A DNA stretch of 64,000 nucleotides from an uncultured Lachnospiraceae bacterium (lineage in GTDB: Bacteria > Bacillota > Clostridia > Lachnospirales > Lachnospiraceae), in contig ONHG01000002.1 of assembly GCA_900317585.1 (NCBI GenBank), positions 1 to 64,000 on the forward strand, written 5' to 3'. The position numbers and the translations under genes are program-made. Positions 1 through 64,000 of the stretch are shown here, in pieces. How positions within the stretch are numbered: position 1 is the stretch's first letter; every line of letters begins with the position of its first letter. Below the pieces are notes generated by a model. That model was not told where the DNA came from and did no database searches. It saw only the letters and a list, made by a program, of their open reading frames with translations.

Positions 1-72
1 ACCCACAGCATTTATTTTTTGACCTGTCAAGGATGGCGGCAGGATGGCGATAACCTAAAACATTGGGGCTAA
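1..72 (+). other. Possible 3' end of a gene cut by the window edge
   Basis: Frame 1 is open from the first base to a TAA at 70-72 and reads as 23 residues ending in a D-N-L-K-H-W-G-like tail. The piece is too short to assign to a family, and it may simply be intergenic DNA. Confidence 0.15.
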
Positions 73-128
73 ACCCATAAGAAAAATGATTGACCCTTTA
101 TTTAAGTAACTATCAGGAGTATAACATC

Positions 129-521
129 ATGAATCGAGTAGTTAAATTTTTAAAAGAAGCAGAGACATATTATTTGGCAACAGTAGAAGGTAACCAGTCA
201 AGGGTAAGACCTTTTGGAACAGCACACATTTTTGAAGGCAAGCTGTATATTCAGACTGGAAAGGTAAAGGATGTTTCAAAGCAGATTCACGCAAACCCGA
301 AGGTAGAAATCTGTGCATTTAAAAATGGCGAGTGGCTTCGTGTAGCCGGAGAACTTGTAGAAGATGACAGAAGAGAAGCAAGACAGTCTATGCTCGATGC
401 TTATCCATCTTTACAGAATATGTACTCAGCAGATGATGGAAATACCGAGGTATTTTATTTTAAAAATGCGACAGCTACATTTTCATCATTTTCACATGAG
501 CTGGAAGTAGTGAAGTTTTAA
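129..521 (+). CDS. Pyridoxamine 5'-phosphate oxidase family (FMN-binding split barrel) protein
   Basis: A 130-residue protein with the compact pattern of the PNPOx-like split barrel: an N-terminal helix (VVKFLKEAETYYLATVEG), then strands carrying R-V-R-P-F-G and a Y-I-Q-T-G segment typical of small flavin-binding oxidoreductases in Clostridia. The substrate cannot be told from sequence; such proteins bind FMN, F420 or heme. The start at 129 is preferred over an upstream in-frame ATG at 90 because AGGAG lies at 115-119, nine bases before it. Its TAA overlaps the ATG of the next, broken gene. Confidence 0.8.
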   Translation: MNRVVKFLKEAETYYLATVEGNQSRVRPFGTAHIFEGKLYIQTGKVKDVSKQIHANPKVEICAFKNGEWLRVAGELVEDDRREARQSMLDAYPSLQNMYSADDGNTEVFYFKNATATFSSFSHELEVVKF

Positions 522-620
522 TGACTAAGGATGAATGGTATCGGCAGTTATTTGAGCGACTGGATAATTCCAAGTTCCGAAGCAGTTTTCATCTGAAGCA
601 GAAGTTACGCGCTATTACTA
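521..620 (+). pseudogene. DUF4186 family protein, 5' stub only
   Basis: An ATG overlapping the previous stop opens a frame whose first ~28 residues, with the core S-K-F-R-S-S-F-H-L-K, match the N-terminus of DUF4186 proteins as I remember them. Intact members run to about 110 residues with a conserved C-C-R-G-C-L region, which is absent here. Translation continues to 721 without family resemblance, so the 3' part was lost by deletion or a frameshift after about 610. The family has no known function. Confidence 0.6.
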
Positions 621-677
621 TATTCGAATTTAGTTTATATGAATCAAAGCAAAAAGCTCAAAAAGGAGAGATTATTC

Positions 678-1205
678 ATGGTTTTATTGGTTGTAGATGC
701 ACAGAATGGTATCGTGGATGAACGCTTATATGAGTTCAGAAAGTTTGTTGGTAATATCAAAAAGCTGATTGGAGCAGCTCGAGAACAAGGCATAGAAGTT
801 ATTTATGTACAGCATGATGATGGACCTGATACCGGATTCTCTATCGGGGATGATGAGTTTGAGGTTTATTCCGAGTTTCAACCGATGCCTGATGAAAAAC
901 GGTTTATCAAGTCCGTATGCAGTGCGTTCAAAAAAGAGAGTGGTCTGCTTGAGTATCTGACTGCAAAGGAAGAAAAAGACGTGATGATTTGTGGCATTAT
1001 GACTGATTTCTGTATCAATGCCACGGTAGAGGCTGGTTTTGAGCATGGCTTACACATGATTGTTCCTGCCTATGCAAATTCTACGCAGGACAATGAGTAC
1101 ATGACTAGGGAACAGGCTTACCATTACTATAATGAATTTCTCTGGCCTGAACGATATGCCGACTGCGTACCAATGGACAGGGCATTGGAATTACTCAAAA
1201 AATGA
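678..1205 (+). CDS. Isochorismatase-like cysteine hydrolase
   Basis: A 175-residue protein of the isochorismatase superfamily (nicotinamidase-like amidohydrolases). The expected triad is visible: D7 in V-V-D-A-Q-N-G, K78 in the R-F-I-K-S segment, and C112 in the T-D-F-C-I-N motif following the usual G-I-M-T cis-peptide region. The substrate cannot be fixed from sequence. The start at 678 follows AAAGGAGAG at about 663-670; an in-frame ATG at 639 lacks such a site and would overlap the DUF4186 remnant. It is the only clearly intact enzyme among several broken genes here. Confidence 0.85.
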   Translation: MVLLVVDAQNGIVDERLYEFRKFVGNIKKLIGAAREQGIEVIYVQHDDGPDTGFSIGDDEFEVYSEFQPMPDEKRFIKSVCSAFKKESGLLEYLTAKEEKDVMICGIMTDFCINATVEAGFEHGLHMIVPAYANSTQDNEYMTREQAYHYYNEFLWPERYADCVPMDRALELLKK

Positions 1206-1273
1206 TATAGCGTAAACGGTCTTTGCTGAATACCTTTGTTACCGAAATACATTACATAAACTTCAAGATTATG

Positions 1274-1320
1274 TTGCAGTAAATTCAATAAATCAGTATC
1301 ATATATTTATACATACAAAC
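1274..1320 (+). repeat. Dispersed direct repeat, copy A
   Basis: This stretch matches 6648-6694 in the same orientation. Positions 1287-1313 are identical to 6661-6687 over 27 bases (AATAAATCAG...TTATACA), and the flanking bases are similar. The two copies bracket about 5.35 kb holding the two-component genes and most of the pseudogenes. Confidence 0.7.
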
Positions 1321-1372
1321 AGCGTAGAAGTTTTAAAATATGAATGCGGAATAAAACAGAGGATAAGAGGAT

Positions 1373-1477
1373 ATGAAGAACGATGAACCGGAGATAAAAC
1401 CGGCATATAAAAATCCTTTAATGGAGCATTACGAGTGTGATGGCCAGATAAACATGTTCAGGTATCTGGATAAATAA
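1373..1477 (+). CDS. Small hypothetical protein (34 aa)
   Basis: An ATG preceded by an A/G-rich stretch (GAGGATAAGAGG) opens a 34-codon frame with an H-Y-E-C-D-G-Q-I-N-M-F tail. Short proteins with a C-D-G-Q-(hydrophobic)-x-(M/I)-F motif are, to my recollection, scattered on Firmicutes mobile elements, but I cannot name a function. It fills the 302-base gap between the hydrolase and yqxD remnant and could equally be a gene relic. Confidence 0.4.
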   Translation: MKNDEPEIKPAYKNPLMEHYECDGQINMFRYLDK

Positions 1478-1507
1478 TCTCGTTTATTTGAAGAGGCTGG
1501 ATAAAAA

Positions 1508-1741
1508 ATGCAGATATTTGTAGACGCAGACGCATGCCCGGTAGTGGACATAGTAGAGTCAATTGCAGAAAAATATAATATAAAAACAACTCTCCTGTGT
1601 GATACAAACCATGTCCTGTACTCAGATTACAGCGAAGTGATAGTGGTTGGTGCAGGAGCAGATGCAGTGGATTACAAGTTTATAAGCCTTTGCCACAGGG
1701 GAGATATCATTGTATCACAGGATTATGGAATTCCTTTGTAA
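1508..1741 (+). pseudogene. yqxD: YqxD/YaiI family (UPF0178, NYN-like) protein, truncated
   Basis: The 77-residue frame begins as a textbook YqxD protein: M-Q-I-F-V-D-A-D-A-C-P-V, then the N-H-V-L-Y-S-D-Y segment and D-I-I-V-S-Q-D-Y-G. Family members are about 145-150 residues, so the C-terminal half is missing. The match stops right after the Q-D-Y-G codons (about 1731) where IS-derived sequence begins, so a rearrangement removed the 3' end. Because the lost part includes conserved residues, the product is probably not functional. The family has a PIN/NYN-like fold of unclear role. Confidence 0.75.
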
Positions 1742-2046
1742 TGCTCATTGCCAAGGAACCGGTGGTATGTGCTCTTTGAACAGGCGATATCCTGTTTCTT
1801 GGAGCCAAGATAGCGGTACAGGTTGCATCCCTGAAAAACCATCAGCAGAAGGAATTGGAATATTTCAAAAGCTGTGCGTTTTTCATTAGAGGATTCGCCC
1901 TTAAGCTTGCGGCTGTCCTTGCGTATACCGCAGCGTGACAGTATCCCGCTTATATCAAGATCCTTGATGGAGGCAATAAAACTCACGTTAAGTTCGTAAT
2001 TGGGGTTTTCTTTTGTTTCATTATGCTGTATAATAAGATCAGGCAC
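1723..2046 (-). pseudogene. IS4-type transposase, N-terminal remnant
   Basis: On the minus strand 107 codons resemble the N-terminus of IS4-family DDE transposases, including F-Q-G-C-N-L-Y-R-Y-L-G-S-K-K-Q-D-I-A and S-K-S-T-Y-H-R-F-L. The DDE catalytic core that should follow is absent; the frame ends at the junction with the yqxD remnant. The ORF opens with GTG at 2046, with AAAGGAG directly abutting it. A perfect 11-bp inverted repeat (TAATAAGATCA at 2031-2041, TGATCTTATTA at 2075-2085) lies at the start codon and upstream. Confidence 0.7.
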
Positions 2047-2225
2047 TCCTTTCGGTGTGATTTGTATTTTTTGCTGATCTTATTATACCAAAAGTCAGTG
2101 CCTTTTTGTTGCCAAGACACCATTTTTATGTGTAATTTTTACAATGTTTATAGGGATTTTCATCGGAAATTCTTATGGGAAGTTTGAGTATGGTATAGAT
2201 AGAAAAAAAGGAAGGAGCTATACAC

Positions 2226-2390
2226 ATGAAAAAACTGAAATTGGAAGAAATACTGGAAGGAATTGAGGACAGCCGCCGTGAAAATAGTGTGATGTATCGC
2301 TGTACGAGATATTGTTCGTTATGATCATCGCCATTATGTGCGGTGCGACAAGTTATGTGAAAACCAAATTGAAGTCATACCTGCTGGAGA
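2226..2390 (+). pseudogene. ISAs1-family (H-repeat type) transposase, frameshifted N-terminal stub
   Basis: After a strong ribosome site (GGAAGGAGC) the ATG at 2226 opens a short frame with G-I-E-D-S-R-R-E-N-S-V-M-Y-R, the D-x-R-R...Y signature at the N-terminus of ISAs1 transposases. The frame stops at 2324. Supplying one base near 2298 restores L-Y-E-I-L-F-V-M-I-I-A-I-M-C-G-A-T-S-Y-V, exactly the expected continuation, up to about 2386. The remaining ~330 residues, including the DDE core, are missing. So this is a 5' stub with a one-base deletion, directly before the histidine kinase. Confidence 0.6.
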
Positions 2391-2442
2391 TTCCCATAGC
2401 ACGGCACTCTATAAACTACTACTTTATTTATGCGAGGTAAAA

Positions 2443-4293
2443 ATGCAGAAGTTAGATTTTTTACGAAACAAGTTAAAGCGGTCATCCATTGTTGTGATTG
2501 GAATAGGCATTATAACGCTTCTGGCGGTTGCCTTTTTGCTGATAAAAAGCAATCAAAGCAAAAAGTCAACCATGGCACTTCCATTGGCTGTAGCATTTCA
2601 AGGTGGTTACAAAATTGATGACGGGGAATGGCACCCCATAATCGAAGGAGAACATATTTCTGCATTGCAGGGCGATGTTACGCTGCGGGGAATGTTTCAG
2701 CTTATGTCACCGGACAGGTCAGAAACCATAGGCGGTCTTTCTAATGGGACACCAATTGCTTTGTATTTTAATCACATAGGAGCAACCATACATGTTCCCG
2801 GACAGGAACCGCATGTTTGTGACATTGAGAATCCTGAGTTTGACGACAGTGCTTGTGGAAAAATATGGGCGGAATACTATTATACAGGAACGGAAACAGA
2901 TACAATTGAAATTGTCTTGAAAAACAATCACAATTTTGGAAATGAAAACGCAGTAGACGACTTCCTGGATTCCATGTATATTTATGGAGGAGAGGGTGGC
3001 GTTGTCTTCAAAGAAGCGATAAAATACGAAGGGGATTTTGAAAGAACACTCGGTATTGTGGCAATGGTCATATCATTTGTGATTCTTGGCGTTTCCCTGT
3101 TCTCCTCTTTGATGCGTATCCCCAAAAATGAGATCATGTGGATGATAGGTTTCATGATGCTTTTTGGCGGAGGATATTTTATATTGGAGTCACCGCATAT
3201 TTCATTATGGAATGACCACTACCGATTCAATACAATTGCATCAGAGCTATGTATGATGCTCTATATGTTGAGTATGACTGTTTTTGTTGTGGAGTGCCTT
3301 AGCAAAAAGGTAAAAAACATTGGGTCTGTTCTGACTGGAGTTTCATGGGTGATCCTGGCAATCATAATGGGCATATCTTTTTTTGGCAGTATTGGAATTT
3401 ACGATACCAATCTGGCATGGTCAGTATCACAGTCTTTGATTACCCTGATTTTGCTTGGCTGTGTGATCTACAGTCTGATTCATGCTGAAAAATATAACCG
3501 GATTCTACTGATATTGTCTATTTTCATAATTGCCGCATTTCATGTTGATTTTGCAGCAACTGCTATCGGATGGTGGCAGGGAGGTCTTATCTCGAATATT
3601 GTGTTTATTCTTATGTTTTTTATTATCATCTTTATGATACTGCTTGTAATACCCAAAAATTTTCGTGCGGCAATGCGTGAAAAGGAGATGAGAGCAGAAT
3701 TTGAAAACAACCGGGTCGCCATTATGAGAAGTCAGATACAGCCGCATTTTATATATAATACCCTTGGCACAATTGAGCATTTCTGTTCTGAAAAGCCGCA
3801 GATGGCTGCAAAGCTTGTACATGATTTTTCGTTGTATTTACGAGGAAATTTCAGTGAGCTTGATAATTATGCGCCAATTCGTCTTTCAAAGGAAATTGCA
3901 CATGTAAAGCACTACGTAAATATAGAGAAGGTCAGATTTCCAGATATGACAGTTATATTTGATATCCAATCAGAAGATTTTCTCCTGCCTGCGCTTACCA
4001 TACAACCACTGGTAGAAAATGCCGTCAAGCATGGTCTTATGGGGTTGGAAAGCGGCGGAACTGTTATTATCTCCACATATGAAACAAAATCTGATTACTG
4101 CATTTGTGTAGAAGATGATGGAATCGGCTTTGACAGCACCGCTGTCCAGGACGAGAAAAAGCACGTGGGAATCCGAAACATTCGAATCCGTCTGGAGATC
4201 ATGTGTAAAGGCAGACTTGATGTGTGCGGTGTTCCAGGCAAAGGAACAAAGGCTTTGATCACAATACCAAAGAAAGAGGGAAATGAGAAATGA
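2443..4293 (+). CDS. LytS-like sensor histidine kinase
   Basis: A 616-residue membrane kinase. One N-terminal membrane segment (~14-32) is followed by an extracytoplasmic domain of about 170 residues, then a block of about seven membrane helices, as in 7TM-DISM-type sensors. The cytoplasmic part has a His_kinase (LytS/YesM type) phosphoacceptor segment with H435 in Q-P-H-F-I-Y-N-T-L, then a HATPase domain with Q-P-L-V-E-N-A-V-K-H-G and D-D-G-I-G-F motifs. The start at 2443 follows GAGG at 2434-2437; the longer frame from 2338 runs through transposase remnant sequence. The last 4 bases overlap the response regulator, its obvious partner. The signal is unknown. Confidence 0.85.
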   Translation: MQKLDFLRNKLKRSSIVVIGIGIITLLAVAFLLIKSNQSKKSTMALPLAVAFQGGYKIDDGEWHPIIEGEHISALQGDVTLRGMFQLMSPDRSETIGGLSNGTPIALYFNHIGATIHVPGQEPHVCDIENPEFDDSACGKIWAEYYYTGTETDTIEIVLKNNHNFGNENAVDDFLDSMYIYGGEGGVVFKEAIKYEGDFERTLGIVAMVISFVILGVSLFSSLMRIPKNEIMWMIGFMMLFGGGYFILESPHISLWNDHYRFNTIASELCMMLYMLSMTVFVVECLSKKVKNIGSVLTGVSWVILAIIMGISFFGSIGIYDTNLAWSVSQSLITLILLGCVIYSLIHAEKYNRILLILSIFIIAAFHVDFAATAIGWWQGGLISNIVFILMFFIIIFMILLVIPKNFRAAMREKEMRAEFENNRVAIMRSQIQPHFIYNTLGTIEHFCSEKPQMAAKLVHDFSLYLRGNFSELDNYAPIRLSKEIAHVKHYVNIEKVRFPDMTVIFDIQSEDFLLPALTIQPLVENAVKHGLMGLESGGTVIISTYETKSDYCICVEDDGIGFDSTAVQDEKKHVGIRNIRIRLEIMCKGRLDVCGVPGKGTKALITIPKKEGNEK

Positions 4294-5087
4294 TTGCAGT
4301 AACTGTTGATGACGAACGTCCAATGCTTCAGGCACTGACAAAAGCAGTTGCCTTTTCTCCGGATATTACAGCGATTTCTGAATTTTCTTCCTGTACAAAA
4401 GCGCTAGAATGGGTACAGAACAATCATGTTGATATCGCTTTTCTTGACATTAGTATGCGTGGCATGGGCGGTTTGACGTTGGCGGAAAAAATACTAGAGG
4501 CACAACCTGAATGCAATATTGTATTTTGCACAGGATTTTCTGAGTATGCCCTGGATGCTTTTCAGATCCATGTTTCTGGATATCTGCTGAAACCGATTAC
4601 AGCGGAAGCAATACAGAAAGAAATCGACCATATAAAGGGGCGAAAAACAAAGGAAAAGCTGCTCCAGGTGAAGTGCTTTGGCAACTTTGAAGTTTTCGCT
4701 CATGGAGTTCCATTGAATTTTACACGCTCTAAATCCAAGGAATTATTAGCGGTTCTGATTGACCGCAATGGTGCAGGTGTGACTGCCAAGCAGATTTGTA
4801 CAATTATGTGGCAGGATGACTATGATGAATTGAAAAAAAAGAATTACCTGCATCAACTTTTCTTTGATCTACGCAATGCGTTGAAGAAAGCCGGAGCGGA
4901 ATGTCTGCTGAAACAAACCGGATATTATTATTTGCTCGATACGGAACGGATTGACTGTGATTATTATTGTTTTCTGCAAACCGGAATGCCTGCATTTCAA
5001 GGTGAATACATGACACAATACAGTTGGGCAGAAGTCACTTGCGGTATGTTGTGGAATAACAAATATGAGTTTTTACAAAACAAATAA
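4290..5087 (+). CDS. Response regulator with winged-helix (OmpR/SARP-like) output domain
   Basis: A 265-residue regulator. The receiver domain (1-120) has the acidic pair D7-D8, the phosphoacceptor D53 in F-L-D-I-S and the lysine in G-Y-L-L-K-P. The C-terminal domain (~124-225) reads as a winged helix (L-Q-V-K-C-F-G-N-F-E-V-F, then a K-S-K-E-L-L-A-V-L-I helix), as in SARP/BTAD-associated regulators rather than the LytTR type usual with LytS kinases. Translationally coupled to the kinase. Its targets are unknown; no transporter is adjacent. A terminator follows at 5107-5140. Confidence 0.8.
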   Translation: MIAVTVDDERPMLQALTKAVAFSPDITAISEFSSCTKALEWVQNNHVDIAFLDISMRGMGGLTLAEKILEAQPECNIVFCTGFSEYALDAFQIHVSGYLLKPITAEAIQKEIDHIKGRKTKEKLLQVKCFGNFEVFAHGVPLNFTRSKSKELLAVLIDRNGAGVTAKQICTIMWQDDYDELKKKNYLHQLFFDLRNALKKAGAECLLKQTGYYYLLDTERIDCDYYCFLQTGMPAFQGEYMTQYSWAEVTCGMLWNNKYEFLQNK

Positions 5088-5106
5088 TGATATTTGTGAT
5101 GACGAA

Positions 5107-5140
5107 AATCTTCCTTTGTTTGGCAGAGGAGGATTTTTCT
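5107..5140 (+). terminator. Rho-independent terminator of the two-component operon
   Basis: AATCTTCCT (5107-5115) pairs with AGGAGGATT (5127-5135) through one G-U pair, followed by TTTT. It lies 20 bases after the response regulator stop. The 440 bases beyond it (5141-5585) are very AT-rich; I see only a short hairpin (AAATCTAT/ATAGATTT, about 5296-5330) and no credible gene. Confidence 0.7.
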
Positions 5141-5585
5141 ATTTTCCATAAACTGACATGAAAAAGTTACACAAATTTTAGCATAAACAACAGCAGCTTT
5201 CATGTAAATTCATCTTTCAGTGTCGTTGTTACTCTGCATTTCCTTGTGAAAAATGATGGTGGATAAGTATTAAATTTTTGAGCACAAATGGTATTAAATC
5301 TATTCAAAATCATCGAAAATCGATAGATTTGAAATAAAATATAAGTGTAAAAATATATCAATCCACATGGGATAAGAAAACTTTCAATTATAATTTCTTT
5401 TATCCACAATAAAGCGATTTTTAACAAAATAGAAAAAAATAAATTCTCTGTTTTATACAAAATAAAATAACACGAACTTATCGAGGTTCTGAACAGATAC
5501 TTATTTTCTTTAATATTAGTATCAATGATTCGTCAGGATTATAATCCGTCTTCGATTTTGATGTTGATTAACAAAACATTATATT

Positions 5586-5620
5586 AAAATTCTCCCACAT
5601 TAGAGTGTGGGAAAATTTTT
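5586..5620. terminator. Hairpin terminator before membrane-protein pseudogene
   Basis: AAAATTCTCCCACA (5586-5599) pairs almost perfectly with TGTGGGAAAATTTT (5606-5619) around a 6-base loop. The outer A/T arms make it readable as a terminator in either direction. No gene ends close to it, so it probably belonged to something now eroded. Confidence 0.55.
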
Positions 5621-5685
5621 GAAACAAAATGAACAATGTTCATTTATACATTTAAAGATGTATCTAAGTAGAAAGGATTTTTATT

Positions 5686-6215
5686 ATGCAGGCAATTGTA
5701 GAAACTTTATTTGATACCGTATATTTGTTTTCGGTAATCACAATCGGAATTTTAATGATTCGAAAAAGCAAAGGAAACCGTCAGTTTACCATGTTTGGAA
5801 TTATGGCAGTTATTTTAGGAGGTGGAGATGCATTTCATCTGATTCCTCGTGCTGCAGCGCTTTGAACAACAGGTCTTGAGAACTTTACCGTACAGCTTGG
5901 GTTAGGCAAGTGGATAACCTCTGTCACTATGACTGTTTTTTATGTCGTTCTCTATCATATATGGCGTGAGCGTTATCAGATTAAAGGCTATAAAGCAGCT
6001 ACAGCAGCTATTTATAGTCTTGCAGGATTAAGAATTGTTCTGTGTATGATGCCTCAGAATGCCTGGCTCAGTGCAGATGCTCCACTTTCATGGGGAATCT
6101 ACTGAAATATTCCGTTTGCACTGATGTAATTCCGATGATCGGCATGCTGATGATTCCAAAAACCTGTGCATATGTGTGGACAGTATTAATTGGCTACAAG
6201 GCAATGAAAAAATGA
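5686..6215 (+). pseudogene. Multi-spanning membrane protein, degraded
   Basis: An ATG with an upstream GAAAGGA site opens a frame full of hydrophobic segments (V-Y-L-F-S-V-I-T-I-G-I-L-M-I; M-F-G-I-M-A-V-I-L-G-G-G-D-A-F-H). In-frame TGA codons interrupt it at 5863 and 6103 and a TAA at 6127. Between the TGAs about 79 codons stay open and read as membrane protein. After 6127 the reading resumes in another frame (D-V-I-P-M-I-G-M-L-M-I-P-K) and ends at 6215, implying a deletion of the sixth-helix region. I recognise the type as a conserved Lachnospiraceae membrane protein of unknown role, not its name. Confidence 0.65.
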
Positions 6216-6245
6216 CTTAGCCATTTTTTAGTAGTTTTATTGTAA

Positions 6246-6526
6246 CACAGAACAAAATATGATTTTGATGCATTATATGATGATGGGAGAGCTCCTAATA
6301 AGCATAAAAAGATAATGGTCAATTTTATGGAAAACAATGCGGATTCAGAGATTTATTCCAATGAATTGAAAAAACAAGCTGGATTTAGCAAGGATGGAGA
6401 AAAGGGATTTGATGGTGCAATAACGAATCTTATGATGCAGACATATCTGTGCAACTGCGATTTTAAGATATGCATGAGATGTATCCGGAGGCGACGGATA
6501 AGCAGATAAGGAAGATATTAAAGTAA
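6246..6526 (+). pseudogene. AlkZ-related protein, internally deleted
   Basis: From 6246 the frame reads Y-D-F-D-A-L-Y-D-D-G-R-A-P-N-K-H-K-K, then F-M-E-N-N and K-K-Q-A-G-F-S-K-D-G-E-K-G-F-D-G, which I associate with small AlkZ-related (winged-helix) proteins of Clostridia. After N-C-D-F-K (about 6466) the frame changes; another frame gives M-H-E-M-Y-P-E-A-T-D-K-Q-I-R-K-I-L-K and stops at 6526, which matches the family C-terminus. The middle portion is therefore deleted. The start region is also degraded: a TAA sits at 6243. Family assignment is from memory. Confidence 0.55.
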
Positions 6527-6647
6527 TACAGGTACAAATCAACCCATCCACACAATTAAACAAAAAAAATTATCATATTAAATTTTTTCATAGACCAGGC
6601 GGGGATACTTCACATGTACCGGCTTCCTCTTTGTAATGGAAAAAGTA

Positions 6648-6694
6648 TTGCAGTAAAGTAAATAAATCAGTATCATATATTTATACACACAAAT
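6648..6694 (+). repeat. Dispersed direct repeat, copy B
   Basis: Second copy of the repeat at 1274-1320, same orientation; 6661-6687 is identical to 1287-1313 over 27 bases. It lies in a 300-base gap after the AlkZ remnant that otherwise holds only the terminator below. Confidence 0.7.
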
Positions 6695-6728
6695 AACGGA
6701 AAAGATATAGAATACAAACGGTATTTAC

Positions 6729-6778
6729 AGGGCAAATCAAATTCGATGTAAATCGGTTTGATTTGCCCTCGTTTTTTT
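6729..6778 (+). terminator. Strong rho-independent terminator
   Basis: AGGGCAAATCAAA (6729-6741) pairs perfectly with TTTGATTTGCCCT (6757-6769), followed by a T tract at 6772-6778. It is oriented for plus-strand transcription coming from the pseudogene segment and insulates the convergent DUF3021 gene. Confidence 0.85.
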
Positions 6779-6826
6779 GTCCGATATTGCAGAGTATCAC
6801 TCCACAGACACGCAGTTCGAACAAGT

Positions 6827-7258
6827 CTATAATTCCTTGATTTTTTCATTCATTTTTCTGACATCATTGCGATAGTGAAGCATGAAGCCTCCCCAAATTA
6901 TAAATGCCAAAGCTATTTGAAATATGGCTGCAATAATTCCGTGAAGGAGAGAACTTGTTCCTCCTATCCATCCGACAGTATATGCAACGATTGTATAAAT
7001 AATACAGCCTGTTCCCATGTGAATAATCATTTTAAAAGGCATTGGAAGATTGTCTTTGTGATAAATCATGGTCGGAAGTCCAAAACCCAGACCTACAATT
7101 ATGCATCCGATAACCATTTTGGAAAATTGGTAATTATGTAAACTGAAATTACCGTCATAGGCGATGTCAAATACCATTCCTGTAACGCAGAAAACGGTTA
7201 ATGCTATACCAATGCTGGTTATAGTGTTTTTAATCAAATTTTTCATAGTTTCTCTCAT
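6827..7258 (-). CDS. DUF3021 family membrane protein
   Basis: A 143-residue protein with four hydrophobic segments (about 12-30, 47-63, 75-95, 105-124) and the arrangement of DUF3021, a family almost always paired with a LytTR regulator in Firmicutes. The start is the ATG six bases after AGGAGG at 7262-7267. It lies 10 bases downstream of the LytTR gene in one operon. DUF3021 proteins are suspected to modulate the partner regulator at the membrane; no direct function is established. The ABC transporter genes often found with this pair are absent here. Confidence 0.85.
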   Translation of the reverse strand: MRETMKNLIKNTITSIGIALTVFCVTGMVFDIAYDGNFSLHNYQFSKMVIGCIIVGLGFGLPTMIYHKDNLPMPFKMIIHMGTGCIIYTIVAYTVGWIGGTSSLLHGIIAAIFQIALAFIIWGGFMLHYRNDVRKMNEKIKEL

Positions 7259-7268
7259 TTTTGTCCTC

Positions 7269-7706
7269 CTATAATCCCAGATATTTTTTAAACTCAGGCA
7301 GATATTTTCTTGATACGTAATCCTTACATCCGTTTTTTAGTTTCAAAAGAAGAGTGCCGCTAAAACCAGCCTCGACATTGCTCATATAAGACAGATTGAC
7401 CAAAGTTGATTTTGAAATTTGCATAAATCCGGCACCAAGCTGCTGTTGCATTTCGTACAGTCTTTTTCGGGAACGGTAGCGGTGTTCTTTGCCATAAATA
7501 ATAGTATCCTTGTTTTCTACCCTTACCATGTATATTTCTTTTGGCTGTAAAATGACAATATCATTTTCGTTTTGAAAAGCTGTAATGGGGCTTTCATTTG
7601 AACCGAATATATCAAGGGTACGCTGGATGCTGTCAGTGATTTTATCTGCATATATGATGGCATATGGTTCGCTGTATTCAGGGGAAAGTTCTATACTTAC
7701 CTTCAT
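7269..7706 (-). CDS. LytTR-domain DNA-binding regulator
   Basis: A 145-residue protein without a receiver domain. The LytTR DNA-binding domain occupies about 48-144: D-I-V-I-L-Q-P-K-E-I-Y-M-V-R-V, then Y-R-S-R-K-R-L-Y-E-M, the L-G-A-G-F-M-Q-I-S-K-S-T-L-V-N-L element and the C-terminal S-R-K-Y-L-P-E-F-K-K-Y-L. The start is supported by AAAGGAGG eight bases upstream. Stand-alone LytTR proteins paired with DUF3021 usually regulate their own operon and a nearby transporter. No phosphorylation site is present. Confidence 0.88.
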   Translation of the reverse strand: MKVSIELSPEYSEPYAIIYADKITDSIQRTLDIFGSNESPITAFQNENDIVILQPKEIYMVRVENKDTIIYGKEHRYRSRKRLYEMQQQLGAGFMQISKSTLVNLSYMSNVEAGFSGTLLLKLKNGCKDYVSRKYLPEFKKYLGL

Positions 7707-7769
7707 GTAAAATCCTCCTTTCTTTTTGGTGAGTTAATCATACAATATTTCATATATAATGTCTCGCAT

Positions 7770-7958
7770 TTGGATGTAAGTGACGAAAAAACATGTGTAA
7801 GATGCGTTAAAGAGTATACAAAAGTAAGCGGATTAAAATATCAGGATGGAAATTATGAGCTGGTAAAGCTTCAGGACAAGGAATATCAGGATAAATTGCA
7901 GATCCAGATTGATTATTGTACAGACCATAATGGCAATGAAGATGGCAAGGCAAAATAA
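7770..7958 (+). pseudogene. Possible gene fragment (62 codons)
   Basis: A plus-strand frame lies between divergent-looking neighbours. Its composition is protein-like (K/E/D/Q-rich, with C-V-R-C and S-G-L-K-Y-Q-D-G-N-Y-E-L-V-K-L), but there is no ribosome site before its ATG. It may be the 3' end of a lost secreted or lipoprotein gene. The rest of the gap (7959-8005) shows nothing. Confidence 0.3.
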
Positions 7959-8005
7959 ACTGTTATGTAAGAAGCAAAACCAATGAGTAAAAGCAGATAC
8001 CATAA

Positions 8006-8608
8006 TTACCGCTGATGCAGTATATTTATCCTTACCGGTCCGTTATTGTGCTTTATCAGGTGTCTGTATATCACAATCCCTGCGATTATGAAGCAGCCAA
8101 TCTGGATTGAGGCTGTTTTTATAGTCAAAAGGACATTGAATGCAAAAAAACCAAATGTCAGAATAGATCTGAGCGAATGTGGATTTATTATTACTACAAC
8201 TGAAAAGAATATAAAGAAAAATGCTAGATAGACAGCCGGATGCAATTCCGGAAACAGGCCCAAAAGGACTCCGAAGGAGGCGGTAATAGCTTTACCGCCT
8301 TTTTGTTTTTGTAAAAAAGGAAATGCATGTCCAAAGACAGGTGCAACTAAAACAGGTACAAACAGAAGTGAGTTTATATCTAAGTATTTCTGACCAAGAT
8401 ACACCGGGATAAATCCTTTTGCAAGCTCACATATGAGTGAGAGTATTCCGCATAAAAAGCCACCATACATAAATGCGTTGCTCACACCCGGATTGTGGTC
8501 ATCGGGAAGTGTGCAGATATCAATGTTTTTTAATAGTTTTGGTATCCAGTAAGCAAAGAGAGTGCTTCCGAGTACGAAGCCTAAGAGTGTAAATAAAAAA
8601 TATAGCAT
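8006..8608 (-). CDS. PlsY-like glycerol-3-phosphate acyltransferase family membrane protein
   Basis: A 200-residue protein with about five hydrophobic helices. PlsY landmarks are visible: G-S-T-L-F-A-Y-W near the N-terminus, a D-D-H-N-P-G-V-S-N-A segment in place of the usual N-P-G-A-T-N, the G-H-A-F-P-F motif and K-G-G-K-A-I. PlsY transfers an acyl group from acyl-phosphate to glycerol-3-phosphate. The divergence suggests a paralogue, not necessarily the housekeeping enzyme. It lies 40 bases downstream of a glycolipid-type glycosyltransferase, which supports a membrane-lipid role. Confidence 0.75.
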   Translation of the reverse strand: MLYFLFTLLGFVLGSTLFAYWIPKLLKNIDICTLPDDHNPGVSNAFMYGGFLCGILSLICELAKGFIPVYLGQKYLDINSLLFVPVLVAPVFGHAFPFLQKQKGGKAITASFGVLLGLFPELHPAVYLAFFFIFFSVVVIINPHSLRSILTFGFFAFNVLLTIKTASIQIGCFIIAGIVIYRHLIKHNNGPVRINILHQR

Positions 8609-8648
8609 GATAATTTCCTTATAGTTTTATAGTTACATGGTTTTATAG

Positions 8649-9776
8649 TCAGTCAGTTGTATCAGTGTGAGTCAGTTCTTCAAGCAGACCAACAATCTGT
8701 ATGGCAGCATAGGGCTTTCGCTCACGGCGCTGTGCACGTATCATTTCTGCATTTTGCTCTTTATTTTCTATCATTATTTTCCCAAGCTCAATCTGCTTTG
8801 ACAGACGCTTTGATGAGACAGACAGATGACGTTTTTTGAAAAATGCAACATTTGCTGCCTCGCATCCGGGGATTGGAGCAGTGTGTACAATCGGTATATT
8901 TTTTACCAGTGCCTCAGTTGATGTGAGGCCGCCGGGCTTTGTATAGATTACATCACAGGCATCCATGAAAAGCGAAACCTGATTGGTGTAGCCTATTACG
9001 TGTACACGTTTGTTGAACTTAAACTCATTTTGTAGTATGCGTTTTATTTTAGTATTGTTGCCGCAAATGATTACAATATGCTCATTATTATGGCATCTTA
9101 TTGCAAGCTCTGCGGCAAAGACAGCAAGCTTGCCAAAACCCATGCTGCCACTCATCACAAGAAAGATAGGCACATCGGATGGCAGATGTAATCTTGTTCT
9201 TGCAGCAGCTTTAGCAGTCCTTGTACAGAAGGCCTGTCGTACCGGGATGCCTAATGGCAGCAGCTTGTTTTCAGGAATACCACGTTTTGCAAATTCATCG
9301 GTCAGATCATCGTGTGGAATAACATAATAATCCACATTTGTCTCTTCCCAGAATGGGATACAGGTGTAGTCGGTTCCCACAGCGACGGCAGGGATATGAA
9401 GCAGATTTTTTCGCTTCATGCAGCTCAGGGTCTCAGCAGGGTACAGATGAGGTGTGACGACAGCATCAAAGCCGTTTGATTCAATGTATGCTGATAGCTT
9501 TTTACAAAGCAGGGCATTGGCAAAATAGACAGGGGATTTACGTTTATCACTCGATATCAGCATGCCAACCTTATAGAGTAGTCCGAAGAAAAACGGAATA
9601 TGCTTTACAATGCCTATATATGCTCCTGATACTGCGTGCGATATTCCTTTACCCGATAAGAGAAACATATCTATCATTGTCACAGAATGTCCTTTATGCT
9701 CTGCCGCTTCTTTTATAGCTTTACCGGCACTGTTGTGTCCCTCGCCGGTGCCACAGGATAAAATAAGAATTTTCAA
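8649..9776 (-). CDS. MGDG-synthase/UgtP-type glycosyltransferase
   Basis: A 375-residue GT28/GT-B enzyme resembling processive diacylglycerol glucosyltransferases and MGDG synthases. The N-terminus L-K-I-L-I-L-S-C-G-T-G-E-G-H-N is the family hallmark; the C-terminal half carries the nucleotide-sugar region Y-T-K-P-G-G-L-T-S-T-E-A and P-I-P-G-C-E-A-A-N. I place the start at a TTG at 9774-9776, about ten bases after AGGAAGG; the longer ATG frame from 9821 has no ribosome site and adds 15 residues before the conserved first strand. The sugar and lipid acceptor are not determinable. Operon with the PlsY-like gene. Confidence 0.82.
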   Translation of the reverse strand: MKILILSCGTGEGHNSAGKAIKEAAEHKGHSVTMIDMFLLSGKGISHAVSGAYIGIVKHIPFFFGLLYKVGMLISSDKRKSPVYFANALLCKKLSAYIESNGFDAVVTPHLYPAETLSCMKRKNLLHIPAVAVGTDYTCIPFWEETNVDYYVIPHDDLTDEFAKRGIPENKLLPLGIPVRQAFCTRTAKAAARTRLHLPSDVPIFLVMSGSMGFGKLAVFAAELAIRCHNNEHIVIICGNNTKIKRILQNEFKFNKRVHVIGYTNQVSLFMDACDVIYTKPGGLTSTEALVKNIPIVHTAPIPGCEAANVAFFKKRHLSVSSKRLSKQIELGKIMIENKEQNAEMIRAQRRERKPYAAIQIVGLLEELTHTDTTD

Positions 9777-9955
9777 ACCGTTTAATTCCTTCCTAAATAA
9801 AATATGCGATAAGTGTACCATAATTTTTTAAAATAATCTACAGTGCAATAAAAGGTTGACATATCTAAGTTCAAAGCTTATTGTGGTAGCTGGAATGTAA
9901 AAAATAGTATAATTATAAACTACAGATTATGGATATGATGGAGGCTTTATTTGAG

Positions 9956-10900
9956 ATGGAAAATTTAATGTTTTGTCTAAATGCCACAGGACCTATTTTT
10001 CTGATGATGGTGTTTGGACTTTTTCTTCGCAAAGTGGGAATTTTGGACGAAGACTTTGCAAATAGGATGAATAAGTTTGTGTTTAAGATTCCTTTACCAT
10101 TTTTGCTGTTTAGCGATCTTGCAGCGGTTGATTTTTCAAAGGTTTGGAACATTAAGTTTATAGTATTCTGCTTTGTGGTTACGCTGATAAGCATTACAAT
10201 ATCAACACTTGTTTCCTGTTTGTGGAGGGATAAATCCATACGGGGCGAGTTTATACAGGCCTCATACAGAAGCAGTGCGGCGCTGCTTGGAATAGCTTTT
10301 ATCCAGAATATCTATGGAAATGCAGGCATGGCACCTGTCATGATTATAGGAAGTGTGCCGCTTTACAATGTGATGGCGGTTATAGTACTTTCGTTTTTTA
10401 AGCCGGGGCAAAACGGCATAGACAGGGCAGTGCTCAAAAAGACATTTAAGGGAATAGTGACCAATCCTATTATTTTAGGAATTGTTGCAGGACTTCTGTG
10501 GTCAGCTATAGGCCTGCCATATGCAGGAATACCGGCAAAGGCAGTGACGAGCGTTGGCAATATGGCTACACCTATGGGGCTTATGGCCATGGGTGCCACC
10601 TTTGATTTGAAAAAAGCATCAGCAAAGGCAAAGCCGGCATTTGCAGCCACATTTATCAAGCTTGTAGGCTTTGTAGCAGTATTTCTTCCTATTGCAGTAG
10701 CTTTCGGGTTCAGGGATAGTGAGCTTATTGCAATTCTTGTGATGCTTGGCTCAGCTACTACAGTGAGCTGCTTTGTCATGGCAAGAAATATGGGGCATGA
10801 GGGCGTTATCTCATCGACCACGATAATGCTCACGACACTGCTCAGTGCTTTTACACTGACCCTTTGGCTTTATATAATTAAAAGTCTGGGGCTTGTATAA
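9956..10900 (+). CDS. AEC family transporter (auxin-efflux-carrier type permease)
   Basis: A 314-residue, roughly ten-helix membrane protein. The N-terminus (P-I-F-L-M-M-V-F-G-L-F-L-R-K-V-G-I) and the central N-P-I-I-L-G-I-V-A-G-L-L region are characteristic of AEC (PF03547) carriers, which export organic anions or amino acids. Start at 9956 after GGAGG (9941-9945); an ATG at 9929 is also in frame but poorly placed. The substrate is unknown. It is followed by the amino acid ABC operon, but a 140-base gap with its own promoter separates them. Confidence 0.85.
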   Translation: MENLMFCLNATGPIFLMMVFGLFLRKVGILDEDFANRMNKFVFKIPLPFLLFSDLAAVDFSKVWNIKFIVFCFVVTLISITISTLVSCLWRDKSIRGEFIQASYRSSAALLGIAFIQNIYGNAGMAPVMIIGSVPLYNVMAVIVLSFFKPGQNGIDRAVLKKTFKGIVTNPIILGIVAGLLWSAIGLPYAGIPAKAVTSVGNMATPMGLMAMGATFDLKKASAKAKPAFAATFIKLVGFVAVFLPIAVAFGFRDSELIAILVMLGSATTVSCFVMARNMGHEGVISSTTIMLTTLLSAFTLTLWLYIIKSLGLV

Positions 10901-10940
10901 AATGGAAGAACATAACTGTTGATTTGGTGGATAATTACTC

Positions 10941-10969
10941 TTTACTTTAACGTGATAATTTGCTAATAT
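10941..10969 (+). promoter_or_regulatory. Predicted sigma-A promoter of the amino acid ABC operon
   Basis: TTTACT (10941-10946), 17-base spacer, TAATAT (10964-10969), about 72 bases before the binding-protein start. Confidence 0.5.
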
Positions 10970-11040
10970 GTTAAAAGATTGTAGTTATTGGATGCTTCTG
11001 AATAATTACAATGATTATTTAACATATGGAGGAAATGAGT

Positions 11041-11847
11041 ATGAGAAGAGGATTAGCACTTCTTTTGACAGCAACTTTAGCACTTTCAATGACTGCCTGT
11101 GGTGGCAGCAAGGGTGCAGGAACACAAAAAAGCGAAAAGGGCGACGGCATGACCTACGCAGTTGAGGCAGGCTCAGCAGGAGAGGCTGTGGCAAAGGAAA
11201 AGGGCTTTAATTACAATTCGGTTTCATCACAGGCTGATGCGCTTATGGAGGTTAAATCAGGTACATCTGATGCGGCAATCATAGACCTTTTAATGGCAGG
11301 AGCCATGATTGGAGATGGCACAAGCTACCCTGATTTAGTACATACAACAGAGCTTACATCAGAGAAGTATGGTGTCGGATGCCGTAAGGGTTCTGATCTT
11401 GCTTCATATATCAACAGTGTACTCGCAGAATCATATGCTGATGGCAGCGCGCAGGAGATTGCAAAGAAATACGGAGTACAGGATTCACTCCTTGAGCAGG
11501 AGCCTTGCGAGTTCAAGCAGTCTGAAAGCGACAGTGATGTGGATTATATCAAGTCACAGGGCAAGCTGATAGTCGGTATCACAGAGTTTGAGCCTATGGA
11601 TTACAAGGATAAGGATGATAAATGGATTGGCTTTGATGCAGATATGGCTAGACTTGTCGGTGAGAAGCTCGGCGTGGATGTTGAATTTGTAGTTATCGAC
11701 TGGGACAACAAGGTTATGGAGCTTGATTCAAAGAAGATTGACGTTGTCTGGAATGGTATGACACTCACAGATGAGGTTACAAAGTCTATGGAATGCACAA
11801 ATGCATACTGTAACAATGCACAGGTAGTTGTTGAGCGGGAGAAATAA
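11041..11847 (+). CDS. Amino acid ABC transporter substrate-binding lipoprotein, circularly permuted
   Basis: A 268-residue lipoprotein: signal peptide with lipobox ending at C20, short G/S/K linker, then binding-protein halves in reversed order. Residues ~39-153 (A-V-E-A-G-S-A-G-E-A..., A-L-M-E-V-K-S-G-T-S-D-A-A, Y-G-V-G-C-R-K-G-S-D-L, E-I-A-K-K-Y-G) are what normally forms the C-terminal half of a HisJ/GlnH-type protein. Residues ~165-264 (D-Y-I-K-S-Q-G-K-L-I-V-G-I-T-E-F-E-P-M, W-I-G-F-D-A-D-M-A, W-N-G-M-T-L-T-D-E-V) are the normal N-terminal lobe, ending at the hinge strand N-A-Q-V-V-V. A 12-residue linker joins them. The usual segment just after the hinge is missing. Start supported by GGAGG at 11027-11031. 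Permease and ATPase follow directly. Confidence 0.88.
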   Translation: MRRGLALLLTATLALSMTACGGSKGAGTQKSEKGDGMTYAVEAGSAGEAVAKEKGFNYNSVSSQADALMEVKSGTSDAAIIDLLMAGAMIGDGTSYPDLVHTTELTSEKYGVGCRKGSDLASYINSVLAESYADGSAQEIAKKYGVQDSLLEQEPCEFKQSESDSDVDYIKSQGKLIVGITEFEPMDYKDKDDKWIGFDADMARLVGEKLGVDVEFVVIDWDNKVMELDSKKIDVVWNGMTLTDEVTKSMECTNAYCNNAQVVVEREK

Positions 11848-11848
11848 A

Positions 11849-12505
11849 ATGTTCTGGACTGTTACACAAGCACTTATGAGTGGTCTGTGGACCACTTTTG
11901 AAATATTTATACTCACACTTATATTTGCACTGCCACTGGGGCTTATATTTGCATTTGGGCTTTTGAGCAGGTTTAAGCCTGTCAAGGCTGTCATGAATGT
12001 GTTTGTATGGGTTATCCGCGGCACACCGCTTATGCTTCAGCTTATCATTATATTCTACGGACCGGGCTTGTGGCTTCATCAGGCTATATGGAGTGGTGAC
12101 GAGACCGGACGTATTACAGCGACGGTTGTAGCGTTTGTCATCAACTATGCATGTTATTTCTCTGTTATATTCAGAGGTGGCATAGAGGGTGTTCCGGCCG
12201 GTCAGAGAGAGGCAGGACAGGTGTTAGGCATGACAAAGCAGCAGATTTTCTTTAAAATCACTCTGCTTCAGATGATCAAGCGTGTTGTTCCGCCTATGTC
12301 AAATGAGATAATCACTCTGGTAAAGGATACTTCTCTTGCCAGAATTATTGCGGCATACGAGCTTACCTTTGCGGGAGCGGCGTTTATGAAGTCTGACGGA
12401 CTTACATGGCCACTGTTTTATACAGGTGTATTTTATCTCGTATTTGTCGGAATCCTTACACTTTTATTTAATTATATCGAGAAAAAGCTGGATTATTTCA
12501 GGTAG
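11849..12505 (+). CDS. Amino acid ABC transporter permease
   Basis: A 218-residue HisM/GlnP-type inner-membrane permease with about five helices. The EAA-type loop that docks the ATPase is visible as E-A-G-Q-V-L-G-M-T-K-Q-Q-I-F-F-K-I-T-L-L-Q. The early V-I-R-G-T-P-L-M-L-Q-L motif is characteristic of polar amino acid permeases. It starts one base after the binding-protein stop; an in-frame TTG at 11828 would overlap it. Confidence 0.92.
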   Translation: MFWTVTQALMSGLWTTFEIFILTLIFALPLGLIFAFGLLSRFKPVKAVMNVFVWVIRGTPLMLQLIIIFYGPGLWLHQAIWSGDETGRITATVVAFVINYACYFSVIFRGGIEGVPAGQREAGQVLGMTKQQIFFKITLLQMIKRVVPPMSNEIITLVKDTSLARIIAAYELTFAGAAFMKSDGLTWPLFYTGVFYLVFVGILTLLFNYIEKKLDYFR

Positions 12506-12514
12506 GAGGAAGAC

Positions 12515-13300
12515 ATGGCAATTTTAGAGGTTAGAAATATAGAAAAACACTTTGGAAGGACTAATGTGCTTAAGGATGTCAGTTTTTCCATGGAGGAGGG
12601 CAATGCTCTTGCCATAATCGGTTCATCAGGCTCAGGAAAGACTACGCTGTTACGGTGTCTCAATTTCCTTGAGAGACCTGACAGTGGTCAGATTATTGTG
12701 AATGGTGAGACACTCTTTGATGCTTCCGAAGCGGGCAAGGATAAAGACGCGGAGCTTCGCAAAAAGAGGCTGCATTTTGGTATGGTGTTTCAGCAGTTTA
12801 ATCTTTTTCCACAGTACACAGCACTTGAGAATGTTACTCTGGCAGAGCGCCTTCTGGCACAGGAGACACCTGAGTTTAAAAAGGATAAAAAAGCAATCCT
12901 TACACGTATTGATGAGCATGGAAAGGAGCTTCTGGACAGGATGGGGCTTGCTGAGAGGATGAACCATTATCCGCATCAGCTCTCAGGTGGACAGCAGCAG
13001 CGTGTAGCTATAGCAAGGGCACTGGCACTTAAGCCTGATATACTCTGCTTTGATGAGCCTACATCTGCTCTTGACCCGGAGCTTACCGGAGAGGTGCTCA
13101 AGGTCATCCGTTCCCTTGCGCAGCAGAATACCACAATGATTATTGTTACACATGAGATGGCCTTTGCGCGTGATGTCGCAGATCAGGTGATCTTCATGGA
13201 CGGTGGTGTGATTGTTGAGCATGGTGACCCACATGAGGTGATTGACCATCCGAAGGAGGAGCGTACCAGGCAGTTCCTCACCAGATATGCGAACGGCTGA
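12515..13300 (+). CDS. Amino acid ABC transporter ATP-binding protein
   Basis: A 261-residue ATPase of the polar amino acid (GlnQ/HisP) class. It has Walker A G-S-S-G-S-G-K-T-T at 36-44, a Q-loop (V-F-Q-Q-F-N-L-F-P), the L-S-G-G-Q-Q-Q-R signature near 156, Walker B I-L-C-F-D-E-P with the following T-S-A-L-D, and an H-loop T-H-E-M. It is preceded by TAGGAGGAAGAC. It couples ATP hydrolysis to uptake through the upstream permease; the specific amino acid cannot be assigned. Confidence 0.95.
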   Translation: MAILEVRNIEKHFGRTNVLKDVSFSMEEGNALAIIGSSGSGKTTLLRCLNFLERPDSGQIIVNGETLFDASEAGKDKDAELRKKRLHFGMVFQQFNLFPQYTALENVTLAERLLAQETPEFKKDKKAILTRIDEHGKELLDRMGLAERMNHYPHQLSGGQQQRVAIARALALKPDILCFDEPTSALDPELTGEVLKVIRSLAQQNTTMIIVTHEMAFARDVADQVIFMDGGVIVEHGDPHEVIDHPKEERTRQFLTRYANG

Positions 13301-13364
13301 TGTGTGAGAAATATATTTTACATGTCGAAAAAGTGTGAAATAAGTGTAAATTGAAAAGTAGATA

Positions 13365-13393
13365 TTGATTTTTTTTTAACAAACATATATACT
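13365..13393 (+). promoter_or_regulatory. Predicted sigma-A promoter of pckA
   Basis: TTGATT (13365-13370), 17-base spacer, TATACT (13388-13393), 52 bases before the start. The hexamers are identical to those predicted for thrC at 24173-24201. Confidence 0.75.
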
Positions 13394-13445
13394 AACAAAA
13401 GAAATGGATGTAAATCCATAATTTATAGAAAAGAGGTTTATTCAA

Positions 13446-15050
13446 ATGGCAAATGTTGATTTAACAAAGTATGGCATTACCGGAACAACAGAGATCGTTC
13501 ACAATCCTTCTTACGAGACATTATTCGAGGAAGAGACAAAAGCCGGCCTTGAGGGTTACGAGGTTGGTAAGGAGACAGAGCTTGGTGCAGTTAACGTTAT
13601 GACAGGTATCTACACTGGACGTTCTCCTAAAGATAAATATATCGTTATGGACGAGAATTCTAAGGACACAGTATGGTGGAATACACCTGAGTATCCAAAC
13701 GACAACCATCCAATGAAAGAGGATGTTTGGGCAACAGTTAAGGATCTTGCTAAGAAAGAGCTTAGCAACAAGAAGCTTTTCGTAGTAGATGCATTCTGTG
13801 GAGCAAACAAGGATACACGTATGGCTGTTCGTTTCATCGTTGAGGTTGCTTGGCAGGCTCATTTTGTAACAAACATGTTCATCCAGCCATCAGCAGAGGA
13901 GCTTGAGAACTTCGAGCCTGATTTCGTAGTATACAATGCTTCAAAGGCTAAGGTTGAGAACTACAAGGAGTTAGGTCTTAACTCAGAGACATGTGTTGCA
14001 TTCAACATCACATCAAAAGAGCAGGTTATCATCAATACATGGTACGGCGGAGAGATGAAGAAGGGTATGTTCTCTATGATGAACTACTACCTCCCACTCA
14101 AGGGCATCGCTTCAATGCACTGCTCAGCAAACGCTGACATGAACGGAGAGAACACAGCAATCTTCTTCGGTCTTTCAGGAACAGGTAAGACAACACTTTC
14201 TACAGATCCTAAGCGTCTTCTTATCGGAGATGACGAGCACGGCTGGGATGACAACGGTGTATTCAACTTCGAGGGTGGATGCTACGCTAAGGTTATCGGT
14301 CTTGACAAAGAGTCTGAGCCTGATATCTACAACGCAATCAGAAGAGATGCTCTTCTTGAGAACGTTACAGTTGCTGATGATGGAAAGATTGATTTCGAGG
14401 ACAAGAGTGTAACAGAGAATACACGTGTATCTTACCCAATCAACCACATCACAAATATTGTTAAGCCAGTATCTTCAGCACCGGCTGCAAAGAACGTAAT
14501 CTTCCTTTCAGCAGATGCATTCGGAGTACTTCCACCAGTATCTATTCTTACACCTGAGCAGACACAGTACTACTTCCTTTCAGGATTTACTGCAAAGCTT
14601 GCAGGAACAGAGCGTGGAATTACTGAGCCAACACCTACATTCTCAGCTTGCTTCGGACAGGCATTCCTTGAGCTTCATCCTACAAAATACGCTGCAGAGC
14701 TCGTTAAGAAGATGGAGAAGTCAGGCGCTAAGGCATACCTTGTAAATACAGGATGGAACGGAACAGGAAAGAGAATCACAATCAAGGATACAAGAGGAAT
14801 CATCGACGCTATCCTTTCTGGTGATATCCTTAATGCTCCAACAAAGAAGATCCCTATGTTCGATTTCGAGGTTCCTACAGAGCTTCCAGGAGTTGATTCA
14901 GGAATCCTTGATCCTCGTGACACATATGCTGATGCTTCTGAGTGGGAGGCAAAGGCTAAAGATCTTGCAGAGAGATTCAACAAGAACTTTGTTAAGTACA
15001 CAACAAATGAGGCTGGTAAAGCACTTGTTGCAGCAGGACCACAGTTATAA
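13446..15050 (+). CDS. pckA: Phosphoenolpyruvate carboxykinase (ATP)
   Basis: A 534-residue enzyme of normal family length. It interconverts oxaloacetate plus ATP and PEP, CO2 plus ADP; in anaerobic gut Clostridia it often runs toward oxaloacetate. Visible motifs are Y-T-G-R-S-P-K-D-K near the N-terminus, the PEPCK-specific Walker [10 protein letters not shown] near 242, and the G-D-D-E-H-G-W metal/nucleotide region just after it. Codon use is strongly biased (highly expressed style). It stands alone between its own promoter and a strong terminator. Confidence 0.97.
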
Positions 15051-15081
15051 TATATTAAACAGAATTATATTAGATAATTCT

Positions 15082-15117
15082 AAAGCCGGGCGGTTGTATG
15101 TCGCCCGGCTTTTTTTG
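15082..15117 (+). terminator. Terminator of pckA
   Basis: AAAGCCGGGCG (15082-15092) pairs with CGCCCGGCTTT (15102-15112), followed by a T tract. Confidence 0.9.
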
Positions 15118-15219
15118 AAGATACTGTATAAAACGTTATAAAACAGGCATTTATCGAGGTTATGGATGTATAAATATTGTTATTAATAATATGAATTTAA
15201 GTTATATTAACGATATTGC

Positions 15220-15248
15220 TTGACAAATACAGATTATAGTAATATTAT
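15220..15248 (+). promoter_or_regulatory. Predicted sigma-A promoter of ilvN-ilvC
   Basis: Consensus TTGACA (15220-15225), 17-base spacer, TATTAT (15243-15248), 46 bases before ilvN. The leader is too short for a T-box. Confidence 0.8.
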
Positions 15249-15293
15249 CATCATGTGAACAGAAATAATAGAAATTGTGAGGAAGGTTTTTCG

Positions 15294-15794
15294 ATGAGAA
15301 GACAGGCATTATCTCTTTTAGTTGAGAACAATCCCGGAGTGACCAGTCGTATTTCAGGACTGTTCAGTCGAAGGGGATTTAATATTGATAGTTTCTCCTC
15401 AGGAGTTACAGCAGATCCGCGCTATACACGTATCACAATTGTTGCAAGCGGTGATGAGCAGGTGCTTGAGCAGATAGAGAAGCAGTTGGCGAAGCTTGAG
15501 GATGTACTTGATATCAAGAAGCTTGAGCCGGGACTCTCAGTGTGCAGGGAGCTTATTATGATAAAGATAAGAGCACTCGATACACAAAGACAGGCAGTTA
15601 TGAATGTGACTGAGATCTTCCACGGCAAGATAGTTGATGTCACTCATGACTCTATGATTATTGAGCTCATAGGTACACAGGACAAGCTTGATAATTTCAT
15701 AGACTTACTTAGCGGCTATGAGATATTAGAGCTCGCAAGAACGGGAATCACAGGACTTACCAGAGGTTCCAATGATGTAGTTATGTTGGATTAG
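15294..15794 (+). CDS. ilvN: Acetolactate synthase small (regulatory) subunit
   Basis: A 166-residue regulatory subunit that confers valine feedback on acetohydroxyacid synthase. The N-terminal ACT domain (~1-75) has L-S-L-L-V-E-N-N-P-G-V-T-S-R-I and R-R-G-F-N-I-D-S-F; the C-terminal ALS_ss domain ends in G-Y-E-I-L-E-L-A-R-T-G. Start at 15294 after GAGGAAGG; the in-frame ATG at 15255 adds an unconserved 13 residues. The catalytic subunit ilvB is not adjacent, so it must be encoded elsewhere. ilvC follows 57 bases downstream. Confidence 0.93.
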   Translation: MRRQALSLLVENNPGVTSRISGLFSRRGFNIDSFSSGVTADPRYTRITIVASGDEQVLEQIEKQLAKLEDVLDIKKLEPGLSVCRELIMIKIRALDTQRQAVMNVTEIFHGKIVDVTHDSMIIELIGTQDKLDNFIDLLSGYEILELARTGITGLTRGSNDVVMLD

Positions 15795-15836
15795 TCACAG
15801 GACAATCTTTACATATAAATAGTTTACTTAAATTAA

Positions 15837-16877
<1,041 letters not shown>

Positions 16878-16902
16878 TCTGTCAGATATATATGACAATA
16901 AG

Positions 16903-16932
16903 ACCCGGGGCAGTAATGCACCGGGTTTTTTA
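16903..16932 (+). terminator. Terminator of ilvN-ilvC
   Basis: ACCCGG (16903-16908) pairs with CCGGGT (16921-16926) over a loop that can pair further, followed by TTTTT. Confidence 0.8.
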
Positions 16933-16943
16933 TATAGCAAAAC

Positions 16944-16972
16944 TTGACAAAATATAGTGTGATGTGTAAAAT
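16944..16972 (+). promoter_or_regulatory. Predicted sigma-A promoter of leuS
   Basis: TTGACA (16944-16949), 17-base spacer, TAAAAT (16967-16972). Transcription would begin near 16979, giving a leader of about 74 bases before leuS. Confidence 0.8.
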
Positions 16973-17001
16973 TATGAATGTTAATCAGACGGATTAAAAA
17001 T

Positions 17002-17035
17002 ACGCCTTCGTCTCTTTGAGAGGCGGAGCGTTTTT
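17002..17035 (+). terminator. Terminator-like hairpin in the leuS leader
   Basis: An imperfect stem (ACGCCTTCGTCTC with GAGAGGCGGAGCGT, 3-base loop) runs directly into TTTTT at 17031-17035, seven bases before the leuS ribosome site. Because it lies downstream of the promoter it could act as an attenuator. No T-box sequence is present. Confidence 0.55.
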
Positions 17036-17052
17036 GATATAAGGAGGCAAGT

Positions 17053-19467
17053 ATGTCAGAACCATACAATCACAAGGCCATAGAGAAAAAATGGCAGGAA
17101 TACTGGAAAGAACACGAGACATTCAAGACAGATGTTTGGGATTTTTCAAAGCCTAAATACTATGCACTTGATATGTTCCCTTACCCTTCAGGAGTAGGCC
17201 TTCACGCTGGACATCCGGAGGGCTATACAGCTACAGATATCATGTCGCGTATGAAGAGAATGCAGGGCTACAATGTACTTCATCCGATGGGATATGATTC
17301 ATTCGGTTTACCGGCAGAGCAGTATGCTGTAAACACAGGTCATCATCCAAACGGTTTCACTCAGAAGAATATAGAGACCTTCTCAAAGCAGTTAAGAGAG
17401 CTTGGTTTTGATTATGACTGGTCAAAGATGATTTCTACAAGTGACCCTGAGTTTTACAAGTGGACACAGTGGATTTTCAAGAAGCTTTATGAGGCCGGAT
17501 ATGCAAAGCATATTGATATGCCTGTAAACTGGTGCGAGGAGCTTGGAACAGTTCTCTCAAACGATGAGGTTATAGATGGCAAGTCAGAGCGTGGCGGCTA
17601 TCCTGTGGTCCGCAAGAACATGAAACAGTGGGTTATTGACCAGCCGGCATTTGCAGAAAAGCTCCTTGAGGGGCTTGATGAGATAGACTGGCCTGAGTCT
17701 ACCAAGGAAATGCAGAGAAACTGGATTGGCAAGAGCACAGGTGTCGAGGTCAAATTCCAGATTGTAGGCGGTGGAGAGTTCTCTATCTTTACTACATGTA
17801 TCGAGACAATATATGGTATCACATTTATGGTGCTTGCTCCGGACGGAGATATAGTAAAGGGCCTCATGGACAGAGTCGAGAACAAAGAAGAGGTTCAGGC
17901 TTACATAGATGAGACTGTAAAGAAGAGCGATATGGACAGAACTGAGCTTAACAAGACAAAGTCAGGCTGTGAGCTTAAGGGACTTCATTGTATCAACCCT
18001 GTAAACGGCAAGGAAGTGCGCATGTTCATCGGTGATTTCGTACTGGCAAGCTATGGTACAGGTGCTGTTATGGCAGTTCCTACCCATGATCAGCGAGATT
18101 TCGAGTATGCACAGGCTCATGATATTGAGATGATTCAGGTAATTGATGGTGCAGATGTATCAGAGCATGCATTTGAGAAGCATGATTACCTTGGAAAGGG
18201 CTGCAAGCTCATCAACTCAGAGGAGTTTACCGGAATGGTAGTTGAGGATGCTAAGGAAGCTATCACAGCCAAGCTTGAGAAGATGGGCGTGGCAAAGAGA
18301 ACTGTAAACTACAAGTTCCGTGAGTGGATTTTTGCACGTCAGAGATACTGGGGAGAGCCTGTTCCATGTGTATACAAGGAGGATGGTTCAATCTATTTCC
18401 TTCCTGATGATGAGCTTCCGCTTGTCCTTCCTGAGCTTGAGGATTACAAGGGCAAGAATGGCAAGGCACCTCTTGAGAACGCTACAGAGTGGAAGCAGTA
18501 TGACAGAAACGGAGTAAAGGGTACTCGTGAGACATCCACCATGCCAGGCTCGGCAGGATCCTCATGGTATTATATGAGATATATCGATCCACACAATGAT
18601 AAGGAATTTGCAAATCAGGAGCTCTTAAAGCACTGGATGCCTGTAGATCTCTATGTTGGTGGACCGGAGCATGCGGTAGGACACCTCATGTATTCAAGAA
18701 TCTGGAACAGATTCCTCTATGATCAGGGCTTATCTCCTGTAAAGGAGCCTTTTAAGAAGCTCGTACATCAGGGAATGATCCTTGGATCAAACGGTATCAA
18801 GATGGGTAAGAGATTCCCGGAGTTCGTAGTAAATCCTAGTGATGTAGTCGAGGAGTACGGCGCTGATACACTTCGTCTCTACGAGATGTTCATGGGACCA
18901 CTTGAGGTTTCAAAGCCTTGGAACGACAGCAACGTACAGGGAGCAAAGAGGTTCATTACACGTGTATGGAATTTCTTTACAGAGCCTGAGAATATTATCG
19001 AAGAGGATGATGGAAAGCTCACAAGAATCTATCATCAGACAGTAAAGAAGGTCACAAACGACTTTGAGGCACTTGGCTACAATACAGCTATCAGCCAGAT
19101 GATGATTTTTGTCAATGAAGTATACAAGGCAGGCAGATGTCCTAGAGAGTTTGCAGAGGGACTTATCAAGATGCTTTCTTGTGTATGTCCACATGTTGGT
19201 GAGGAAATCTGGCAGAGAATGGGACATGACGATACAATCGCATTTGAGCCATGGCCGGTATACGATGAGGCAAAGACTGTTGAGGATACAGTAGAGATTG
19301 CTGTACAGATCAACGGAAAGACTAAGGGCACTCTTGCAATCGGAAAACAGGATCCTAAGGATGAGGTTATCGCAAAAGCAAAGGATGTTATTGCAGATAA
19401 GCTTACAGGAAATATCGTAAAAGAGATTTATGTTCCGGGACGTATTGTAAACATCGTAATGAAATAA
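17053..19467 (+). CDS. leuS: Leucyl-tRNA synthetase
   Basis: An 804-residue class I synthetase charging tRNA-Leu. The HIGH box appears as H-A-G-H-P near 51 after Y-P-S-G-V-G-L. The CP1 editing domain spans about 225-420 with the conserved T-H-D-Q-R-D-F-E-Y segment. The KMSKS loop reads K-M-G-K-R near 582, a variant I recall in other Firmicutes LeuRS. The C-terminal anticodon-binding domain and I-V-K-E-I-Y-V-P-G tail are complete. Preceded by AAGGAGG. It has its own promoter and a possible leader attenuator. Confidence 0.97.
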   Translation: MSEPYNHKAIEKKWQEYWKEHETFKTDVWDFSKPKYYALDMFPYPSGVGLHAGHPEGYTATDIMSRMKRMQGYNVLHPMGYDSFGLPAEQYAVNTGHHPNGFTQKNIETFSKQLRELGFDYDWSKMISTSDPEFYKWTQWIFKKLYEAGYAKHIDMPVNWCEELGTVLSNDEVIDGKSERGGYPVVRKNMKQWVIDQPAFAEKLLEGLDEIDWPESTKEMQRNWIGKSTGVEVKFQIVGGGEFSIFTTCIETIYGITFMVLAPDGDIVKGLMDRVENKEEVQAYIDETVKKSDMDRTELNKTKSGCELKGLHCINPVNGKEVRMFIGDFVLASYGTGAVMAVPTHDQRDFEYAQAHDIEMIQVIDGADVSEHAFEKHDYLGKGCKLINSEEFTGMVVEDAKEAITAKLEKMGVAKRTVNYKFREWIFARQRYWGEPVPCVYKEDGSIYFLPDDELPLVLPELEDYKGKNGKAPLENATEWKQYDRNGVKGTRETSTMPGSAGSSWYYMRYIDPHNDKEFANQELLKHWMPVDLYVGGPEHAVGHLMYSRIWNRFLYDQGLSPVKEPFKKLVHQGMILGSNGIKMGKRFPEFVVNPSDVVEEYGADTLRLYEMFMGPLEVSKPWNDSNVQGAKRFITRVWNFFTEPENIIEEDDGKLTRIYHQTVKKVTNDFEALGYNTAISQMMIFVNEVYKAGRCPREFAEGLIKMLSCVCPHVGEEIWQRMGHDDTIAFEPWPVYDEAKTVEDTVEIAVQINGKTKGTLAIGKQDPKDEVIAKAKDVIADKLTGNIVKEIYVPGRIVNIVMK

Positions 19468-19530
19468 AAATCACCCGGTATTTTGCACAGCCATTAGATG
19501 GCCGGCAGAATACCGGGTGATTTTATTTTT
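19466..19530. terminator. Bidirectional terminator between leuS and the DUF6062 gene
   Basis: AAAATCACCCGGTATT (about 19467-19482) pairs perfectly with AATACCGGGTGATTTT (19509-19524), with T runs on both strands. The arm overlaps the last codons of both convergent genes. Confidence 0.9.
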
Positions 19531-20284
19531 TGAGAACATGTGGTGGAAGTGATGGATCACTTCCGCGAAGCTTCTGCATACCGCGCTGGATCGCATCCTT
19601 GGAATTTTTCCAGTCGGCATCTTTATTTTTATAATCATATTTTTCGATGAACCATGCAACATCTTCATATATGCGGTTCATGTTGTCGTGCATTAGAGGG
19701 AGCACGATATCGTAAAATTCTTTGCGCTTATCACCTTTTAAATAAGTGTCAGCTCCTTCCAGAACCACTTTCAGGTGATTGAGACAAAATCCTTTTGTGT
19801 TCTTTAATTGTTCTTTTAGTTCAGGATCCTTTTCATACATAGTGAAGAAGGTCTTCATGTATGCATTAAAGGTCTTGTTTACGCTGTCGCATATAAAGCA
19901 GGTTGATTCACGCTTGTTAATCCAGTCCACGATGGAATTGGAGGAGGCGTTTGCTTTTTTGAAAAGACCGCTCCTTTGCACTGAATCAGGCTTAAAGTTC
20001 TTAAATTCTTTATCCATCTCTTCAATATGGCGCATGTACATGGTTTTTAGTATCCAGGCGTTTCCGAGTGAATTGCCATAGTCAAACATTTTTTTGAAAT
20101 GTGCACGGCAGAAGCCCTCCTTATCGGTCATATCGCGTATGTCAGCCTCCATGTAAGAGGCGCCATGACCAAGTACAAAATCCATGACGTGATCCTCAGT
20201 GCGTTTTTCTATATAGCAGAAGGGGCATTCGCCGGCATTGTCAAAGGCGTCTGATATGGGGATAGTGTGTATTTGTTCTTTCAA
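19523..20284 (-). CDS. DUF6062 family protein with paired Cys motifs
   Basis: A 253-residue soluble protein. Two modules each contain a C-x-x-C pair and a later C-x-x-H: E-C-P-F-C at ~19-23 with G-F-C-R-A-H near 60, and T-C-F-I-C near 125 with G-F-C-L-N-H near 168. This suggests two metal (zinc) or redox sites. I recognise the layout as DUF6062, common in Lachnospiraceae, function unknown. It starts with TTG at 20282-20284 after GGAGGT. It ends at the shared terminator with leuS and lies downstream of the LysR gene on the same strand. Confidence 0.72.
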   Translation of the reverse strand: MKEQIHTIPISDAFDNAGECPFCYIEKRTEDHVMDFVLGHGASYMEADIRDMTDKEGFCRAHFKKMFDYGNSLGNAWILKTMYMRHIEEMDKEFKNFKPDSVQRSGLFKKANASSNSIVDWINKRESTCFICDSVNKTFNAYMKTFFTMYEKDPELKEQLKNTKGFCLNHLKVVLEGADTYLKGDKRKEFYDIVLPLMHDNMNRIYEDVAWFIEKYDYKNKDADWKNSKDAIQRGMQKLRGSDPSLPPHVLKK

Positions 20285-20314
20285 AGTAATACCTCCGGGG
20301 TCATATTTTGTTAT

Positions 20315-21220
20315 TTAAAAATCCTCTGGTGTGTAGCTCTCATAAAACTTGATAAAGGTCTGCAGAGAGGTGGAAAGCTTTGAGGACTCCTTGTAAGCAA
20401 AGCCAACCTCACGCTTGTGGATTGGTATGCCGAGAGGAATTTCAATCAGGGTACCGTCAGCAAGCTCCTTTGAAACTATGCTTTTTATGACGCAGGCCAC
20501 ACCTACGCCTATTTTGGCAAAGTCGATGAGCAGGTCCATATTTGATATATCTATAGAGTCCTTTACGTGTATCTGGTTCTCCTGCAGATAATCATCAATA
20601 TATTTACGTGTCATATTGCCTTTATCGAGAAGCATGAGAGTAGAGTTTTGCAAAATCTCGCTCTTTTTGACACCACGGGCGCTTAAGTTGCGCAGATAGT
20701 CCTTTGTAGTGACAAATATATCCTCGATGTTGTCCAGATAATAGAAATTGAAAGTCTTAAGGGATGTTGGTTTTCCAATCAGACCTATATCTATTTTGTC
20801 ATCATCGAGGAGCTTTAAGGTCTCATTGGTGGACTGACATTCGATTGAGATGCTTATATGAGGATTTCTGTGTATGAATTCCTTGAGATATGGCAAAAGC
20901 ATATATTTGCAGAGTGTTGAGCTGACACCAATCTTCAGCTGGCCGACACCGAGCTCTATTGAGCGCTTCAGCTTTTCCTCACCCTCATTTAATGCCTCAA
21001 AGGCCTCGCTTACATGATCATAAAGAAGCCTGCCCTCATCGGTCAAGACGACACCTCTGGAGCTTCTGGAAAAAAGCTTGCATTCCAGTCCGTCCTCGAG
21101 CTTTTGAATTGACTTGCTGATGGCAGGCTGGCTGATATAGAGCTCCTTGGCTGCCTTTGATATATTGCCGGCATTGGCGACAGTATAGAAAATCCAGTAA
21201 GATGAGAGATTTTGGTTCAT
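20315..21220 (-). CDS. LysR-type transcriptional regulator
   Basis: A 301-residue LTTR. The winged helix-turn-helix occupies 1-60 (A-G-N-I-S-K-A-A-K-E-L-Y-I-S-Q-P-A-I-S-K-S-I-Q), followed by the linker helix and a two-lobe effector domain from about 90. AGGAGG precedes the start. It is transcribed divergently from leuC-leuD, the classic LTTR arrangement, so it probably controls those genes in response to a leucine-pathway metabolite. That is an inference from position; a dyad is visible between them. Confidence 0.9.
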   Translation of the reverse strand: MNQNLSSYWIFYTVANAGNISKAAKELYISQPAISKSIQKLEDGLECKLFSRSSRGVVLTDEGRLLYDHVSEAFEALNEGEEKLKRSIELGVGQLKIGVSSTLCKYMLLPYLKEFIHRNPHISISIECQSTNETLKLLDDDKIDIGLIGKPTSLKTFNFYYLDNIEDIFVTTKDYLRNLSARGVKKSEILQNSTLMLLDKGNMTRKYIDDYLQENQIHVKDSIDISNMDLLIDFAKIGVGVACVIKSIVSKELADGTLIEIPLGIPIHKREVGFAYKESSKLSTSLQTFIKFYESYTPEDF

Positions 21221-21308
21221 TTGTACCTCCTGTGGTTTGTACTTTTAATGGGCTGTAATCGTTGCTTGTCACAAAAAGGTGTGAACATCAACAAATCTGT
21301 GTTTATTA

Positions 21309-21331
21309 TACCATGAGATTTAGTTATGGTA
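21309..21331. promoter_or_regulatory. Candidate LysR operator in the leuC intergenic region
   Basis: TACCAT (21309-21314) and ATGGTA (21326-21331) form a dyad with an 11-base centre, the T-N11-A geometry of LTTR sites. ATGGTAAAT recurs at about 21357-21365. A possible leuC -10 TATGAT is at 21373-21378 with only a weak -35 (TTTTAT), as expected for an activated promoter. Confidence 0.5.
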
Positions 21332-21446
21332 AATATGTTTATTATGTATTTTTATTATGGTAAATCATATGTTATGATGTCTTAAGTAAACTTGATTCAG
21401 ATACAATCATAATACAATATTTTTATATGCTAGGAGGAATATAAGC

Positions 21447-22709
21447 ATGGGAATGACAATGACACAGAAGATTCTTGCTGCACACGCAGGCCTTGACTCT
21501 GTTAGTGCAGGACAGCTCATTGAGGCTGATTTAGATCTTGTGCTTGGAAACGACATTACCTCACCTGTAGCGATTCATGAGATCAACAAGATGAAGGTAG
21601 AGGGAGTGTTTAATAAAGATAAAATCGCACTCGTTATGGATCACTTTGCACCAAACAAGGACATCAAGTCAGCAGAACACTGTAAATGTGTTCGCGAGTT
21701 TGCCTGCAAAAACGAGATTACAAATTACTTTGATGTAGGAAAAATGGGCATCGAGCATGCACTTTTACCTGAGCAGGGACTTACCGTGGCAGGTGATGTG
21801 ATTATAGGAGCTGATTCTCATACATGTACATACGGAGCTTTAGGGGCCTTCTCTACAGGTGTGGGAAGCACTGATATGGCAGCAGGAATGGCTACAGGCA
21901 AGGCATGGTTTAAGGTGCCTTCTGCCATCAAGTTCAATATCGTCGGAAAACCGGCTGAATGGATCAGCGGCAAGGACGTCATACTTCATATCATCGGTAT
22001 GATTGGTGTGGACGGCGCACTTTATAAGTCAATGGAGTTTGTCGGAGAGGGACTTAAATATCTTTCTATGGACGACAGATTTACTATCGCCAATATGGCA
22101 ATTGAGGCCGGCGGCAAGAATGGTATCTTCCCTGTAGATGATCTCACAAGAGAGTACATGAAGGAGCATTCAAAGCGTCCGTTCACAGAGTATGAGGCTG
22201 ATAGTGATGCAGAGTATGATGAGGAGTATACAATCGACCTTAGCACACTTAAGTCTACAGTTTCATTCCCACATCTGCCTGACAATACACGTACCATCGA
22301 TGAGGTGGGCGATGTAAAGATTGACCAGGTAGTAATCGGTTCATGTACCAACGGCCGTATGGATGATCTGCGTATTGCAGCAAAGATTCTTGAGGGTAAA
22401 AAGGTTGCGGATGGTATCAGGGTTATCGTGATTCCTGCCACACAAAAGATTTATCTTCAGGCTATGGAAGAGGGCCTTCTTAAGACATTTATCGAGGCAG
22501 GTGCCATTGTGAGCACACCTACCTGCGGACCATGTCTTGGCGGATACATGGGAGTGCTCGCTGAGGGCGAGAGATGCGTATCTACCACAAACCGTAACTT
22601 TGTCGGACGTATGGGTCATGTTGATTCTGAGGTTTATCTGGCAAGCCCTGCTGTTGCAGCGGCAAGTGCCATCACAGGTAAGATTTCAGGACCAAAGGAT
22701 GTTATGTAA
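21447..22709 (+). CDS. leuC: 3-isopropylmalate dehydratase large subunit
   Basis: A 420-residue aconitase-superfamily subunit of the short (archaeal/clostridial HacA-type) class. The [4Fe-4S] ligands are visible: C300 in G-S-C-T-N-G and C360/C363 in T-C-G-P-C. With LeuD it isomerises 2-isopropylmalate to 3-isopropylmalate. Related dehydratases (citraconate, dimethylmalate) share this form, so leucine biosynthesis is most likely but not proven; leuA and leuB are not in the window. AGGAGG precedes the start, and leuD follows 17 bases downstream. Confidence 0.92.
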
Positions 22710-22726
22710 AGATTGGAGGAATCACA

Positions 22727-23215
22727 ATGAAAGCAGCACACGGTTGTGTATTTAAATATGGAGACAATGTCGATACAGATGTAATTATTCCTGCAAGATA
22801 TCTGAATTCTTCTGATCCTAAGGAGCTTGCAACACACTGCATGGAGGATATCGACAAGGATTTTGTAAATAATGTAAAGGCCGGAGATATCATGGTAGCC
22901 AACAAGAACTTCGGCTGTGGTTCATCAAGAGAGCATGCACCGATTGCCATCAAGGCTGCCGGCGTAAGCTGTGTTATCGCAGAGACATTTGCAAGAATTT
23001 TCTACAGAAATGCAATCAATATAGGTCTTCCTATTATTGAGTGCCCTGAGGCAGCAAAGGCAATAAATGCCGGTGATGAGGTGACAGTGGACTTTGATTC
23101 CGGTATCATCACAGATGAGACGACAGGAGAGAAGTTTAAGGGACAGGCATTCCCACCATTCATGCAGAAGATTATCGACTGTGAGGGACTTGTCAACTAT
23201 ATAAATCAGAAGTAA
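22727..23215 (+). CDS. leuD: 3-isopropylmalate dehydratase small subunit
   Basis: A 162-residue swivelling subunit of the short LeuD class. N-D-T-D-type segment [14 protein letters not shown] is near the N-terminus, and the substrate loop [11 protein letters not shown] is at about 62-72. It forms the heteromer with LeuC. A ribosome site TTGGAGG lies in the 17-base gap, and a terminator follows. Confidence 0.94.
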
Positions 23216-23223
23216 TTATAAAA

Positions 23224-23256
23224 ATTCCCGAGGTTATATAACCGCGGGAGTTTTTA
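23224..23256 (+). terminator. Terminator of leuC-leuD
   Basis: TCCCGAGGTTATATAACCGCGGGA forms a hairpin (about 23226-23249) followed by TTTTT at 23251-23255. Confidence 0.85.
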
Positions 23257-23304
23257 GTACAATATTAAAAGTAATGGTAATATGCAAACTGTGGGATATG
23301 CGTT

Positions 23305-24105
23305 CTATAAATCAAATTGCTGCAGATACTGCACATATTTATCGGAAACTGTCACAGAAGTGTAAATATCTGCATATTCCTTGCCTGATATACTTTCGAT
23401 ATAGTTTTCGGGATAGTTTTTTTCTATGCCATGTGCATGTGCCATATCGACAGCTTTATTGTAGGCGATGGCGGCCTTTTCGAGTGTATTGTAGGTTCCT
23501 ATGACAAAATTGCCGTTTATATGTATGCGTGCTTTATATTTGTCGAGCCCTGCAGTTTTGACAATCTCTACACCATGGTATGGATTTAAGATTTCGATAT
23601 TTTCATATCGCATGTCGGTCTCATCAGAGTTTTTGAAGATGTAGTCACGGCCGCATACCGCATGAGGCTGTATGCCGTAACGGCTTAAAACAGTAACCTG
23701 CATACCATAGTCGTTGACATACAGATGTCCCTGGCGTTTTAATATGCGATGCTCAGAGTAGTAAAACAAATCGTCTATATCGAATTTCAGCTCATGTGAT
23801 ATATCCAGATAGTAGCTGAAATAGTTTTTGCGCAGGTATATTGGGTTTTTGATGTACATTCCGTTATCACGGAAATTAATAAGAGTTACAATTTTATCAA
23901 ATGCAAGGGCATGGGTGTGAAAGTAAGAGTCCTCTATGCTGTTTGTTTCTTTTAATAAAATTGTCGATGCAGTAGCATAGGCGCGGCTTGCAGAAAGCTC
24001 ACTGTCAAAGCTTCCGAGACTGATGTGTTTGCTTTTGTAGGTGATGTTGGACCTGTAGTAAATGGTGCCGTCTTTTCTGACAGCGGTGTAAACTCCCTGG
24101 AGCAT
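23305..24105 (-). CDS. AP2/ERF-like domain protein with HNH-like centre
   Basis: About 266 residues. The N-terminal module (G-V-Y-T-A-V-R-K-D-G-T-I-Y-Y-R-S-N-I, I-S-L-G-S-F-D-S-E-L-S-A-S-R-A-Y) and a C-terminal one (Y-K-A-R-I-H-I-N-G-N-F-V-I-G-T-Y-N-T-L-E-K-A-A-I-A-Y) both follow the bacterial AP2-like three-strand/helix pattern. Between them, H-A-V-C-G-R-D-Y-I-F-K-N-S-D-E-T-D-M-R-Y-E-N-I resembles the back half of an HNH site, but the full H-N-H set is not evident. The annotated start is ATG 24105; a GTG at 24129 overlaps the AAAGGA site. Probably a domesticated homing-endonuclease-like DNA-binding protein; function unknown. Confidence 0.6.
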   Translation of the reverse strand: MLQGVYTAVRKDGTIYYRSNITYKSKHISLGSFDSELSASRAYATASTILLKETNSIEDSYFHTHALAFDKIVTLINFRDNGMYIKNPIYLRKNYFSYYLDISHELKFDIDDLFYYSEHRILKRQGHLYVNDYGMQVTVLSRYGIQPHAVCGRDYIFKNSDETDMRYENIEILNPYHGVEIVKTAGLDKYKARIHINGNFVIGTYNTLEKAAIAYNKAVDMAHAHGIEKNYPENYIESISGKEYADIYTSVTVSDKYVQYLQQFDL

Positions 24106-24172
24106 AGATATAATTTGTGTTCCTTTCACATATATTTTTAATCATATATATATTATTGTAGCATTTTTGTTA

Positions 24173-24201
24173 TTGATTTGATATATGAAATTTATTATAC
24201 T
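24173..24201 (+). promoter_or_regulatory. Predicted sigma-A promoter of thrC
   Basis: TTGATT (24173-24178), 17-base spacer, TATACT (24196-24201), 78 bases before thrC. Same hexamers and spacing as the pckA promoter. Confidence 0.75.
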
Positions 24202-24278
24202 ATATAGGAAATTATTTGTCTGTATTTTTATGCGGCAGGCAGGCTTTTGATAAAATAAAAAGAGAAATGAGGTAAAAA

Positions 24279-25772
24279 ATGGATTTATTATATTCAAGCA
24301 CAAGAAACAGTGAGAAAAAATTAACAGCATCACAGGCTATTCTTAAGGGTCTTGCTGATGATGGAGGTTTATTTGTACCTGAGACAATTCCGGCTCTTGA
24401 CGTTTCGATAGAGGAGCTTTCAAAGATGTCATATCAGCAGGTGGCATATGAGGTCATGAAGCTTTTTATCACTGATTTTACAGAAGAAGAGCTTAAGAAT
24501 TGTATCAACAGGGCATATGACAGTAAGTTTGATACAACAGAGATTGCACCACTTAAGCAGGCTGATGGGGCATATTATCTGGAGCTGTTTCATGGTTCTA
24601 CAATAGCATTTAAGGATATGGCTTTATCTATTCTGCCTCATTTACTTACAACCTCAGCAAAGAAAAATAATGTTAAGAATGAAATTGTCATTCTCACAGC
24701 TACATCGGGAGATACAGGAAAGGCAGCCATGGCAGGCTTTGCGGATGTAGAGGGAACACAGATTATCGTATTTTATCCAAAGAACGGTGTCAGCCCAATC
24801 CAGGAGAAGCAGATGCTTACACAAAAGGGTGCCAATACACATGTAGTCGGCATTCATGGCAACTTTGACCAGGCACAGTCAGCAGTCAAGGCTATGTTCA
24901 ACGATAAGGAGCTTGCTGCGACAATGGATGCTGCAGGTTATCAGTTCTCATCTGCCAACTCTATCAATATCGGACGTCTTGTGCCACAGATTGTATATTA
25001 TGTATATGCATATTCAAGACTTTATGCTAACGGAACTGTTGCAAAGGATGAGAAGATAAATATCGTAGTTCCTACAGGAAACTTTGGAAATATACTTGCA
25101 GCATTTTATGCAAAAAATATGGGACTTCCTGTTGCAAAGCTTATCTGTGCTTCAAACGAGAACAAGGTGCTTTATGATTTCTTCACAACAGGAGAGTATG
25201 ATAAGAACAGAGATTTTATCCTCACAAATTCACCATCAATGGATATCCTCATTTCTTCAAACCTTGAGAGACTTATTTACCGTATCGCCGGTAATGATGC
25301 CCAAAAGAATGCGCAGCTTATGGCTTCACTTGCAAAGGAGGGCAAATACACTGTAACACCTGATATGAAGGCCCAGCTTTCTGACTTCTATGGCAATTAC
25401 ACAAGCGAAAAGGAAACAGCAGAGGTCATCAAAAAGCTTTACGAGGATACAGGATACATAATTGATACTCATACAGCAGTTGCAGCCGGTGTATATGGTA
25501 AGTACAAAGAGGCTACAGGCGATACAGCTACAAAGACAGTTATCGCATCTACAGCAAGTCCGTTCAAGTTCACAAGAAGCGTAATGGATGCAATTGATCC
25601 TAAGTATGATTCAATGACAGACTTTGAGCTTGTTGATGAGCTTTCAAAGCTCGGAAAGGTTAAGGTACCAAATGCCATTGAGGAAATCAGGGATGCAAAG
25701 ATTCTTCACAACACAGTATGTGATGTTGATCAGATGGAAAATACAGTAAAGAAAATGCTTAATGTACAGTAA
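24279..25772 (+). CDS. thrC: Threonine synthase
   Basis: A 497-residue PLP enzyme of the longer (yeast/E. coli-like) threonine synthase class, converting O-phosphohomoserine to threonine. The N-terminus Y-S-S-T-R is typical, the PLP lysine is K112 in A-F-K-D-M-A-L, and the phosphate-binding T-S-G-D-T-G-K-A-A motif follows near 148. It is a single-gene unit with its own promoter and terminator; homoserine dehydrogenase and kinase genes are not nearby. Confidence 0.95.
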   Translation: MDLLYSSTRNSEKKLTASQAILKGLADDGGLFVPETIPALDVSIEELSKMSYQQVAYEVMKLFITDFTEEELKNCINRAYDSKFDTTEIAPLKQADGAYYLELFHGSTIAFKDMALSILPHLLTTSAKKNNVKNEIVILTATSGDTGKAAMAGFADVEGTQIIVFYPKNGVSPIQEKQMLTQKGANTHVVGIHGNFDQAQSAVKAMFNDKELAATMDAAGYQFSSANSINIGRLVPQIVYYVYAYSRLYANGTVAKDEKINIVVPTGNFGNILAAFYAKNMGLPVAKLICASNENKVLYDFFTTGEYDKNRDFILTNSPSMDILISSNLERLIYRIAGNDAQKNAQLMASLAKEGKYTVTPDMKAQLSDFYGNYTSEKETAEVIKKLYEDTGYIIDTHTAVAAGVYGKYKEATGDTATKTVIASTASPFKFTRSVMDAIDPKYDSMTDFELVDELSKLGKVKVPNAIEEIRDAKILHNTVCDVDQMENTVKKMLNVQ

Positions 25773-25775
25773 AAT

Positions 25776-25816
25776 AAAAGGACATCCGCTTTTGCCGGCG
25801 GATGTCCTTTTTTAGG
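25776..25816. terminator. Bidirectional terminator of thrC and the CheX-like gene
   Basis: AAAAGGACATCCGC (25776-25789) pairs perfectly with GCGGATGTCCTTTT (25798-25811), followed by further T; A-rich bases on the left serve the minus strand. Confidence 0.88.
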
Positions 25817-25830
25817 CGAATGAATAAAAA

Positions 25831-26709
25831 CTAAAACTCTATAATAAAATGTACTGTTCCAAATGGATAGAGTACTTTGAGTTTATAGGCTTTTTTGAAT
25901 GTGAGCGGTTCACCGTCGAGATGCTCCGGAGCAGAAAGTGTCAGCTCAAGAGCTTCTTCGTTAGAACAATTTACTGTGAAAAGTCCGTTGTTTAAGTTTA
26001 AAAAGTCATCGAGAGATGCCTGCACATATTCATCATATACAGAAAAATTCTCTTTTACATAACGAGATGCAAAGTTAATTGCGGTAGCCTGATTCATTCC
26101 AATATATGTGGAAACAGCATATTCGCCACATATATTCTGACGAACTACACAGTCTGCGCTAAAACATTCACATTGCTCGGCGGACAGAGGAGTGTAATCA
26201 TCACCAACAAATCTGATAAAGCTGTTAAATAACAGTTCGATATACATTTTATCTAAAGCAGAAGGATTTAAAGACGTTTCGCTGAAAAAATGCTCTATGA
26301 GATTCTCAACACTTTCCTTGTCTTCAAGCACCATATCCAGGTCGGATATTTCATTTTCTTGACGATAATCCTTTATTATCTTTTCGAGTGTTGTGTTATC
26401 AATAATCTCTTTATCCAAAAGAATCTGTCCAAGGAGTAAAAAGTCAGGACTTTGTATGTTTAAAAGAGTTTTGACCTGTTCATCAGTCAGGTATCCCATT
26501 TCTATTGTCAGCTCGCCAAATTTTTTGTCCTGATGTGTCTGTTCAACAATTACAGAGTCAACCTCTGCAGCGGTCATAAGCCCGGAGTGTATTGCGAGAG
26601 TGCCAAGCTTTGTGTGCTTTTGTGTTTTTTCTTTCAATGCATCGAAAAGCTGTTCATTTGTGATATATTCCTTTGAGAGCAGATAGTTGCCAAAAAACTG
26701 AGTATACAT
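25831..26709 (-). CDS. CheX-like chemotaxis phosphatase domain protein with N-terminal helical repeats
   Basis: A 292-residue protein. The first ~115 residues contain three MshEN-like modules of the pattern L-G-x-L-x-x-x-G-x-(I/L/M)-(T/D)-x-x-(Q/E)-(L/V) (around 8-24, 34-52 and 66-83). The rest (~150-292) resembles a CheX/CheC-type domain, with Y-I-E-L-L-F-N-S-F and S-T-Y-I-G-M-N-Q-A-T. The catalytic E-x-x-N pair is not clear. It lies 3 bases downstream of a CheY-like gene, so it probably acts on or with that receiver. GGGAGGG precedes the start. Family call is moderate. Confidence 0.6.
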   Translation of the reverse strand: MYTQFFGNYLLSKEYITNEQLFDALKEKTQKHTKLGTLAIHSGLMTAAEVDSVIVEQTHQDKKFGELTIEMGYLTDEQVKTLLNIQSPDFLLLGQILLDKEIIDNTTLEKIIKDYRQENEISDLDMVLEDKESVENLIEHFFSETSLNPSALDKMYIELLFNSFIRFVGDDYTPLSAEQCECFSADCVVRQNICGEYAVSTYIGMNQATAINFASRYVKENFSVYDEYVQASLDDFLNLNNGLFTVNCSNEEALELTLSAPEHLDGEPLTFKKAYKLKVLYPFGTVHFIIEF

Positions 26710-26712
26710 ATA

Positions 26713-27090
26713 TTAATCCCTCCCAATATGTTTATTGATTAAGTTTATTACCTGATTTTTATCAATAGGCTTCTGGATGAAATCAGATGCACCGGCTGTT
26801 AAGGCCTTTTTTAATTCAGACTGTGTGCCGACAGAGGATGCAACAAATATTGTGGCATTTGAATCAAACTCCATAATTTCTGTAATTGCTGCATTTCCGT
26901 CCTTTACCGGCATTACAATATCTAAAAAGGTCAAATCAGGTTTATGCTCTTTATACATGTCAATAGCCTGCTGACCGTTAGAAGCCTCAAGTATAGTAGG
27001 GGAACCTATTGAATTAATGATATCCTTCATTTGTTTTCTTGCGAGAATCGAGTCATCGCAAATTAATATTTTAAGGTTGTCAATTGGCAT
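26713..27090 (-). CDS. Single-domain (CheY-like) response regulator
   Basis: A 125-residue stand-alone receiver. The acidic pocket is in I-L-I-C-D-D-S, the phosphoacceptor aspartate in L-T-F-L-D-I-V-M-P, the conserved serine in V-A-S-S-V-G and the lysine in F-I-Q-K-P. The start at 27090 follows AAGGAGATT; the longer frame from 27111 begins inside that ribosome site. Forms an operon with the CheX-like gene. No kinase gene is adjacent, so the phosphodonor is unknown. Confidence 0.88.
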   Translation of the reverse strand: MPIDNLKILICDDSILARKQMKDIINSIGSPTILEASNGQQAIDMYKEHKPDLTFLDIVMPVKDGNAAITEIMEFDSNATIFVASSVGTQSELKKALTAGASDFIQKPIDKNQVINLINKHIGRD

Positions 27091-27260
27091 TATTATAATC
27101 TCCTTCTCCAAAAATTAGTAATTATATATTAAAAAAATAATTTATGGTTCTATGTTACTATATTTCGGGGGAAAATTCAATAGTTCGTTGGGACTTATTT
27201 ACTATTTAAATTTCAGGCATAGGAGGTTATACTTATATCTGTGATTTTATACAGCTTTTG

Positions 27261-27278
27261 ATTGTAACTATTCGGAAT
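27261..27278 (+). repeat. Short dispersed element, copy 1
   Basis: ATTGTAACTATTCGGAAT here differs by one base from 39274-39291. Both lie in intergenic DNA upstream of plus-strand genes. Confidence 0.5.
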
Positions 27279-27318
27279 AGCTGCGAATAATGAACGAAAG
27301 AGCACTGGAGGAAGAAGC

Positions 27319-27660
27319 ATGAACTATTTTATCATAATTGACGCTGTCACGCTGATACTTGGAATCTACATAATCTTTGTTTCACTTAGAATGAAGAAAA
27401 GCGGCAATATTGAAAGTACCTTTGTGGCTGATGATGAGATGAAAAAGATAAAGGATACGGCCGGCTATATAGCTTATATTTATCCAAAGTCACTTGTATT
27501 CGGCATTGTGATTTTGGTTATCAGTATAGTTGCGATAGTTTCGGATTGCCTCAAAAAGATACCATACTGGTCATATGTTGAAATGATTATATTTGTCGCA
27601 GTAATTATCTGGTTTTCAAATATGTTACGAAATGCAAGGGAAAAATTTGTTAAATTCTAA
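27319..27660 (+). CDS. Small membrane protein of unknown function
   Basis: A 113-residue protein with three hydrophobic segments (about 3-21, 57-76 and 84-101) and a charged loop from 25 to 50. GGAGGAAGC precedes the ATG. I do not recognise a family. It lies between the convergent-free chemotaxis pair and the 6S RNA and appears to be monocistronic. Confidence 0.7.
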   Translation: MNYFIIIDAVTLILGIYIIFVSLRMKKSGNIESTFVADDEMKKIKDTAGYIAYIYPKSLVFGIVILVISIVAIVSDCLKKIPYWSYVEMIIFVAVIIWFSNMLRNAREKFVKF

Positions 27661-27673
27661 CATGAATTTTGCA

Positions 27674-27702
27674 TTGCAACATGAGACATAATAAAGTATA
27701 AT
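27674..27702 (+). promoter_or_regulatory. Predicted sigma-A promoter of the 6S-like RNA
   Basis: TTGCAA (27674-27679), 17-base spacer, consensus TATAAT (27697-27702). Transcription would start near 27709. Confidence 0.8.
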
Positions 27703-27708
27703 GAATTT

Positions 27709-27905
27709 ACAAAGATACCTGAGGTGTTCGACAACCCTGTGTATTTAGAACCTACATTTACTTTAAACGGGATTCCTATATGAGCTGTTGGATGTCAGGC
27801 CGTCATTATGCAGCGGAAGGCAGAAGGCAGACTGCGGTTACCCACCTAGCAAGAGCGCTAGGAGTCTAAATTACAGGACCGGCATTTTGGGTTCTTACAA
27901 AAGAA
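27709..27905 (+). ncRNA. ssrS: Probable 6S RNA
   Basis: About 200 bases without an ORF follow an excellent promoter. The text resembles clostridial 6S RNA as I remember it: a 5' C-C-T-G-A-G-G-T-G-T-T-C-G start, TTTAGAACCTACATT, GGATGTCAGGCCG, GCGGTTACCCACCT, a perfect hairpin CCTAGC-AAGAGC-GCTAGG and a 3' CCGGCATTTTGGGTTCT. AGAACC near 27750 can pair with GGTTCT near 27890. 6S RNA mimics an open promoter and sequesters sigma-A RNA polymerase. The exact 3' end is uncertain. Confidence 0.62.
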
Positions 27906-27910
27906 TAATA

Positions 27911-27994
27911 ATGTACAAAAGAACTCCGGACGTACAAAAGATTTATGAGATACAAAAGATTTTTAAAGCACAAAGGATTCTTAAGTACAGATGA
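27911..27994 (+). CDS. Putative 27-aa peptide on an 18-nt tandem repeat
   Basis: From the ATG at 27911 the frame encodes M-Y-K-R-T-P-D followed by three hexapeptides, VQKIYE, IQKIFK and AQRILK, then Y-R and stop. The DNA is three 18-base imperfect tandem copies (27932-27985). It runs directly into a terminator at 27998. No convincing ribosome site is visible, so it may be a non-coding 3' extension of the 6S-like transcript instead. Confidence 0.3.
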   Translation: MYKRTPDVQKIYEIQKIFKAQRILKYR

Positions 27995-27997
27995 TAA

Positions 27998-28028
27998 GGG
28001 GAGCTGTTTTTGCAGCTCCCATTTTTTG
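27998..28028 (+). terminator. Terminator downstream of the 6S-like RNA
   Basis: GGGAGCTG (27998-28005) pairs with CAGCTCCC (28013-28020) and is followed by TTTTTT at 28022-28027. Confidence 0.88.
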
Positions 28029-28067
28029 AGCAGTAACCACTATTTGGGTGTTAAGGAGAACAGAAAT

Positions 28068-29690
28068 TTGGCAAATAGAAGACGAAGACGGCAAAAGCCG
28101 AATCAGATGGTCTGGATAATGCTTGCGATAACCGTGGTATGCGTGGTTATTGTTTTTGCAATTGTTATGGTACAAAAGGAAAAAGGGACACTTGTAAAAC
28201 AGGCGAGGGCTGTGACGAAAGATATGGTGTATGAGAATGCATATATTGTGTCAAATGACGATGGAAGGCTGATTTTCATATGTGATGGAGAGCTTTACAG
28301 GGCTAAGGGAACCATGGAGGAGAGCTTTACAGGGGTCTGTGATATTGAAATCAGTGGCTCTAAGGTCAAAAAGATACAGATAAAGCCGGATGATATATCA
28401 GGTGTGATGCTGTCGTACGGAGACGGTACCATGCAGATTGCAGGGCAGGGTGACATTCCAATGCAGTCAGACAAGCTTCCGGTGTATGATGAGACAGGCA
28501 CTTCACCTAAGGAAATATCGGTTTCTGACCTGATAATAGGAAGTGAAACACTTTCCTACATACTTGATTCCGGCAGGATATGTGCCATCGTCAGAAGACA
28601 GGCACCAGACCTTACATACATAAGGGTGCTTATAAAAAACGATGGAAAGGATGAGTTTCCCACAATTGCGGCAGGTGCAGCGTCTAACCTTTATGTGGAT
28701 GATGCCGACTGTGGCAGCAATGCTATTGATGATGTGGGAGCATATATGGCAAATGTACAGAAAAGTAAGATAAAGGTGAGCTCAGCAGACAATTATGTCA
28801 GCATAAACGGTAAAAGCTATCCGGGCTCATTTGAGTTTATCGGGACAGATGCAGGCATTGTGGCGGTGAATACAGTCGATGTGGAGACATATGTGCGCTA
28901 TGTGCTGCCGTCGGAGATGCCATCCACATTTGAGGGGGAGGCACTTAAAGCACAGGCTGTTTGTGCGAGAACCTTTGTGTATTCACAGATGAAAAATACA
29001 CAGTATGCGCTCTACGGAGCCAATATAGACAATACCACGGCTTTTCAGGTCTATAACGCTTCAGAAGCAAAGCAGTCGACCGATGAGGCTGTAAAAGCTA
29101 CAGCAGGACAGGTTGTCTCATGTGGGGGAAGCTTAATAACATGCTATTATTTTTCTACATCTGCCGGAAAAACCGAGGATATGGAGGTCTGGTCTTCGAG
29201 CACACCGGATTTCATACACAAGGTGGAGTCGGTGGATGACAATTCGCCATACTACAGATGGACCTCGGAGCTTGATTTATCGGCATACAATGATCCCCAG
29301 TACGGCACAGCAACAGGTATTTCTGTCGATAAGACGTCGGATGCTGGTTATGTACTTTCGCTCACAATAAATTATGGAAACAAATCACAGACATTTACGG
29401 CGGAGAATGATATAAGAAAGGCGTTAGGGCATTATCAGAAAAAGGTTACATTAAACGATGGCTCTGTGAGGGAGAATATGTCGATGATACCAAGCGCCTG
29501 CTTTAGTGTGAGTGCCGGTGCAAATGGTCACTATACGCTGTCCGGAGGAGGCTTTGGTCATGGAATAGGCTTTAGCCAGTATGGTGCAGACAGGCTGGCA
29601 AAGGCAGGAAGCAGCTATAAGGATATAATTGGATATTATTACAAGGATGTGACAGTTGTGGATATAAGCAGTGTGCGCAGTGAGCAGTGA
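28068..29690 (+). CDS. SpoIID/LytB domain protein
   Basis: A 540-residue membrane-anchored protein. A basic N-terminus (R-R-R-R-R-Q-K) is followed by one membrane helix (~14-33), an N-terminal region of about 200 residues, and a SpoIID domain with D-V-E-T-Y-V-R-Y-V-L-P-S-E-M-P, A-L-K-A-Q-A-V-C-A-R-T-F and the terminal G-H-G-I-G-F-S-Q-Y-G-A. SpoIID enzymes are lytic transglycosylases acting on denuded peptidoglycan during sporulation; proteins with extra N-terminal regions also occur in vegetative cells. The TTG start at 28068 follows AAGGAGAA; the longer frame runs back through the terminator. Confidence 0.87.
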   Translation: MANRRRRRQKPNQMVWIMLAITVVCVVIVFAIVMVQKEKGTLVKQARAVTKDMVYENAYIVSNDDGRLIFICDGELYRAKGTMEESFTGVCDIEISGSKVKKIQIKPDDISGVMLSYGDGTMQIAGQGDIPMQSDKLPVYDETGTSPKEISVSDLIIGSETLSYILDSGRICAIVRRQAPDLTYIRVLIKNDGKDEFPTIAAGAASNLYVDDADCGSNAIDDVGAYMANVQKSKIKVSSADNYVSINGKSYPGSFEFIGTDAGIVAVNTVDVETYVRYVLPSEMPSTFEGEALKAQAVCARTFVYSQMKNTQYALYGANIDNTTAFQVYNASEAKQSTDEAVKATAGQVVSCGGSLITCYYFSTSAGKTEDMEVWSSSTPDFIHKVESVDDNSPYYRWTSELDLSAYNDPQYGTATGISVDKTSDAGYVLSLTINYGNKSQTFTAENDIRKALGHYQKKVTLNDGSVRENMSMIPSACFSVSAGANGHYTLSGGGFGHGIGFSQYGADRLAKAGSSYKDIIGYYYKDVTVVDISSVRSEQ

Positions 29691-29863
29691 TATGTCTCAA
29701 TTATTATAACTTTCGGGTTTTATTATATTTAGCAGCCACTATAGCCGATTTAAAGGTGAATTTTTACGTTTAAAAAAATTGATAGCATGGATAGTAGAAA
29801 TGTGGTAATATCGAAGTGCTTAAACACGTGTGCTATACATTGAGAGAACAAGAGGATTTGACA

Positions 29864-31306
29864 ATGAATTTACCGATAGAGTTTGAAAAAAAGATGAAGG
29901 CCTTTCTGGGTGATGAGTGGGATGATTTCTTATACAGCTATGACAATAGCAGATTTCAGGCGCTCAGATTCAATACCTTAAAGGTGCAAAGCCCTGAAGA
30001 AATAATGCGGATATTGAAGGTACTTGGAATTTCTTCAGATAAAAGGGTTTCGTGGGCAAATGAGGCATATTACTTTGATGAGAAAGTGCGTCCGGGGAAG
30101 CATCCGTATCATGAGATGGGGCTTTACTACATACAGGAGCCAAGTGCCATGTCGGCGGCTGCTCTTTTAGCCCCAAAGCCGGGCATGAGAGTGCTTGACC
30201 TGTGCGCAGCACCCGGTGGAAAGAGCTCACAGCTTGCCACATATTTAGGAGACAACGGACTTTTGGTATCAAATGAGATTAACACACAAAGAAGCCGGAT
30301 TTTGTCGCAGAATATAGAGCGTATGGGAATCAAAAATGCGATTGTGACAAATGAGGACAGCTTTGTGCTTGCTTCACATTTCCCAGGCTTTTTTAATGCT
30401 ATACAGGTGGATGCACCATGCTCAGGAGAGGGAATGTTTCGAAAGCTGCCTGAGGCCGTGGAGCAGTGGAGCATGGAAAATGTGGCAATCTGTGCGGCAA
30501 GGCAGAAGGAAATACTGGACAATGCCGCAGTGATGCTTAAGCCCGGAGGCGTGATAGTATACAGCACCTGCACATTCTCGAAGGAAGAAAATGAGGATGT
30601 AATGGAGTATTTTTTGGAGAGACATCCTGATTTTACACTTGAAGAGATGGAGCGCTTCTGGCCGCATAAGGTGGACGGAGAGGGACATTTTGTGGCAAAG
30701 CTTGTGAGAAGAGGCGGTGTTAATGAGCTTGGTGCGGATTATAATGTATGCGAGGATAGCTGTAATAAAGTAGAGGACACAGGCCTTAAAGCTGACAGGA
30801 AAACCAAAAAGAACAAAAACAGTAAGAACAGGAAAAATGAAACAAAGCCGGCTCTCACAAAAGAAAATATGAAGCTTCTCTCAGAGTTTCTTGATGAGAC
30901 CATATCAGAGAATATGGCAGCATGGATAAAAAACTCAAGGCTTGTCATGTTTGGGGAGCAGCTCTACAGGCTGCCTGATATGGAAGTGGATATTAAGGGA
31001 CTTAAGGTGCAGCGCGCAGGGCTTCATATAGGAGAGTTCAAAAAACAGCGCTTTGAGCCGTCGCATTCGCTTGCACTTGCGCTTAAGCTAGGTGAGGCTA
31101 AAAACGTAGTAAAGCTTACCTGGGATGATCCGCAGACAACAGGCTTTTTCAATGGTCAGTCAGTCATGTTATCTGATGAGCAGGCGGCTGAATGCAAAAA
31201 GGGCTGGGCACTTGTATGTGTAGATGGATATCCGGCCGGCTGGGGCAAGGTGAATGGCACACAGGTTAAAAACCATTATCCTAAGGGACTTAGAAATAAA
31301 ATATAA
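29864..31306 (+). CDS. RsmF-like rRNA (cytosine-C5) methyltransferase
   Basis: A 480-residue NOL1/NOP2/Sun family enzyme. The SAM-binding loop L-D-L-C-A-A-P-G-G-K-S is near 110; the two catalytic cysteines are C186 in V-D-A-P-C-S-G and C236 in Y-S-T-C-T-F. After the methyltransferase core comes a lysine/asparagine-rich linker (~305-325), then a C-terminal RsmF-type PUA-like region with P-x-x-H-S-L-A-L-A-L. It probably makes m5C in 16S or 23S rRNA; the exact site is not deducible. Start at 29864 after AAGAGGA; an upstream ATG at 29816 extends it without conservation. Confidence 0.9.
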   Translation: MNLPIEFEKKMKAFLGDEWDDFLYSYDNSRFQALRFNTLKVQSPEEIMRILKVLGISSDKRVSWANEAYYFDEKVRPGKHPYHEMGLYYIQEPSAMSAAALLAPKPGMRVLDLCAAPGGKSSQLATYLGDNGLLVSNEINTQRSRILSQNIERMGIKNAIVTNEDSFVLASHFPGFFNAIQVDAPCSGEGMFRKLPEAVEQWSMENVAICAARQKEILDNAAVMLKPGGVIVYSTCTFSKEENEDVMEYFLERHPDFTLEEMERFWPHKVDGEGHFVAKLVRRGGVNELGADYNVCEDSCNKVEDTGLKADRKTKKNKNSKNRKNETKPALTKENMKLLSEFLDETISENMAAWIKNSRLVMFGEQLYRLPDMEVDIKGLKVQRAGLHIGEFKKQRFEPSHSLALALKLGEAKNVVKLTWDDPQTTGFFNGQSVMLSDEQAAECKKGWALVCVDGYPAGWGKVNGTQVKNHYPKGLRNKI

Positions 31307-31327
31307 AGAAAATAGAAAAATTTTTAC

Positions 31328-31355
31328 TTGCAAAATATAGAGATTGTGCTAAAAT
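31328..31355 (+). promoter_or_regulatory. Predicted sigma-A promoter of pheS-pheT
   Basis: TTGCAA (31328-31333), 16-base spacer, TAAAAT (31350-31355). The transcript would start near 31362 and carry the T-box leader. Confidence 0.65.
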
Positions 31356-31411
31356 GACTTATGTGTTATTAAGACATAAGCATTTGCGATATATATATCG
31401 CAGATATATAT

Positions 31412-31678
31412 AATAAAAGCAATGAAGGTGCATAGTAGATTATAGTACTTTGACCAGAGAGAGATTGTCACCGGCTGAAAGCAGTCTTACAAAAAGGCTA
31501 TTAATTGAAGTTCACACTGAAGCTGCATGGATGAAGCACAGTAGTTCATGACGTGTTATGTACGTTACACATATCAATGAGAGTCCATTGGATATTTCTT
31601 CAATGGAAATCAGGGTGGTATCGCGGAATTTTCGTCCCTGCATGGTTTAATAGCCATGCAGGGACGTTTTTTATCGCA
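31412..31678 (+). promoter_or_regulatory. T-box riboswitch (tRNA-Phe) controlling pheS-pheT
   Basis: The leader holds all T-box landmarks: AGTAGATTATAGTA and GACCAGAGAG in stem I, GGCTGAAAGC, the T-box AGGGTGGTATCGCGG at about 31612-31626, and a terminator GTCCCTGCATGG/CCATGCAGGGAC followed by TTTTTT (31634-31672). A TTC codon at 31511-31513, followed by A, fits a phenylalanine specifier. Uncharged tRNA-Phe would favour the antiterminator and transcription of the downstream synthetase. A perfect 16-base palindrome (GCGATATATATATCGC, 31386-31401) sits just upstream. Confidence 0.93.
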
Positions 31679-31748
31679 TAAACGGCGAATTCAAGCTTGG
31701 AGTTACGAGTTTATGCAAATTAAGAAAAATATTATGAGGTGAAATTCG

Positions 31749-32774
31749 ATGAGAGACAAAATTCAACAGATCAGAGAAAAAGCACTTGCTGAAATTGATA
31801 AGGCTGACGGTCTTGAAAAATTAAATGATGTGCGTGCTGCAATTCTTGGAAAGAAGGGTGAGCTCACAGCAGTCTTAAAGGGCATGAAGGATGTTGCTCC
31901 TGATGAGAGACCAAAGGTAGGCCAGTGGGTCAATGAGACACGTGAGGCAGTTGAGAAGCTTCTTGATGAGAAGGTTAAGAAATTTGAGGCAGAGGCACTT
32001 AAGCGCAAGTATGAGAGAGAGAAAATAGATGTCACTATGCCTGCAAAAAGAAGCCAAAAGGGTAATCTTCATCCTGTAACACAGGTAAAGGACCAGCTCT
32101 CAGAGATTTTCACATCTATGGGCTTTGAGGTTTACGAGGGAACAGAAATCGAGAATGATTACTATAATTTTACAGCTTTAAATACTCCAAAGGATCATCC
32201 GGCGCGTGATATGCAGGATACATTCTACTTATCACCTGAGTTCTTACTTCGTACACAGACCTCAGCAGGACAGATTCACGTTATGGAAGCAAAGAAGCCA
32301 CCTATCAAGGTTGTTTCACCGGGTAAGGTTTTCCGTTCGGATGATGATGCGACACATTCTCCTATGTTCACACAGATGGAGGGACTTGTGGTAGATAAGG
32401 GCATCACACTCTGCGATTTAAAGGGTATGCTTGACCAGCTTGTAAAGAAGATGTTCGGAAAGAATGTCACAACTCGTCTTCGTCCTTCATACTTCCCATT
32501 TACAGAGCCGTCTGTAGAGGTTGATGTAAGCTGTTTCCAGTGCCATGGCAAGGGCTGCTCTTTATGCAAGGGCACAGGTTGGATTGAGGTGCTTGGTGCA
32601 GGCGTAGTAAATAAAAAGGTGCTTGAGGGCTGTGGCATAGACACAAATGAGTACAGTGGTTTTGCATTTGGTATCGGTCTTGAGCGTATTGCAATGCTCA
32701 AATACGGAATTAACAACATCAAGCTTTTATTCGAGTCAGACCTTAGGGTATTAGACCAGATTGATGACAACTAG
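31749..32774 (+). CDS. pheS: Phenylalanyl-tRNA synthetase alpha subunit
   Basis: A 341-residue class II synthetase catalytic subunit. The N-terminal coiled coil (~1-90) precedes motif 1, motif 2 ([18 protein letters not shown]) and motif 3 ([14 protein letters not shown]). A small C-F-Q-C-x-G-K-G-C-S-L-C insertion near 260 looks like a zinc knuckle. With PheT it forms the alpha2-beta2 enzyme charging tRNA-Phe. It lies directly after the T-box terminator. Confidence 0.97.
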
Positions 32775-32812
32775 ATTCATTTTTCTTGAATATATAACAG
32801 GAGGCAAAAATT

Positions 32813-35233
32813 ATGTTAACACCACTTAGCTGGTTAAAAGATTATGTAGATATAGATGTAACACCAAAGGAGTTAGAGGAAAAATTATTCTCATGTGGTT
32901 TCGAGGTTGAGGAATCATATGAGGTGGGAAAGGATATCTCAAACGTAGTAGTCGGCCTTGTAGAAAAATGTGAGCCGATTCCTGAGACACACCTAAGCCT
33001 GTGTCAGGTAAATGCCGGAGCACATGGCACATTCCAGATCTGCTGTGGAGCGGACAATGTAAAGGCAGGTGGCAAATATCCTCTCGCACTTATCGGTGCC
33101 ACAGTATATGCCACAGCAAAGGATCACGTTACAGTAGAGGGCGTGATGGAGATAAAGCAGGGCAAGCTGCGTGGATATGATTCATATGGAATGTTATGCT
33201 CAGGCGTAGAGCTTGGCTTAAATGAAGACCTCTATCCTGGTGCAGGCTACAACGGACTTTTGGTTTTACCTGAGGATGCTAAGGCGGGAGATGATGTAAA
33301 ACATATCCTCGGCCTTGATGACTGGATTTTTGATATTGCAATAACAGCAAACAGACCTGACTGCCAGTGTATATATGGCATGGCAAGAGAGATTGCTGCT
33401 GTTTTGGGAAAAGAGCTTAAGGAGCCTGCAACTGACTATACTGCAGATGATGTGAAGAAGGAAAACTTCAAGGTTTCGGTTCTTGCACAGGACATCTGCC
33501 CTCGCTACACAGCTCACTATGTACATGATGTAAAAATCTCCGAGTCACCTGCATGGATGAGAAAACGTCTTGCACTTGTCGGAATAGGCTCTATCTCAAA
33601 TGTAGTAGACATCACTAACTTTGTTTTAAAAGAGCTCGGACAGCCAATGCATGCCTTTGATTATTCATACCTTGAGGGAGATGAGATTGTAGTAAGACGT
33701 GCAAACGATGGAGAGAAAATTGTCACACTTGATGAGAAGGAATTTGAGTTAAACAGCAATAACCTTGTTATCTGTGATGGAAAGAAGCCAGTTGCGCTCG
33801 CCGGTATCATGGGCGGCTTAAACTCTGAGATTAACGACGGAACCACAGAGGTGATGTTTGAGTCTGCAAAATTTGCAAGAGACAATATCAGAAAGAGCTC
33901 ACGTGCGTTGGGACAGTCATCTGATTCGAGTGCACTTTACTCAAAGGGCGTAAACGAGTACACAACAGCTATGGCTATGAAGAGAGCACTTCACCTGATG
34001 GAGGAGCTTGGCTGTGGTAAGGTTTCTTCAACTCACATTGAGGTGACTACTGGAAACTCACTTGAGCCAAAAGAGATGAAGGTTTCTATTGCAAAGGTAA
34101 ACGGTGTGCTTGGAATAGAGGTTCCTACAGAGGATATCGTGAGAATACTCACAAATTTAGGCTTTGCACCGGTTGTAAGCGGCGATGAGCTGACACTTAT
34201 GATTCCTGCATACCGTGAGGATATGGAGGATTATCCGGATGTGGCCGAGGAGGTTATCCGTATGTATGGCTATGATCATGTCATTCCTGCATTCATGCCT
34301 ACGGCACAGGTTACACTCGGAGGACTCAACCTTAGACAGCAGACAGAGCGCAAGATAAAAGAGGTGCTCTGTGCAGCAGGCGCGTATGAGGGAATACATT
34401 ACTCATTCTTCTCACCTGCTGATCTTGATTTGCTCAGATTCCCGGAGGATGCACCTGAAAGACATGCTATCAGGCTTATAAACCCAATCAATGTTGACCT
34501 CTCGCTTATGAGAACAACACTTGCTTCTGAGATGCTTTATGCCATAGCAAGAAACCAGAAGAAGGGTATCCTGGAGGGAAGAATCTTTGAGCTGGGAAAT
34601 ATCTTTATCGCAAAGGAGCTTCCGCTTACAGAGTATCCGGATGAGAGAGAGACACTTTGCGCAGGCGTATTCGGTGAGGATGAATCGTTCTTTACTATAA
34701 AGGGACTGGCCGAGACTGTAGCGGATGCGCTTGATGTGAAGTTTACATACAAGCCGGCTCAAAAGCCATTCCTTCATCCGTATCAGACCGCAGAGGTATT
34801 CTGTGACGGTCAAAAGATCGGATATCTCGGTCAGGTAAGATATGAGATATGCGATGAGCTTGACATGAGAGTACCGGCATATGTGATGGAGCTTGACCTT
34901 AGAGTACTTTCACAGTGGTATGGAAAGGACAGAGTATTTACTCCAATCTCAAAATTTGATGATGAGAAGAGAGATTTTGCTTTTGTTGTGGACAAGGATA
35001 TCACATGTGAGCAGATTGAAAACGGTATCAGGGAAGCCTGTGATTATGTTTCAGATGTTACACTGTTTGATGTTTACGAGGGTGTACAGCTTCCTCCGAA
35101 TAAGAAGAGCATGGCGTACAGTGTAGTATTTACACCAAAGGATGAGGAGCTTAAGGCTAAGAAGGTCGAGGGCTTTGTAAAGGATATTCTTGCTCATCTT
35201 AAAGATACTGCAGGTATCACACTTCGTGGCTAG
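32813..35233 (+). CDS. pheT: Phenylalanyl-tRNA synthetase beta subunit
   Basis: An 806-residue subunit with the full domain set: tRNA-binding (EMAP-like) domain at about 40-150, the B3/B4 editing module with R-P-D-C-Q and a conserved G-I-M-G-G-L, the B5 domain, the catalytic-like core, and a C-terminal anticodon-binding (FDX-ACB) domain with F-A-F-V-V-D-K and K-K-S-M-A-Y. AGGAGG lies before the start. Cotranscribed with pheS 38 bases upstream and probably with queA downstream. Confidence 0.97.
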   Translation: MLTPLSWLKDYVDIDVTPKELEEKLFSCGFEVEESYEVGKDISNVVVGLVEKCEPIPETHLSLCQVNAGAHGTFQICCGADNVKAGGKYPLALIGATVYATAKDHVTVEGVMEIKQGKLRGYDSYGMLCSGVELGLNEDLYPGAGYNGLLVLPEDAKAGDDVKHILGLDDWIFDIAITANRPDCQCIYGMAREIAAVLGKELKEPATDYTADDVKKENFKVSVLAQDICPRYTAHYVHDVKISESPAWMRKRLALVGIGSISNVVDITNFVLKELGQPMHAFDYSYLEGDEIVVRRANDGEKIVTLDEKEFELNSNNLVICDGKKPVALAGIMGGLNSEINDGTTEVMFESAKFARDNIRKSSRALGQSSDSSALYSKGVNEYTTAMAMKRALHLMEELGCGKVSSTHIEVTTGNSLEPKEMKVSIAKVNGVLGIEVPTEDIVRILTNLGFAPVVSGDELTLMIPAYREDMEDYPDVAEEVIRMYGYDHVIPAFMPTAQVTLGGLNLRQQTERKIKEVLCAAGAYEGIHYSFFSPADLDLLRFPEDAPERHAIRLINPINVDLSLMRTTLASEMLYAIARNQKKGILEGRIFELGNIFIAKELPLTEYPDERETLCAGVFGEDESFFTIKGLAETVADALDVKFTYKPAQKPFLHPYQTAEVFCDGQKIGYLGQVRYEICDELDMRVPAYVMELDLRVLSQWYGKDRVFTPISKFDDEKRDFAFVVDKDITCEQIENGIREACDYVSDVTLFDVYEGVQLPPNKKSMAYSVVFTPKDEELKAKKVEGFVKDILAHLKDTAGITLRG

Positions 35234-35264
35234 ACGTTAGTATAGTTTTAGGAATAGGAAAATT

Positions 35265-36314
35265 ATGGACGTAAAAGATTTTGATTATGATCTTCCGGAG
35301 GAGCTAATAGCACAGGATCCTCTGGAGGACCGCTCCAGCTCAAGACTCATGGTGCTTGACAAGAATACAGGAGAAGTCAGCCATCATGTGTTCAAGGAGA
35401 TTGTTAAATATTTAAGACCGGGCGACTGCCTCGTGCTCAACAATACAAAGGTCATTCCTGCACGTCTGTTTGGCGTGAAGGAAGGAACTATGGCAAAGAT
35501 AGAGATACTTCTTCTAAAGCGCAGACAAAATGACGTATGGGAGACTCTTGTAAAGCCCGGTAAAAAGGCAAAGCCAGGCACAAAGATTATATTTGGTGAC
35601 GGACTTTTAACCGGTGAAGTAATAGATGTGGTTGATGATGGAAACAGGCTGATTCAGTTCAGCTATGAGGGTATTTTTGAGGAGATACTTGATAAGCTCG
35701 GACAGATGCCATTGCCGCCATACATCACACATCAGCTAAAGGACAAGAACCGCTACCAGACAGTATATGCAAAGTATGACGGCTCGGCCGCTGCGCCTAC
35801 GGCAGGACTGCATTTCACAAAGGAGCTTTTACAACAGGTAAAGGATAAGGGAGTGGATATAGCAGAGGTTACTTTACATGTGGGGCTTGGTACCTTCAGA
35901 CCGGTAAAGGTGGATAATGTGCTTGATCACCATATGCATTCTGAGTTTTACATGGTGTCACAGGAGGCTGCAGACAAGATTAATAATGCAAAGAAAAATG
36001 GCGGCAGGATAATATCTGTCGGCACTACAAGCACACGTACCTTAGAGGCAGCATCCGATGAAAACGGCATGTTAAAAGAGTGCAGCGGATGGACGGATAT
36101 CTTTATTTATCCGGGATATAGCTTTAAGGTGATTGACTGTCTGATTACAAATTTCCATCTGCCACAGTCTACACTTGTCATGCTTGTGTCAGCATTAGCA
36201 GGCAGAGAGCATGTCCTCAATGCATACAAAGAGGCTGTAGAGGAAAGATACAGGTTTTTCAGCTTCGGTGATGCGATGTTTATCACAAACGATATGCATA
36301 TGGACGAAAAATAG
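35265..36314 (+). CDS. queA: S-adenosylmethionine:tRNA ribosyltransferase-isomerase
   Basis: A 349-residue QueA, of normal length. It adds the epoxycyclopentane group from SAM to preQ1 in tRNA during queuosine synthesis. Family motifs include [11 protein letters not shown] near the N-terminus, [19 protein letters not shown] and T-S-T-R-T-L-E, plus the tail L-I-T-N-F-H-L-P. It lies 31 bases after pheT with no terminator between, so it likely shares the Phe T-box control. tgt is not adjacent. Confidence 0.96.
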
Positions 36315-36321
36315 TAATATC

Positions 36322-36346
36322 AACACTTGTAAACATGTGTTTTTTG
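36322..36346 (+). terminator. Terminator after queA
   Basis: AACACTTGT (36322-36330) pairs with ACATGTGTT (36333-36341) with one mismatch and is followed by T residues. Weaker than the others in this window. Confidence 0.55.
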
Positions 36347-36410
36347 TACTAATATAAATACGTAACCCGTTAAGGTAAAGTAAAAACATTATATTGAGGG
36401 AGCAGAGGTA

Positions 36411-36752
36411 ATGGAAGAAAAAAGAAAACACAAACGTCTTGATATTGACGTGTCAGTGCAGCTTGAAAGACTTGATGAGGATGGAGTGACTACACTCAAA
36501 TATTGTCATGTCGATGTAAAAGATATTTCCAGAAGTGGTATCGGATTTACATCAAAGGTTGAGCTTGCAAATCATACATACTATGATACAAAGATCCAGA
36601 TATGGACAAAGGAAATTGTTGACGCAGTTATTGAGATTGTAAGAAGTTCAAAGGATGAAGAAGGAGTATATCATTATGGTGCAGAGTTTATCGGAATGAC
36701 AGATACTGATGCACTCAAGATTGATATTTATCAGATTTTCAATGATTTATAA
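36411..36752 (+). CDS. PilZ domain protein (c-di-GMP binding)
   Basis: A 113-residue single PilZ domain. Both ligand motifs are visible: K-R-K-H-K-R (R-x-x-x-R type) at the N-terminus and D-I-S-R-S-G-I-G-F (D-x-S-x-x-G) near 43. It probably senses cyclic di-GMP, though no diguanylate cyclase or motility gene is adjacent. AGGTA precedes the start. Its last 11 bases overlap aroA, an odd pairing of signalling with aromatic synthesis. Confidence 0.88.
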   Translation: MEEKRKHKRLDIDVSVQLERLDEDGVTTLKYCHVDVKDISRSGIGFTSKVELANHTYYDTKIQIWTKEIVDAVIEIVRSSKDEEGVYHYGAEFIGMTDTDALKIDIYQIFNDL

Positions 36753-38025
36753 AGTAAAAAAAGTAAATCATCCACATGATATAGTAACCAGTGTACCTGG
36801 CTCAAAGAGTATCACAAACAGGGCCCTTTTAATCGCTGCACTCGCAAGTGGGCGCAGCGTTTTAAAAGGGTGTCTTTTTAGTGATGACTCGAGACATTTC
36901 ATAGATGCACTGATTCGTCTGGGATTTCCGGTTTTAGTGGATGAGAATAAAAGAGAAATAACAATAACAGGCTTTGGAGGCCGGATACCAAAGAATGAGG
37001 CCGAGATAGATGTGGGAAGTGCAGGTACCGCTGCACGTTTTCTTACGGCTCTTCTTGGACTGTCAAAGGGCAGGTACCATATAGTGTCCTCTGAGCAGAT
37101 GAAGAAGCGTCCTATGAAGGATTTGCTTGTATCGCTTGAAAAGCTGGGAGCTCATATTGAGTATGATGAGAAGGAATATCATTTCCCTTTTACCATTGGA
37201 AATACAGGAGAGTATGCTGATGCTGTTGATATAAACGTAGACAAGAGCAGCCAGTTTTTGAGTGCTCTTCTTATCTCGGCTATGGTGATGGAAAAGACCT
37301 TTACGATTAATGTCACAGGAACGCATGGCATGGCATATGTTGAGATGACGCTTCTTATGATGAAGCAGTTTGGGCTTGATGTGATAGAGGACAAAAAAAA
37401 TAACAGCTTTATTATCCCTAAGAAAGCGGCGTATGACAGCTTAGATTATGATATAGAGCCGGATGTGTCGGCTGCATGCTATTTTTATGCCATGAGCCCG
37501 CTTTTACATGTGAAGTCACAGGTGATGGGAGTTCACCAAAACAGCTTACAGGGAGATGTGGCATTTCTTGATGTGCTGGCGGATATGGGCTGCATGCTTT
37601 CTGACGAGGCAGACGGCATAGTATGTATGCCACCAAAGAATGCTCATATGCATGGTGGAAGCTGGGATTTGTCTGCATTCTCAGATCAGGCGCTGACTCT
37701 TGCTGCGATTGCACCGTTTGCAAAGGAGCCTGTAGGGATAGAAGGCATTTCGCATATCCGTCTGCAGGAGTGTGACAGGATAAATGCCATCGAGGAAAAC
37801 CTGGCTGAACTAGGTGTGAGGGTTGAAGAAACCGAAAAGGGCTTAAGAATTTATCCGGCAGAGCGTATTAAGCCTTGTCAAATTAAGACGTATGACGATC
37901 ACCGCGTAGCAATGTCATTTACACTGCCGGGGCTTATGGCAGAGGGGGTTGAGATAATTGACCCTTATTGCTGCCGCAAGACCTTTGAGGATTTTTACGA
38001 GGTTCTTGAGGAAAGCGTATATTAA
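36742..38025 (+). CDS. aroA: 3-phosphoshikimate 1-carboxyvinyltransferase (EPSP synthase)
   Basis: A 427-residue enzyme joining PEP to shikimate-3-phosphate. Conserved motifs: P-G-S-K-S-I-T-N-R-A near 24, G-S-A-G-T-A-A-R-F-L near 92, and R-L-Q-E-C-D-R-I near 335. The start at 36742 overlaps the PilZ stop, implying translational coupling; an in-frame ATG at 36709 would overlap more and has no support. Other shikimate genes are elsewhere except tyrA and pheA in this window. Confidence 0.94.
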   Translation: MIYKVKKVNHPHDIVTSVPGSKSITNRALLIAALASGRSVLKGCLFSDDSRHFIDALIRLGFPVLVDENKREITITGFGGRIPKNEAEIDVGSAGTAARFLTALLGLSKGRYHIVSSEQMKKRPMKDLLVSLEKLGAHIEYDEKEYHFPFTIGNTGEYADAVDINVDKSSQFLSALLISAMVMEKTFTINVTGTHGMAYVEMTLLMMKQFGLDVIEDKKNNSFIIPKKAAYDSLDYDIEPDVSAACYFYAMSPLLHVKSQVMGVHQNSLQGDVAFLDVLADMGCMLSDEADGIVCMPPKNAHMHGGSWDLSAFSDQALTLAAIAPFAKEPVGIEGISHIRLQECDRINAIEENLAELGVRVEETEKGLRIYPAERIKPCQIKTYDDHRVAMSFTLPGLMAEGVEIIDPYCCRKTFEDFYEVLEESVY

Positions 38026-38079
38026 TACAGTGTTATTGGTGCAGCTTAATGGTAAGGGCTGTTGCACCGGATGATATAA

Positions 38080-38127
38080 AAAGAGCCGTAAAACGAAATT
38101 ACTTCGCTTTACGGCTCTTTGTTTTTG
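38080..38127. terminator. Bidirectional terminator between aroA and tyrA
   Basis: AAAGAGCCGTAAA (38080-38092) pairs with TTTACGGCTCTTT (38108-38120), and the loop bases CGAA/TTCG extend the pairing. It sits between two convergent genes. Confidence 0.88.
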
Positions 38128-38152
38128 GATTAAAGCCATATAACAGGATAAA

Positions 38153-39250
38153 TCATCTGCGGTGAATAGTATAGTTTCTTTCTTTAAGTACGCTGATAGC
38201 CGATTCAAGAGCATCTTCGTCATAGAACTCTATGCGCAGTACACCCTCCTCAAACTCACGGTTGTTCATGATGCCGATATTCTTGATGCTGATGCCATTG
38301 AAGGCTAAAAGGCTTGCAAGCACTGCAATGCCGCCTGCCTCATCAGCAATATCGACAAATATCTCGTGGAAATCCTTGCGGATTTTGGCACCGGGCAGTG
38401 TGAGTGAATCCCTGTAATTCTTTGAGTCCTGGAAATAATCGAGCATCTTTTGAGAACTGCCCTCTGCAATTATTTCGCGAAGCTTATGGAAATTGGCTTC
38501 ATACTGGTCCATGAGTGAGAGCAGCTGTGTTTTGTTGGACTCACATATGTTTTCCCACATGACAGGCGAGCTTGCGGCGATACGTGTCACATCGCGGAAG
38601 CCACCGGCAGCAATTGTTTTCATGGTCTCTTTTTCGGAATCAATATGCTCAATCAGATTGACAAGAGAGTATGCAATCATATGTGGAAGGTGGCTGATGG
38701 CTGCGGTAGCATGATCGTGCTCCCTGTAGTCTAAAATGAGAGCTATCGAGCCGAGCGAAAGTACAAATTGTCTGAAATTATTCAGATTTTCTTCAGTCGT
38801 GGCCGTAGTAGGAGTGATGATGTAGTATGCATTCTCCAAAAGCTGTTTGTCTGAATTGAGTATGCCTGTTTTTTCAGAGCCGGTCATAGGATGCCCGCCA
38901 ATAAAATTGCGCTCAAGGCCAAGCTCTATGACCTTTTCATGAATCTGTGTTTTTGTGCTGCCAACATCTGTGATGATACAATCATCCTTTATGATATCCT
39001 TAAGCTGTGTGAGGTATTCGATATTTTTGTTTACCGGTGCACACAGAAAGATTACGTCGCAGTCTTTAAAAGAGTTAAGCTCTAAAAGCTCATTATTATC
39101 TATCAGGCCAAGCCCAAAGGCATCATCTACGGTCTTTTGATGTCCGGCTGTTGCGATAATTGAGACCTTTGGATTATTTTCTTTCATTTTTCTGGCTATC
39201 GATCCACCAATCAGACCGAGCCCGATAAAGCCGACTTTATCAAAATGCAT
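38153..39250 (-). CDS. tyrA: Prephenate dehydrogenase with ACT domain
   Basis: A 365-residue TyrA. The N-terminal Rossmann fold has G-F-I-G-L-G-L-I-G-G-S-I-A near 7-19; the helical dimerisation domain carries G-G-H-P-M-T-G-S and S-H-L-P-H-M; a C-terminal ACT domain (~295-360) suggests tyrosine feedback. It oxidises prephenate to 4-hydroxyphenylpyruvate. AGGAGA precedes the start. Convergent with aroA. Confidence 0.94.
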   Translation of the reverse strand: MHFDKVGFIGLGLIGGSIARKMKENNPKVSIIATAGHQKTVDDAFGLGLIDNNELLELNSFKDCDVIFLCAPVNKNIEYLTQLKDIIKDDCIITDVGSTKTQIHEKVIELGLERNFIGGHPMTGSEKTGILNSDKQLLENAYYIITPTTATTEENLNNFRQFVLSLGSIALILDYREHDHATAAISHLPHMIAYSLVNLIEHIDSEKETMKTIAAGGFRDVTRIAASSPVMWENICESNKTQLLSLMDQYEANFHKLREIIAEGSSQKMLDYFQDSKNYRDSLTLPGAKIRKDFHEIFVDIADEAGGIAVLASLLAFNGISIKNIGIMNNREFEEGVLRIEFYDEDALESAISVLKERNYTIHRR

Positions 39251-39273
39251 TTATGTGTATCTCCTAATTCTTT

Positions 39274-39344
39274 ATTGTAACTATTCAGAATCACCCCACG
39301 CACATTCGCAAAATCGCACGATAGTGGTTCGGAATATTTACAAT
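39274..39344. repeat. Imperfect inverted-repeat element (copy 2 of the short dispersed element)
   Basis: ATTGTAACTATTCAGAATCACC (39274-39295) is mirrored by GTGGTTCGGAATATTTACAAT (39324-39344), whose reverse complement agrees at about 17 of 21 positions. The left arm differs by one base from 27261-27278. It resembles a REP/MITE-like repeat in the tyrA/EF-G intergenic region. Confidence 0.5.
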
Positions 39345-39505
39345 ATATTATATCCAATTTAACACTATAAAGCAATAAATTATTGGCATATTTATTCCAA
39401 TATAATAATAAAAAATAATCGTCAGATTGCATAAAAGTGTTGTAAATTATCTAAAATATTAGTACAATGTTTACATACTATAATAATGTCAGGGAGGTAC
39501 TTGAA

Positions 39506-41596
39506 ATGAATGTTTACACTACTGAGAAGATTCGAAACGTCGTGCTTTTAGGCCATAGCGGCTGTGGCAAGACATCACTCGTGGAAGCTATGGCATATCT
39601 GGCAGGACAGACCACCAGAATGGGCACTGTAGCGGATGGCAGCACTATCAGCGATTTTGACAAGGAAGAGATAAAGCGTCAGTTCTCTATACATACATCG
39701 GTTGTACCGATTGAGTGGGATAATGTCAAAATAAATATTCTCGATACTCCTGGTTTTTTTGATTTTGTGGGAGAGGTTGAGGAGGCTGTATCGGCTGCAG
39801 ATGCTGCAATCATCGTGGTTTCAGGCAAGGCAGGCATACAGACAGGCACAAAAAGAGCATGGGAGATATGCGAGAAATACAAGCTGCCGAGGATGATTTT
39901 CGTGACGGACATGGATATCGACAATGCAAGCTTCAAGGATGTGGTATTAAAGCTGCAGGAGCTTTATGGCAAGAAAATAGCTCCATTCCATCTGCCAATC
40001 AGAGAGAATGAAAAGTTTGTGGGCTATGTCAATGTCATCCAGCAGAGGGCAAAGAGATGGAATGAAAGCGGAGGCGTGGATAAGTTTGATGTGCCTGAGT
40101 ACTCAAAGGAGAACCTGGGAATATGTCGTGAGGCTTTAGTTGAAGCTGTAGCTGAGACAAGTGAGGAGTTCATGGACAGATATTTCGGCGGAGAGGAGTT
40201 TTCTGATGATGAAATCAGGGCTGCGCTTCGTGCAAACGTGCTTGAGGGCTCTATTGTACCGGTGCTCATGGGCTCAAATATTCTCGCAAGAGGCATGTAT
40301 ACACTTATGGCTGATATTGTGAAATACCTGCCGAGTCCGGAGAAGAGAAGCTGTACAGGTATTAACACCAAGACAAATGAGGTGTATAATGCTGATTATA
40401 ATTTTGCAAAATCAAAGAGTGCTTATGTGTTCAAGTCGATAGTTGACCCATACATCGGTAAGTATTCACTGATCAAGGTTAATTCGGGTGTACTAAAGAC
40501 AGATGATGTACTTTACAATTATCACAGGGACTGCGATGAGAAAATCGGAAAGCTCTATGTGATGAGAGGCAGCAAGGTGGAGGAAGTGAAGGAGCTTCAT
40601 GCAGGTGATATCGGAGCGCTTGCAAAGCTTGCAAAGACTCTTACGACAGATTCACTTTCCACCAGAAATATGCCTGTTACATATCTTAGAACAAGTATAT
40701 CAAAGCCGTATGTGGCAATGCGCTACAAGGCAAAGAAAAAGGGCGATGAGGACAAGATTTCCCAGTCTTTACAGAAACTGTTAATGGAGGATCTGACACT
40801 AAACAGTGTAAATGACAGCGAAAATGGACAGACTGTACTATATGGTATCGGTGATATGCAGCTTGAGGTAGTGGCAAGTGAGCTTCTTGAAAAGTACAAG
40901 GTGGAGATAGAGCTTATGCGTCCAAAGGTAGCCTTTAAGGAGACTATCAGGAAAAAATCTGACGTAGAGTATAAGTACAAGAAGCAGTCGGGCGGACACG
41001 GACAGTACGGACATGTCAAGATGACCTTTGAGCCGTCAGGAGATATGGATACGCCATATGTATTTGAGCAGACGGTCGTAGGAGGAGCTGTACCGAAGAA
41101 CTTCTTCCCGGCTGTTGAAAAGGGTATTGCAGAGTCTGTGAAAAAGGGACCTCTTGCAGCCTATCCTGTGACGGGTATAAAGGCTGTGCTGTATGACGGC
41201 TCTTATCATCCGGTTGATTCATCTGAGATGGCCTTTAAGGTGGCAACACAGCAGGCATTTAAAAAGGGCATTATGGAGGCAAAGCCTGTGCTTCTTGAGC
41301 CGATTGCCACTCTTAAGGTAGTGGTGCCTGAGGTCTATACAGGTGATGTGATGGGTGAGCTTAACAAGAGACGTGCGCGAGTGATGGGCATGAACCCGAC
41401 AGACAATGGATATCAGGAGATAGTTGCGGATATTCCTTATCTGGAGCTTTATGGATACAATGCCACACTTCGCTCAATGACGAGCGGAAGCGGCACATTC
41501 TCATATGAGTTTGCCAGATATGAGCAGGCACCGGATGATGTGGCTGCAAAACAGATAGAAGAAAGGGCAAGCAAGCTTGTTGAAGTTGAAGAGTAG
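39506..41596 (+). CDS. Elongation factor G-like translational GTPase (EF-G paralogue)
   Basis: A 696-residue EF-G-type protein with domains I-V. G1 G-H-S-G-C-G-K-T is at 16-23 and G3 D-T-P-G near 81, but the G4 motif expected as N-K-x-D reads T134-D-M-D137, so guanine recognition may be altered. Domain IV has G-G-H-G-Q-Y-G-H and domain V G-E-L-N-K-R-R-A. It is most like the short EF-G paralogues of Firmicutes (EF-G-like/FusA2); which step it catalyses is unknown. Start at 39506 after GGGAGG; the ATG at 39467 lacks one. Confidence 0.88.
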   Translation: MNVYTTEKIRNVVLLGHSGCGKTSLVEAMAYLAGQTTRMGTVADGSTISDFDKEEIKRQFSIHTSVVPIEWDNVKINILDTPGFFDFVGEVEEAVSAADAAIIVVSGKAGIQTGTKRAWEICEKYKLPRMIFVTDMDIDNASFKDVVLKLQELYGKKIAPFHLPIRENEKFVGYVNVIQQRAKRWNESGGVDKFDVPEYSKENLGICREALVEAVAETSEEFMDRYFGGEEFSDDEIRAALRANVLEGSIVPVLMGSNILARGMYTLMADIVKYLPSPEKRSCTGINTKTNEVYNADYNFAKSKSAYVFKSIVDPYIGKYSLIKVNSGVLKTDDVLYNYHRDCDEKIGKLYVMRGSKVEEVKELHAGDIGALAKLAKTLTTDSLSTRNMPVTYLRTSISKPYVAMRYKAKKKGDEDKISQSLQKLLMEDLTLNSVNDSENGQTVLYGIGDMQLEVVASELLEKYKVEIELMRPKVAFKETIRKKSDVEYKYKKQSGGHGQYGHVKMTFEPSGDMDTPYVFEQTVVGGAVPKNFFPAVEKGIAESVKKGPLAAYPVTGIKAVLYDGSYHPVDSSEMAFKVATQQAFKKGIMEAKPVLLEPIATLKVVVPEVYTGDVMGELNKRRARVMGMNPTDNGYQEIVADIPYLELYGYNATLRSMTSGSGTFSYEFARYEQAPDDVAAKQIEERASKLVEVEE

Positions 41597-42881
41597 AATA
41601 GCATTAATTATATTACTTACATTGATTTTTACCAATACTCATGTGTTTGCATCGGAGATAAAAGAGGCAGAAGCTGCCTCTTTTGCTTCCGGGCCATCAC
41701 TAAATACACTGGTTGACAATATGTCAGAAAGTGATGGTGTTTCATATATTTACTATAATCTGGGCGGTGCGGCAAACAATATCAATAATTATGGATACAT
41801 CACACCAAAGCAGAAATTTATGGGACTTAGAGAACCACACAAATATGGTTATAAATTTGATGGGTGGTATCTGGATGAGCATTTTTCAAAAAAGGCGGAT
41901 GTTCTGACCTACGAAAAAGCAAATGGATATGTGGTATATGCCAAATGGGTCAGGACGATTAACAATGAATACAGCGTAGAGCATTACAATTACAGGAGTA
42001 ATAAAAAAGCGCATACACTGGCGCTTAAGGATTGCGATTACGATTTTATAGATGAAATAGATATTCCGGGCATGCCGGAGACGAAGGAAAATGATTTTCT
42101 CAATAATTATATTTTCAGTGAGGCACAGTGTCCTCAGGGAATTTGTATAACGGATGAATACGTGCTTATCACGAGCTATTCTGATGACAAGGGCTCACTT
42201 GGGGAGCTGATGGTATTTGACAGGGAGGACGGAGAGTACCTTGTGACACTTGGCATGGATGCAAACAGTCACCTGGGAGGAATTGCCTTTGACGGGGAAA
42301 ATGTATGGGTGTGCAATTCCTACGACACAACTGTGGAGCGCATCTCGTATGATTTTATCTCTCTTATGGCCACTGCGAATTCCAAGCAGGTCATCGATGC
42401 GACAGGTGTGGTAGATGTGTTTGATGTGGGCAACAAGCCGTCGTGCATCACATACTATGGAGGCAGGCTGTGGATAGCCACTCACAATATCCTTTTTAAG
42501 TCAAAGATGGTGGCATATTATTATGATAAAAAGGATGACAGGCTCACAAGCTTAAACACATATACGATACCTGCCAGAGTGCAGGGCGTGACATTTGATA
42601 CCTCTGGAAAGGTATATCTGAGCACCTCCTATGGCAGAAATGAGTCATCGTATATCAAGTGCTACAAATCACTCATAGCTCTGTCGTCAAGGCCCAACAG
42701 ACCTGACATCATAATAGAGATGCCACCGGGCTCTGAGGAGCTTGCCAGCGTGGATAAAAGATTGTATGTCATTTTTGAATCTGCGGGGGAGAAGTATCTT
42801 GAGGGCACGGATGGCAAAGGAAACTCGCCTGCACCGATAGACAAGATACTCCGCATAAATACAGATTCATTTAAAAATTAA
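41577..42881 (+). CDS. Secreted beta-propeller protein with InlB/Flg_new-type repeat
   Basis: About 434 residues. A signal peptide (~1-25, ending V-F-A-S) is followed by an InlB-like repeat (K-Y-G-Y-K-F-D-G-W-Y...V-Y-A-K-W, about 85-125), then a C-terminal region whose strand pattern (G-I-A-F-D-G-E-N-V-W-V-C, G-G-R-L-W-I-A, G-V-T-F-D-T-S-G-K-V-Y) suggests a propeller. No start is obvious: tandem TTG codons at 41577, 41580 and 41586 follow AAAGGG, and all overlap the EF-G-like gene. Probably exported and ligand-binding; function unknown. A plus-strand terminator follows at 42907. Confidence 0.7.
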   Translation: MLKLKSRIALIILLTLIFTNTHVFASEIKEAEAASFASGPSLNTLVDNMSESDGVSYIYYNLGGAANNINNYGYITPKQKFMGLREPHKYGYKFDGWYLDEHFSKKADVLTYEKANGYVVYAKWVRTINNEYSVEHYNYRSNKKAHTLALKDCDYDFIDEIDIPGMPETKENDFLNNYIFSEAQCPQGICITDEYVLITSYSDDKGSLGELMVFDREDGEYLVTLGMDANSHLGGIAFDGENVWVCNSYDTTVERISYDFISLMATANSKQVIDATGVVDVFDVGNKPSCITYYGGRLWIATHNILFKSKMVAYYYDKKDDRLTSLNTYTIPARVQGVTFDTSGKVYLSTSYGRNESSYIKCYKSLIALSSRPNRPDIIIEMPPGSEELASVDKRLYVIFESAGEKYLEGTDGKGNSPAPIDKILRINTDSFKN

Positions 42882-42882
42882 A

Positions 42883-43098
42883 CTATAGCATTTTTAAAAG
42901 CCTTTCAACCTGCCTGCGGTTTTTCTCAGGCAGGTTTTTGCTTAGCTCGGTGCACATGGAATAGACCTCTTCTTTGGTAAATTCTATGCCGTTACGCTTT
43001 GCTTCCTTAATACTTTCCATGAGAAACGGCATGGCGCTCGTTGTATCTTTCGGTTTTTCCTTTTGTGCAAAATTATTTAAAAATTCCTGCTTTGTCAT
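42883..43098 (-). CDS. Small hypothetical protein (71 aa)
   Basis: A charged, mostly helical 71-residue protein (K-P-K-D-T-T-S-A-M-P-F-L-M-E-S-I-K-E-A-K). It has no membrane segment or recognised motif. AGGGAGA precedes the start. It overlaps the upstream gene by 26 bases, so the two are translationally coupled. Its last ~14 codons contain the plus-strand terminator of the convergent gene. Confidence 0.65.
   Translation of the reverse strand: MTKQEFLNNFAQKEKPKDTTSAMPFLMESIKEAKRNGIEFTKEEVYSMCTELSKNLPEKNRRQVERLLKML
42907..42939 (+). terminator. Terminator for the secreted propeller gene, inside the convergent ORF
   Basis: AACCTGCCTG (42907-42916) pairs perfectly with CAGGCAGGTT (42927-42936), followed by TTTTT. 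It begins 26 bases after the stop at 42881, within the 3' coding part of the minus-strand gene. Confidence 0.8.
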
Positions 43099-43414
43099 AA
43101 ATCTCCCTATTGTCCAAAACTGAAAAAATATTTAACAGATTGTCTATCGTATCCTGTTCGCTTTTGCTGCAGTATTTCTTTAAGGCATTGAGCATGGAAA
43201 GCCTTCTGTCTGCCATACTTTCTGTCTCTGCAACAGACAGTGCCGGTGCACAATCTATCATTCTCATTGAATTCATAAGTGATATGTAGTGAACCATAAG
43301 AGTCATCTGCTTTTGTGAGTCATGCGGCATATATGGGATTATGGTTTTAAGCATCTGAAGCTCCCTTGTCTGGGTTATTTCATCGAATGGTGTAAACAGG
43401 TTGTTCTCGTCCAT
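43073..43414 (-). CDS. Small hypothetical helical protein (113 aa)
   Basis: A 113-residue, soluble, helix-rich protein (T-R-E-L-Q-M-L-K-T-I-I-P-Y-M-P near 15-31; L-M-V-H-Y-I-S-L-M-N-S-M-R-M). AAAGGA precedes the ATG. I do not recognise a family; it forms a two-gene unit with the overlapping 71-residue gene. Confidence 0.65.
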   Translation of the reverse strand: MDENNLFTPFDEITQTRELQMLKTIIPYMPHDSQKQMTLMVHYISLMNSMRMIDCAPALSVAETESMADRRLSMLNALKKYCSKSEQDTIDNLLNIFSVLDNREIYDKAGIFK

Positions 43415-43501
43415 AAAAATCCTTTAAAATATATTTCTATATAATATGTTACCTGATTCACATTATGCATGTTTACAGCATATATTATAAAAAAAAGATA
43501 T

Positions 43502-43645
43502 ATGCTTATCATAGATGGTCACGACGTATACGAGATAGATGAAGAATGCATCAAAAAGCACAGAGTGAAGGGCGAATGTAAAGTCCTTGAAAAGCTCAAA
43601 GAAAAAGAGCAGCGCAGGCAAAAAAAGAATACTGAAAAATCGTAA
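43502..43645 (+). CDS. Small basic/acidic protein (47 aa)
   Basis: An ATG at 43502 opens 47 codons: M-L-I-I-D-G-H-D-V-Y-E-I-D-E-E-C-I-K-K-H, a second cysteine near 26 (K-G-E-C-K-V), then a lysine/glutamine-rich helix ending K-N-T-E-K-S. Composition and codon use look genuine, but only a weak ribosome site (AAAAGATAT) is visible. It is convergent with the high-cysteine gene. Function unknown. Confidence 0.55.
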   Translation: MLIIDGHDVYEIDEECIKKHRVKGECKVLEKLKEKEQRRQKKNTEKS

Positions 43646-43648
43646 AAA

Positions 43649-43674
43649 GCTGCGGGCCAGAAAAGACCCGCAGT
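43649..43674 (-). terminator. Terminator of the high-cysteine gene
   Basis: CTGCGGG (43650-43656) pairs with CCCGCAG (43667-43673). Read on the minus strand it is followed by CTTTTTA, so it terminates the gene at 43686-43940; the plus strand lacks a T tract. Confidence 0.65.
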
Positions 43675-43685
43675 AAAAATGTAAA

Positions 43686-43940
43686 TCAGCAGCCGCAGCC
43701 ACATCCGCAGCCGTTATTGCTGCTGCCGCCACAGCCAAAGCCACCACAGCAGAAAAGTAAGATGATAGCCCAGATACAGCTGTTATTGCCGCTTCCACAG
43801 TTGTTTCCTCCGAAGAAAGAGCCTCCGTTGCCATTTCCACAACAGCAGCACAGTAACAGGATAATCCATAAAATAGAAGAACATCCACATCCGTTATCTG
43901 TATTGCTGCATGAACAGTTTGTTGCTGCTAAATCACTCAT
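43686..43940 (-). CDS. High-cysteine Gly/Cys-rich small protein (chorion class HCB protein 13-like)
   Basis: An 84-residue protein dominated by Cys, Gly and Asn: C-S-C near 9, G-C-G-C near 18, four consecutive Cys after a hydrophobic run (I-L-W-I-I-L-L-L), a second W-A-I-I-L-L-F-C-C repeat, and a terminal G-C-G-C-G-C-G-C. Databases label such clostridial proteins 'chorion class high-cysteine HCB protein 13' for composition only. Two hydrophobic Cys-flanked repeats suggest membrane or surface association, perhaps on the spore coat, but that is inference. GGAGG precedes the start. Confidence 0.75.
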   Translation of the reverse strand: MSDLAATNCSCSNTDNGCGCSSILWIILLLCCCCGNGNGGSFFGGNNCGSGNNSCIWAIILLFCCGGFGCGGSSNNGCGCGCGC

Positions 43941-44088
43941 AAGTGACCTCCAATAAAATTTATTTACACTCTAGGTTATGATAGACATAACAAAGTGTTA
44001 CACTAAGATTTAAATTTTTTTATTGACACAAAAAGTATAATTGTATACAATTATTCAAAAGATAAAACTAAGCACAGGAGATGCGAAG

Positions 44089-45471
44089 ATGAGAGAAGTT
44101 TTGATGAATGAAAAAACAAATTTACTGCAGCTTGAAGAGCATTTTTATCAGCTCGTTGATGTAGATGAGCCGAATACTTTTAGAAATCTCTTTCCTTATT
44201 CAGAAGTTCCTAAGATAGCATTCAATGACAGAATAGTGCCTCACAATATGCCTGAGGATATCTGGATTACAGACACTACCTTCAGAGATGGCCAGCAGTC
44301 GAGAGCACCGTACACGACCGAGCAGATTGTTACCATTTATGATTATTTACATAAGCTTGGTGGCCCTAAGGGAATAATCAGACAGAGCGAGTTTTTCCTC
44401 TACAGCAAAAAGGACAGGGACGCTGTTTACAAGTGTCTCGAGAGAGGATATAAGTTCCCGGAGGTTACATCGTGGATTCGTGCCAGCAAAAAGGACTTTG
44501 AGCTTGTAAAGGATATAGGACTCAAGGAAACCGGTATACTTGTAAGCTGTTCGGATTATCATATTTTCTATAAGATGAAGATGACCAGACGCGAGGTAAT
44601 GAATATGTATCTGTCAGTCATCAGGGAGTGTCTTGAGACAGGAATAAGCCCTAGGTGCCATCTGGAGGATATCACACGTTCTGATATATATGGTTTTGTT
44701 ATTCCATTCTGTGTTGAGCTTATGAAGCTGCAGGAGGAGTACAAGATTCCGATTAAGGTGCGTGCCTGTGATACAATGGGATATGGAGTAAACTTCCCGG
44801 GAGCAGTTATACCTCGAAGCGTGCCGGGGATCATATACGGACTTAACACACATGCAGGTGTGCCTTCATCACAGATTGAGTGGCATGGACACAATGACTT
44901 TTACAAGGCAGTAAACAATTCGACTACGGCATGGCTCTACGGAGCAAGCGGCGTCAACTGTTCACTGTTTGGTATCGGAGAGAGAACCGGAAACACACCA
45001 CTTGAGGCTATGGTATTTGAGTATGCACAGCTTAAAGGCACACTCGATGGAATGGATACAACGGTTATCACAGAGTTGTCAGAGTACTTTGAGAAGGAGC
45101 TTGGATATGTGCAGCCGAGCCGTACACCTTTTGTCGGCAGAAACTTCAATGTGACGAGAGCCGGAATCCATGCTGACGGACTTCTCAAAAATGAGGAAAT
45201 TTACAACATATTCGATACAGGTAAATTCTTAAACAGACCACCTCTTGTAGCTGTGTCCAATACATCAGGACTTGCAGGAATAGCGCTGTGGATAAACACT
45301 TACTACCGCCTGCCGGATGACAGAAAAGTAGATAAGAACTCAAAGCTTGTGACCATGATAAAGAAATGGGTAGATGAGCAGTACGACGAGGGCCGTGTGA
45401 CTACCATCACAGATAATGAGCTTGTAGTTCAAATTACTGATTGCTGTAAAAAGCTTAATATAGTATTATAG
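44089..45471 (+). CDS. Re-citrate synthase-like (homocitrate/2-isopropylmalate synthase family) enzyme
   Basis: A 460-residue DRE-TIM metallolyase: D-T-T-F-R-D-G-Q-Q-S-R near 63-73, R-Q-S-E-F-F-L-Y-S-K-K-D, a metal-binding H-G-H-N-D near 265 and G-E-R-T-G-N-T-P. It closely recalls the Clostridium kluyveri Re-citrate synthase in these motifs and in A-G-I-H-A-D-G-L-L-K-N-E-E-I-Y. Condensing acetyl-CoA with oxaloacetate would supply citrate; icd two genes downstream fits a route to 2-oxoglutarate and glutamate. A homocitrate synthase role cannot be excluded. Start after CAGGAGA; an ATG at 44104 is an alternative. Confidence 0.82.
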   Translation: MREVLMNEKTNLLQLEEHFYQLVDVDEPNTFRNLFPYSEVPKIAFNDRIVPHNMPEDIWITDTTFRDGQQSRAPYTTEQIVTIYDYLHKLGGPKGIIRQSEFFLYSKKDRDAVYKCLERGYKFPEVTSWIRASKKDFELVKDIGLKETGILVSCSDYHIFYKMKMTRREVMNMYLSVIRECLETGISPRCHLEDITRSDIYGFVIPFCVELMKLQEEYKIPIKVRACDTMGYGVNFPGAVIPRSVPGIIYGLNTHAGVPSSQIEWHGHNDFYKAVNNSTTAWLYGASGVNCSLFGIGERTGNTPLEAMVFEYAQLKGTLDGMDTTVITELSEYFEKELGYVQPSRTPFVGRNFNVTRAGIHADGLLKNEEIYNIFDTGKFLNRPPLVAVSNTSGLAGIALWINTYYRLPDDRKVDKNSKLVTMIKKWVDEQYDEGRVTTITDNELVVQITDCCKKLNIVL

Positions 45472-45487
45472 TGAGGTGGATTAGTAC

Positions 45488-46147
45488 ATGTCACATGATA
45501 ATTACAGCCTGAGTGCCAGGGTATACAATCATATCAGGGATGGTATACTTGCAGGAACATTTGCAAAGGGCGATGAGCTTAAGGAAAAGAATATCGGTGA
45601 TGAGCTTGGAGTGAGCAGGACTCCCGTGAGGGAGGCACTGCGTCAGCTTGAGCTTGAGGGACTTGTGTCTATCATCCCCAATAAGGGAGCGTTCGTGGAG
45701 GGCGTTTCCACGGACGATATCAGGGATATATACGAGATAAGAGCTCTGCTTGAGGGACTTTGTGCCAGATGGGCTGCAACGAGGATATCGGATGAGCTCA
45801 TGGCGGCCATGGATGAGAATATTTATCTCACAGAGTTTCACGAGAAAAAGGGCAATGCAAAGAAGCTTCTTGAGCTGGACAATAGGTTTCATGAGCTGCT
45901 GTATGAGGCCGGCGGAAGCAAGGAGCTTATGAGGGTATTAAAGGACTATCATGAGTATGTCGGCAGAGTGAGAAAGGTGACACTCGGAGAGACAAAAAGA
46001 GCTAAAAACTCCACTCACGAGCATAAACAGATATGCGAGGCAATTAAGAATCATGACGCACTGCTGGCAGAAAAATGCGCCAGAGAGCATATAAACAATT
46101 CAAAGAAAAATATGGAACACCTTGGTTGGGAAAACCTTATTAAGTAA
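45488..46147 (+). CDS. GntR family (FadR/FCD-type) transcriptional regulator
   Basis: A 219-residue regulator. The GntR winged helix is at 9-70 ([24 protein letters not shown]), followed by an all-helical FCD effector domain with D-N-R-F-H-E-L-L and H-K-Q-I-C-E-A-I motifs. It is preceded by GTGAGGTGG and lies 16 bases after the citrate-synthase-like gene and 13 bases before icd. It probably adjusts this pathway in response to an organic acid; FCD domains typically bind carboxylates. Confidence 0.88.
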
Positions 46148-46160
46148 AGGAGATTTAAGA

Positions 46161-47369
46161 ATGAGCAAGATTACGATGACAACACCCCTTGTAGAGATGG
46201 ACGGAGACGAGATGACCAGAATCCTCTGGCAGATGATAAAGGATGAGCTTTTAATACCTTTTATCGATTTAAAGACAGAGTATTATGATCTGGGCTTAGA
46301 GGAGCGAAATCGTACAGATGATCAGGTGACCGTTGAATCAGCAAAGGCAACCATGAAATACGGTGTCGCAGTAAAATGTGCGACAATCACACCAAACGCA
46401 GCCAGAATGACAGAGTACAATTTAAAGGAGATGTGGAAGAGCCCTAACGGCACAATAAGAGCCATGCTTGACGGAACAGTGTTCAGAGCACCAATCGTTG
46501 TAAAGGGTATAGAGCCAAACGTAAAGACATGGGTTAAACCAATCACAATCGCTCGTCATGCATATGGTGATGTGTACAAGGCAACAGAGATGAAGGTAGC
46601 TGGTCCCGGAAAGGCTGAGCTTGTATTTACAGCAGAAGATGGAACCGAGACAAGAGAGCTAATCCATGAGTTTAAGGGAGCGGGAGTTATTCAGGGACAG
46701 CATAACTTAGACGATTCAATCGAGAGCTTTGCACATAGCTGCTTTAAGTATGCACTTGATACAAAGCAGGATTTATGGTTTGCCACAAAGGATACAATCT
46801 CAAAGAAGTATGACCATACCTTCAAGGATATCTTCCAGGAAATCTTTGATGCACAGTACAAGGATGCTTTTGAGAAGGCTGGAATTACATATTTCTACAC
46901 ACTTATTGATGATGCTGTTGCCAGAGTAATGAAATCTGAGGGTGGATTTATCTGGGCATGCAAGAACTATGACGGAGATGTAATGAGTGATATGATCTCA
47001 TCTGCATTCGGCTCACTTGCCATGATGACATCAGTGCTTGTATCCCCTCACGGATACTATGAGTATGAGGCAGCACACGGAACAGTACAGAGACACTATT
47101 ACAAGCATTTAAAGGGTGAGGAGACATCAACAAACTCTGTAGCTACTATTTTTGCTTGGACAGGAGCTCTCAGAAAGAGAGGAGAGCTTGACAAGCTTCC
47201 TGCACTTTCTGAGTTTGCAGACAAGCTTGAGGCAGCCTGCATAAAGACTATTGAGAGCGGAAAGATGACAAAGGATCTAGCGCTCATCACAACAATTGAG
47301 AATCCTACTGTTTTAAACAGCGAGGGCTTCATCAAGGCAATCAGGGAGGAGCTTGAGAAGACAATTTAA
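46161..47369 (+). CDS. icd: NADP-dependent isocitrate dehydrogenase
   Basis: A 402-residue, eukaryote-like homodimeric (type II) isocitrate dehydrogenase. The N-terminus [11 protein letters not shown], the substrate segment S-P-N-G-T-I-R and the C-terminal Y-E-A-A-H-G-T-V and N-P-T blocks are typical. It makes 2-oxoglutarate and NADPH. Start at 46161 after AAAGGAG; the longer frame from 46122 overlaps the GntR gene. Aconitase is not in this cluster. Confidence 0.95.
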
Positions 47370-47432
47370 TCTGAAACTTGGTTTTTACTTTAGATTATGA
47401 TATAACCCGGGAATAATTATAAATTTTTTGAA

Positions 47433-47448
47433 TGTTAAATTCTTAACA
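47433..47448. promoter_or_regulatory. Rex operator
   Basis: TGTTAA-ATTC-TTAACA (47433-47448) is a perfect dyad matching the clostridial Rex consensus TTGTTAA-N4-TTAACAA. It ends two bases before the -35 of the rex promoter, indicating autoregulation by the NADH/NAD ratio. Confidence 0.85.
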
Positions 47449-47450
47449 CA

Positions 47451-47479
47451 TTGACAGATGACCTTCAAAAAATTATAAT
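47451..47479 (+). promoter_or_regulatory. Consensus sigma-A promoter of the rex operon
   Basis: TTGACA (47451-47456), exactly 17 bases, TATAAT (47474-47479); both hexamers are perfect consensus. Confidence 0.9.
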
Positions 47480-47539
47480 TAGTCTTGGGTTTTTGTCTTT
47501 AAAATAGAAATGACATCCTGATGATTGGAGGAATAGGAC

Positions 47540-48178
47540 TTGAGTAAAGAAATATCACAGGCGGTTATCAGACGACTGCCACGATACTATAGATATCTCG
47601 GAGAGCTTTTAGATGAGGGAGTGGAGCGTATTTCATCAAACGATCTGAGTCACAGAATGAAGGTTACAGCTTCGCAAATCAGACAGGATCTCAACAATTT
47701 CGGAGGCTTTGGACAGCAGGGATACGGATACAATGTTCAGTTCCTCTACGAGGAAATAGGAAAGATAATGGGACTTGACACTGAGCATAGAATAATTATC
47801 ATCGGTGCAGGTAATCTGGGACAGGCTCTTGCCAATTATGTAAAGTTTGAAAAGCTTGGTTTTGTGATCACGGCCCTCTTTGATGTGAATCCTGAGCTTT
47901 CAGGAAAGAGTGTGCGAGGCATTCCAATCCTTATGCTAAATGAGCTGGGAGAGTATTGCAGGACACACAGGGTGGATATTGCTGCGCTTACCATGCCAAA
48001 GTCAAAGGCTGATACCATTGCGTCAAAGCTTGTTGAACTGGGGATAAAGGCTATATGGAATTTCGCTCATGTGGACCTTGAAATACCTGACAAGGATGTG
48101 GTTGTGGAGAGTGTACATCTGTCTGACAGCCTTATGCAGCTAAGCTACAATATTGTAAAAAATTCCAAAAATAAATAG
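47540..48178 (+). CDS. rex: Redox-sensing transcriptional repressor Rex
   Basis: A 212-residue Rex. The N-terminal winged helix (S-Q-A-V-I-R-R-L-P-R-Y-Y-R-Y-L, then I-R-Q-D-L-N-N-F-G-G-F-G-Q-Q-G-Y-G-Y) precedes a Rossmann domain with I-I-I-G-A-G-N-L-G-Q-A-L near 90 and a C-terminal swapped helix. It represses fermentation genes at low NADH. TTG start after TTGGAGG. Heads an operon and has its own operator. Confidence 0.96.
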   Translation: MSKEISQAVIRRLPRYYRYLGELLDEGVERISSNDLSHRMKVTASQIRQDLNNFGGFGQQGYGYNVQFLYEEIGKIMGLDTEHRIIIIGAGNLGQALANYVKFEKLGFVITALFDVNPELSGKSVRGIPILMLNELGEYCRTHRVDIAALTMPKSKADTIASKLVELGIKAIWNFAHVDLEIPDKDVVVESVHLSDSLMQLSYNIVKNSKNK

Positions 48179-48190
48179 AGGGTGAGTTTT

Positions 48191-48832
48191 ATGAATGATA
48201 AAAAAGATTTTGAGGCTGCATTAAAAGGAAAAAACGTGCCTTTACTGGTTTTAGACCAGAAATGGCACAGGCTTTTTGCCATTCATGGTAAGACCGATGA
48301 AATATCAGCCACGGAAAAAGAACTGGATGAGCTGTTGAAGCTGCAGGGAAAGTACAATAATGAGCTTAAGGATTTGAAGAAGCTTAAGTCAAAGACCATG
48401 ACAAATATTGTCGCCAACATGGGCGATGACGGAGATGAAAAGCGCGACAAGGATAAGCAGCTTATAGATGAGATAAATGAGAAAGCCGACAATATCGAGG
48501 GAGAACTTATTGAAATCCAAAAGAATATAAAAGCAGTTAATGACAGGCTGATGCTTTTGTCGATGGATTACTTCAGTGAAAAAATCGAGAAAAACAAACT
48601 AGAATCAAAAGAAATTGACGACTGGATTGCAAATATAAGAGTTGAGCTCAAAAAGAATGTAATCAGGAAACAGAACAGAGATATCAACAACAGGGAGATT
48701 TATTCATATCTTCATGATATTTTTGGCGCTGAGGTTTTGGATCTTTTTGATATTGAATATGACGATCCTATGGTCTTTAATGCCAATAATGCAAAGGCTG
48801 ATAATGCAAACAATGAGAATAAGGGGAATTGA
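48191..48832 (+). CDS. Coiled-coil protein of unknown function
   Basis: A 213-residue highly charged protein, mainly helical, with a predicted coiled coil at about 30-120 (E-L-D-E-L-L-K-L-Q-G-K-Y-N-N-E-L-K-D-L-K-K) and an asparagine/alanine-rich tail. A conserved-looking D-Q-K-W-H-R-L-F lies near the N-terminus. I recognise no named family. Start ATG 48191 after AGAGGGTGAG. It sits between rex and nnr in the operon, overlapping the latter's upstream TTG. Confidence 0.7.
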   Translation: MNDKKDFEAALKGKNVPLLVLDQKWHRLFAIHGKTDEISATEKELDELLKLQGKYNNELKDLKKLKSKTMTNIVANMGDDGDEKRDKDKQLIDEINEKADNIEGELIEIQKNIKAVNDRLMLLSMDYFSEKIEKNKLESKEIDDWIANIRVELKKNVIRKQNRDINNREIYSYLHDIFGAEVLDLFDIEYDDPMVFNANNAKADNANNENKGN

Positions 48833-48834
48833 TA

Positions 48835-50337
48835 TTGGAATATATTGTTACAGGTAATGAAATGAAGCTTCTGGACGATACAACATCACAGGTCTTTTTG
48901 GTTCCTTCGGTGGTGCTGATGGAGCAGGCTGCGGCCGGTGTTGTCCGGGAGCTTGTTGCATGTTTTGATAAATCAAAGGAGTTTGCCGTGATATGCGGCA
49001 GAGGCAATAATGCAGGAGACGGTATCGCGATAGCAAGACTTTTAAATCAGGCCGGATACAGATGCATGGTGTACTATGCTTTTGGCACAGATGAGGCAGG
49101 AAGCGAGCTCTTTGAGCTGCAGAAAAATATATACGCAAGGTATGGCTTCAAGGTGGCCTCTGATATTGAGAGTGTGTGTAAAAGTGACGTAATAATAGAT
49201 GCACTGTTTGGCACAGGGCTTAAGCGAGCCATAGAAGGCTCTTTAGCAGATGTGATTTCAGCCGTTAACAAGGCAAATGCTTACAGGGTGGCGGTCGACG
49301 TGCCGTCGGGAGTGGATTCTGATAAAGGACATGTGATGGGATGCACTTTTAAAGCAGATTTCACATATACTTTTTCTTATAAGAAGACAGGACTTCTCCT
49401 GTGGCCGGGCTGTGATTATTGCGGTCTGGTTAAGGTGGTGCCTATAGGCATAGATGACCACAGCTTTTGTGGTAATCTGCCATCAGTAAGGGCTCTTGAT
49501 GAGTCTGATTTAAAGAAGCTTGATAACAGACCGGTACACTCCAACAAGGGAACTTTCGGAAAACTGTTAGTTATTGCAGGAAGCCGCAATATGGCAGGTG
49601 CGGCGGTGCTTTCGGCAAAGGCTGCATATAAAAGCGGAGCAGGGCTTGTGAAAATTATAACGCCGGAGTGCAACCGCTTAATAATCCAATGTGCTTTGCC
49701 GGAAGCACTGCTTTGTACTGATATCACGTCAGCTAAAGCACTTGAGACAGAGCTTGAGTGGGCAGATGCAGTGGTGATAGGTCCAGGTCTTTCAAAGTCT
49801 GATAATGCCAAAATGTTAGTTGAAACAGTACTAAAAACAGCAGAGATACCTCTTGTGATTGATGCGGATGCGCTTAATATCATATCAGAAAGCATGGCAC
49901 TGCTTAAGGAACATAAAATGCCTGTCATAGTGACTCCACACCTGGGCGAGATGTCCAGACTTACAGGATACAGTATTCCACATATACAGGAGGATATCAT
50001 CGGTGTGGCAGGGGAGTTTGCAAGCTTGTACAATGTGACTTGTGTGCTTAAGGATTTTCGTACGATTATCGCAGCGGCTGATGGAGAAAAGTTTATCAAT
50101 CTGTCCGGCAACTGCGGTATGGCAACAGCCGGAAGCGGAGATGTGCTAAGCGGTATCGTGGGAGGTCTTCTGGTACAGTGGCATGACACGAAAAAGGCCG
50201 CGGTGTACGGTGCATTTATTCATGGACTTGCCGGTGATATGGCATTTGACAATACCGGCTCTTATGGTATGATAGCAAGTGATATTATTGATGGATTAGA
50301 TGAAGTTTGGATTAAGGTGGAAAAAAATGGCAATTAA
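48835..50337 (+). CDS. nnr: Bifunctional NAD(P)HX epimerase/dehydratase
   Basis: A 500-residue metabolite-repair enzyme. The N-terminal YjeF_N epimerase half (~1-210) has I-C-G-R-G-N-N-A-G-D-G and V-A-V-D-V-P-S-G-V; the C-terminal ribokinase-like dehydratase half has G-K-L-L-V-I-A-G-S, I-D-A-D-A-L-N and A-G-S-G-D-V-L-S-G. It rescues hydrated NADH and NADPH. I prefer TTG 48835 (8 bases after AAGGGG) over TTG 48829. Ends 11 bases inside alr. Confidence 0.93.
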   Translation: MEYIVTGNEMKLLDDTTSQVFLVPSVVLMEQAAAGVVRELVACFDKSKEFAVICGRGNNAGDGIAIARLLNQAGYRCMVYYAFGTDEAGSELFELQKNIYARYGFKVASDIESVCKSDVIIDALFGTGLKRAIEGSLADVISAVNKANAYRVAVDVPSGVDSDKGHVMGCTFKADFTYTFSYKKTGLLLWPGCDYCGLVKVVPIGIDDHSFCGNLPSVRALDESDLKKLDNRPVHSNKGTFGKLLVIAGSRNMAGAAVLSAKAAYKSGAGLVKIITPECNRLIIQCALPEALLCTDITSAKALETELEWADAVVIGPGLSKSDNAKMLVETVLKTAEIPLVIDADALNIISESMALLKEHKMPVIVTPHLGEMSRLTGYSIPHIQEDIIGVAGEFASLYNVTCVLKDFRTIIAAADGEKFINLSGNCGMATAGSGDVLSGIVGGLLVQWHDTKKAAVYGAFIHGLAGDMAFDNTGSYGMIASDIIDGLDEVWIKVEKNGN

Positions 50338-51457
50338 CAGAATCAGAGCAGATATAGATCTAGATGCAATTTTATATAATATGGAGTCGATGCACAATAA
50401 GCTAAAGCCGGGGACAATGATGGCAGCAGTCGTAAAGGCTGATGGTTACGGCCACGGTGCTGAGGCTGTTTCAGAGGTATTGGAGCCGCTTCCGTATCTG
50501 TGGGGATATGCCGTTGCTACAAGCAACGAGGCAATGCAGCTTATCGCAGCAGGCAGAAAAAAGCCGATACTTATTTTAGGACTCAGCTTCCCGGAGCAGT
50601 TTGAGGAGATAGTGGACAACGATGTGCGCCCGGCGGTATGTACATATGAGACAGCTAAGGAGCTATCGCGTATCGCTGTCGCTAAGAATAAAACCTGTAA
50701 GATACATATCAAGATAGATACCGGTATGTGCCGTATAGGCTTTCAGGTGACCGAGAAAAGTGCAGATATTATTGCACAGATTGCTAAGCTGCCGAATATT
50801 ATGATAGAGGGAATATTCACTCACTTTGCAAGGGCAGATGAGCTGTCAAAGGAGCCTGCCTTTGAGCAGTTTGAGCTTTTTAAGAGAATGATAGCTCTTG
50901 TTGAGGCAAGAGGAGTCGAGATCCCGATTAAGCACTGCTCAAACAGTGCGGGAATAGTAGAAATCCCTGAGTGCAATATGGATATGGTCAGAGCCGGCAT
51001 CACACTTTATGGTCTGTGGCCGTCAGAGGAGGTAGACAAGAGTAAAATCTCCCTAAAGCCTGTCATGTCACTGCACAGCAGGGTTGCTTATGTAAAGGAA
51101 CTTGAGCCGGGCAGGCACATAAGCTACGGCGGCACATTTACGGTAGAGCATCATATGAGGATAGCAACTGTCCCGGTAGGATATGGTGATGGATATTCAA
51201 GAGGGCTTTCAAACAAGGGCTGGGTTCTCATAAAAGGAAAAAAGGCGCCTATATGCGGAAGGGTCTGTATGGATCAGTTTATGGTTGATGTGACAGACAT
51301 ACCCGATGTGAAAATAGGTGATGCAGTTACTCTGCTCGGTAAAGACGGGGATGAGACAATCACTATGGAGCAGTTAGGTGAGCTTTCAGGCAGATTCAAC
51401 TATGAGTTTGCATGTCTTATCACACCGCGTGTTCCAAGAATCTACCACAAAAACTAA
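50327..51457 (+). CDS. alr: Alanine racemase
   Basis: A 376-residue PLP enzyme making D-alanine for peptidoglycan. The PLP lysine is K37 in V-V-K-A-D-G-Y-G-H-G; the opposite-face tyrosine region H-I-S-Y-G-G-T-F and V-C-M-D-Q-F-M-V-D-V lie in the C-terminal domain. The start at 50327 after AAGGTGG overlaps nnr, indicating coupling; an earlier ATG at 50300 overlaps further. Order nnr-alr-mazF recalls B. subtilis. Confidence 0.95.
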   Translation: MAINRIRADIDLDAILYNMESMHNKLKPGTMMAAVVKADGYGHGAEAVSEVLEPLPYLWGYAVATSNEAMQLIAAGRKKPILILGLSFPEQFEEIVDNDVRPAVCTYETAKELSRIAVAKNKTCKIHIKIDTGMCRIGFQVTEKSADIIAQIAKLPNIMIEGIFTHFARADELSKEPAFEQFELFKRMIALVEARGVEIPIKHCSNSAGIVEIPECNMDMVRAGITLYGLWPSEEVDKSKISLKPVMSLHSRVAYVKELEPGRHISYGGTFTVEHHMRIATVPVGYGDGYSRGLSNKGWVLIKGKKAPICGRVCMDQFMVDVTDIPDVKIGDAVTLLGKDGDETITMEQLGELSGRFNYEFACLITPRVPRIYHKN

Positions 51458-51535
51458 AAAAGTGTAACTTTTAAGAATACACTCGAAAAATCTGGAGATA
51501 CTTTTTGTATACCATAATATGGAGTGTATTCGTGT

Positions 51536-51883
51536 ATGATTATTCAAAGAGGAGATATTTATTACGCTGATTTAAGGCCTGTTGTAGGCTCAGAGCAGGG
51601 CGGGATAAGACCTGTCCTTATAATACAAAATGATGTCGGAAACAGACACAGCCCGACAGTAATCTGTGCAGCCATAACCTCGCAGATGCATAAAGCAAAG
51701 CTGCCTACCCACGTGGAGCTTGCCAGCAAGGAGTATGCGCTTGCGAAGGATTCGGTTGTACTTTTAGAGCAGCTTCGCACAATCGACAAAAAAAGACTTA
51801 AGGATAAGGTGTGCCATCTTGATGAGGACACACTGCTTAAAATAGACAGGGCGCTTGAAATCAGCTTAGAACTTATTACATAG
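51536..51883 (+). CDS. MazF/EndoA-type mRNA interferase, without a visible antitoxin
   Basis: A 115-residue MazF/PemK-type toxin: [14 protein letters not shown] at the start, [16 protein letters not shown] with the catalytic arginine, the T-V-I-C-A-A-I-T-S strand with the catalytic threonine/serine, and the L-E-Q-L-R-T-I-D-K motif. It would cleave mRNA at short sequences. In B. subtilis, alr is followed by the antitoxin ndoAI before ndoA; here only 78 bases separate alr and this gene, too few for it. GGAG at 51521 supports the start. Confidence 0.92.
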
Positions 51884-51898
51884 GATAATAAAAATATT

Positions 51899-52810
51899 AT
51901 GTTATATGCAATTATAATTTTATCAATACTTGTAGTGATACTTCTTTCGTGTATTGGAGTATTGCTCTACGGAATGAAAAACAACAAAAAGACTCTCGAT
52001 GGAATACTTGGGAATGATGATGTCACAGAGGAAGAAATTATTTCCATGGTCAGGGAGGGACACGAGCAGGGCACAATCCTTGCGTCTGAGGCAGAACTGA
52101 TACACAATGTGTTTGAGTTTGATGATAAGGAAGTAAAGGATATCATGACTCACCGCAAGAATATCGTAAGCCTCGACGGTAATATGTCCTTTATCGATGC
52201 CATCGAATTTATCATAGATACAGGCAAATCACGCTTTCCGGTCTATGAAAACGATGTTGACAGTATCATCGGAGTCTTACATATCAAGGATGCTTTTACG
52301 TTTTTTGAAAAAAATGAGGTTTACCGCAGCAGTATCAAGGACATAGACGGGCTTATCAGGCCGGTGGACTTCATACCCGAGACGGTAAATATCAATGATC
52401 TGTTCAAGAAGATGCAGTCTAAAAAGAGTCATCTTGCGATGGTAGTGGATGAGTATGGACAGATATCGGGACTTATCGCGATGGAGGATATACTTGAGGA
52501 GCTTGTCGGAAACATAGAGGATGAGCACGATGAGGAAGAAAACTATATCAGAAAGAATGATGACGAGACATTTATCATGGACGGCATGACTGAGTTTTCC
52601 GATGTGAAGGAGGCGCTGGCACTGCCTGTTGATGATGATGCCTACGAGACGCTTAACGGTTTTATCATATCGCTTTCGGATAAGATTCCGGAGGAAGGGG
52701 ATAAGACTGTTATTAGCGCGTATGGCTATAAATTTTCTGTCATGAGCGTGGAGGATAAGGTTATTAAGCAGGTAATGATTAAGAAACTTGCGCCGGAAGA
52801 GAAAAAATGA
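51899..52810 (+). CDS. Hemolysin-like CBS/CorC_HlyC domain protein
   Basis: A 303-residue protein with one N-terminal membrane helix (2-24), a short linker, two CBS domains (~80-200, with I-M-T-H-R, S-R-F-P-V-Y and [13 protein letters not shown]) and a C-terminal CorC_HlyC domain (~215-298). The DUF21/CNNM transporter domain usual before the CBS pair is absent. Such soluble-type proteins are linked to magnesium/cobalt homeostasis, by analogy only. It follows mazF by 15 bases. Confidence 0.85.
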
Positions 52811-52859
52811 TATTATAAGGTATGGATTATTTTTAAAAGTAGAAAAGAGGATACAAATT

Positions 52860-53588
52860 ATGTCAGGACATTCTAAATTTGCGAATATCAAGCATAAGAA
52901 AGAGAAAAATGATGCTGCAAAGGGCAAAATCTTTACAATGATCGGTAGAGAACTCGCAGTTGCAGTTAAAGAGGGAGGACCGGATCCGGCCAATAACTTC
53001 AAGCTTGCACAGGTAGTTGCCAAGGCAAAGGCCAACAACATGCCAAACGATACAATCGAAAGAGGTATCAAAAAGGCAGCAGGAGACGGCAACAGTGTAA
53101 ACTATGAGACAGCTACATATGAGGGCTATGGACCATCAGGCACGGCTATTATCGTAAAGTGTCTTACAGACAATAAGAACCGTACAGCGGCCAATGTCCG
53201 TAATGCTTTCACAAAGGGACATGGAAGCATCGGTACACAGGGTTGTGTATCTTACATGTTTGACGAGAAGGGTCAGATCATCATTGACAAGGAAGAGTGC
53301 GATATGGATGCAGATGATCTTATGATGCAGGCACTCGATGCAGGCGCTGAGGATTTCGCCGATGAGGAGGACAGCTACGAGATTACAACTGCACCTGCTG
53401 ATTTTGATGCAGTCAGGGCTGCTCTTGAGGAGGCTGGCATCACAATGGCTTCAGCAGAGGTCACAATGATTCCACAGACATATGTCACACTGACAGATGA
53501 AGCTGATATCACGAATATCGGCCGTATCTTAGACCTTCTTGACGATGATGACGACGTCCAGGAAGTATACCACAATTGGGAAGAGTAA
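52860..53588 (+). CDS. YebC/PmpR family protein
   Basis: A 242-residue member of the YebC family of three-domain proteins. Hallmarks are the N-terminal [28 protein letters not shown] and Y-E-G-Y-G-P. Members have been described as transcription regulators and, more recently, as translation factors relieving stalls. Start at 52860 after AGAGGAT; the longer frame from 52788 overlaps the upstream gene. Confidence 0.95.
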
Positions 53589-53628
53589 ACTAAATATTAT
53601 ATATCACGGGTTTTAGCGGGAGGAGAAT

Positions 53629-55083
53629 ATGAAGAAGATTCTATTTGTAGCTTCAGAGTGTGTACCATTTATAAAAACAGGAGGTCTCGCAGATGTGTGC
53701 GGTGCACTTCCTAAAGAGTTTGACAAGAACTATTGGGATGTAAGGGTTGTAATACCTGATTATAGCTGTATACCGGAGCAGTATCGCAATAATTTTGAGT
53801 ATGTTACCCATTTTTACATGAGCTCAGGTCCATACGTGCAGGACAAGTATGTCGGCGTGCTCAAATATGAGCAGGACGGCATTACATATTACTTTATTGA
53901 CAATCAGGAGTTCTTTACAGGATTTTCTCCATATACTTCTGACACAAAGTTTGAGATTGAGAAGTATACATTCTTTGACAAGGCTGTACTCTCTATGCTC
54001 CCGCTTATTGATTTTAAGCCGGATATTATACACTGTCATGACTGGCAGACAGGCTTTCTGCCTGTATACTTAAAGAATGAGTTTGCCGCAAATCCATTCT
54101 TCTGGGGTATCAAGACTATCATAACTATCCACAATCTTAAGTTCCAGGGTATCTGGGACAAGGAGTGGGTACAGGGTGTTTCAGGTTTTACAGACAATCT
54201 GTTCACACCTGATAAGCTTGAGTTCAAGAAGGATGCAAATATGCTTAAGGGTGGTCTTGTATATGCTGACTACATTACCACTGTCAGTGATACATATGCA
54301 AACGAGATTCAGACAGAGTACTATGGTGAGGGATTGAACGGACTCTTAAGTGCCAGACATTTTGACATGCAGGGTATCGTAAACGGTATTGATTACAATG
54401 CCTATGACCCACAGACTGATGGCAGAATCTATTGCAATTACAATGCTTCCGATTTCAGAAAGAAGAAGTTCAACAACAAGACAAAGCTTCAGCAGGATCT
54501 TGGCCTTGCGGTTGACAAGAAGAAGTATATGATAGGTCTCATTTCAAGACTTACAGACCAGAAGGGACTTGACCTCATCAATCATGTGATTGAGGGTATC
54601 GTGGATGATTTCACACAGCTTGTTGTTATCGGTACAGGAGATCCTCAGTATGAGAATATGTTCAGACACTATGCATGGAAATATCCTGACAGGGTTTCAG
54701 CAAATATCTGTTACTCCGATGATCTGGCTCACAAGCTCTATGCGGCTGCTGATGCATTCTTGATGCCATCCAGATTTGAGCCTTGCGGTCTGACACAGCT
54801 TATCTCATTCCGCTATGGTACAGTTCCGATTGTTCGTGAGACAGGAGGTCTCAAGGATACGGTTAAGCCTTATAATGAGTATGAGAATTCAGGAGATGGC
54901 TTCTCATTCTCAAACTACAATGCCGATGAGATGCTTGCAGTGATCAATTATTCTAAGCACATATTCTTCGATAAGAAGCGTGAATGGAATCAGATTGTGG
55001 ACAGGGGCATGGCCAATGATTTCTCTTGGAATGCTTCCAAGTTCAAATATGAGGGATTATACAATTACCTTATTGGTGAATAA
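53629..55083 (+). CDS. glgA: Glycogen synthase (ADP-glucose)
   Basis: A 484-residue GT5 enzyme. The K-T-G-G-L-A-D-V motif is near 17, H-D-W-Q-T-G near 138, and the C-terminal catalytic E-P-C-G-L-T-Q near 385. It extends alpha-1,4-glucan from ADP-glucose; other glg genes are not nearby. GGGAGGAG precedes the start, and a terminator follows. Confidence 0.96.
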   Translation: MKKILFVASECVPFIKTGGLADVCGALPKEFDKNYWDVRVVIPDYSCIPEQYRNNFEYVTHFYMSSGPYVQDKYVGVLKYEQDGITYYFIDNQEFFTGFSPYTSDTKFEIEKYTFFDKAVLSMLPLIDFKPDIIHCHDWQTGFLPVYLKNEFAANPFFWGIKTIITIHNLKFQGIWDKEWVQGVSGFTDNLFTPDKLEFKKDANMLKGGLVYADYITTVSDTYANEIQTEYYGEGLNGLLSARHFDMQGIVNGIDYNAYDPQTDGRIYCNYNASDFRKKKFNNKTKLQQDLGLAVDKKKYMIGLISRLTDQKGLDLINHVIEGIVDDFTQLVVIGTGDPQYENMFRHYAWKYPDRVSANICYSDDLAHKLYAAADAFLMPSRFEPCGLTQLISFRYGTVPIVRETGGLKDTVKPYNEYENSGDGFSFSNYNADEMLAVINYSKHIFFDKKREWNQIVDRGMANDFSWNASKFKYEGLYNYLIGE

Positions 55084-55130
55084 ATATTTTGAAGTAATCA
55101 GTTTGTATGCGAAAGGACTCGCAAACAAAA

Positions 55131-55159
55131 TGCCCCGCCGTTTGTGGCGGGGTATTTTT
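55131..55159 (+). terminator. Terminator of glgA
   Basis: CCCCGCC (55133-55139) pairs with GGCGGGG (55146-55152) and is followed by TATTTTT. Confidence 0.88.
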
Positions 55160-55278
55160 GTAATTATTCAGTTACCTATTTTTAATATAAAATCGAAAAA
55201 TAACTATAGAAAAATTACACAGAATCGAAGAAATATGTTATTATATACTCTGTAAATCAAAATTCGGAGGTTAGTTAC

Positions 55279-58110
55279 ATGGCAACGAGGAAGAAATCCT
55301 CAGCAAAAAGACAGACGAAAAAGGAGAGAATGGCTCAGATAGAGAGGCAGCAGGCCTTTAAAAAGGAAATATTTCTATGGATAGTAGTAGCTGTTTCAAT
55401 CCTTTTATTTATAAGCAATTTTGGGATAGGTGGTCATCTGGGGAACGCTGTAAGCGGTTTCCTTTTTGGCATGTTTGGAATGGTGGCATATATTTTTCCG
55501 CCTGTGCTTTTAGTAGGCAGCTTTTTTGCTGTTTCCAATAAGGGCAATTCATATGCTATCATGAAGCTTGTTATGACCATAATTCTCATATGGTTTATAT
55601 GCGTATTTATGTATCTGGCAGTGTATGGTGACTTTGCGGTTTCACCGGTGCAGTCATATATTGATAGTGTGGCAAGGCATTCGGGTGGTGGCTTTATAGG
55701 TGCTCTCATAGGCTATATTTTGGTTCCAGCGGTAGGTATTATAGGAGCATATGTGGTGACAATAGTTGTGATGATTATCTGCCTTGTACTCATTACCGGT
55801 AAATCATTTATGAAGGGCATGAGAAACGGCGGCCGCAAGGTATATGAGTCAGCGCGTGAGAATAATGAGAGATATCAGGAGTATCGCGAGTATAAGTCAA
55901 GAGAGCGCCAGACGAAAGCTGCTTTGGCTTCGGATGATACAGAGAGTGACTTAAAGGATACTGCAAAAGGTGGCAGAAAGAGTAAGCGTGCCGGCCGCAG
56001 GATGGATAATAAGATAACAGGAGTGTCACTTGATACAAAAATTGATGTCAGTGAAAACGCGTTAGATTCAAGCGTGACTGATGGTGATACAGCATATGCC
56101 GGGATATTTGGACAGGGGGCTTCCACTACAGATGCACTTGGTGAGATAACTATAGAGAATTATCCGAGTTCACCGGCCATAAAGGAGAAAAAGACGACAA
56201 GCCTTACTTCGGGAAATGCAGGGGAGATGGTGCAGGAACCGGATTTTGGTGTGGCATCGGAGTCGGTACCTGTTTTTGGTGGAGGGGCCGGCAGCGACAA
56301 TGCAGATGAGCTTGGAAGAAAGACCCTGCAGCAGATTAATGGCATGAAACCGGACGGCTCGGGTGCAACAGCTGCAAGCCATGTGTCGCAGATACCTATA
56401 TCAGGCTGTGTGGAGCCTGATATATCTGATGATTTTGGCATACAAAAAGATAATGAGCTGCAATCAAAATTATCAGCTCCGGCTGCAGATGTGGTAATGA
56501 CAAAACCACCTGCAGCAGAGTCGAGTAAGAAAAATGTCAAATCAGACAAGGATGAGCTTGCCAAAGAGGTTGAAAAAGTCAGCGAGCAGATAGCGATAAA
56601 TGACGCAGAAAATGCAATCCAGCAGAAGCCGTATATATTTCCGGTTGTTGATCTGCTTAAGGCTCCTGACAGGGGAAAAACCGGTGATTCGCAGGCTCAT
56701 CTGCGTGAGACGGCGGCAAAGCTTGAACAGACTCTTAATGTGTTTGGGGTGAATGCGAAGGTGAATAATATAAGCTGCGGTCCTGCTGTTACAAGGTTTG
56801 AAATCACACCGGAGCTTGGGGTGAAGGTATCAAAGATTGTGAATCTGGCAGATGATATAAAGCTTAATCTGGCAGCCGCGGATATACGAATCGAGGCTCC
56901 TATTCCGGGAAAAGCCGCTGTGGGCATCGAAGTGCCAAACAGCCAGAGTGTTGCTGTTTCCTTCAGGGAGCTTGTGGAGTCTGAAGAATTTAAAAATTCC
57001 AAATCAAAGATTACCTTTGCAGTGGGAAAAGATATTGCAGGCAAGGTTAAGGTTACGGATATCGCAAAAATGCCACATCTTTTAATTGCAGGTGCTACCG
57101 GCTCAGGTAAGTCAGTTTGTATCAATACAATTATCATGAGTATACTATACAAGGCAAAGCCGGATGAGGTAAAGCTGATTATGATTGACCCGAAGGTGGT
57201 TGAGCTTAGTGTATACAATGGCATACCTCATCTGATGATTCCGGTTGTTACAGATCCTAAAAAAGCTGCAGGAGCATTAAACTGGGCGGTTTCAGAGATG
57301 ACCGACCGATACGAGAAGTTTGCAAACAGCGGTGTCAGGGAAATAAACGGTTACAATGCCATGATTGATGCAATGGATGGCAAGGATACAGAAAAACCGC
57401 CAAAGATGCCACAGATTGTCATTATAGTGGACGAGCTTGCAGATCTTATGATGGTTGCATCAAAGGATGTAGAGGAGGCAATATGCAGGCTGGCACAGCT
57501 TGCGAGAGCAGCCGGTATACATCTGATTATAGCTACACAGAGGCCTTCTGTTAATGTTATTACAGGTCTCATCAAGGCGAATATGCCAAGCCGTATCGCA
57601 TTTGCGGTTACAAGCGGTGTTGACAGTCGTACCATACTTGATATGAATGGTGCGGAAAAGCTCCTTGGAAAGGGAGATATGTTATTTGACCCACAGGGTG
57701 TTCCGAAGCCCCTTCGAGTACAGGGCGCATTCGTTTCAGATAAAGAAGTTTCCGATATTGTGAAATTTATTATTGAAAATAATGAGAATGCACAGTACAG
57801 TAATGATGTAGCACAAAAGATGGAGAGCCTGTCGAATGATACGACAAATACAACTGTTACCATTTCAGATGTTGAAAACACGGATGATGGCAGGGATTCT
57901 TACTTTGCAGAGGCTGCGTCAATCATCACAGACAAGGAGAGAGCTTCAATAGGAATGCTTCAAAGATACCTTAAGATTGGCTTCAACAGAGCAGCCCGCA
58001 TTATGGATCAGCTAGAGGAAGCCGGTGTAGTGGGACCGGAGGAGGGCACAAAGCCCCGCAAGGTTCTGGTGACTAAAGAGGAATTAGATACTATATTAGA
58101 GAATAATTAA
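55279..58110 (+). CDS. FtsK/SpoIIIE DNA translocase
   Basis: A 943-residue translocase. About four N-terminal membrane helices (~28-180) are followed by a long low-complexity linker (~190-440) rich in D, S, G and A, then the motor: Walker [10 protein letters not shown] near 605, Walker [11 protein letters not shown] near 716, and a C-terminal gamma winged helix that reads KOPS/SRS ([14 protein letters not shown]). It pumps chromosomal DNA during division or into the forespore. FtsK and SpoIIIE cannot be separated by sequence alone. Confidence 0.94.
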
Positions 58111-58129
58111 CACAAAGGAGCAGAGAAAA

Positions 58130-59800
58130 ATGAAAACAGATATTCAAATCGCACAGGAAGCTACAATGCTTCCAATCAAGGATGTAGCAGCATCTATAGG
58201 GATTAAAGAGGATGACTTAGAGCTTTATGGAAAGTATAAGGCAAAGATTTCTGATGAGCTCATCAATCGCACAAAGAAAAATCCTGACGGAAAGCTCATA
58301 CTTGTTACAGCTATAAACCCGACTCCTGCAGGAGAGGGAAAGACAACCACAAGCGTCGGTCTTGGAGAGGCATTTGGACGCCTTGGGAAGAAAGCACTTA
58401 TCGCACTTCGTGAGCCGTCACTTGGACCTTGCTTTGGTATCAAGGGAGGAGCAGCCGGTGGCGGATATGCACAGGTTGTCCCAATGGAGGATTTAAATCT
58501 TCATTTTACAGGAGATTTTCATGCAATTACATCTGCGAACAATCTGCTTGCAGCACTTCTTGACAATCATATTCAGCAGGGCAACGAGCTTGGCATCGAC
58601 CCGCGCCAGATTGTATGGAAGAGATGTATGGATATGAATGACCGTGTCCTGAGAAATATTGTTGTTGGTCTTGGAAGCAAGATGGACGGAATGGTCAGAG
58701 AGGATCATTTTGTCATCACTGTAGCATCTGAGATTATGGCTATACTCTGCCTGGCTGATGATATGGCAGATTTAAAGAAGCGCCTTGGCAGAATTATCGT
58801 GGCATACACCTTTGACGGAAAGCCTGTCACAGCCGATGATCTTCAGGCTACAGGCTCTATGGCTGCTCTCTTAAAGGATGCCTTAAAGCCGAACCTTATC
58901 CAGACACTTGAGCATACACCGGCGATAGTTCACGGTGGACCTTTTGCCAATATAGCACACGGATGTAACAGTGTCCGTGCTACAAAGACAGCATTAAAGC
59001 TTGCAGACTATGTTATTACTGAGGCAGGCTTTGGTGCAGACCTTGGCGCAGAGAAGTTCTTTGATATCAAGTGCCGTATGGCAGGACTTAAGCCGGATGC
59101 AGTTGTACTTGTTGCAACAATCAGAGCATTAAAATATAATGGCGGCGTGCCGAAGGATGAGCTTTCATCAGAGAATCTTGATGCACTTAAGGCTGGAATC
59201 GTAAATCTTGAGAAGCATATTGAGAATCTTCACAAGTTTGGTGTGCCTGTAGTTGTCACATTAAATTCATTTGTCACAGACACCAAGGCTGAGACTGATT
59301 TTGTAGAGCAGTTCTGTAAGGAAAGAGGCTGTGAATTTGCACTCTCAGAGGTATGGGAGAAGGGTGGCGAAGGCGGAATTGATCTTGCCAACAAGGTACT
59401 TGAAACAATCGAGCACAAGGAAAGCAATTTTAAGGTGCTTTATGATGACAGTCTTTCACTTAAGGAAAAGATTGAAACTGTTGCAAAAGAAATATATGGA
59501 GCAGATGGTGTTACATATTCTCCGGCAGCAGAGAGAGAGCTTAAGAGAATTACAGACCTTGGAATGGGAGATTTTCCTGTATGTATGGCAAAGACACAGT
59601 ATTCGCTTTCTGACGATGCAAAGAAGCTTGGCAGACCGAGTGGCTTTAAAATCAACGTACGTGAGGTTTATGCGTCAGCAGGTGCAGGCTTTGTGGTAGC
59701 AGTAAACGGTTCTATTATGACTATGCCGGGACTTTCAAAGAAGCCGGCTGCATACGGCATTGATGTGGATGACAATGGTGTGATCACAGGATTATTCTAG
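58130..59800 (+). CDS. fhs: Formate-tetrahydrofolate ligase
   Basis: A 556-residue ATP-dependent ligase making 10-formyl-THF. The nucleotide loop [10 protein letters not shown] is near 63-72, with the [18 protein letters not shown] segment following. Complete at its C-terminus (M-T-M-P-G-L). Together with folD 8 bases downstream it interconverts one-carbon units; the pair serves purine synthesis and, in acetogens, the Wood-Ljungdahl methyl branch, for which nothing else is seen here. Confidence 0.97.
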
Positions 59801-59808
59801 GAGGAAAT

Positions 59809-60651
59809 ATGGCGGCTAATCTAATAGACGGAAAATTAATTTCAACGCAGATTAAGGATGAGCTTAAGGAAGAAGTGGCAGAGCTTAAGAAAAAGGGTAT
59901 CGAGGGGTGCCTTGCGGTGATTCAGGTCGGAAATGACCCTGCATCATCAGTGTATGTGCGCAACAAGAAAAAGGCATGTGAGTATGTCGGAATCAAATCG
60001 CTCTCGTATGAACTTGCAGAGGAGACTACGGAGGATGAGATATTAAAACTTATCGAAAAGCTCAATGCTGATGCTTCTGTAAATGGTATTCTCTGTCAGC
60101 TTCCACTGCCAAAGCATATCGATGAGGACAAGGTTATTGATGCTATCGACCCGAAGAAGGATATTGACGGATTCAGTCCACAGAGTGTTGGTGCGATGGT
60201 TATAGGAAAACCGGGCTTTTTACCATGTACTCCGGCCGGTATCATTCAGCTTTTAAAGAGAAGCAATATAGATATTGATGGGAAAAGCTGTGTTGTGGTC
60301 GGTAGAAGCAATATAGTTGGCAAGCCGATGTCACTTCTCATGCTGAGGGAGAATGCAACAGTTACGGTATGCCATTCACATACAAAGGATTTAAAAGAGG
60401 TGTGCAAAAATGCAGATATCCTCATTGTGGCAATAGGAAAGCCTAAGTTTATAGATGCCTCATATGTGAAGGACGGTGCTGTTGTCATTGACGTAGGAAT
60501 CCACAGAAATGCTGAAAATAAGCTGTGTGGTGATGTGGATTTTGATTCTGTTATGCCTAAAGCGTCACATATCACACCTGTACCTGGCGGTGTAGGACCT
60601 ATGACAATTGCAATGCTCATGAGCAATTGTGTCGAGGCTATGAAGAGATAA
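59809..60651 (+). CDS. folD: Methylene-THF dehydrogenase/methenyl-THF cyclohydrolase
   Basis: A 280-residue bifunctional FolD. Y-V-R-N-K-K-K-A near 45-52 contains the catalytic Lys and Tyr; Q-L-P-L-P-K-H and the cofactor motif V-V-V-G-R-S-N-I-V-G-K-P-M follow, and P-G-G-V-G-P-M-T is near the C-terminus. TAGGAGGAA precedes the start. Operon with fhs; the next gene starts 38 bases later with no terminator. Confidence 0.96.
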   Translation: MAANLIDGKLISTQIKDELKEEVAELKKKGIEGCLAVIQVGNDPASSVYVRNKKKACEYVGIKSLSYELAEETTEDEILKLIEKLNADASVNGILCQLPLPKHIDEDKVIDAIDPKKDIDGFSPQSVGAMVIGKPGFLPCTPAGIIQLLKRSNIDIDGKSCVVVGRSNIVGKPMSLLMLRENATVTVCHSHTKDLKEVCKNADILIVAIGKPKFIDASYVKDGAVVIDVGIHRNAENKLCGDVDFDSVMPKASHITPVPGGVGPMTIAMLMSNCVEAMKR

Positions 60652-60689
60652 TGCTACATTTTTAGACAGTATGTAAGAGGATTAGATGT

Positions 60690-61988
60690 ATGAGATGTGC
60701 CAATTGTGGTAATGAATTGAAGGAGGGCAGTCTGTACTGCGAGGCCTGTGGGCATCCGGTGCAGATAGTGCCTGATTACAACGAATTTGATGATTATCTT
60801 GATAATCTGGTTGGAAACGATGACAGGTCAACTGATGAACAAAAGACTGTAGGGTCTGTATCCGATAAGACAATCAGGTTTGACCAAGCAGCGAGAGAGC
60901 AGTTCTATAATACCAGTCAGCCGACTGGACAGAACCGGGATAGAACATCAAAGTCTGAAATGCAGCAGGTAAAACAGACGCAGGAGAGACAGTCTCAGGG
61001 GAGACAGATGTCTGAGAAGCCACAGTCAGACAGACAGAGAGAAAAGAGTGCGCAAAAGAAGAGAATGATTATTATCTCGGTGGTATGTGTCATTTCTATT
61101 GTTATACTGGTTGTCATTGTGACTAATAATGTACGCAAATCTCATGAAAGTTCATTTGATTATCAGGTGAAGCAGGCAGAAGAGGCTTATGAGTCGGGAG
61201 ATACAAATTCGGCTGTATCATATTATGAGAAGGCCTTATCAATTGATTCTGATAATACTGATGTCATGTACAAGCTGGCTGATATATATATGGGAAAGAA
61301 GGATTATGATGCTGCACTTATACTGTATCAGGAGATTATAAATGTTGATTCGAAAAGCGAGGAGGCATACAAAAAGCTTATTTCAATCTATGAGTCAAAA
61401 AAAGACTATGATGCGATAGTTGCATTGCGAGATGGTGCTAAGGATAAAGATATACTTAAGTTATTTAAGGATTATGTGGTTTCAGAGCCTGAATTTAGTA
61501 AAAGCAGCGGTAAATATGGAGAAACCTTCGAGCTTTCAATAAGTGCGGATAAAAATGCGAAAATATACTATTCGTATGATTCGGATAATCCATTGAGCCG
61601 TGGTGAGATATATCGTAATCCGATAAGTCTTGACAGGGAGGGCGCTTATGAGATAACTGCTGTTGCAGTTGATGAAAGAGGCATAAAAAGTGAAATTGCA
61701 TCTGCCAGGTATGAAATCGAGTTTGAGGCTCCGAAAGCACCGGAGGTGGATCCTGATGGAGGAACATTTGGCGCTCAGACTGATATCACAATCACAGTTC
61801 CTGAAAATTGTAAGGTGTATTATACATGGGATTCGTCAGACCCTACTGCAGCATCGACAGAATATACAGCTCCTATCCCTATTCCGGAGGGCAATAATGT
61901 GTTGTCTGTTATAGCGATAGATCAAAGAACCAAAAAGACGAGTGACATATACAGATCAAGATTTGAATTTTATATGGATGGACAATAA
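60690..61988 (+). CDS. Zinc-ribbon, TPR and chitobiase-like C-terminal domain membrane protein
   Basis: A 432-residue modular protein. A zinc ribbon with C3, C6, C17 and C20 is followed by a disordered Q/S/R-rich stretch to about 125, one membrane helix (~127-149), two or three TPR-like repeats (A-E-E-A-Y-E-S-G-D-T-N-S-A-V-S-Y-Y-E-K and following), then two CHB_HEX_C_1-type beta domains with I-Y-Y-S-Y-D-S-D-N-P and V-Y-Y-T-W-D-S-S-D-P. The ribbon faces the cytoplasm and the beta domains the outside if the topology is simple. Role unknown. Likely last gene of the folate operon. Confidence 0.78.
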   Translation: MRCANCGNELKEGSLYCEACGHPVQIVPDYNEFDDYLDNLVGNDDRSTDEQKTVGSVSDKTIRFDQAAREQFYNTSQPTGQNRDRTSKSEMQQVKQTQERQSQGRQMSEKPQSDRQREKSAQKKRMIIISVVCVISIVILVVIVTNNVRKSHESSFDYQVKQAEEAYESGDTNSAVSYYEKALSIDSDNTDVMYKLADIYMGKKDYDAALILYQEIINVDSKSEEAYKKLISIYESKKDYDAIVALRDGAKDKDILKLFKDYVVSEPEFSKSSGKYGETFELSISADKNAKIYYSYDSDNPLSRGEIYRNPISLDREGAYEITAVAVDERGIKSEIASARYEIEFEAPKAPEVDPDGGTFGAQTDITITVPENCKVYYTWDSSDPTAASTEYTAPIPIPEGNNVLSVIAIDQRTKKTSDIYRSRFEFYMDGQ

Positions 61989-62023
61989 AAAAACGCCTGG
62001 CAAAGCTGTCAGGCGTTTTTTAA
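61987..62023. terminator. Bidirectional terminator between the zinc-ribbon and DUF5050 genes
   Basis: AAAAACGCCTG pairs with CAGGCGTTTTT around the loop GCAAAGCTGT, with T/A runs on both sides. It separates convergent genes. Confidence 0.9.
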
Positions 62024-63016
62024 TTAGTTGAATGGCTTTATATCACCGGGGTTTGAGATTGACGTGTAATATACTTTGTTTGAAGAAAAATCTGTAAAAT
62101 ATACGTATTGGGATGTCACATTTATACTGCTGTATTCACCCTTGGCCAATTCCTTAAAGCCGGTTCCATCATCCTTTACCATGCAAAGAGCAGCGTCATC
62201 GCCACCTCTCTGATAGAATATTTTGCTGCCGTAAACATTGAAATGTTCTATGTTTCCTTCGGTAAGGACAACAGGATTCGGATTGTTTACGTTGACATGG
62301 ACAATTGCGTTATTTTGGTCTACATCCATATAGAAAATATTATTTTCGTCCATCACAACAGGCTTATAGCAGTTACAGTCATAAAAGAGAGACTGTGTCT
62401 GTGATGCGGTGTCATATCTGAAAAGCTGACCATTATCGGGATTATTGTAGTAAAAATACTGTCCGGAAGCATTGCAGGTGAAAAGATAGTGGTTATACAC
62501 CTGTTTTTTTTCTGTTCCGTCAATTTTTACCCTGTATAGTGTTGTGGCTGTCTTTGTATCATAGTGCAGATAATAAATATAATTGCCTATGAGGGAGGCA
62601 TATATGCATGGCTCTTTGTCAAGAATAAAAGCCTTGCCACCTGTTCTTTTGATACGGCATAAGCTGTTTTTGTCATATGCAAAGAACATTGTACTGGTTA
62701 TGTTATTTGTATTGTTTCGTACATAATATATGAAGTTTTTGTCAGCATTTATGTACATTACAGAGTCGTTGCAAAGCTTATGTACATTGCTGCCATCAAC
62801 ATTCATGGCATATAATCGGCCGTTATCATTTGGATTTGAGAAAAAAATTTCACCGTTGCTTTCACAGAAAAGACCGGCATTGTACAGATTGCCGGAGAGA
62901 TTTCCGTTTACATAGGTTGAATTAAATTTAACTTTTGTGTTTAAATAATGGTATGCAACAAAGCCTGCTATGCATATAACAAAAAGCAGAATGAGCAGCT
63001 TAATATATTTTTTCAT
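62024..63016 (-). CDS. DUF5050 domain membrane-anchored protein
   Basis: A 330-residue protein with a short basic N-terminus and one membrane helix (~4-24) leading to an extracellular domain of repeating blades: Y-A-M-N-V-D-G-S-N-V-H-K-L, Y-R-V-K-I-D-G-T-E-K-K-Q-V, and C-M-V-K-D-D-G-T-G-F-K-E-L. This is the DUF5050 pattern, related to beta-propellers. Function unknown. GGAGGAA precedes the start. Confidence 0.8.
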   Translation of the reverse strand: MKKYIKLLILLFVICIAGFVAYHYLNTKVKFNSTYVNGNLSGNLYNAGLFCESNGEIFFSNPNDNGRLYAMNVDGSNVHKLCNDSVMYINADKNFIYYVRNNTNNITSTMFFAYDKNSLCRIKRTGGKAFILDKEPCIYASLIGNYIYYLHYDTKTATTLYRVKIDGTEKKQVYNHYLFTCNASGQYFYYNNPDNGQLFRYDTASQTQSLFYDCNCYKPVVMDENNIFYMDVDQNNAIVHVNVNNPNPVVLTEGNIEHFNVYGSKIFYQRGGDDAALCMVKDDGTGFKELAKGEYSSINVTSQYVYFTDFSSNKVYYTSISNPGDIKPFN

Positions 63017-63091
63017 GGAAATTCCTCCGCTTTGGATAGTTACAGTTTTAACTAAATTATATCTGTATATGATAAATCTTTCAAGGATTAC

Positions 63092-63120
63092 TTGCCTTTC
63101 TGTGAATTTTGTAATAGAAT
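63092..63120 (+). promoter_or_regulatory. Predicted sigma-A promoter of pheA
   Basis: TTGCCT (63092-63097), 17-base spacer, TAGAAT (63115-63120), 29 bases before the start. Confidence 0.55.
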
Positions 63121-63148
63121 TTTACTATATCTTTTTTAGGAGACAATG

Positions 63149-64000
63149 ATGGAAGATTTAATGAAATTAAGAGAGTCTATCGATGAGATAGACAATGAAA
63201 TAGTCAGATTATATAAGGAAAGAATGGAAATTTCAAAGCATGTTGCCGAGTATAAGATAACTACCGGCAAAAAGGTCTTTGACAAGACAAGAGAAGATGA
63301 AAAACTTGAAAAATTATCAGCTCTTGCAGATGATGATTTTTTAAGACATGGTATAGTTGAGCTTTTTGAGCAGATTATGTCAACCAGTCGCAAGAAGCAA
63401 TATCAGCTTATGACAGAGTACGGCATAGTGGAAAAGGAGGACTTTACAGAGGTAGACAGCCTGGATTTTTCCAATGCAAGGATTGTGTTTCAGGGAGTTG
63501 AGGGTGCATACTCGCAGCTTGCCATGAAGACCTACTTTGGCGAGAACTGCAATGGCTACAATGTGGATACATGGAAAGATGCTATGGAGGATATCAAGTG
63601 TGGAAAGGCTGATTATGCTGTGCTTCCTATAGAAAATTCCTCAGCCGGTATTGTATCGGAAAACTATGATTTGCTCGTTGAGTACGATAATTACATAGTT
63701 GGGGAGCAGATTATCCGTATCGACCACAGCCTGATGGGACTTCCCGGGGCAAAGATTTCTGATATCAGGACAGTGTATTCGCATCCACAGGCGCTTATGC
63801 AGTGCTCGGATTTTTTTGATGAGCACAAGGATATCAATCAGGTAGCTGTCAGGAATACAGCTTTTTCGGCAAAGAAGGTAAAGGATGACGGAGATATCAC
63901 ACAGGCCGGCATAGCGAGCCATATCTCAGCTGATATATATGGACTTCAGGTACTTGAGAGCTGCATACAGAACAATAAAAACAATGCGACAAGGTTTATA
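63149..64000 (+). CDS. pheA: Bifunctional chorismate mutase/prephenate dehydratase, 5' part
   Basis: An open frame of 284 codons runs to the window edge without a stop. Residues 1-88 form an AroQ-type chorismate mutase (L-R-E-S-I-D-E-I-D-N-E-I-V, R-M-E-I-S-K-H-V-A-E-Y-K); from about 108 the prephenate dehydratase domain begins with F-Q-G-V-E-G-A-Y-S-Q, and carries P-I-E-N-S-S-A-G. The second half of the dehydratase and any ACT domain lie outside the window. AGGAG at 63138-63142 favours ATG 63149 over the adjacent ATG 63146. It supplies phenylpyruvate, complementing aroA and tyrA here. Confidence 0.93.
   Translation, partial: MEDLMKLRESIDEIDNEIVRLYKERMEISKHVAEYKITTGKKVFDKTREDEKLEKLSALADDDFLRHGIVELFEQIMSTSRKKQYQLMTEYGIVEKEDFTEVDSLDFSNARIVFQGVEGAYSQLAMKTYFGENCNGYNVDTWKDAMEDIKCGKADYAVLPIENSSAGIVSENYDLLVEYDNYIVGEQIIRIDHSLMGLPGAKISDIRTVYSHPQALMQCSDFFDEHKDINQVAVRNTAFSAKKVKDDGDITQAGIASHISADIYGLQVLESCIQNNKNNATRFI

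Follow-up and report, generated by a model that had tools for sequence, protein, structure and literature searches.

The permuted gene and its operon

The window, by which we mean the whole stretch of 64,000 nucleotides analysed here (contig ONHG01000002.1, positions 1 to 64,000, from the draft genome GCA_900317585.1 of an uncultured Lachnospiraceae bacterium), carries on its forward strand an intact ORF at 11041-11847 (coding 11041-11844) for a lipoprotein of 268 amino acids, P0001. Translation may also start at 11026, but the GGAGG ribosome-binding site at 11028-11032 lies 8 nt ahead of the ATG at 11041 and fits this start instead. The signal peptide (11041-11100) ends at the lipobox cysteine C20 and is followed by a low-complexity tether between lipid anchor and domain (11101-11145; model residues 1-26 have pLDDT below 50). 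On the same strand, profile searches identify a permease (11849-12505; BPD_transp_1 and HEQRo_perm_3TM above cut-off) and an ABC ATPase (12515-13300; ABC_tran), bearing out the ordinary downstream genes described in the initial annotation. The operon is flanked upstream by a Mem_trans gene (auxin-efflux-carrier-like, 9929-10900) and downstream by ATP-dependent PEP carboxykinase (13446-15050).

With its cognate permease and ATPase, as in other SBP_bac_3 operons, P0001 is predicted to be the lipid-anchored substrate-binding protein of a three-gene ABC importer of the polar-amino-acid type (family 3). As for a specific transporter identity (cystine TcyN, GlnQ, HisP and others), the NCBIfam equivalog cut-offs are reached neither by the ATPase (best score 303.5 against 406 needed, among the best 25 of 192 families) nor by the permease (115.8 against 248) or the binding protein (73.5 against 312).

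Inverted order of the two halves

P0001 is a member of SBP_bac_3 (PF00497; 95.8 bits against a cut-off of 26.4), and Pfam aligns solely its residues 177-266 with positions 2-92 of the 132-position profile. The best PDB chain, a canonical ArgBP (6svf), is matched twice by phmmer: residues 167-267 correspond to chain positions 3-104 (i-E 1.5e-16) and residues 36-142 to positions 118-224 (i-E 1e-9), that is, in inverted order. In line with this, the first half of P0001 aligns with positions 143-272 and the second half with positions 30-138 of a profile built from 10 canonical relatives. Both alignments confirm the circular permutation first suspected from the bare sequence, and the borders then proposed (39-153, a linker, 165-264) are right to within a few residues. 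By PDB and profile alignments the canonical second half now comes first (residues 36-153; 11146-11499) and comprises lobe 2, followed by hinge crossover 2 and the C-terminal helices that belong to lobe 1. About 11 linker residues (154-164; 11500-11532) then lead from the old C-terminus to the old N-terminus, and the canonical first half now comes last (165-268; 11533-11844; PDB, Pfam and profile alignments); it starts with the N-terminal portion of lobe 1 and stops at the first hinge strand. Hence, P0001 departs from the N-lobe-first order of SBP_bac_3 and has what marks a naturally circularly permuted protein, namely halves homologous to one canonical orthologue, their order inverted and the old termini joined.

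Names among the best 60 of 79 PDB matches are those of amino-acid-type binders and kin such as cyclohexadienyl dehydratase; there is no sugar binder among these 60, and Pfam returns SBP_bac_3 alone. When P0001 and two relatives, one cut at hinge crossover 1 (cut 1, the window type) and one at hinge crossover 2 (cut 2), were used as queries, no chain among the best 60 of 79, 85 and 74 matches, judged by the listed best stretches, spans the new junction except 6h30, a tandem-domain chain where the match in the PDB sequence search crosses from the first domain into the second.

The single-chain model of P0001 is confident (pLDDT 89, linker blocks 95; pTM 0.80). Foldseek and VIA-align searches with it return the N-half alone or whole-length matches of low identity. 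Because sequential aligners cannot match a permuted domain as a whole, fold searches are a test of its halves, and we discounted the whole-length matches because the two-lobed pseudo-symmetry of the fold can produce them. In our interpretation, the chain is permuted at hinge crossover 1: the short linker connects the old N-terminus with the old C-terminus, each of which belongs to lobe 1, and the new termini lie where the first hinge strand formerly entered lobe 2. Lobe 2 would stay contiguous, lobe 1 would be composed of the former tail and head, and a single crossover rather than two would link the lobes covalently. P0001 is expected to keep the Venus-flytrap fold and its closing motion and to hand its ligand to the permease.

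Ligand-site residues

In family-3 binders the arginine of the TxER motif holds the α-carboxylate of the ligand and an aspartate in lobe 2 binds the α-amino group. At the arginine position, valine is found in 20 of 20 proteins of the window's own permuted group (group A) and in 71 of 74 canonical orthologues, the other three having leucine or isoleucine; arginine is present in 35/35 other cut-1, 20/26 cut-2 and 35/39 other canonical proteins. The lobe 2 aspartate is kept throughout (20/20 in group A, 74/74 in canonical orthologues). As read from its sequence, P0001 thus lacks the carboxylate arginine typical of SBP_bac_3 and retains the aspartate. Since the arginine is equally missing in canonical orthologues, its loss was not caused by the permutation; the exchange for valine, leucine or isoleucine in group A and its orthologues also means that an amino-acid ligand of P0001 is not assured.

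Canonical orthologues and origin of the window type

Canonical-order orthologues, proposed at the outset as a check, were found in many records whose titles name Lachnospiraceae, Oscillospiraceae or Clostridia. The closest (L066, from a Pseudobutyrivibrio MAG) shares with P0001 76% identity over the N-half and 75% over the C-half. The operon context is largely shared. A permease and ATPase accompany group A in 13/13 loci checked (11 distinct genomes), while 15 of 16 canonical loci, hand-picked from 72 outside the genus, have a permease and ATPase like the window's (57-66% and 60-73% identical); the sixteenth, L067, is without an ATPase like the window's. Both are also present in two genus genomes with a canonical gene (G031 and G082; halves 68% and 57% identical) and both are absent next to L210, a more distant paralogue in the genus.

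Group A (11 rows after thinning) forms one clade with support 99/98. Canonical orthologues have an inter-lobe segment, running from the hinge strand to lobe 2, that is 18 residues long in 76 of their 77 records and 20 in the other; it is without counterpart in the 20 distinct group-A proteins, so the missing stretch just after the hinge noticed initially in P0001 is a feature of the whole group. Its presence in canonical proteins and absence from the permuted group suggest that the window-type permutation is most simply derived from canonical order. In a quick tree, however, the nearest outgroups of the orthologue clade (L190, L172 and L183) carry permutations of other kinds, which makes the direction of change argued rather than shown.

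As to the route, the initial annotation envisaged a tandem duplication with loss of the first half of copy 1 and the second half of copy 2. Of the 20 distinct group-A proteins, 19 carry the motif SDVxY in the linker and one has GDV there; a similar peptide, S-D-L/V/M-x-Y, stands ahead of the N-lobe in 51 of the 77 records of canonical orthologues, as expected if the tail of copy 1 had been joined to the head of copy 2. Moreover, tandem canonical binding-protein genes occur in L122 and two permuted binding domains stand in tandem within one chain in L203, L217, L253 and L273. Remnants of a second copy, on the other hand, did not appear: tblastn with both halves found no second copy of either in the window and, in the 13 flanking loci (11 distinct genomes), just the gene itself plus distant canonical binding proteins in L061 and L062. 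To our minds, a duplication after which the outer halves were lost is a plausible and the simplest route, and the swap would have been fixed in the ancestor of this Roseburia/Agathobacter group.

Spread in the genus, selection and alternative explanations

The window comes from a draft of 52 contigs, and a mis-assembly or a recent accident of one strain could in principle mimic a permuted gene. Yet the gene runs through its junction in 14 of 62 genus genomes, namely its own and 13 more with identities of 64-98%; these include a single-contig genome (3,449,685 bases) at 98% and records named Roseburia porci (G062) and R. faecis (G026). Independent assemblies with the same order dispose of the suspicion of an artefact, and the chance of such an error is negligible. 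Somewhat less remote, albeit still very unlikely, is a shuffled gene that is translated yet useless. A decaying remnant of this kind might be read from the missing inter-lobe segment and arginine, but the latter is equally missing in 74/74 canonical orthologues, the operon is retained, and both halves of P0001 are under purifying selection in comparison with the two Roseburia species. For the mature protein pN is 0.13 against both R. porci and R. faecis with pS of 0.79 and 0.73, and the linker has pN of 0.26 and 0.46, above that of either half. The 98% neighbour differs by 5 synonymous and 5 non-synonymous changes (dN/dS 0.26), of which the C-half has 2 and 3 (dN/dS 0.45), too few to weigh. 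An unbroken frame, as described initially, therefore goes together with selection to keep it, and P0001 is, judged from selection, real and functional.

Another scenario sees P0001 as a chimera in which each half stems from a different paralogue, instead of both deriving from one duplicated gene. It could explain why the highest N-half identity (80%) is to L067, whose C-half is just 55% identical, and why the two halves show a weak correlation (r 0.23, 75 rows) between their identities to canonical orthologues. Against it, L066 ranks first among canonical genes in the C-half and second in the N-half, and canonical genes differ between halves in the same way among themselves (L066 against 73 others 74% and 61% in N- and C-half; P0001 against 75, 70% and 60%). 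We therefore consider two parental genes improbable. A slightly better, though still low, chance may be given to a domain-swapped dimer as the working form, in which halves of two chains pair: cutting one crossover could make exchange of lobes sterically easy, whereas the confident single-chain model speaks for P0001 as one permuted, monomeric binding domain.

Permutation is not confined to this gene within the genus. In the draft genome that the window comes from, a search at E 1e-5 found 3 SBP_bac_3 genes, every one of them permuted, and in a census of 21 genus genomes with the SBP_bac_3 profile at E 1e-8 (matches in 18/21), 22 of the 40 ORFs taken are permuted, a broken one excluded, which does not support the initial view that HisJ/GlnH-type proteins always start with the L-x-V-G lobe. 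The 40 comprise 20 cut-1, 1 broken cut-1, 2 cut-2, 15 canonical and 2 unclassified ORFs (L272, L278), with L041 and L211 classed in an earlier set; 18 ORFs with frames of at least 700 aa were left unclassified and one of 1145 aa (G080:C53) was kept. Two of the 20 cut-1 ORFs have tandem permuted domains, and L261 is without the start of its first half. In R. porci, L270 (G062:C17) is a permuted fusion of binding protein and permease split into two frames. Among 80 loci from the genome_contigs set, 8 are permuted, 71 canonical and 1 partial, and across the phylum 27 of 299 genomes match the cut-1 alignment at E ≤1e-35, many of them by halves, i.e. as canonical proteins.

Recurrent permutation across SBP_bac_3

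Within the order, class and phylum to which the window belongs, permuted members of the family turn up repeatedly, with the cut at crossover 1, at crossover 2 or inside lobe 2. Cut-2 chains open with the C-terminal helices of lobe 1 and close after lobe 2 (e.g. L168, L154, L116). The third cut was found in three genomes of one family code (L220:1393-2199, L225:654-1550, L230:1396-2214). Cut-1 junctions vary too: the short helix that precedes lobe 2 is missing from the window group, sits at the N-terminus in the L023 type and at the C-terminus in the L221 type. By the order of profile segments, the fetched proteins divide into 73 cut-1, 26 cut-2, 116 canonical, 2 partial and 2 multi-domain records, or 55, 26 and 113 distinct cut-1, cut-2 and canonical proteins, counts that are not prevalences as the set was seeded by permuted queries. 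Calling a protein permuted from match spans alone was dropped: among 20 stretches fetched, L198, L202 and L206 proved canonical and L209 unclear, and spans alone were hence not used for counting other groups.

For phylogeny, near-identical rows were dropped (97% for permuted, 80% for canonical proteins) and the rest thinned at 86% and 75% to 111 rows, from which seven long-branch rows and the columns around both main cuts were removed. On the resulting 104-row tree the order changes at least 11 times, counting changes that may be gains or losses, and on well-supported branches alone cut 1 requires at least 5 changes and cut 2 at least 7. A single origin of either cut occurs in 0/200 bootstrap trees, the bootstrap being not fully settled, and holding all cut-1 rows together (lnL 340 lower, p 1.4e-90) or all cut-2 rows together (lnL 442 lower, p 9.7e-8) is rejected. 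A quick tree of 123 rows, which leaves out L251 and L254 (canonical by a wider profile), requires 13 changes when cut 3 is counted in. L168 (cut 2) and L189 (canonical), which share one genus code (g179), make the cleanest pair; their halves are 79% and 75% identical. Together, these trees and alignments indicate that SBP_bac_3 has undergone several independent permutations, at crossover 1, at crossover 2 or inside lobe 2.

Permuted domains stand alone ahead of permease and ATPase, or are fused to the permease (about 500 aa; L021 and L022 in the window's genome). Larger chains include doubled permuted domains with a permease (L203, 782 aa) and, in L205:2153-4885, one chain of 910 aa with permuted binding domain, permease and ABC ATPase. 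Besides the short group-A loci there are 77 permuted records, some of them repeating one gene: 70 have a window-like permease and ATPase, nearby or within the same chain, 4 have just a permease, and the remaining 3 (L168, L170, L176) lack both. In the operons of L087, L099, L116 and L132, a canonical orthologue of the window gene is followed, after the ATPase, by a second binder permuted at hinge 2.

Discussion

We regard it as very probable that P0001 is a naturally permuted family-3 binding protein, one of several independent permutations in SBP_bac_3, fixed in a Roseburia/Agathobacter ancestor and expected still to fold as one binding domain. With canonical members (HisJ, GlnH, Thermotoga maritima ArgBP) it shares homologous halves, lipoprotein nature, type of operon and the α-amino aspartate; it differs by inverted halves, the absent inter-lobe segment and valine in place of the carboxylate arginine. 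Our permuted fusions resemble GlnPQ-type proteins, where one or more binding domains, sometimes in tandem, are joined to the permease (6h30; compare L203), except that here the fused domains are themselves permuted so that the permease joins at the hinge strand.

Other binding proteins occur in permuted versions. The glycine-betaine binders OpuAC and ProX and the molybdate binders are type II binding proteins. Permutation relations among these two kinds and CysB were detected by CPSARST from structure and at less than 24% identity between proteins with different ligands (PMC2395249), whereas the group of P0001 is permuted within orthologues, repeatedly, and can be placed on a tree. Another case is TpMglB-2 (Tp0684) of Treponema pallidum, a naturally permuted, membrane-tethered ABC binder with permuted homologues, assigned to a proposed Type Ic / Cluster Bc; its authors consider that adaptation to membrane anchoring may have given rise to the topology (PMC4990184). 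Unlike P0001, it is a type I glucose-binding protein with the three canonical crossovers plus a fourth, and its permuted part resembles canonical kin poorly (13% in the alignment of its authors; PMC4990184), as opposed to 75-76% identity between the halves of P0001 and a canonical orthologue. By Pfam and the best 60 of 79 PDB matches, P0001 shows no homology to type I, cluster B sugar binders and falls outside that class.

In the open-access literature we found, among the matches listed, no report of permuted SBP_bac_3 or family-3 amino-acid binders, which is weak evidence as subscription papers lie mostly outside this scope. PMC2861598 makes no mention of swap, permutation or topology and PMC13199436 none of permutation or topology, and the sole permutation passage in PMC9732360 concerns a permuted GFP sensor. 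Natural permutation of binding proteins was already known, and the group of P0001 adds what is, as far as could be seen, a new, recurrent form with close canonical kin.

It is tempting to go further and see circular permutation as a regular mode of family-3 binders, repeated at three loops including both hinge crossovers and turned into the majority form in Roseburia/Agathobacter because a lipid anchor or fused permease sited at the hinge alters the mechanics of closing and docking. We hold this view tentatively and think it rather doubtful; any advantage of an anchor or permease at the hinge is our conjecture. For annotation there is a warning, since Pfam recognised just one of the halves of P0001, and permuted proteins can be misread by trees or distances that presume canonical order. 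The repetition of the swap seems to us more interesting than the single gene. While the two published cases discussed above sit at low sequence identity, there is here a pair of opposite order at 75-79% (L168/L189), and this close pair, the independent events at different loops and the fusions to permease and ATPase amount to natural replicates that would permit direct tests of hinge, tether and docking in ABC binding proteins.
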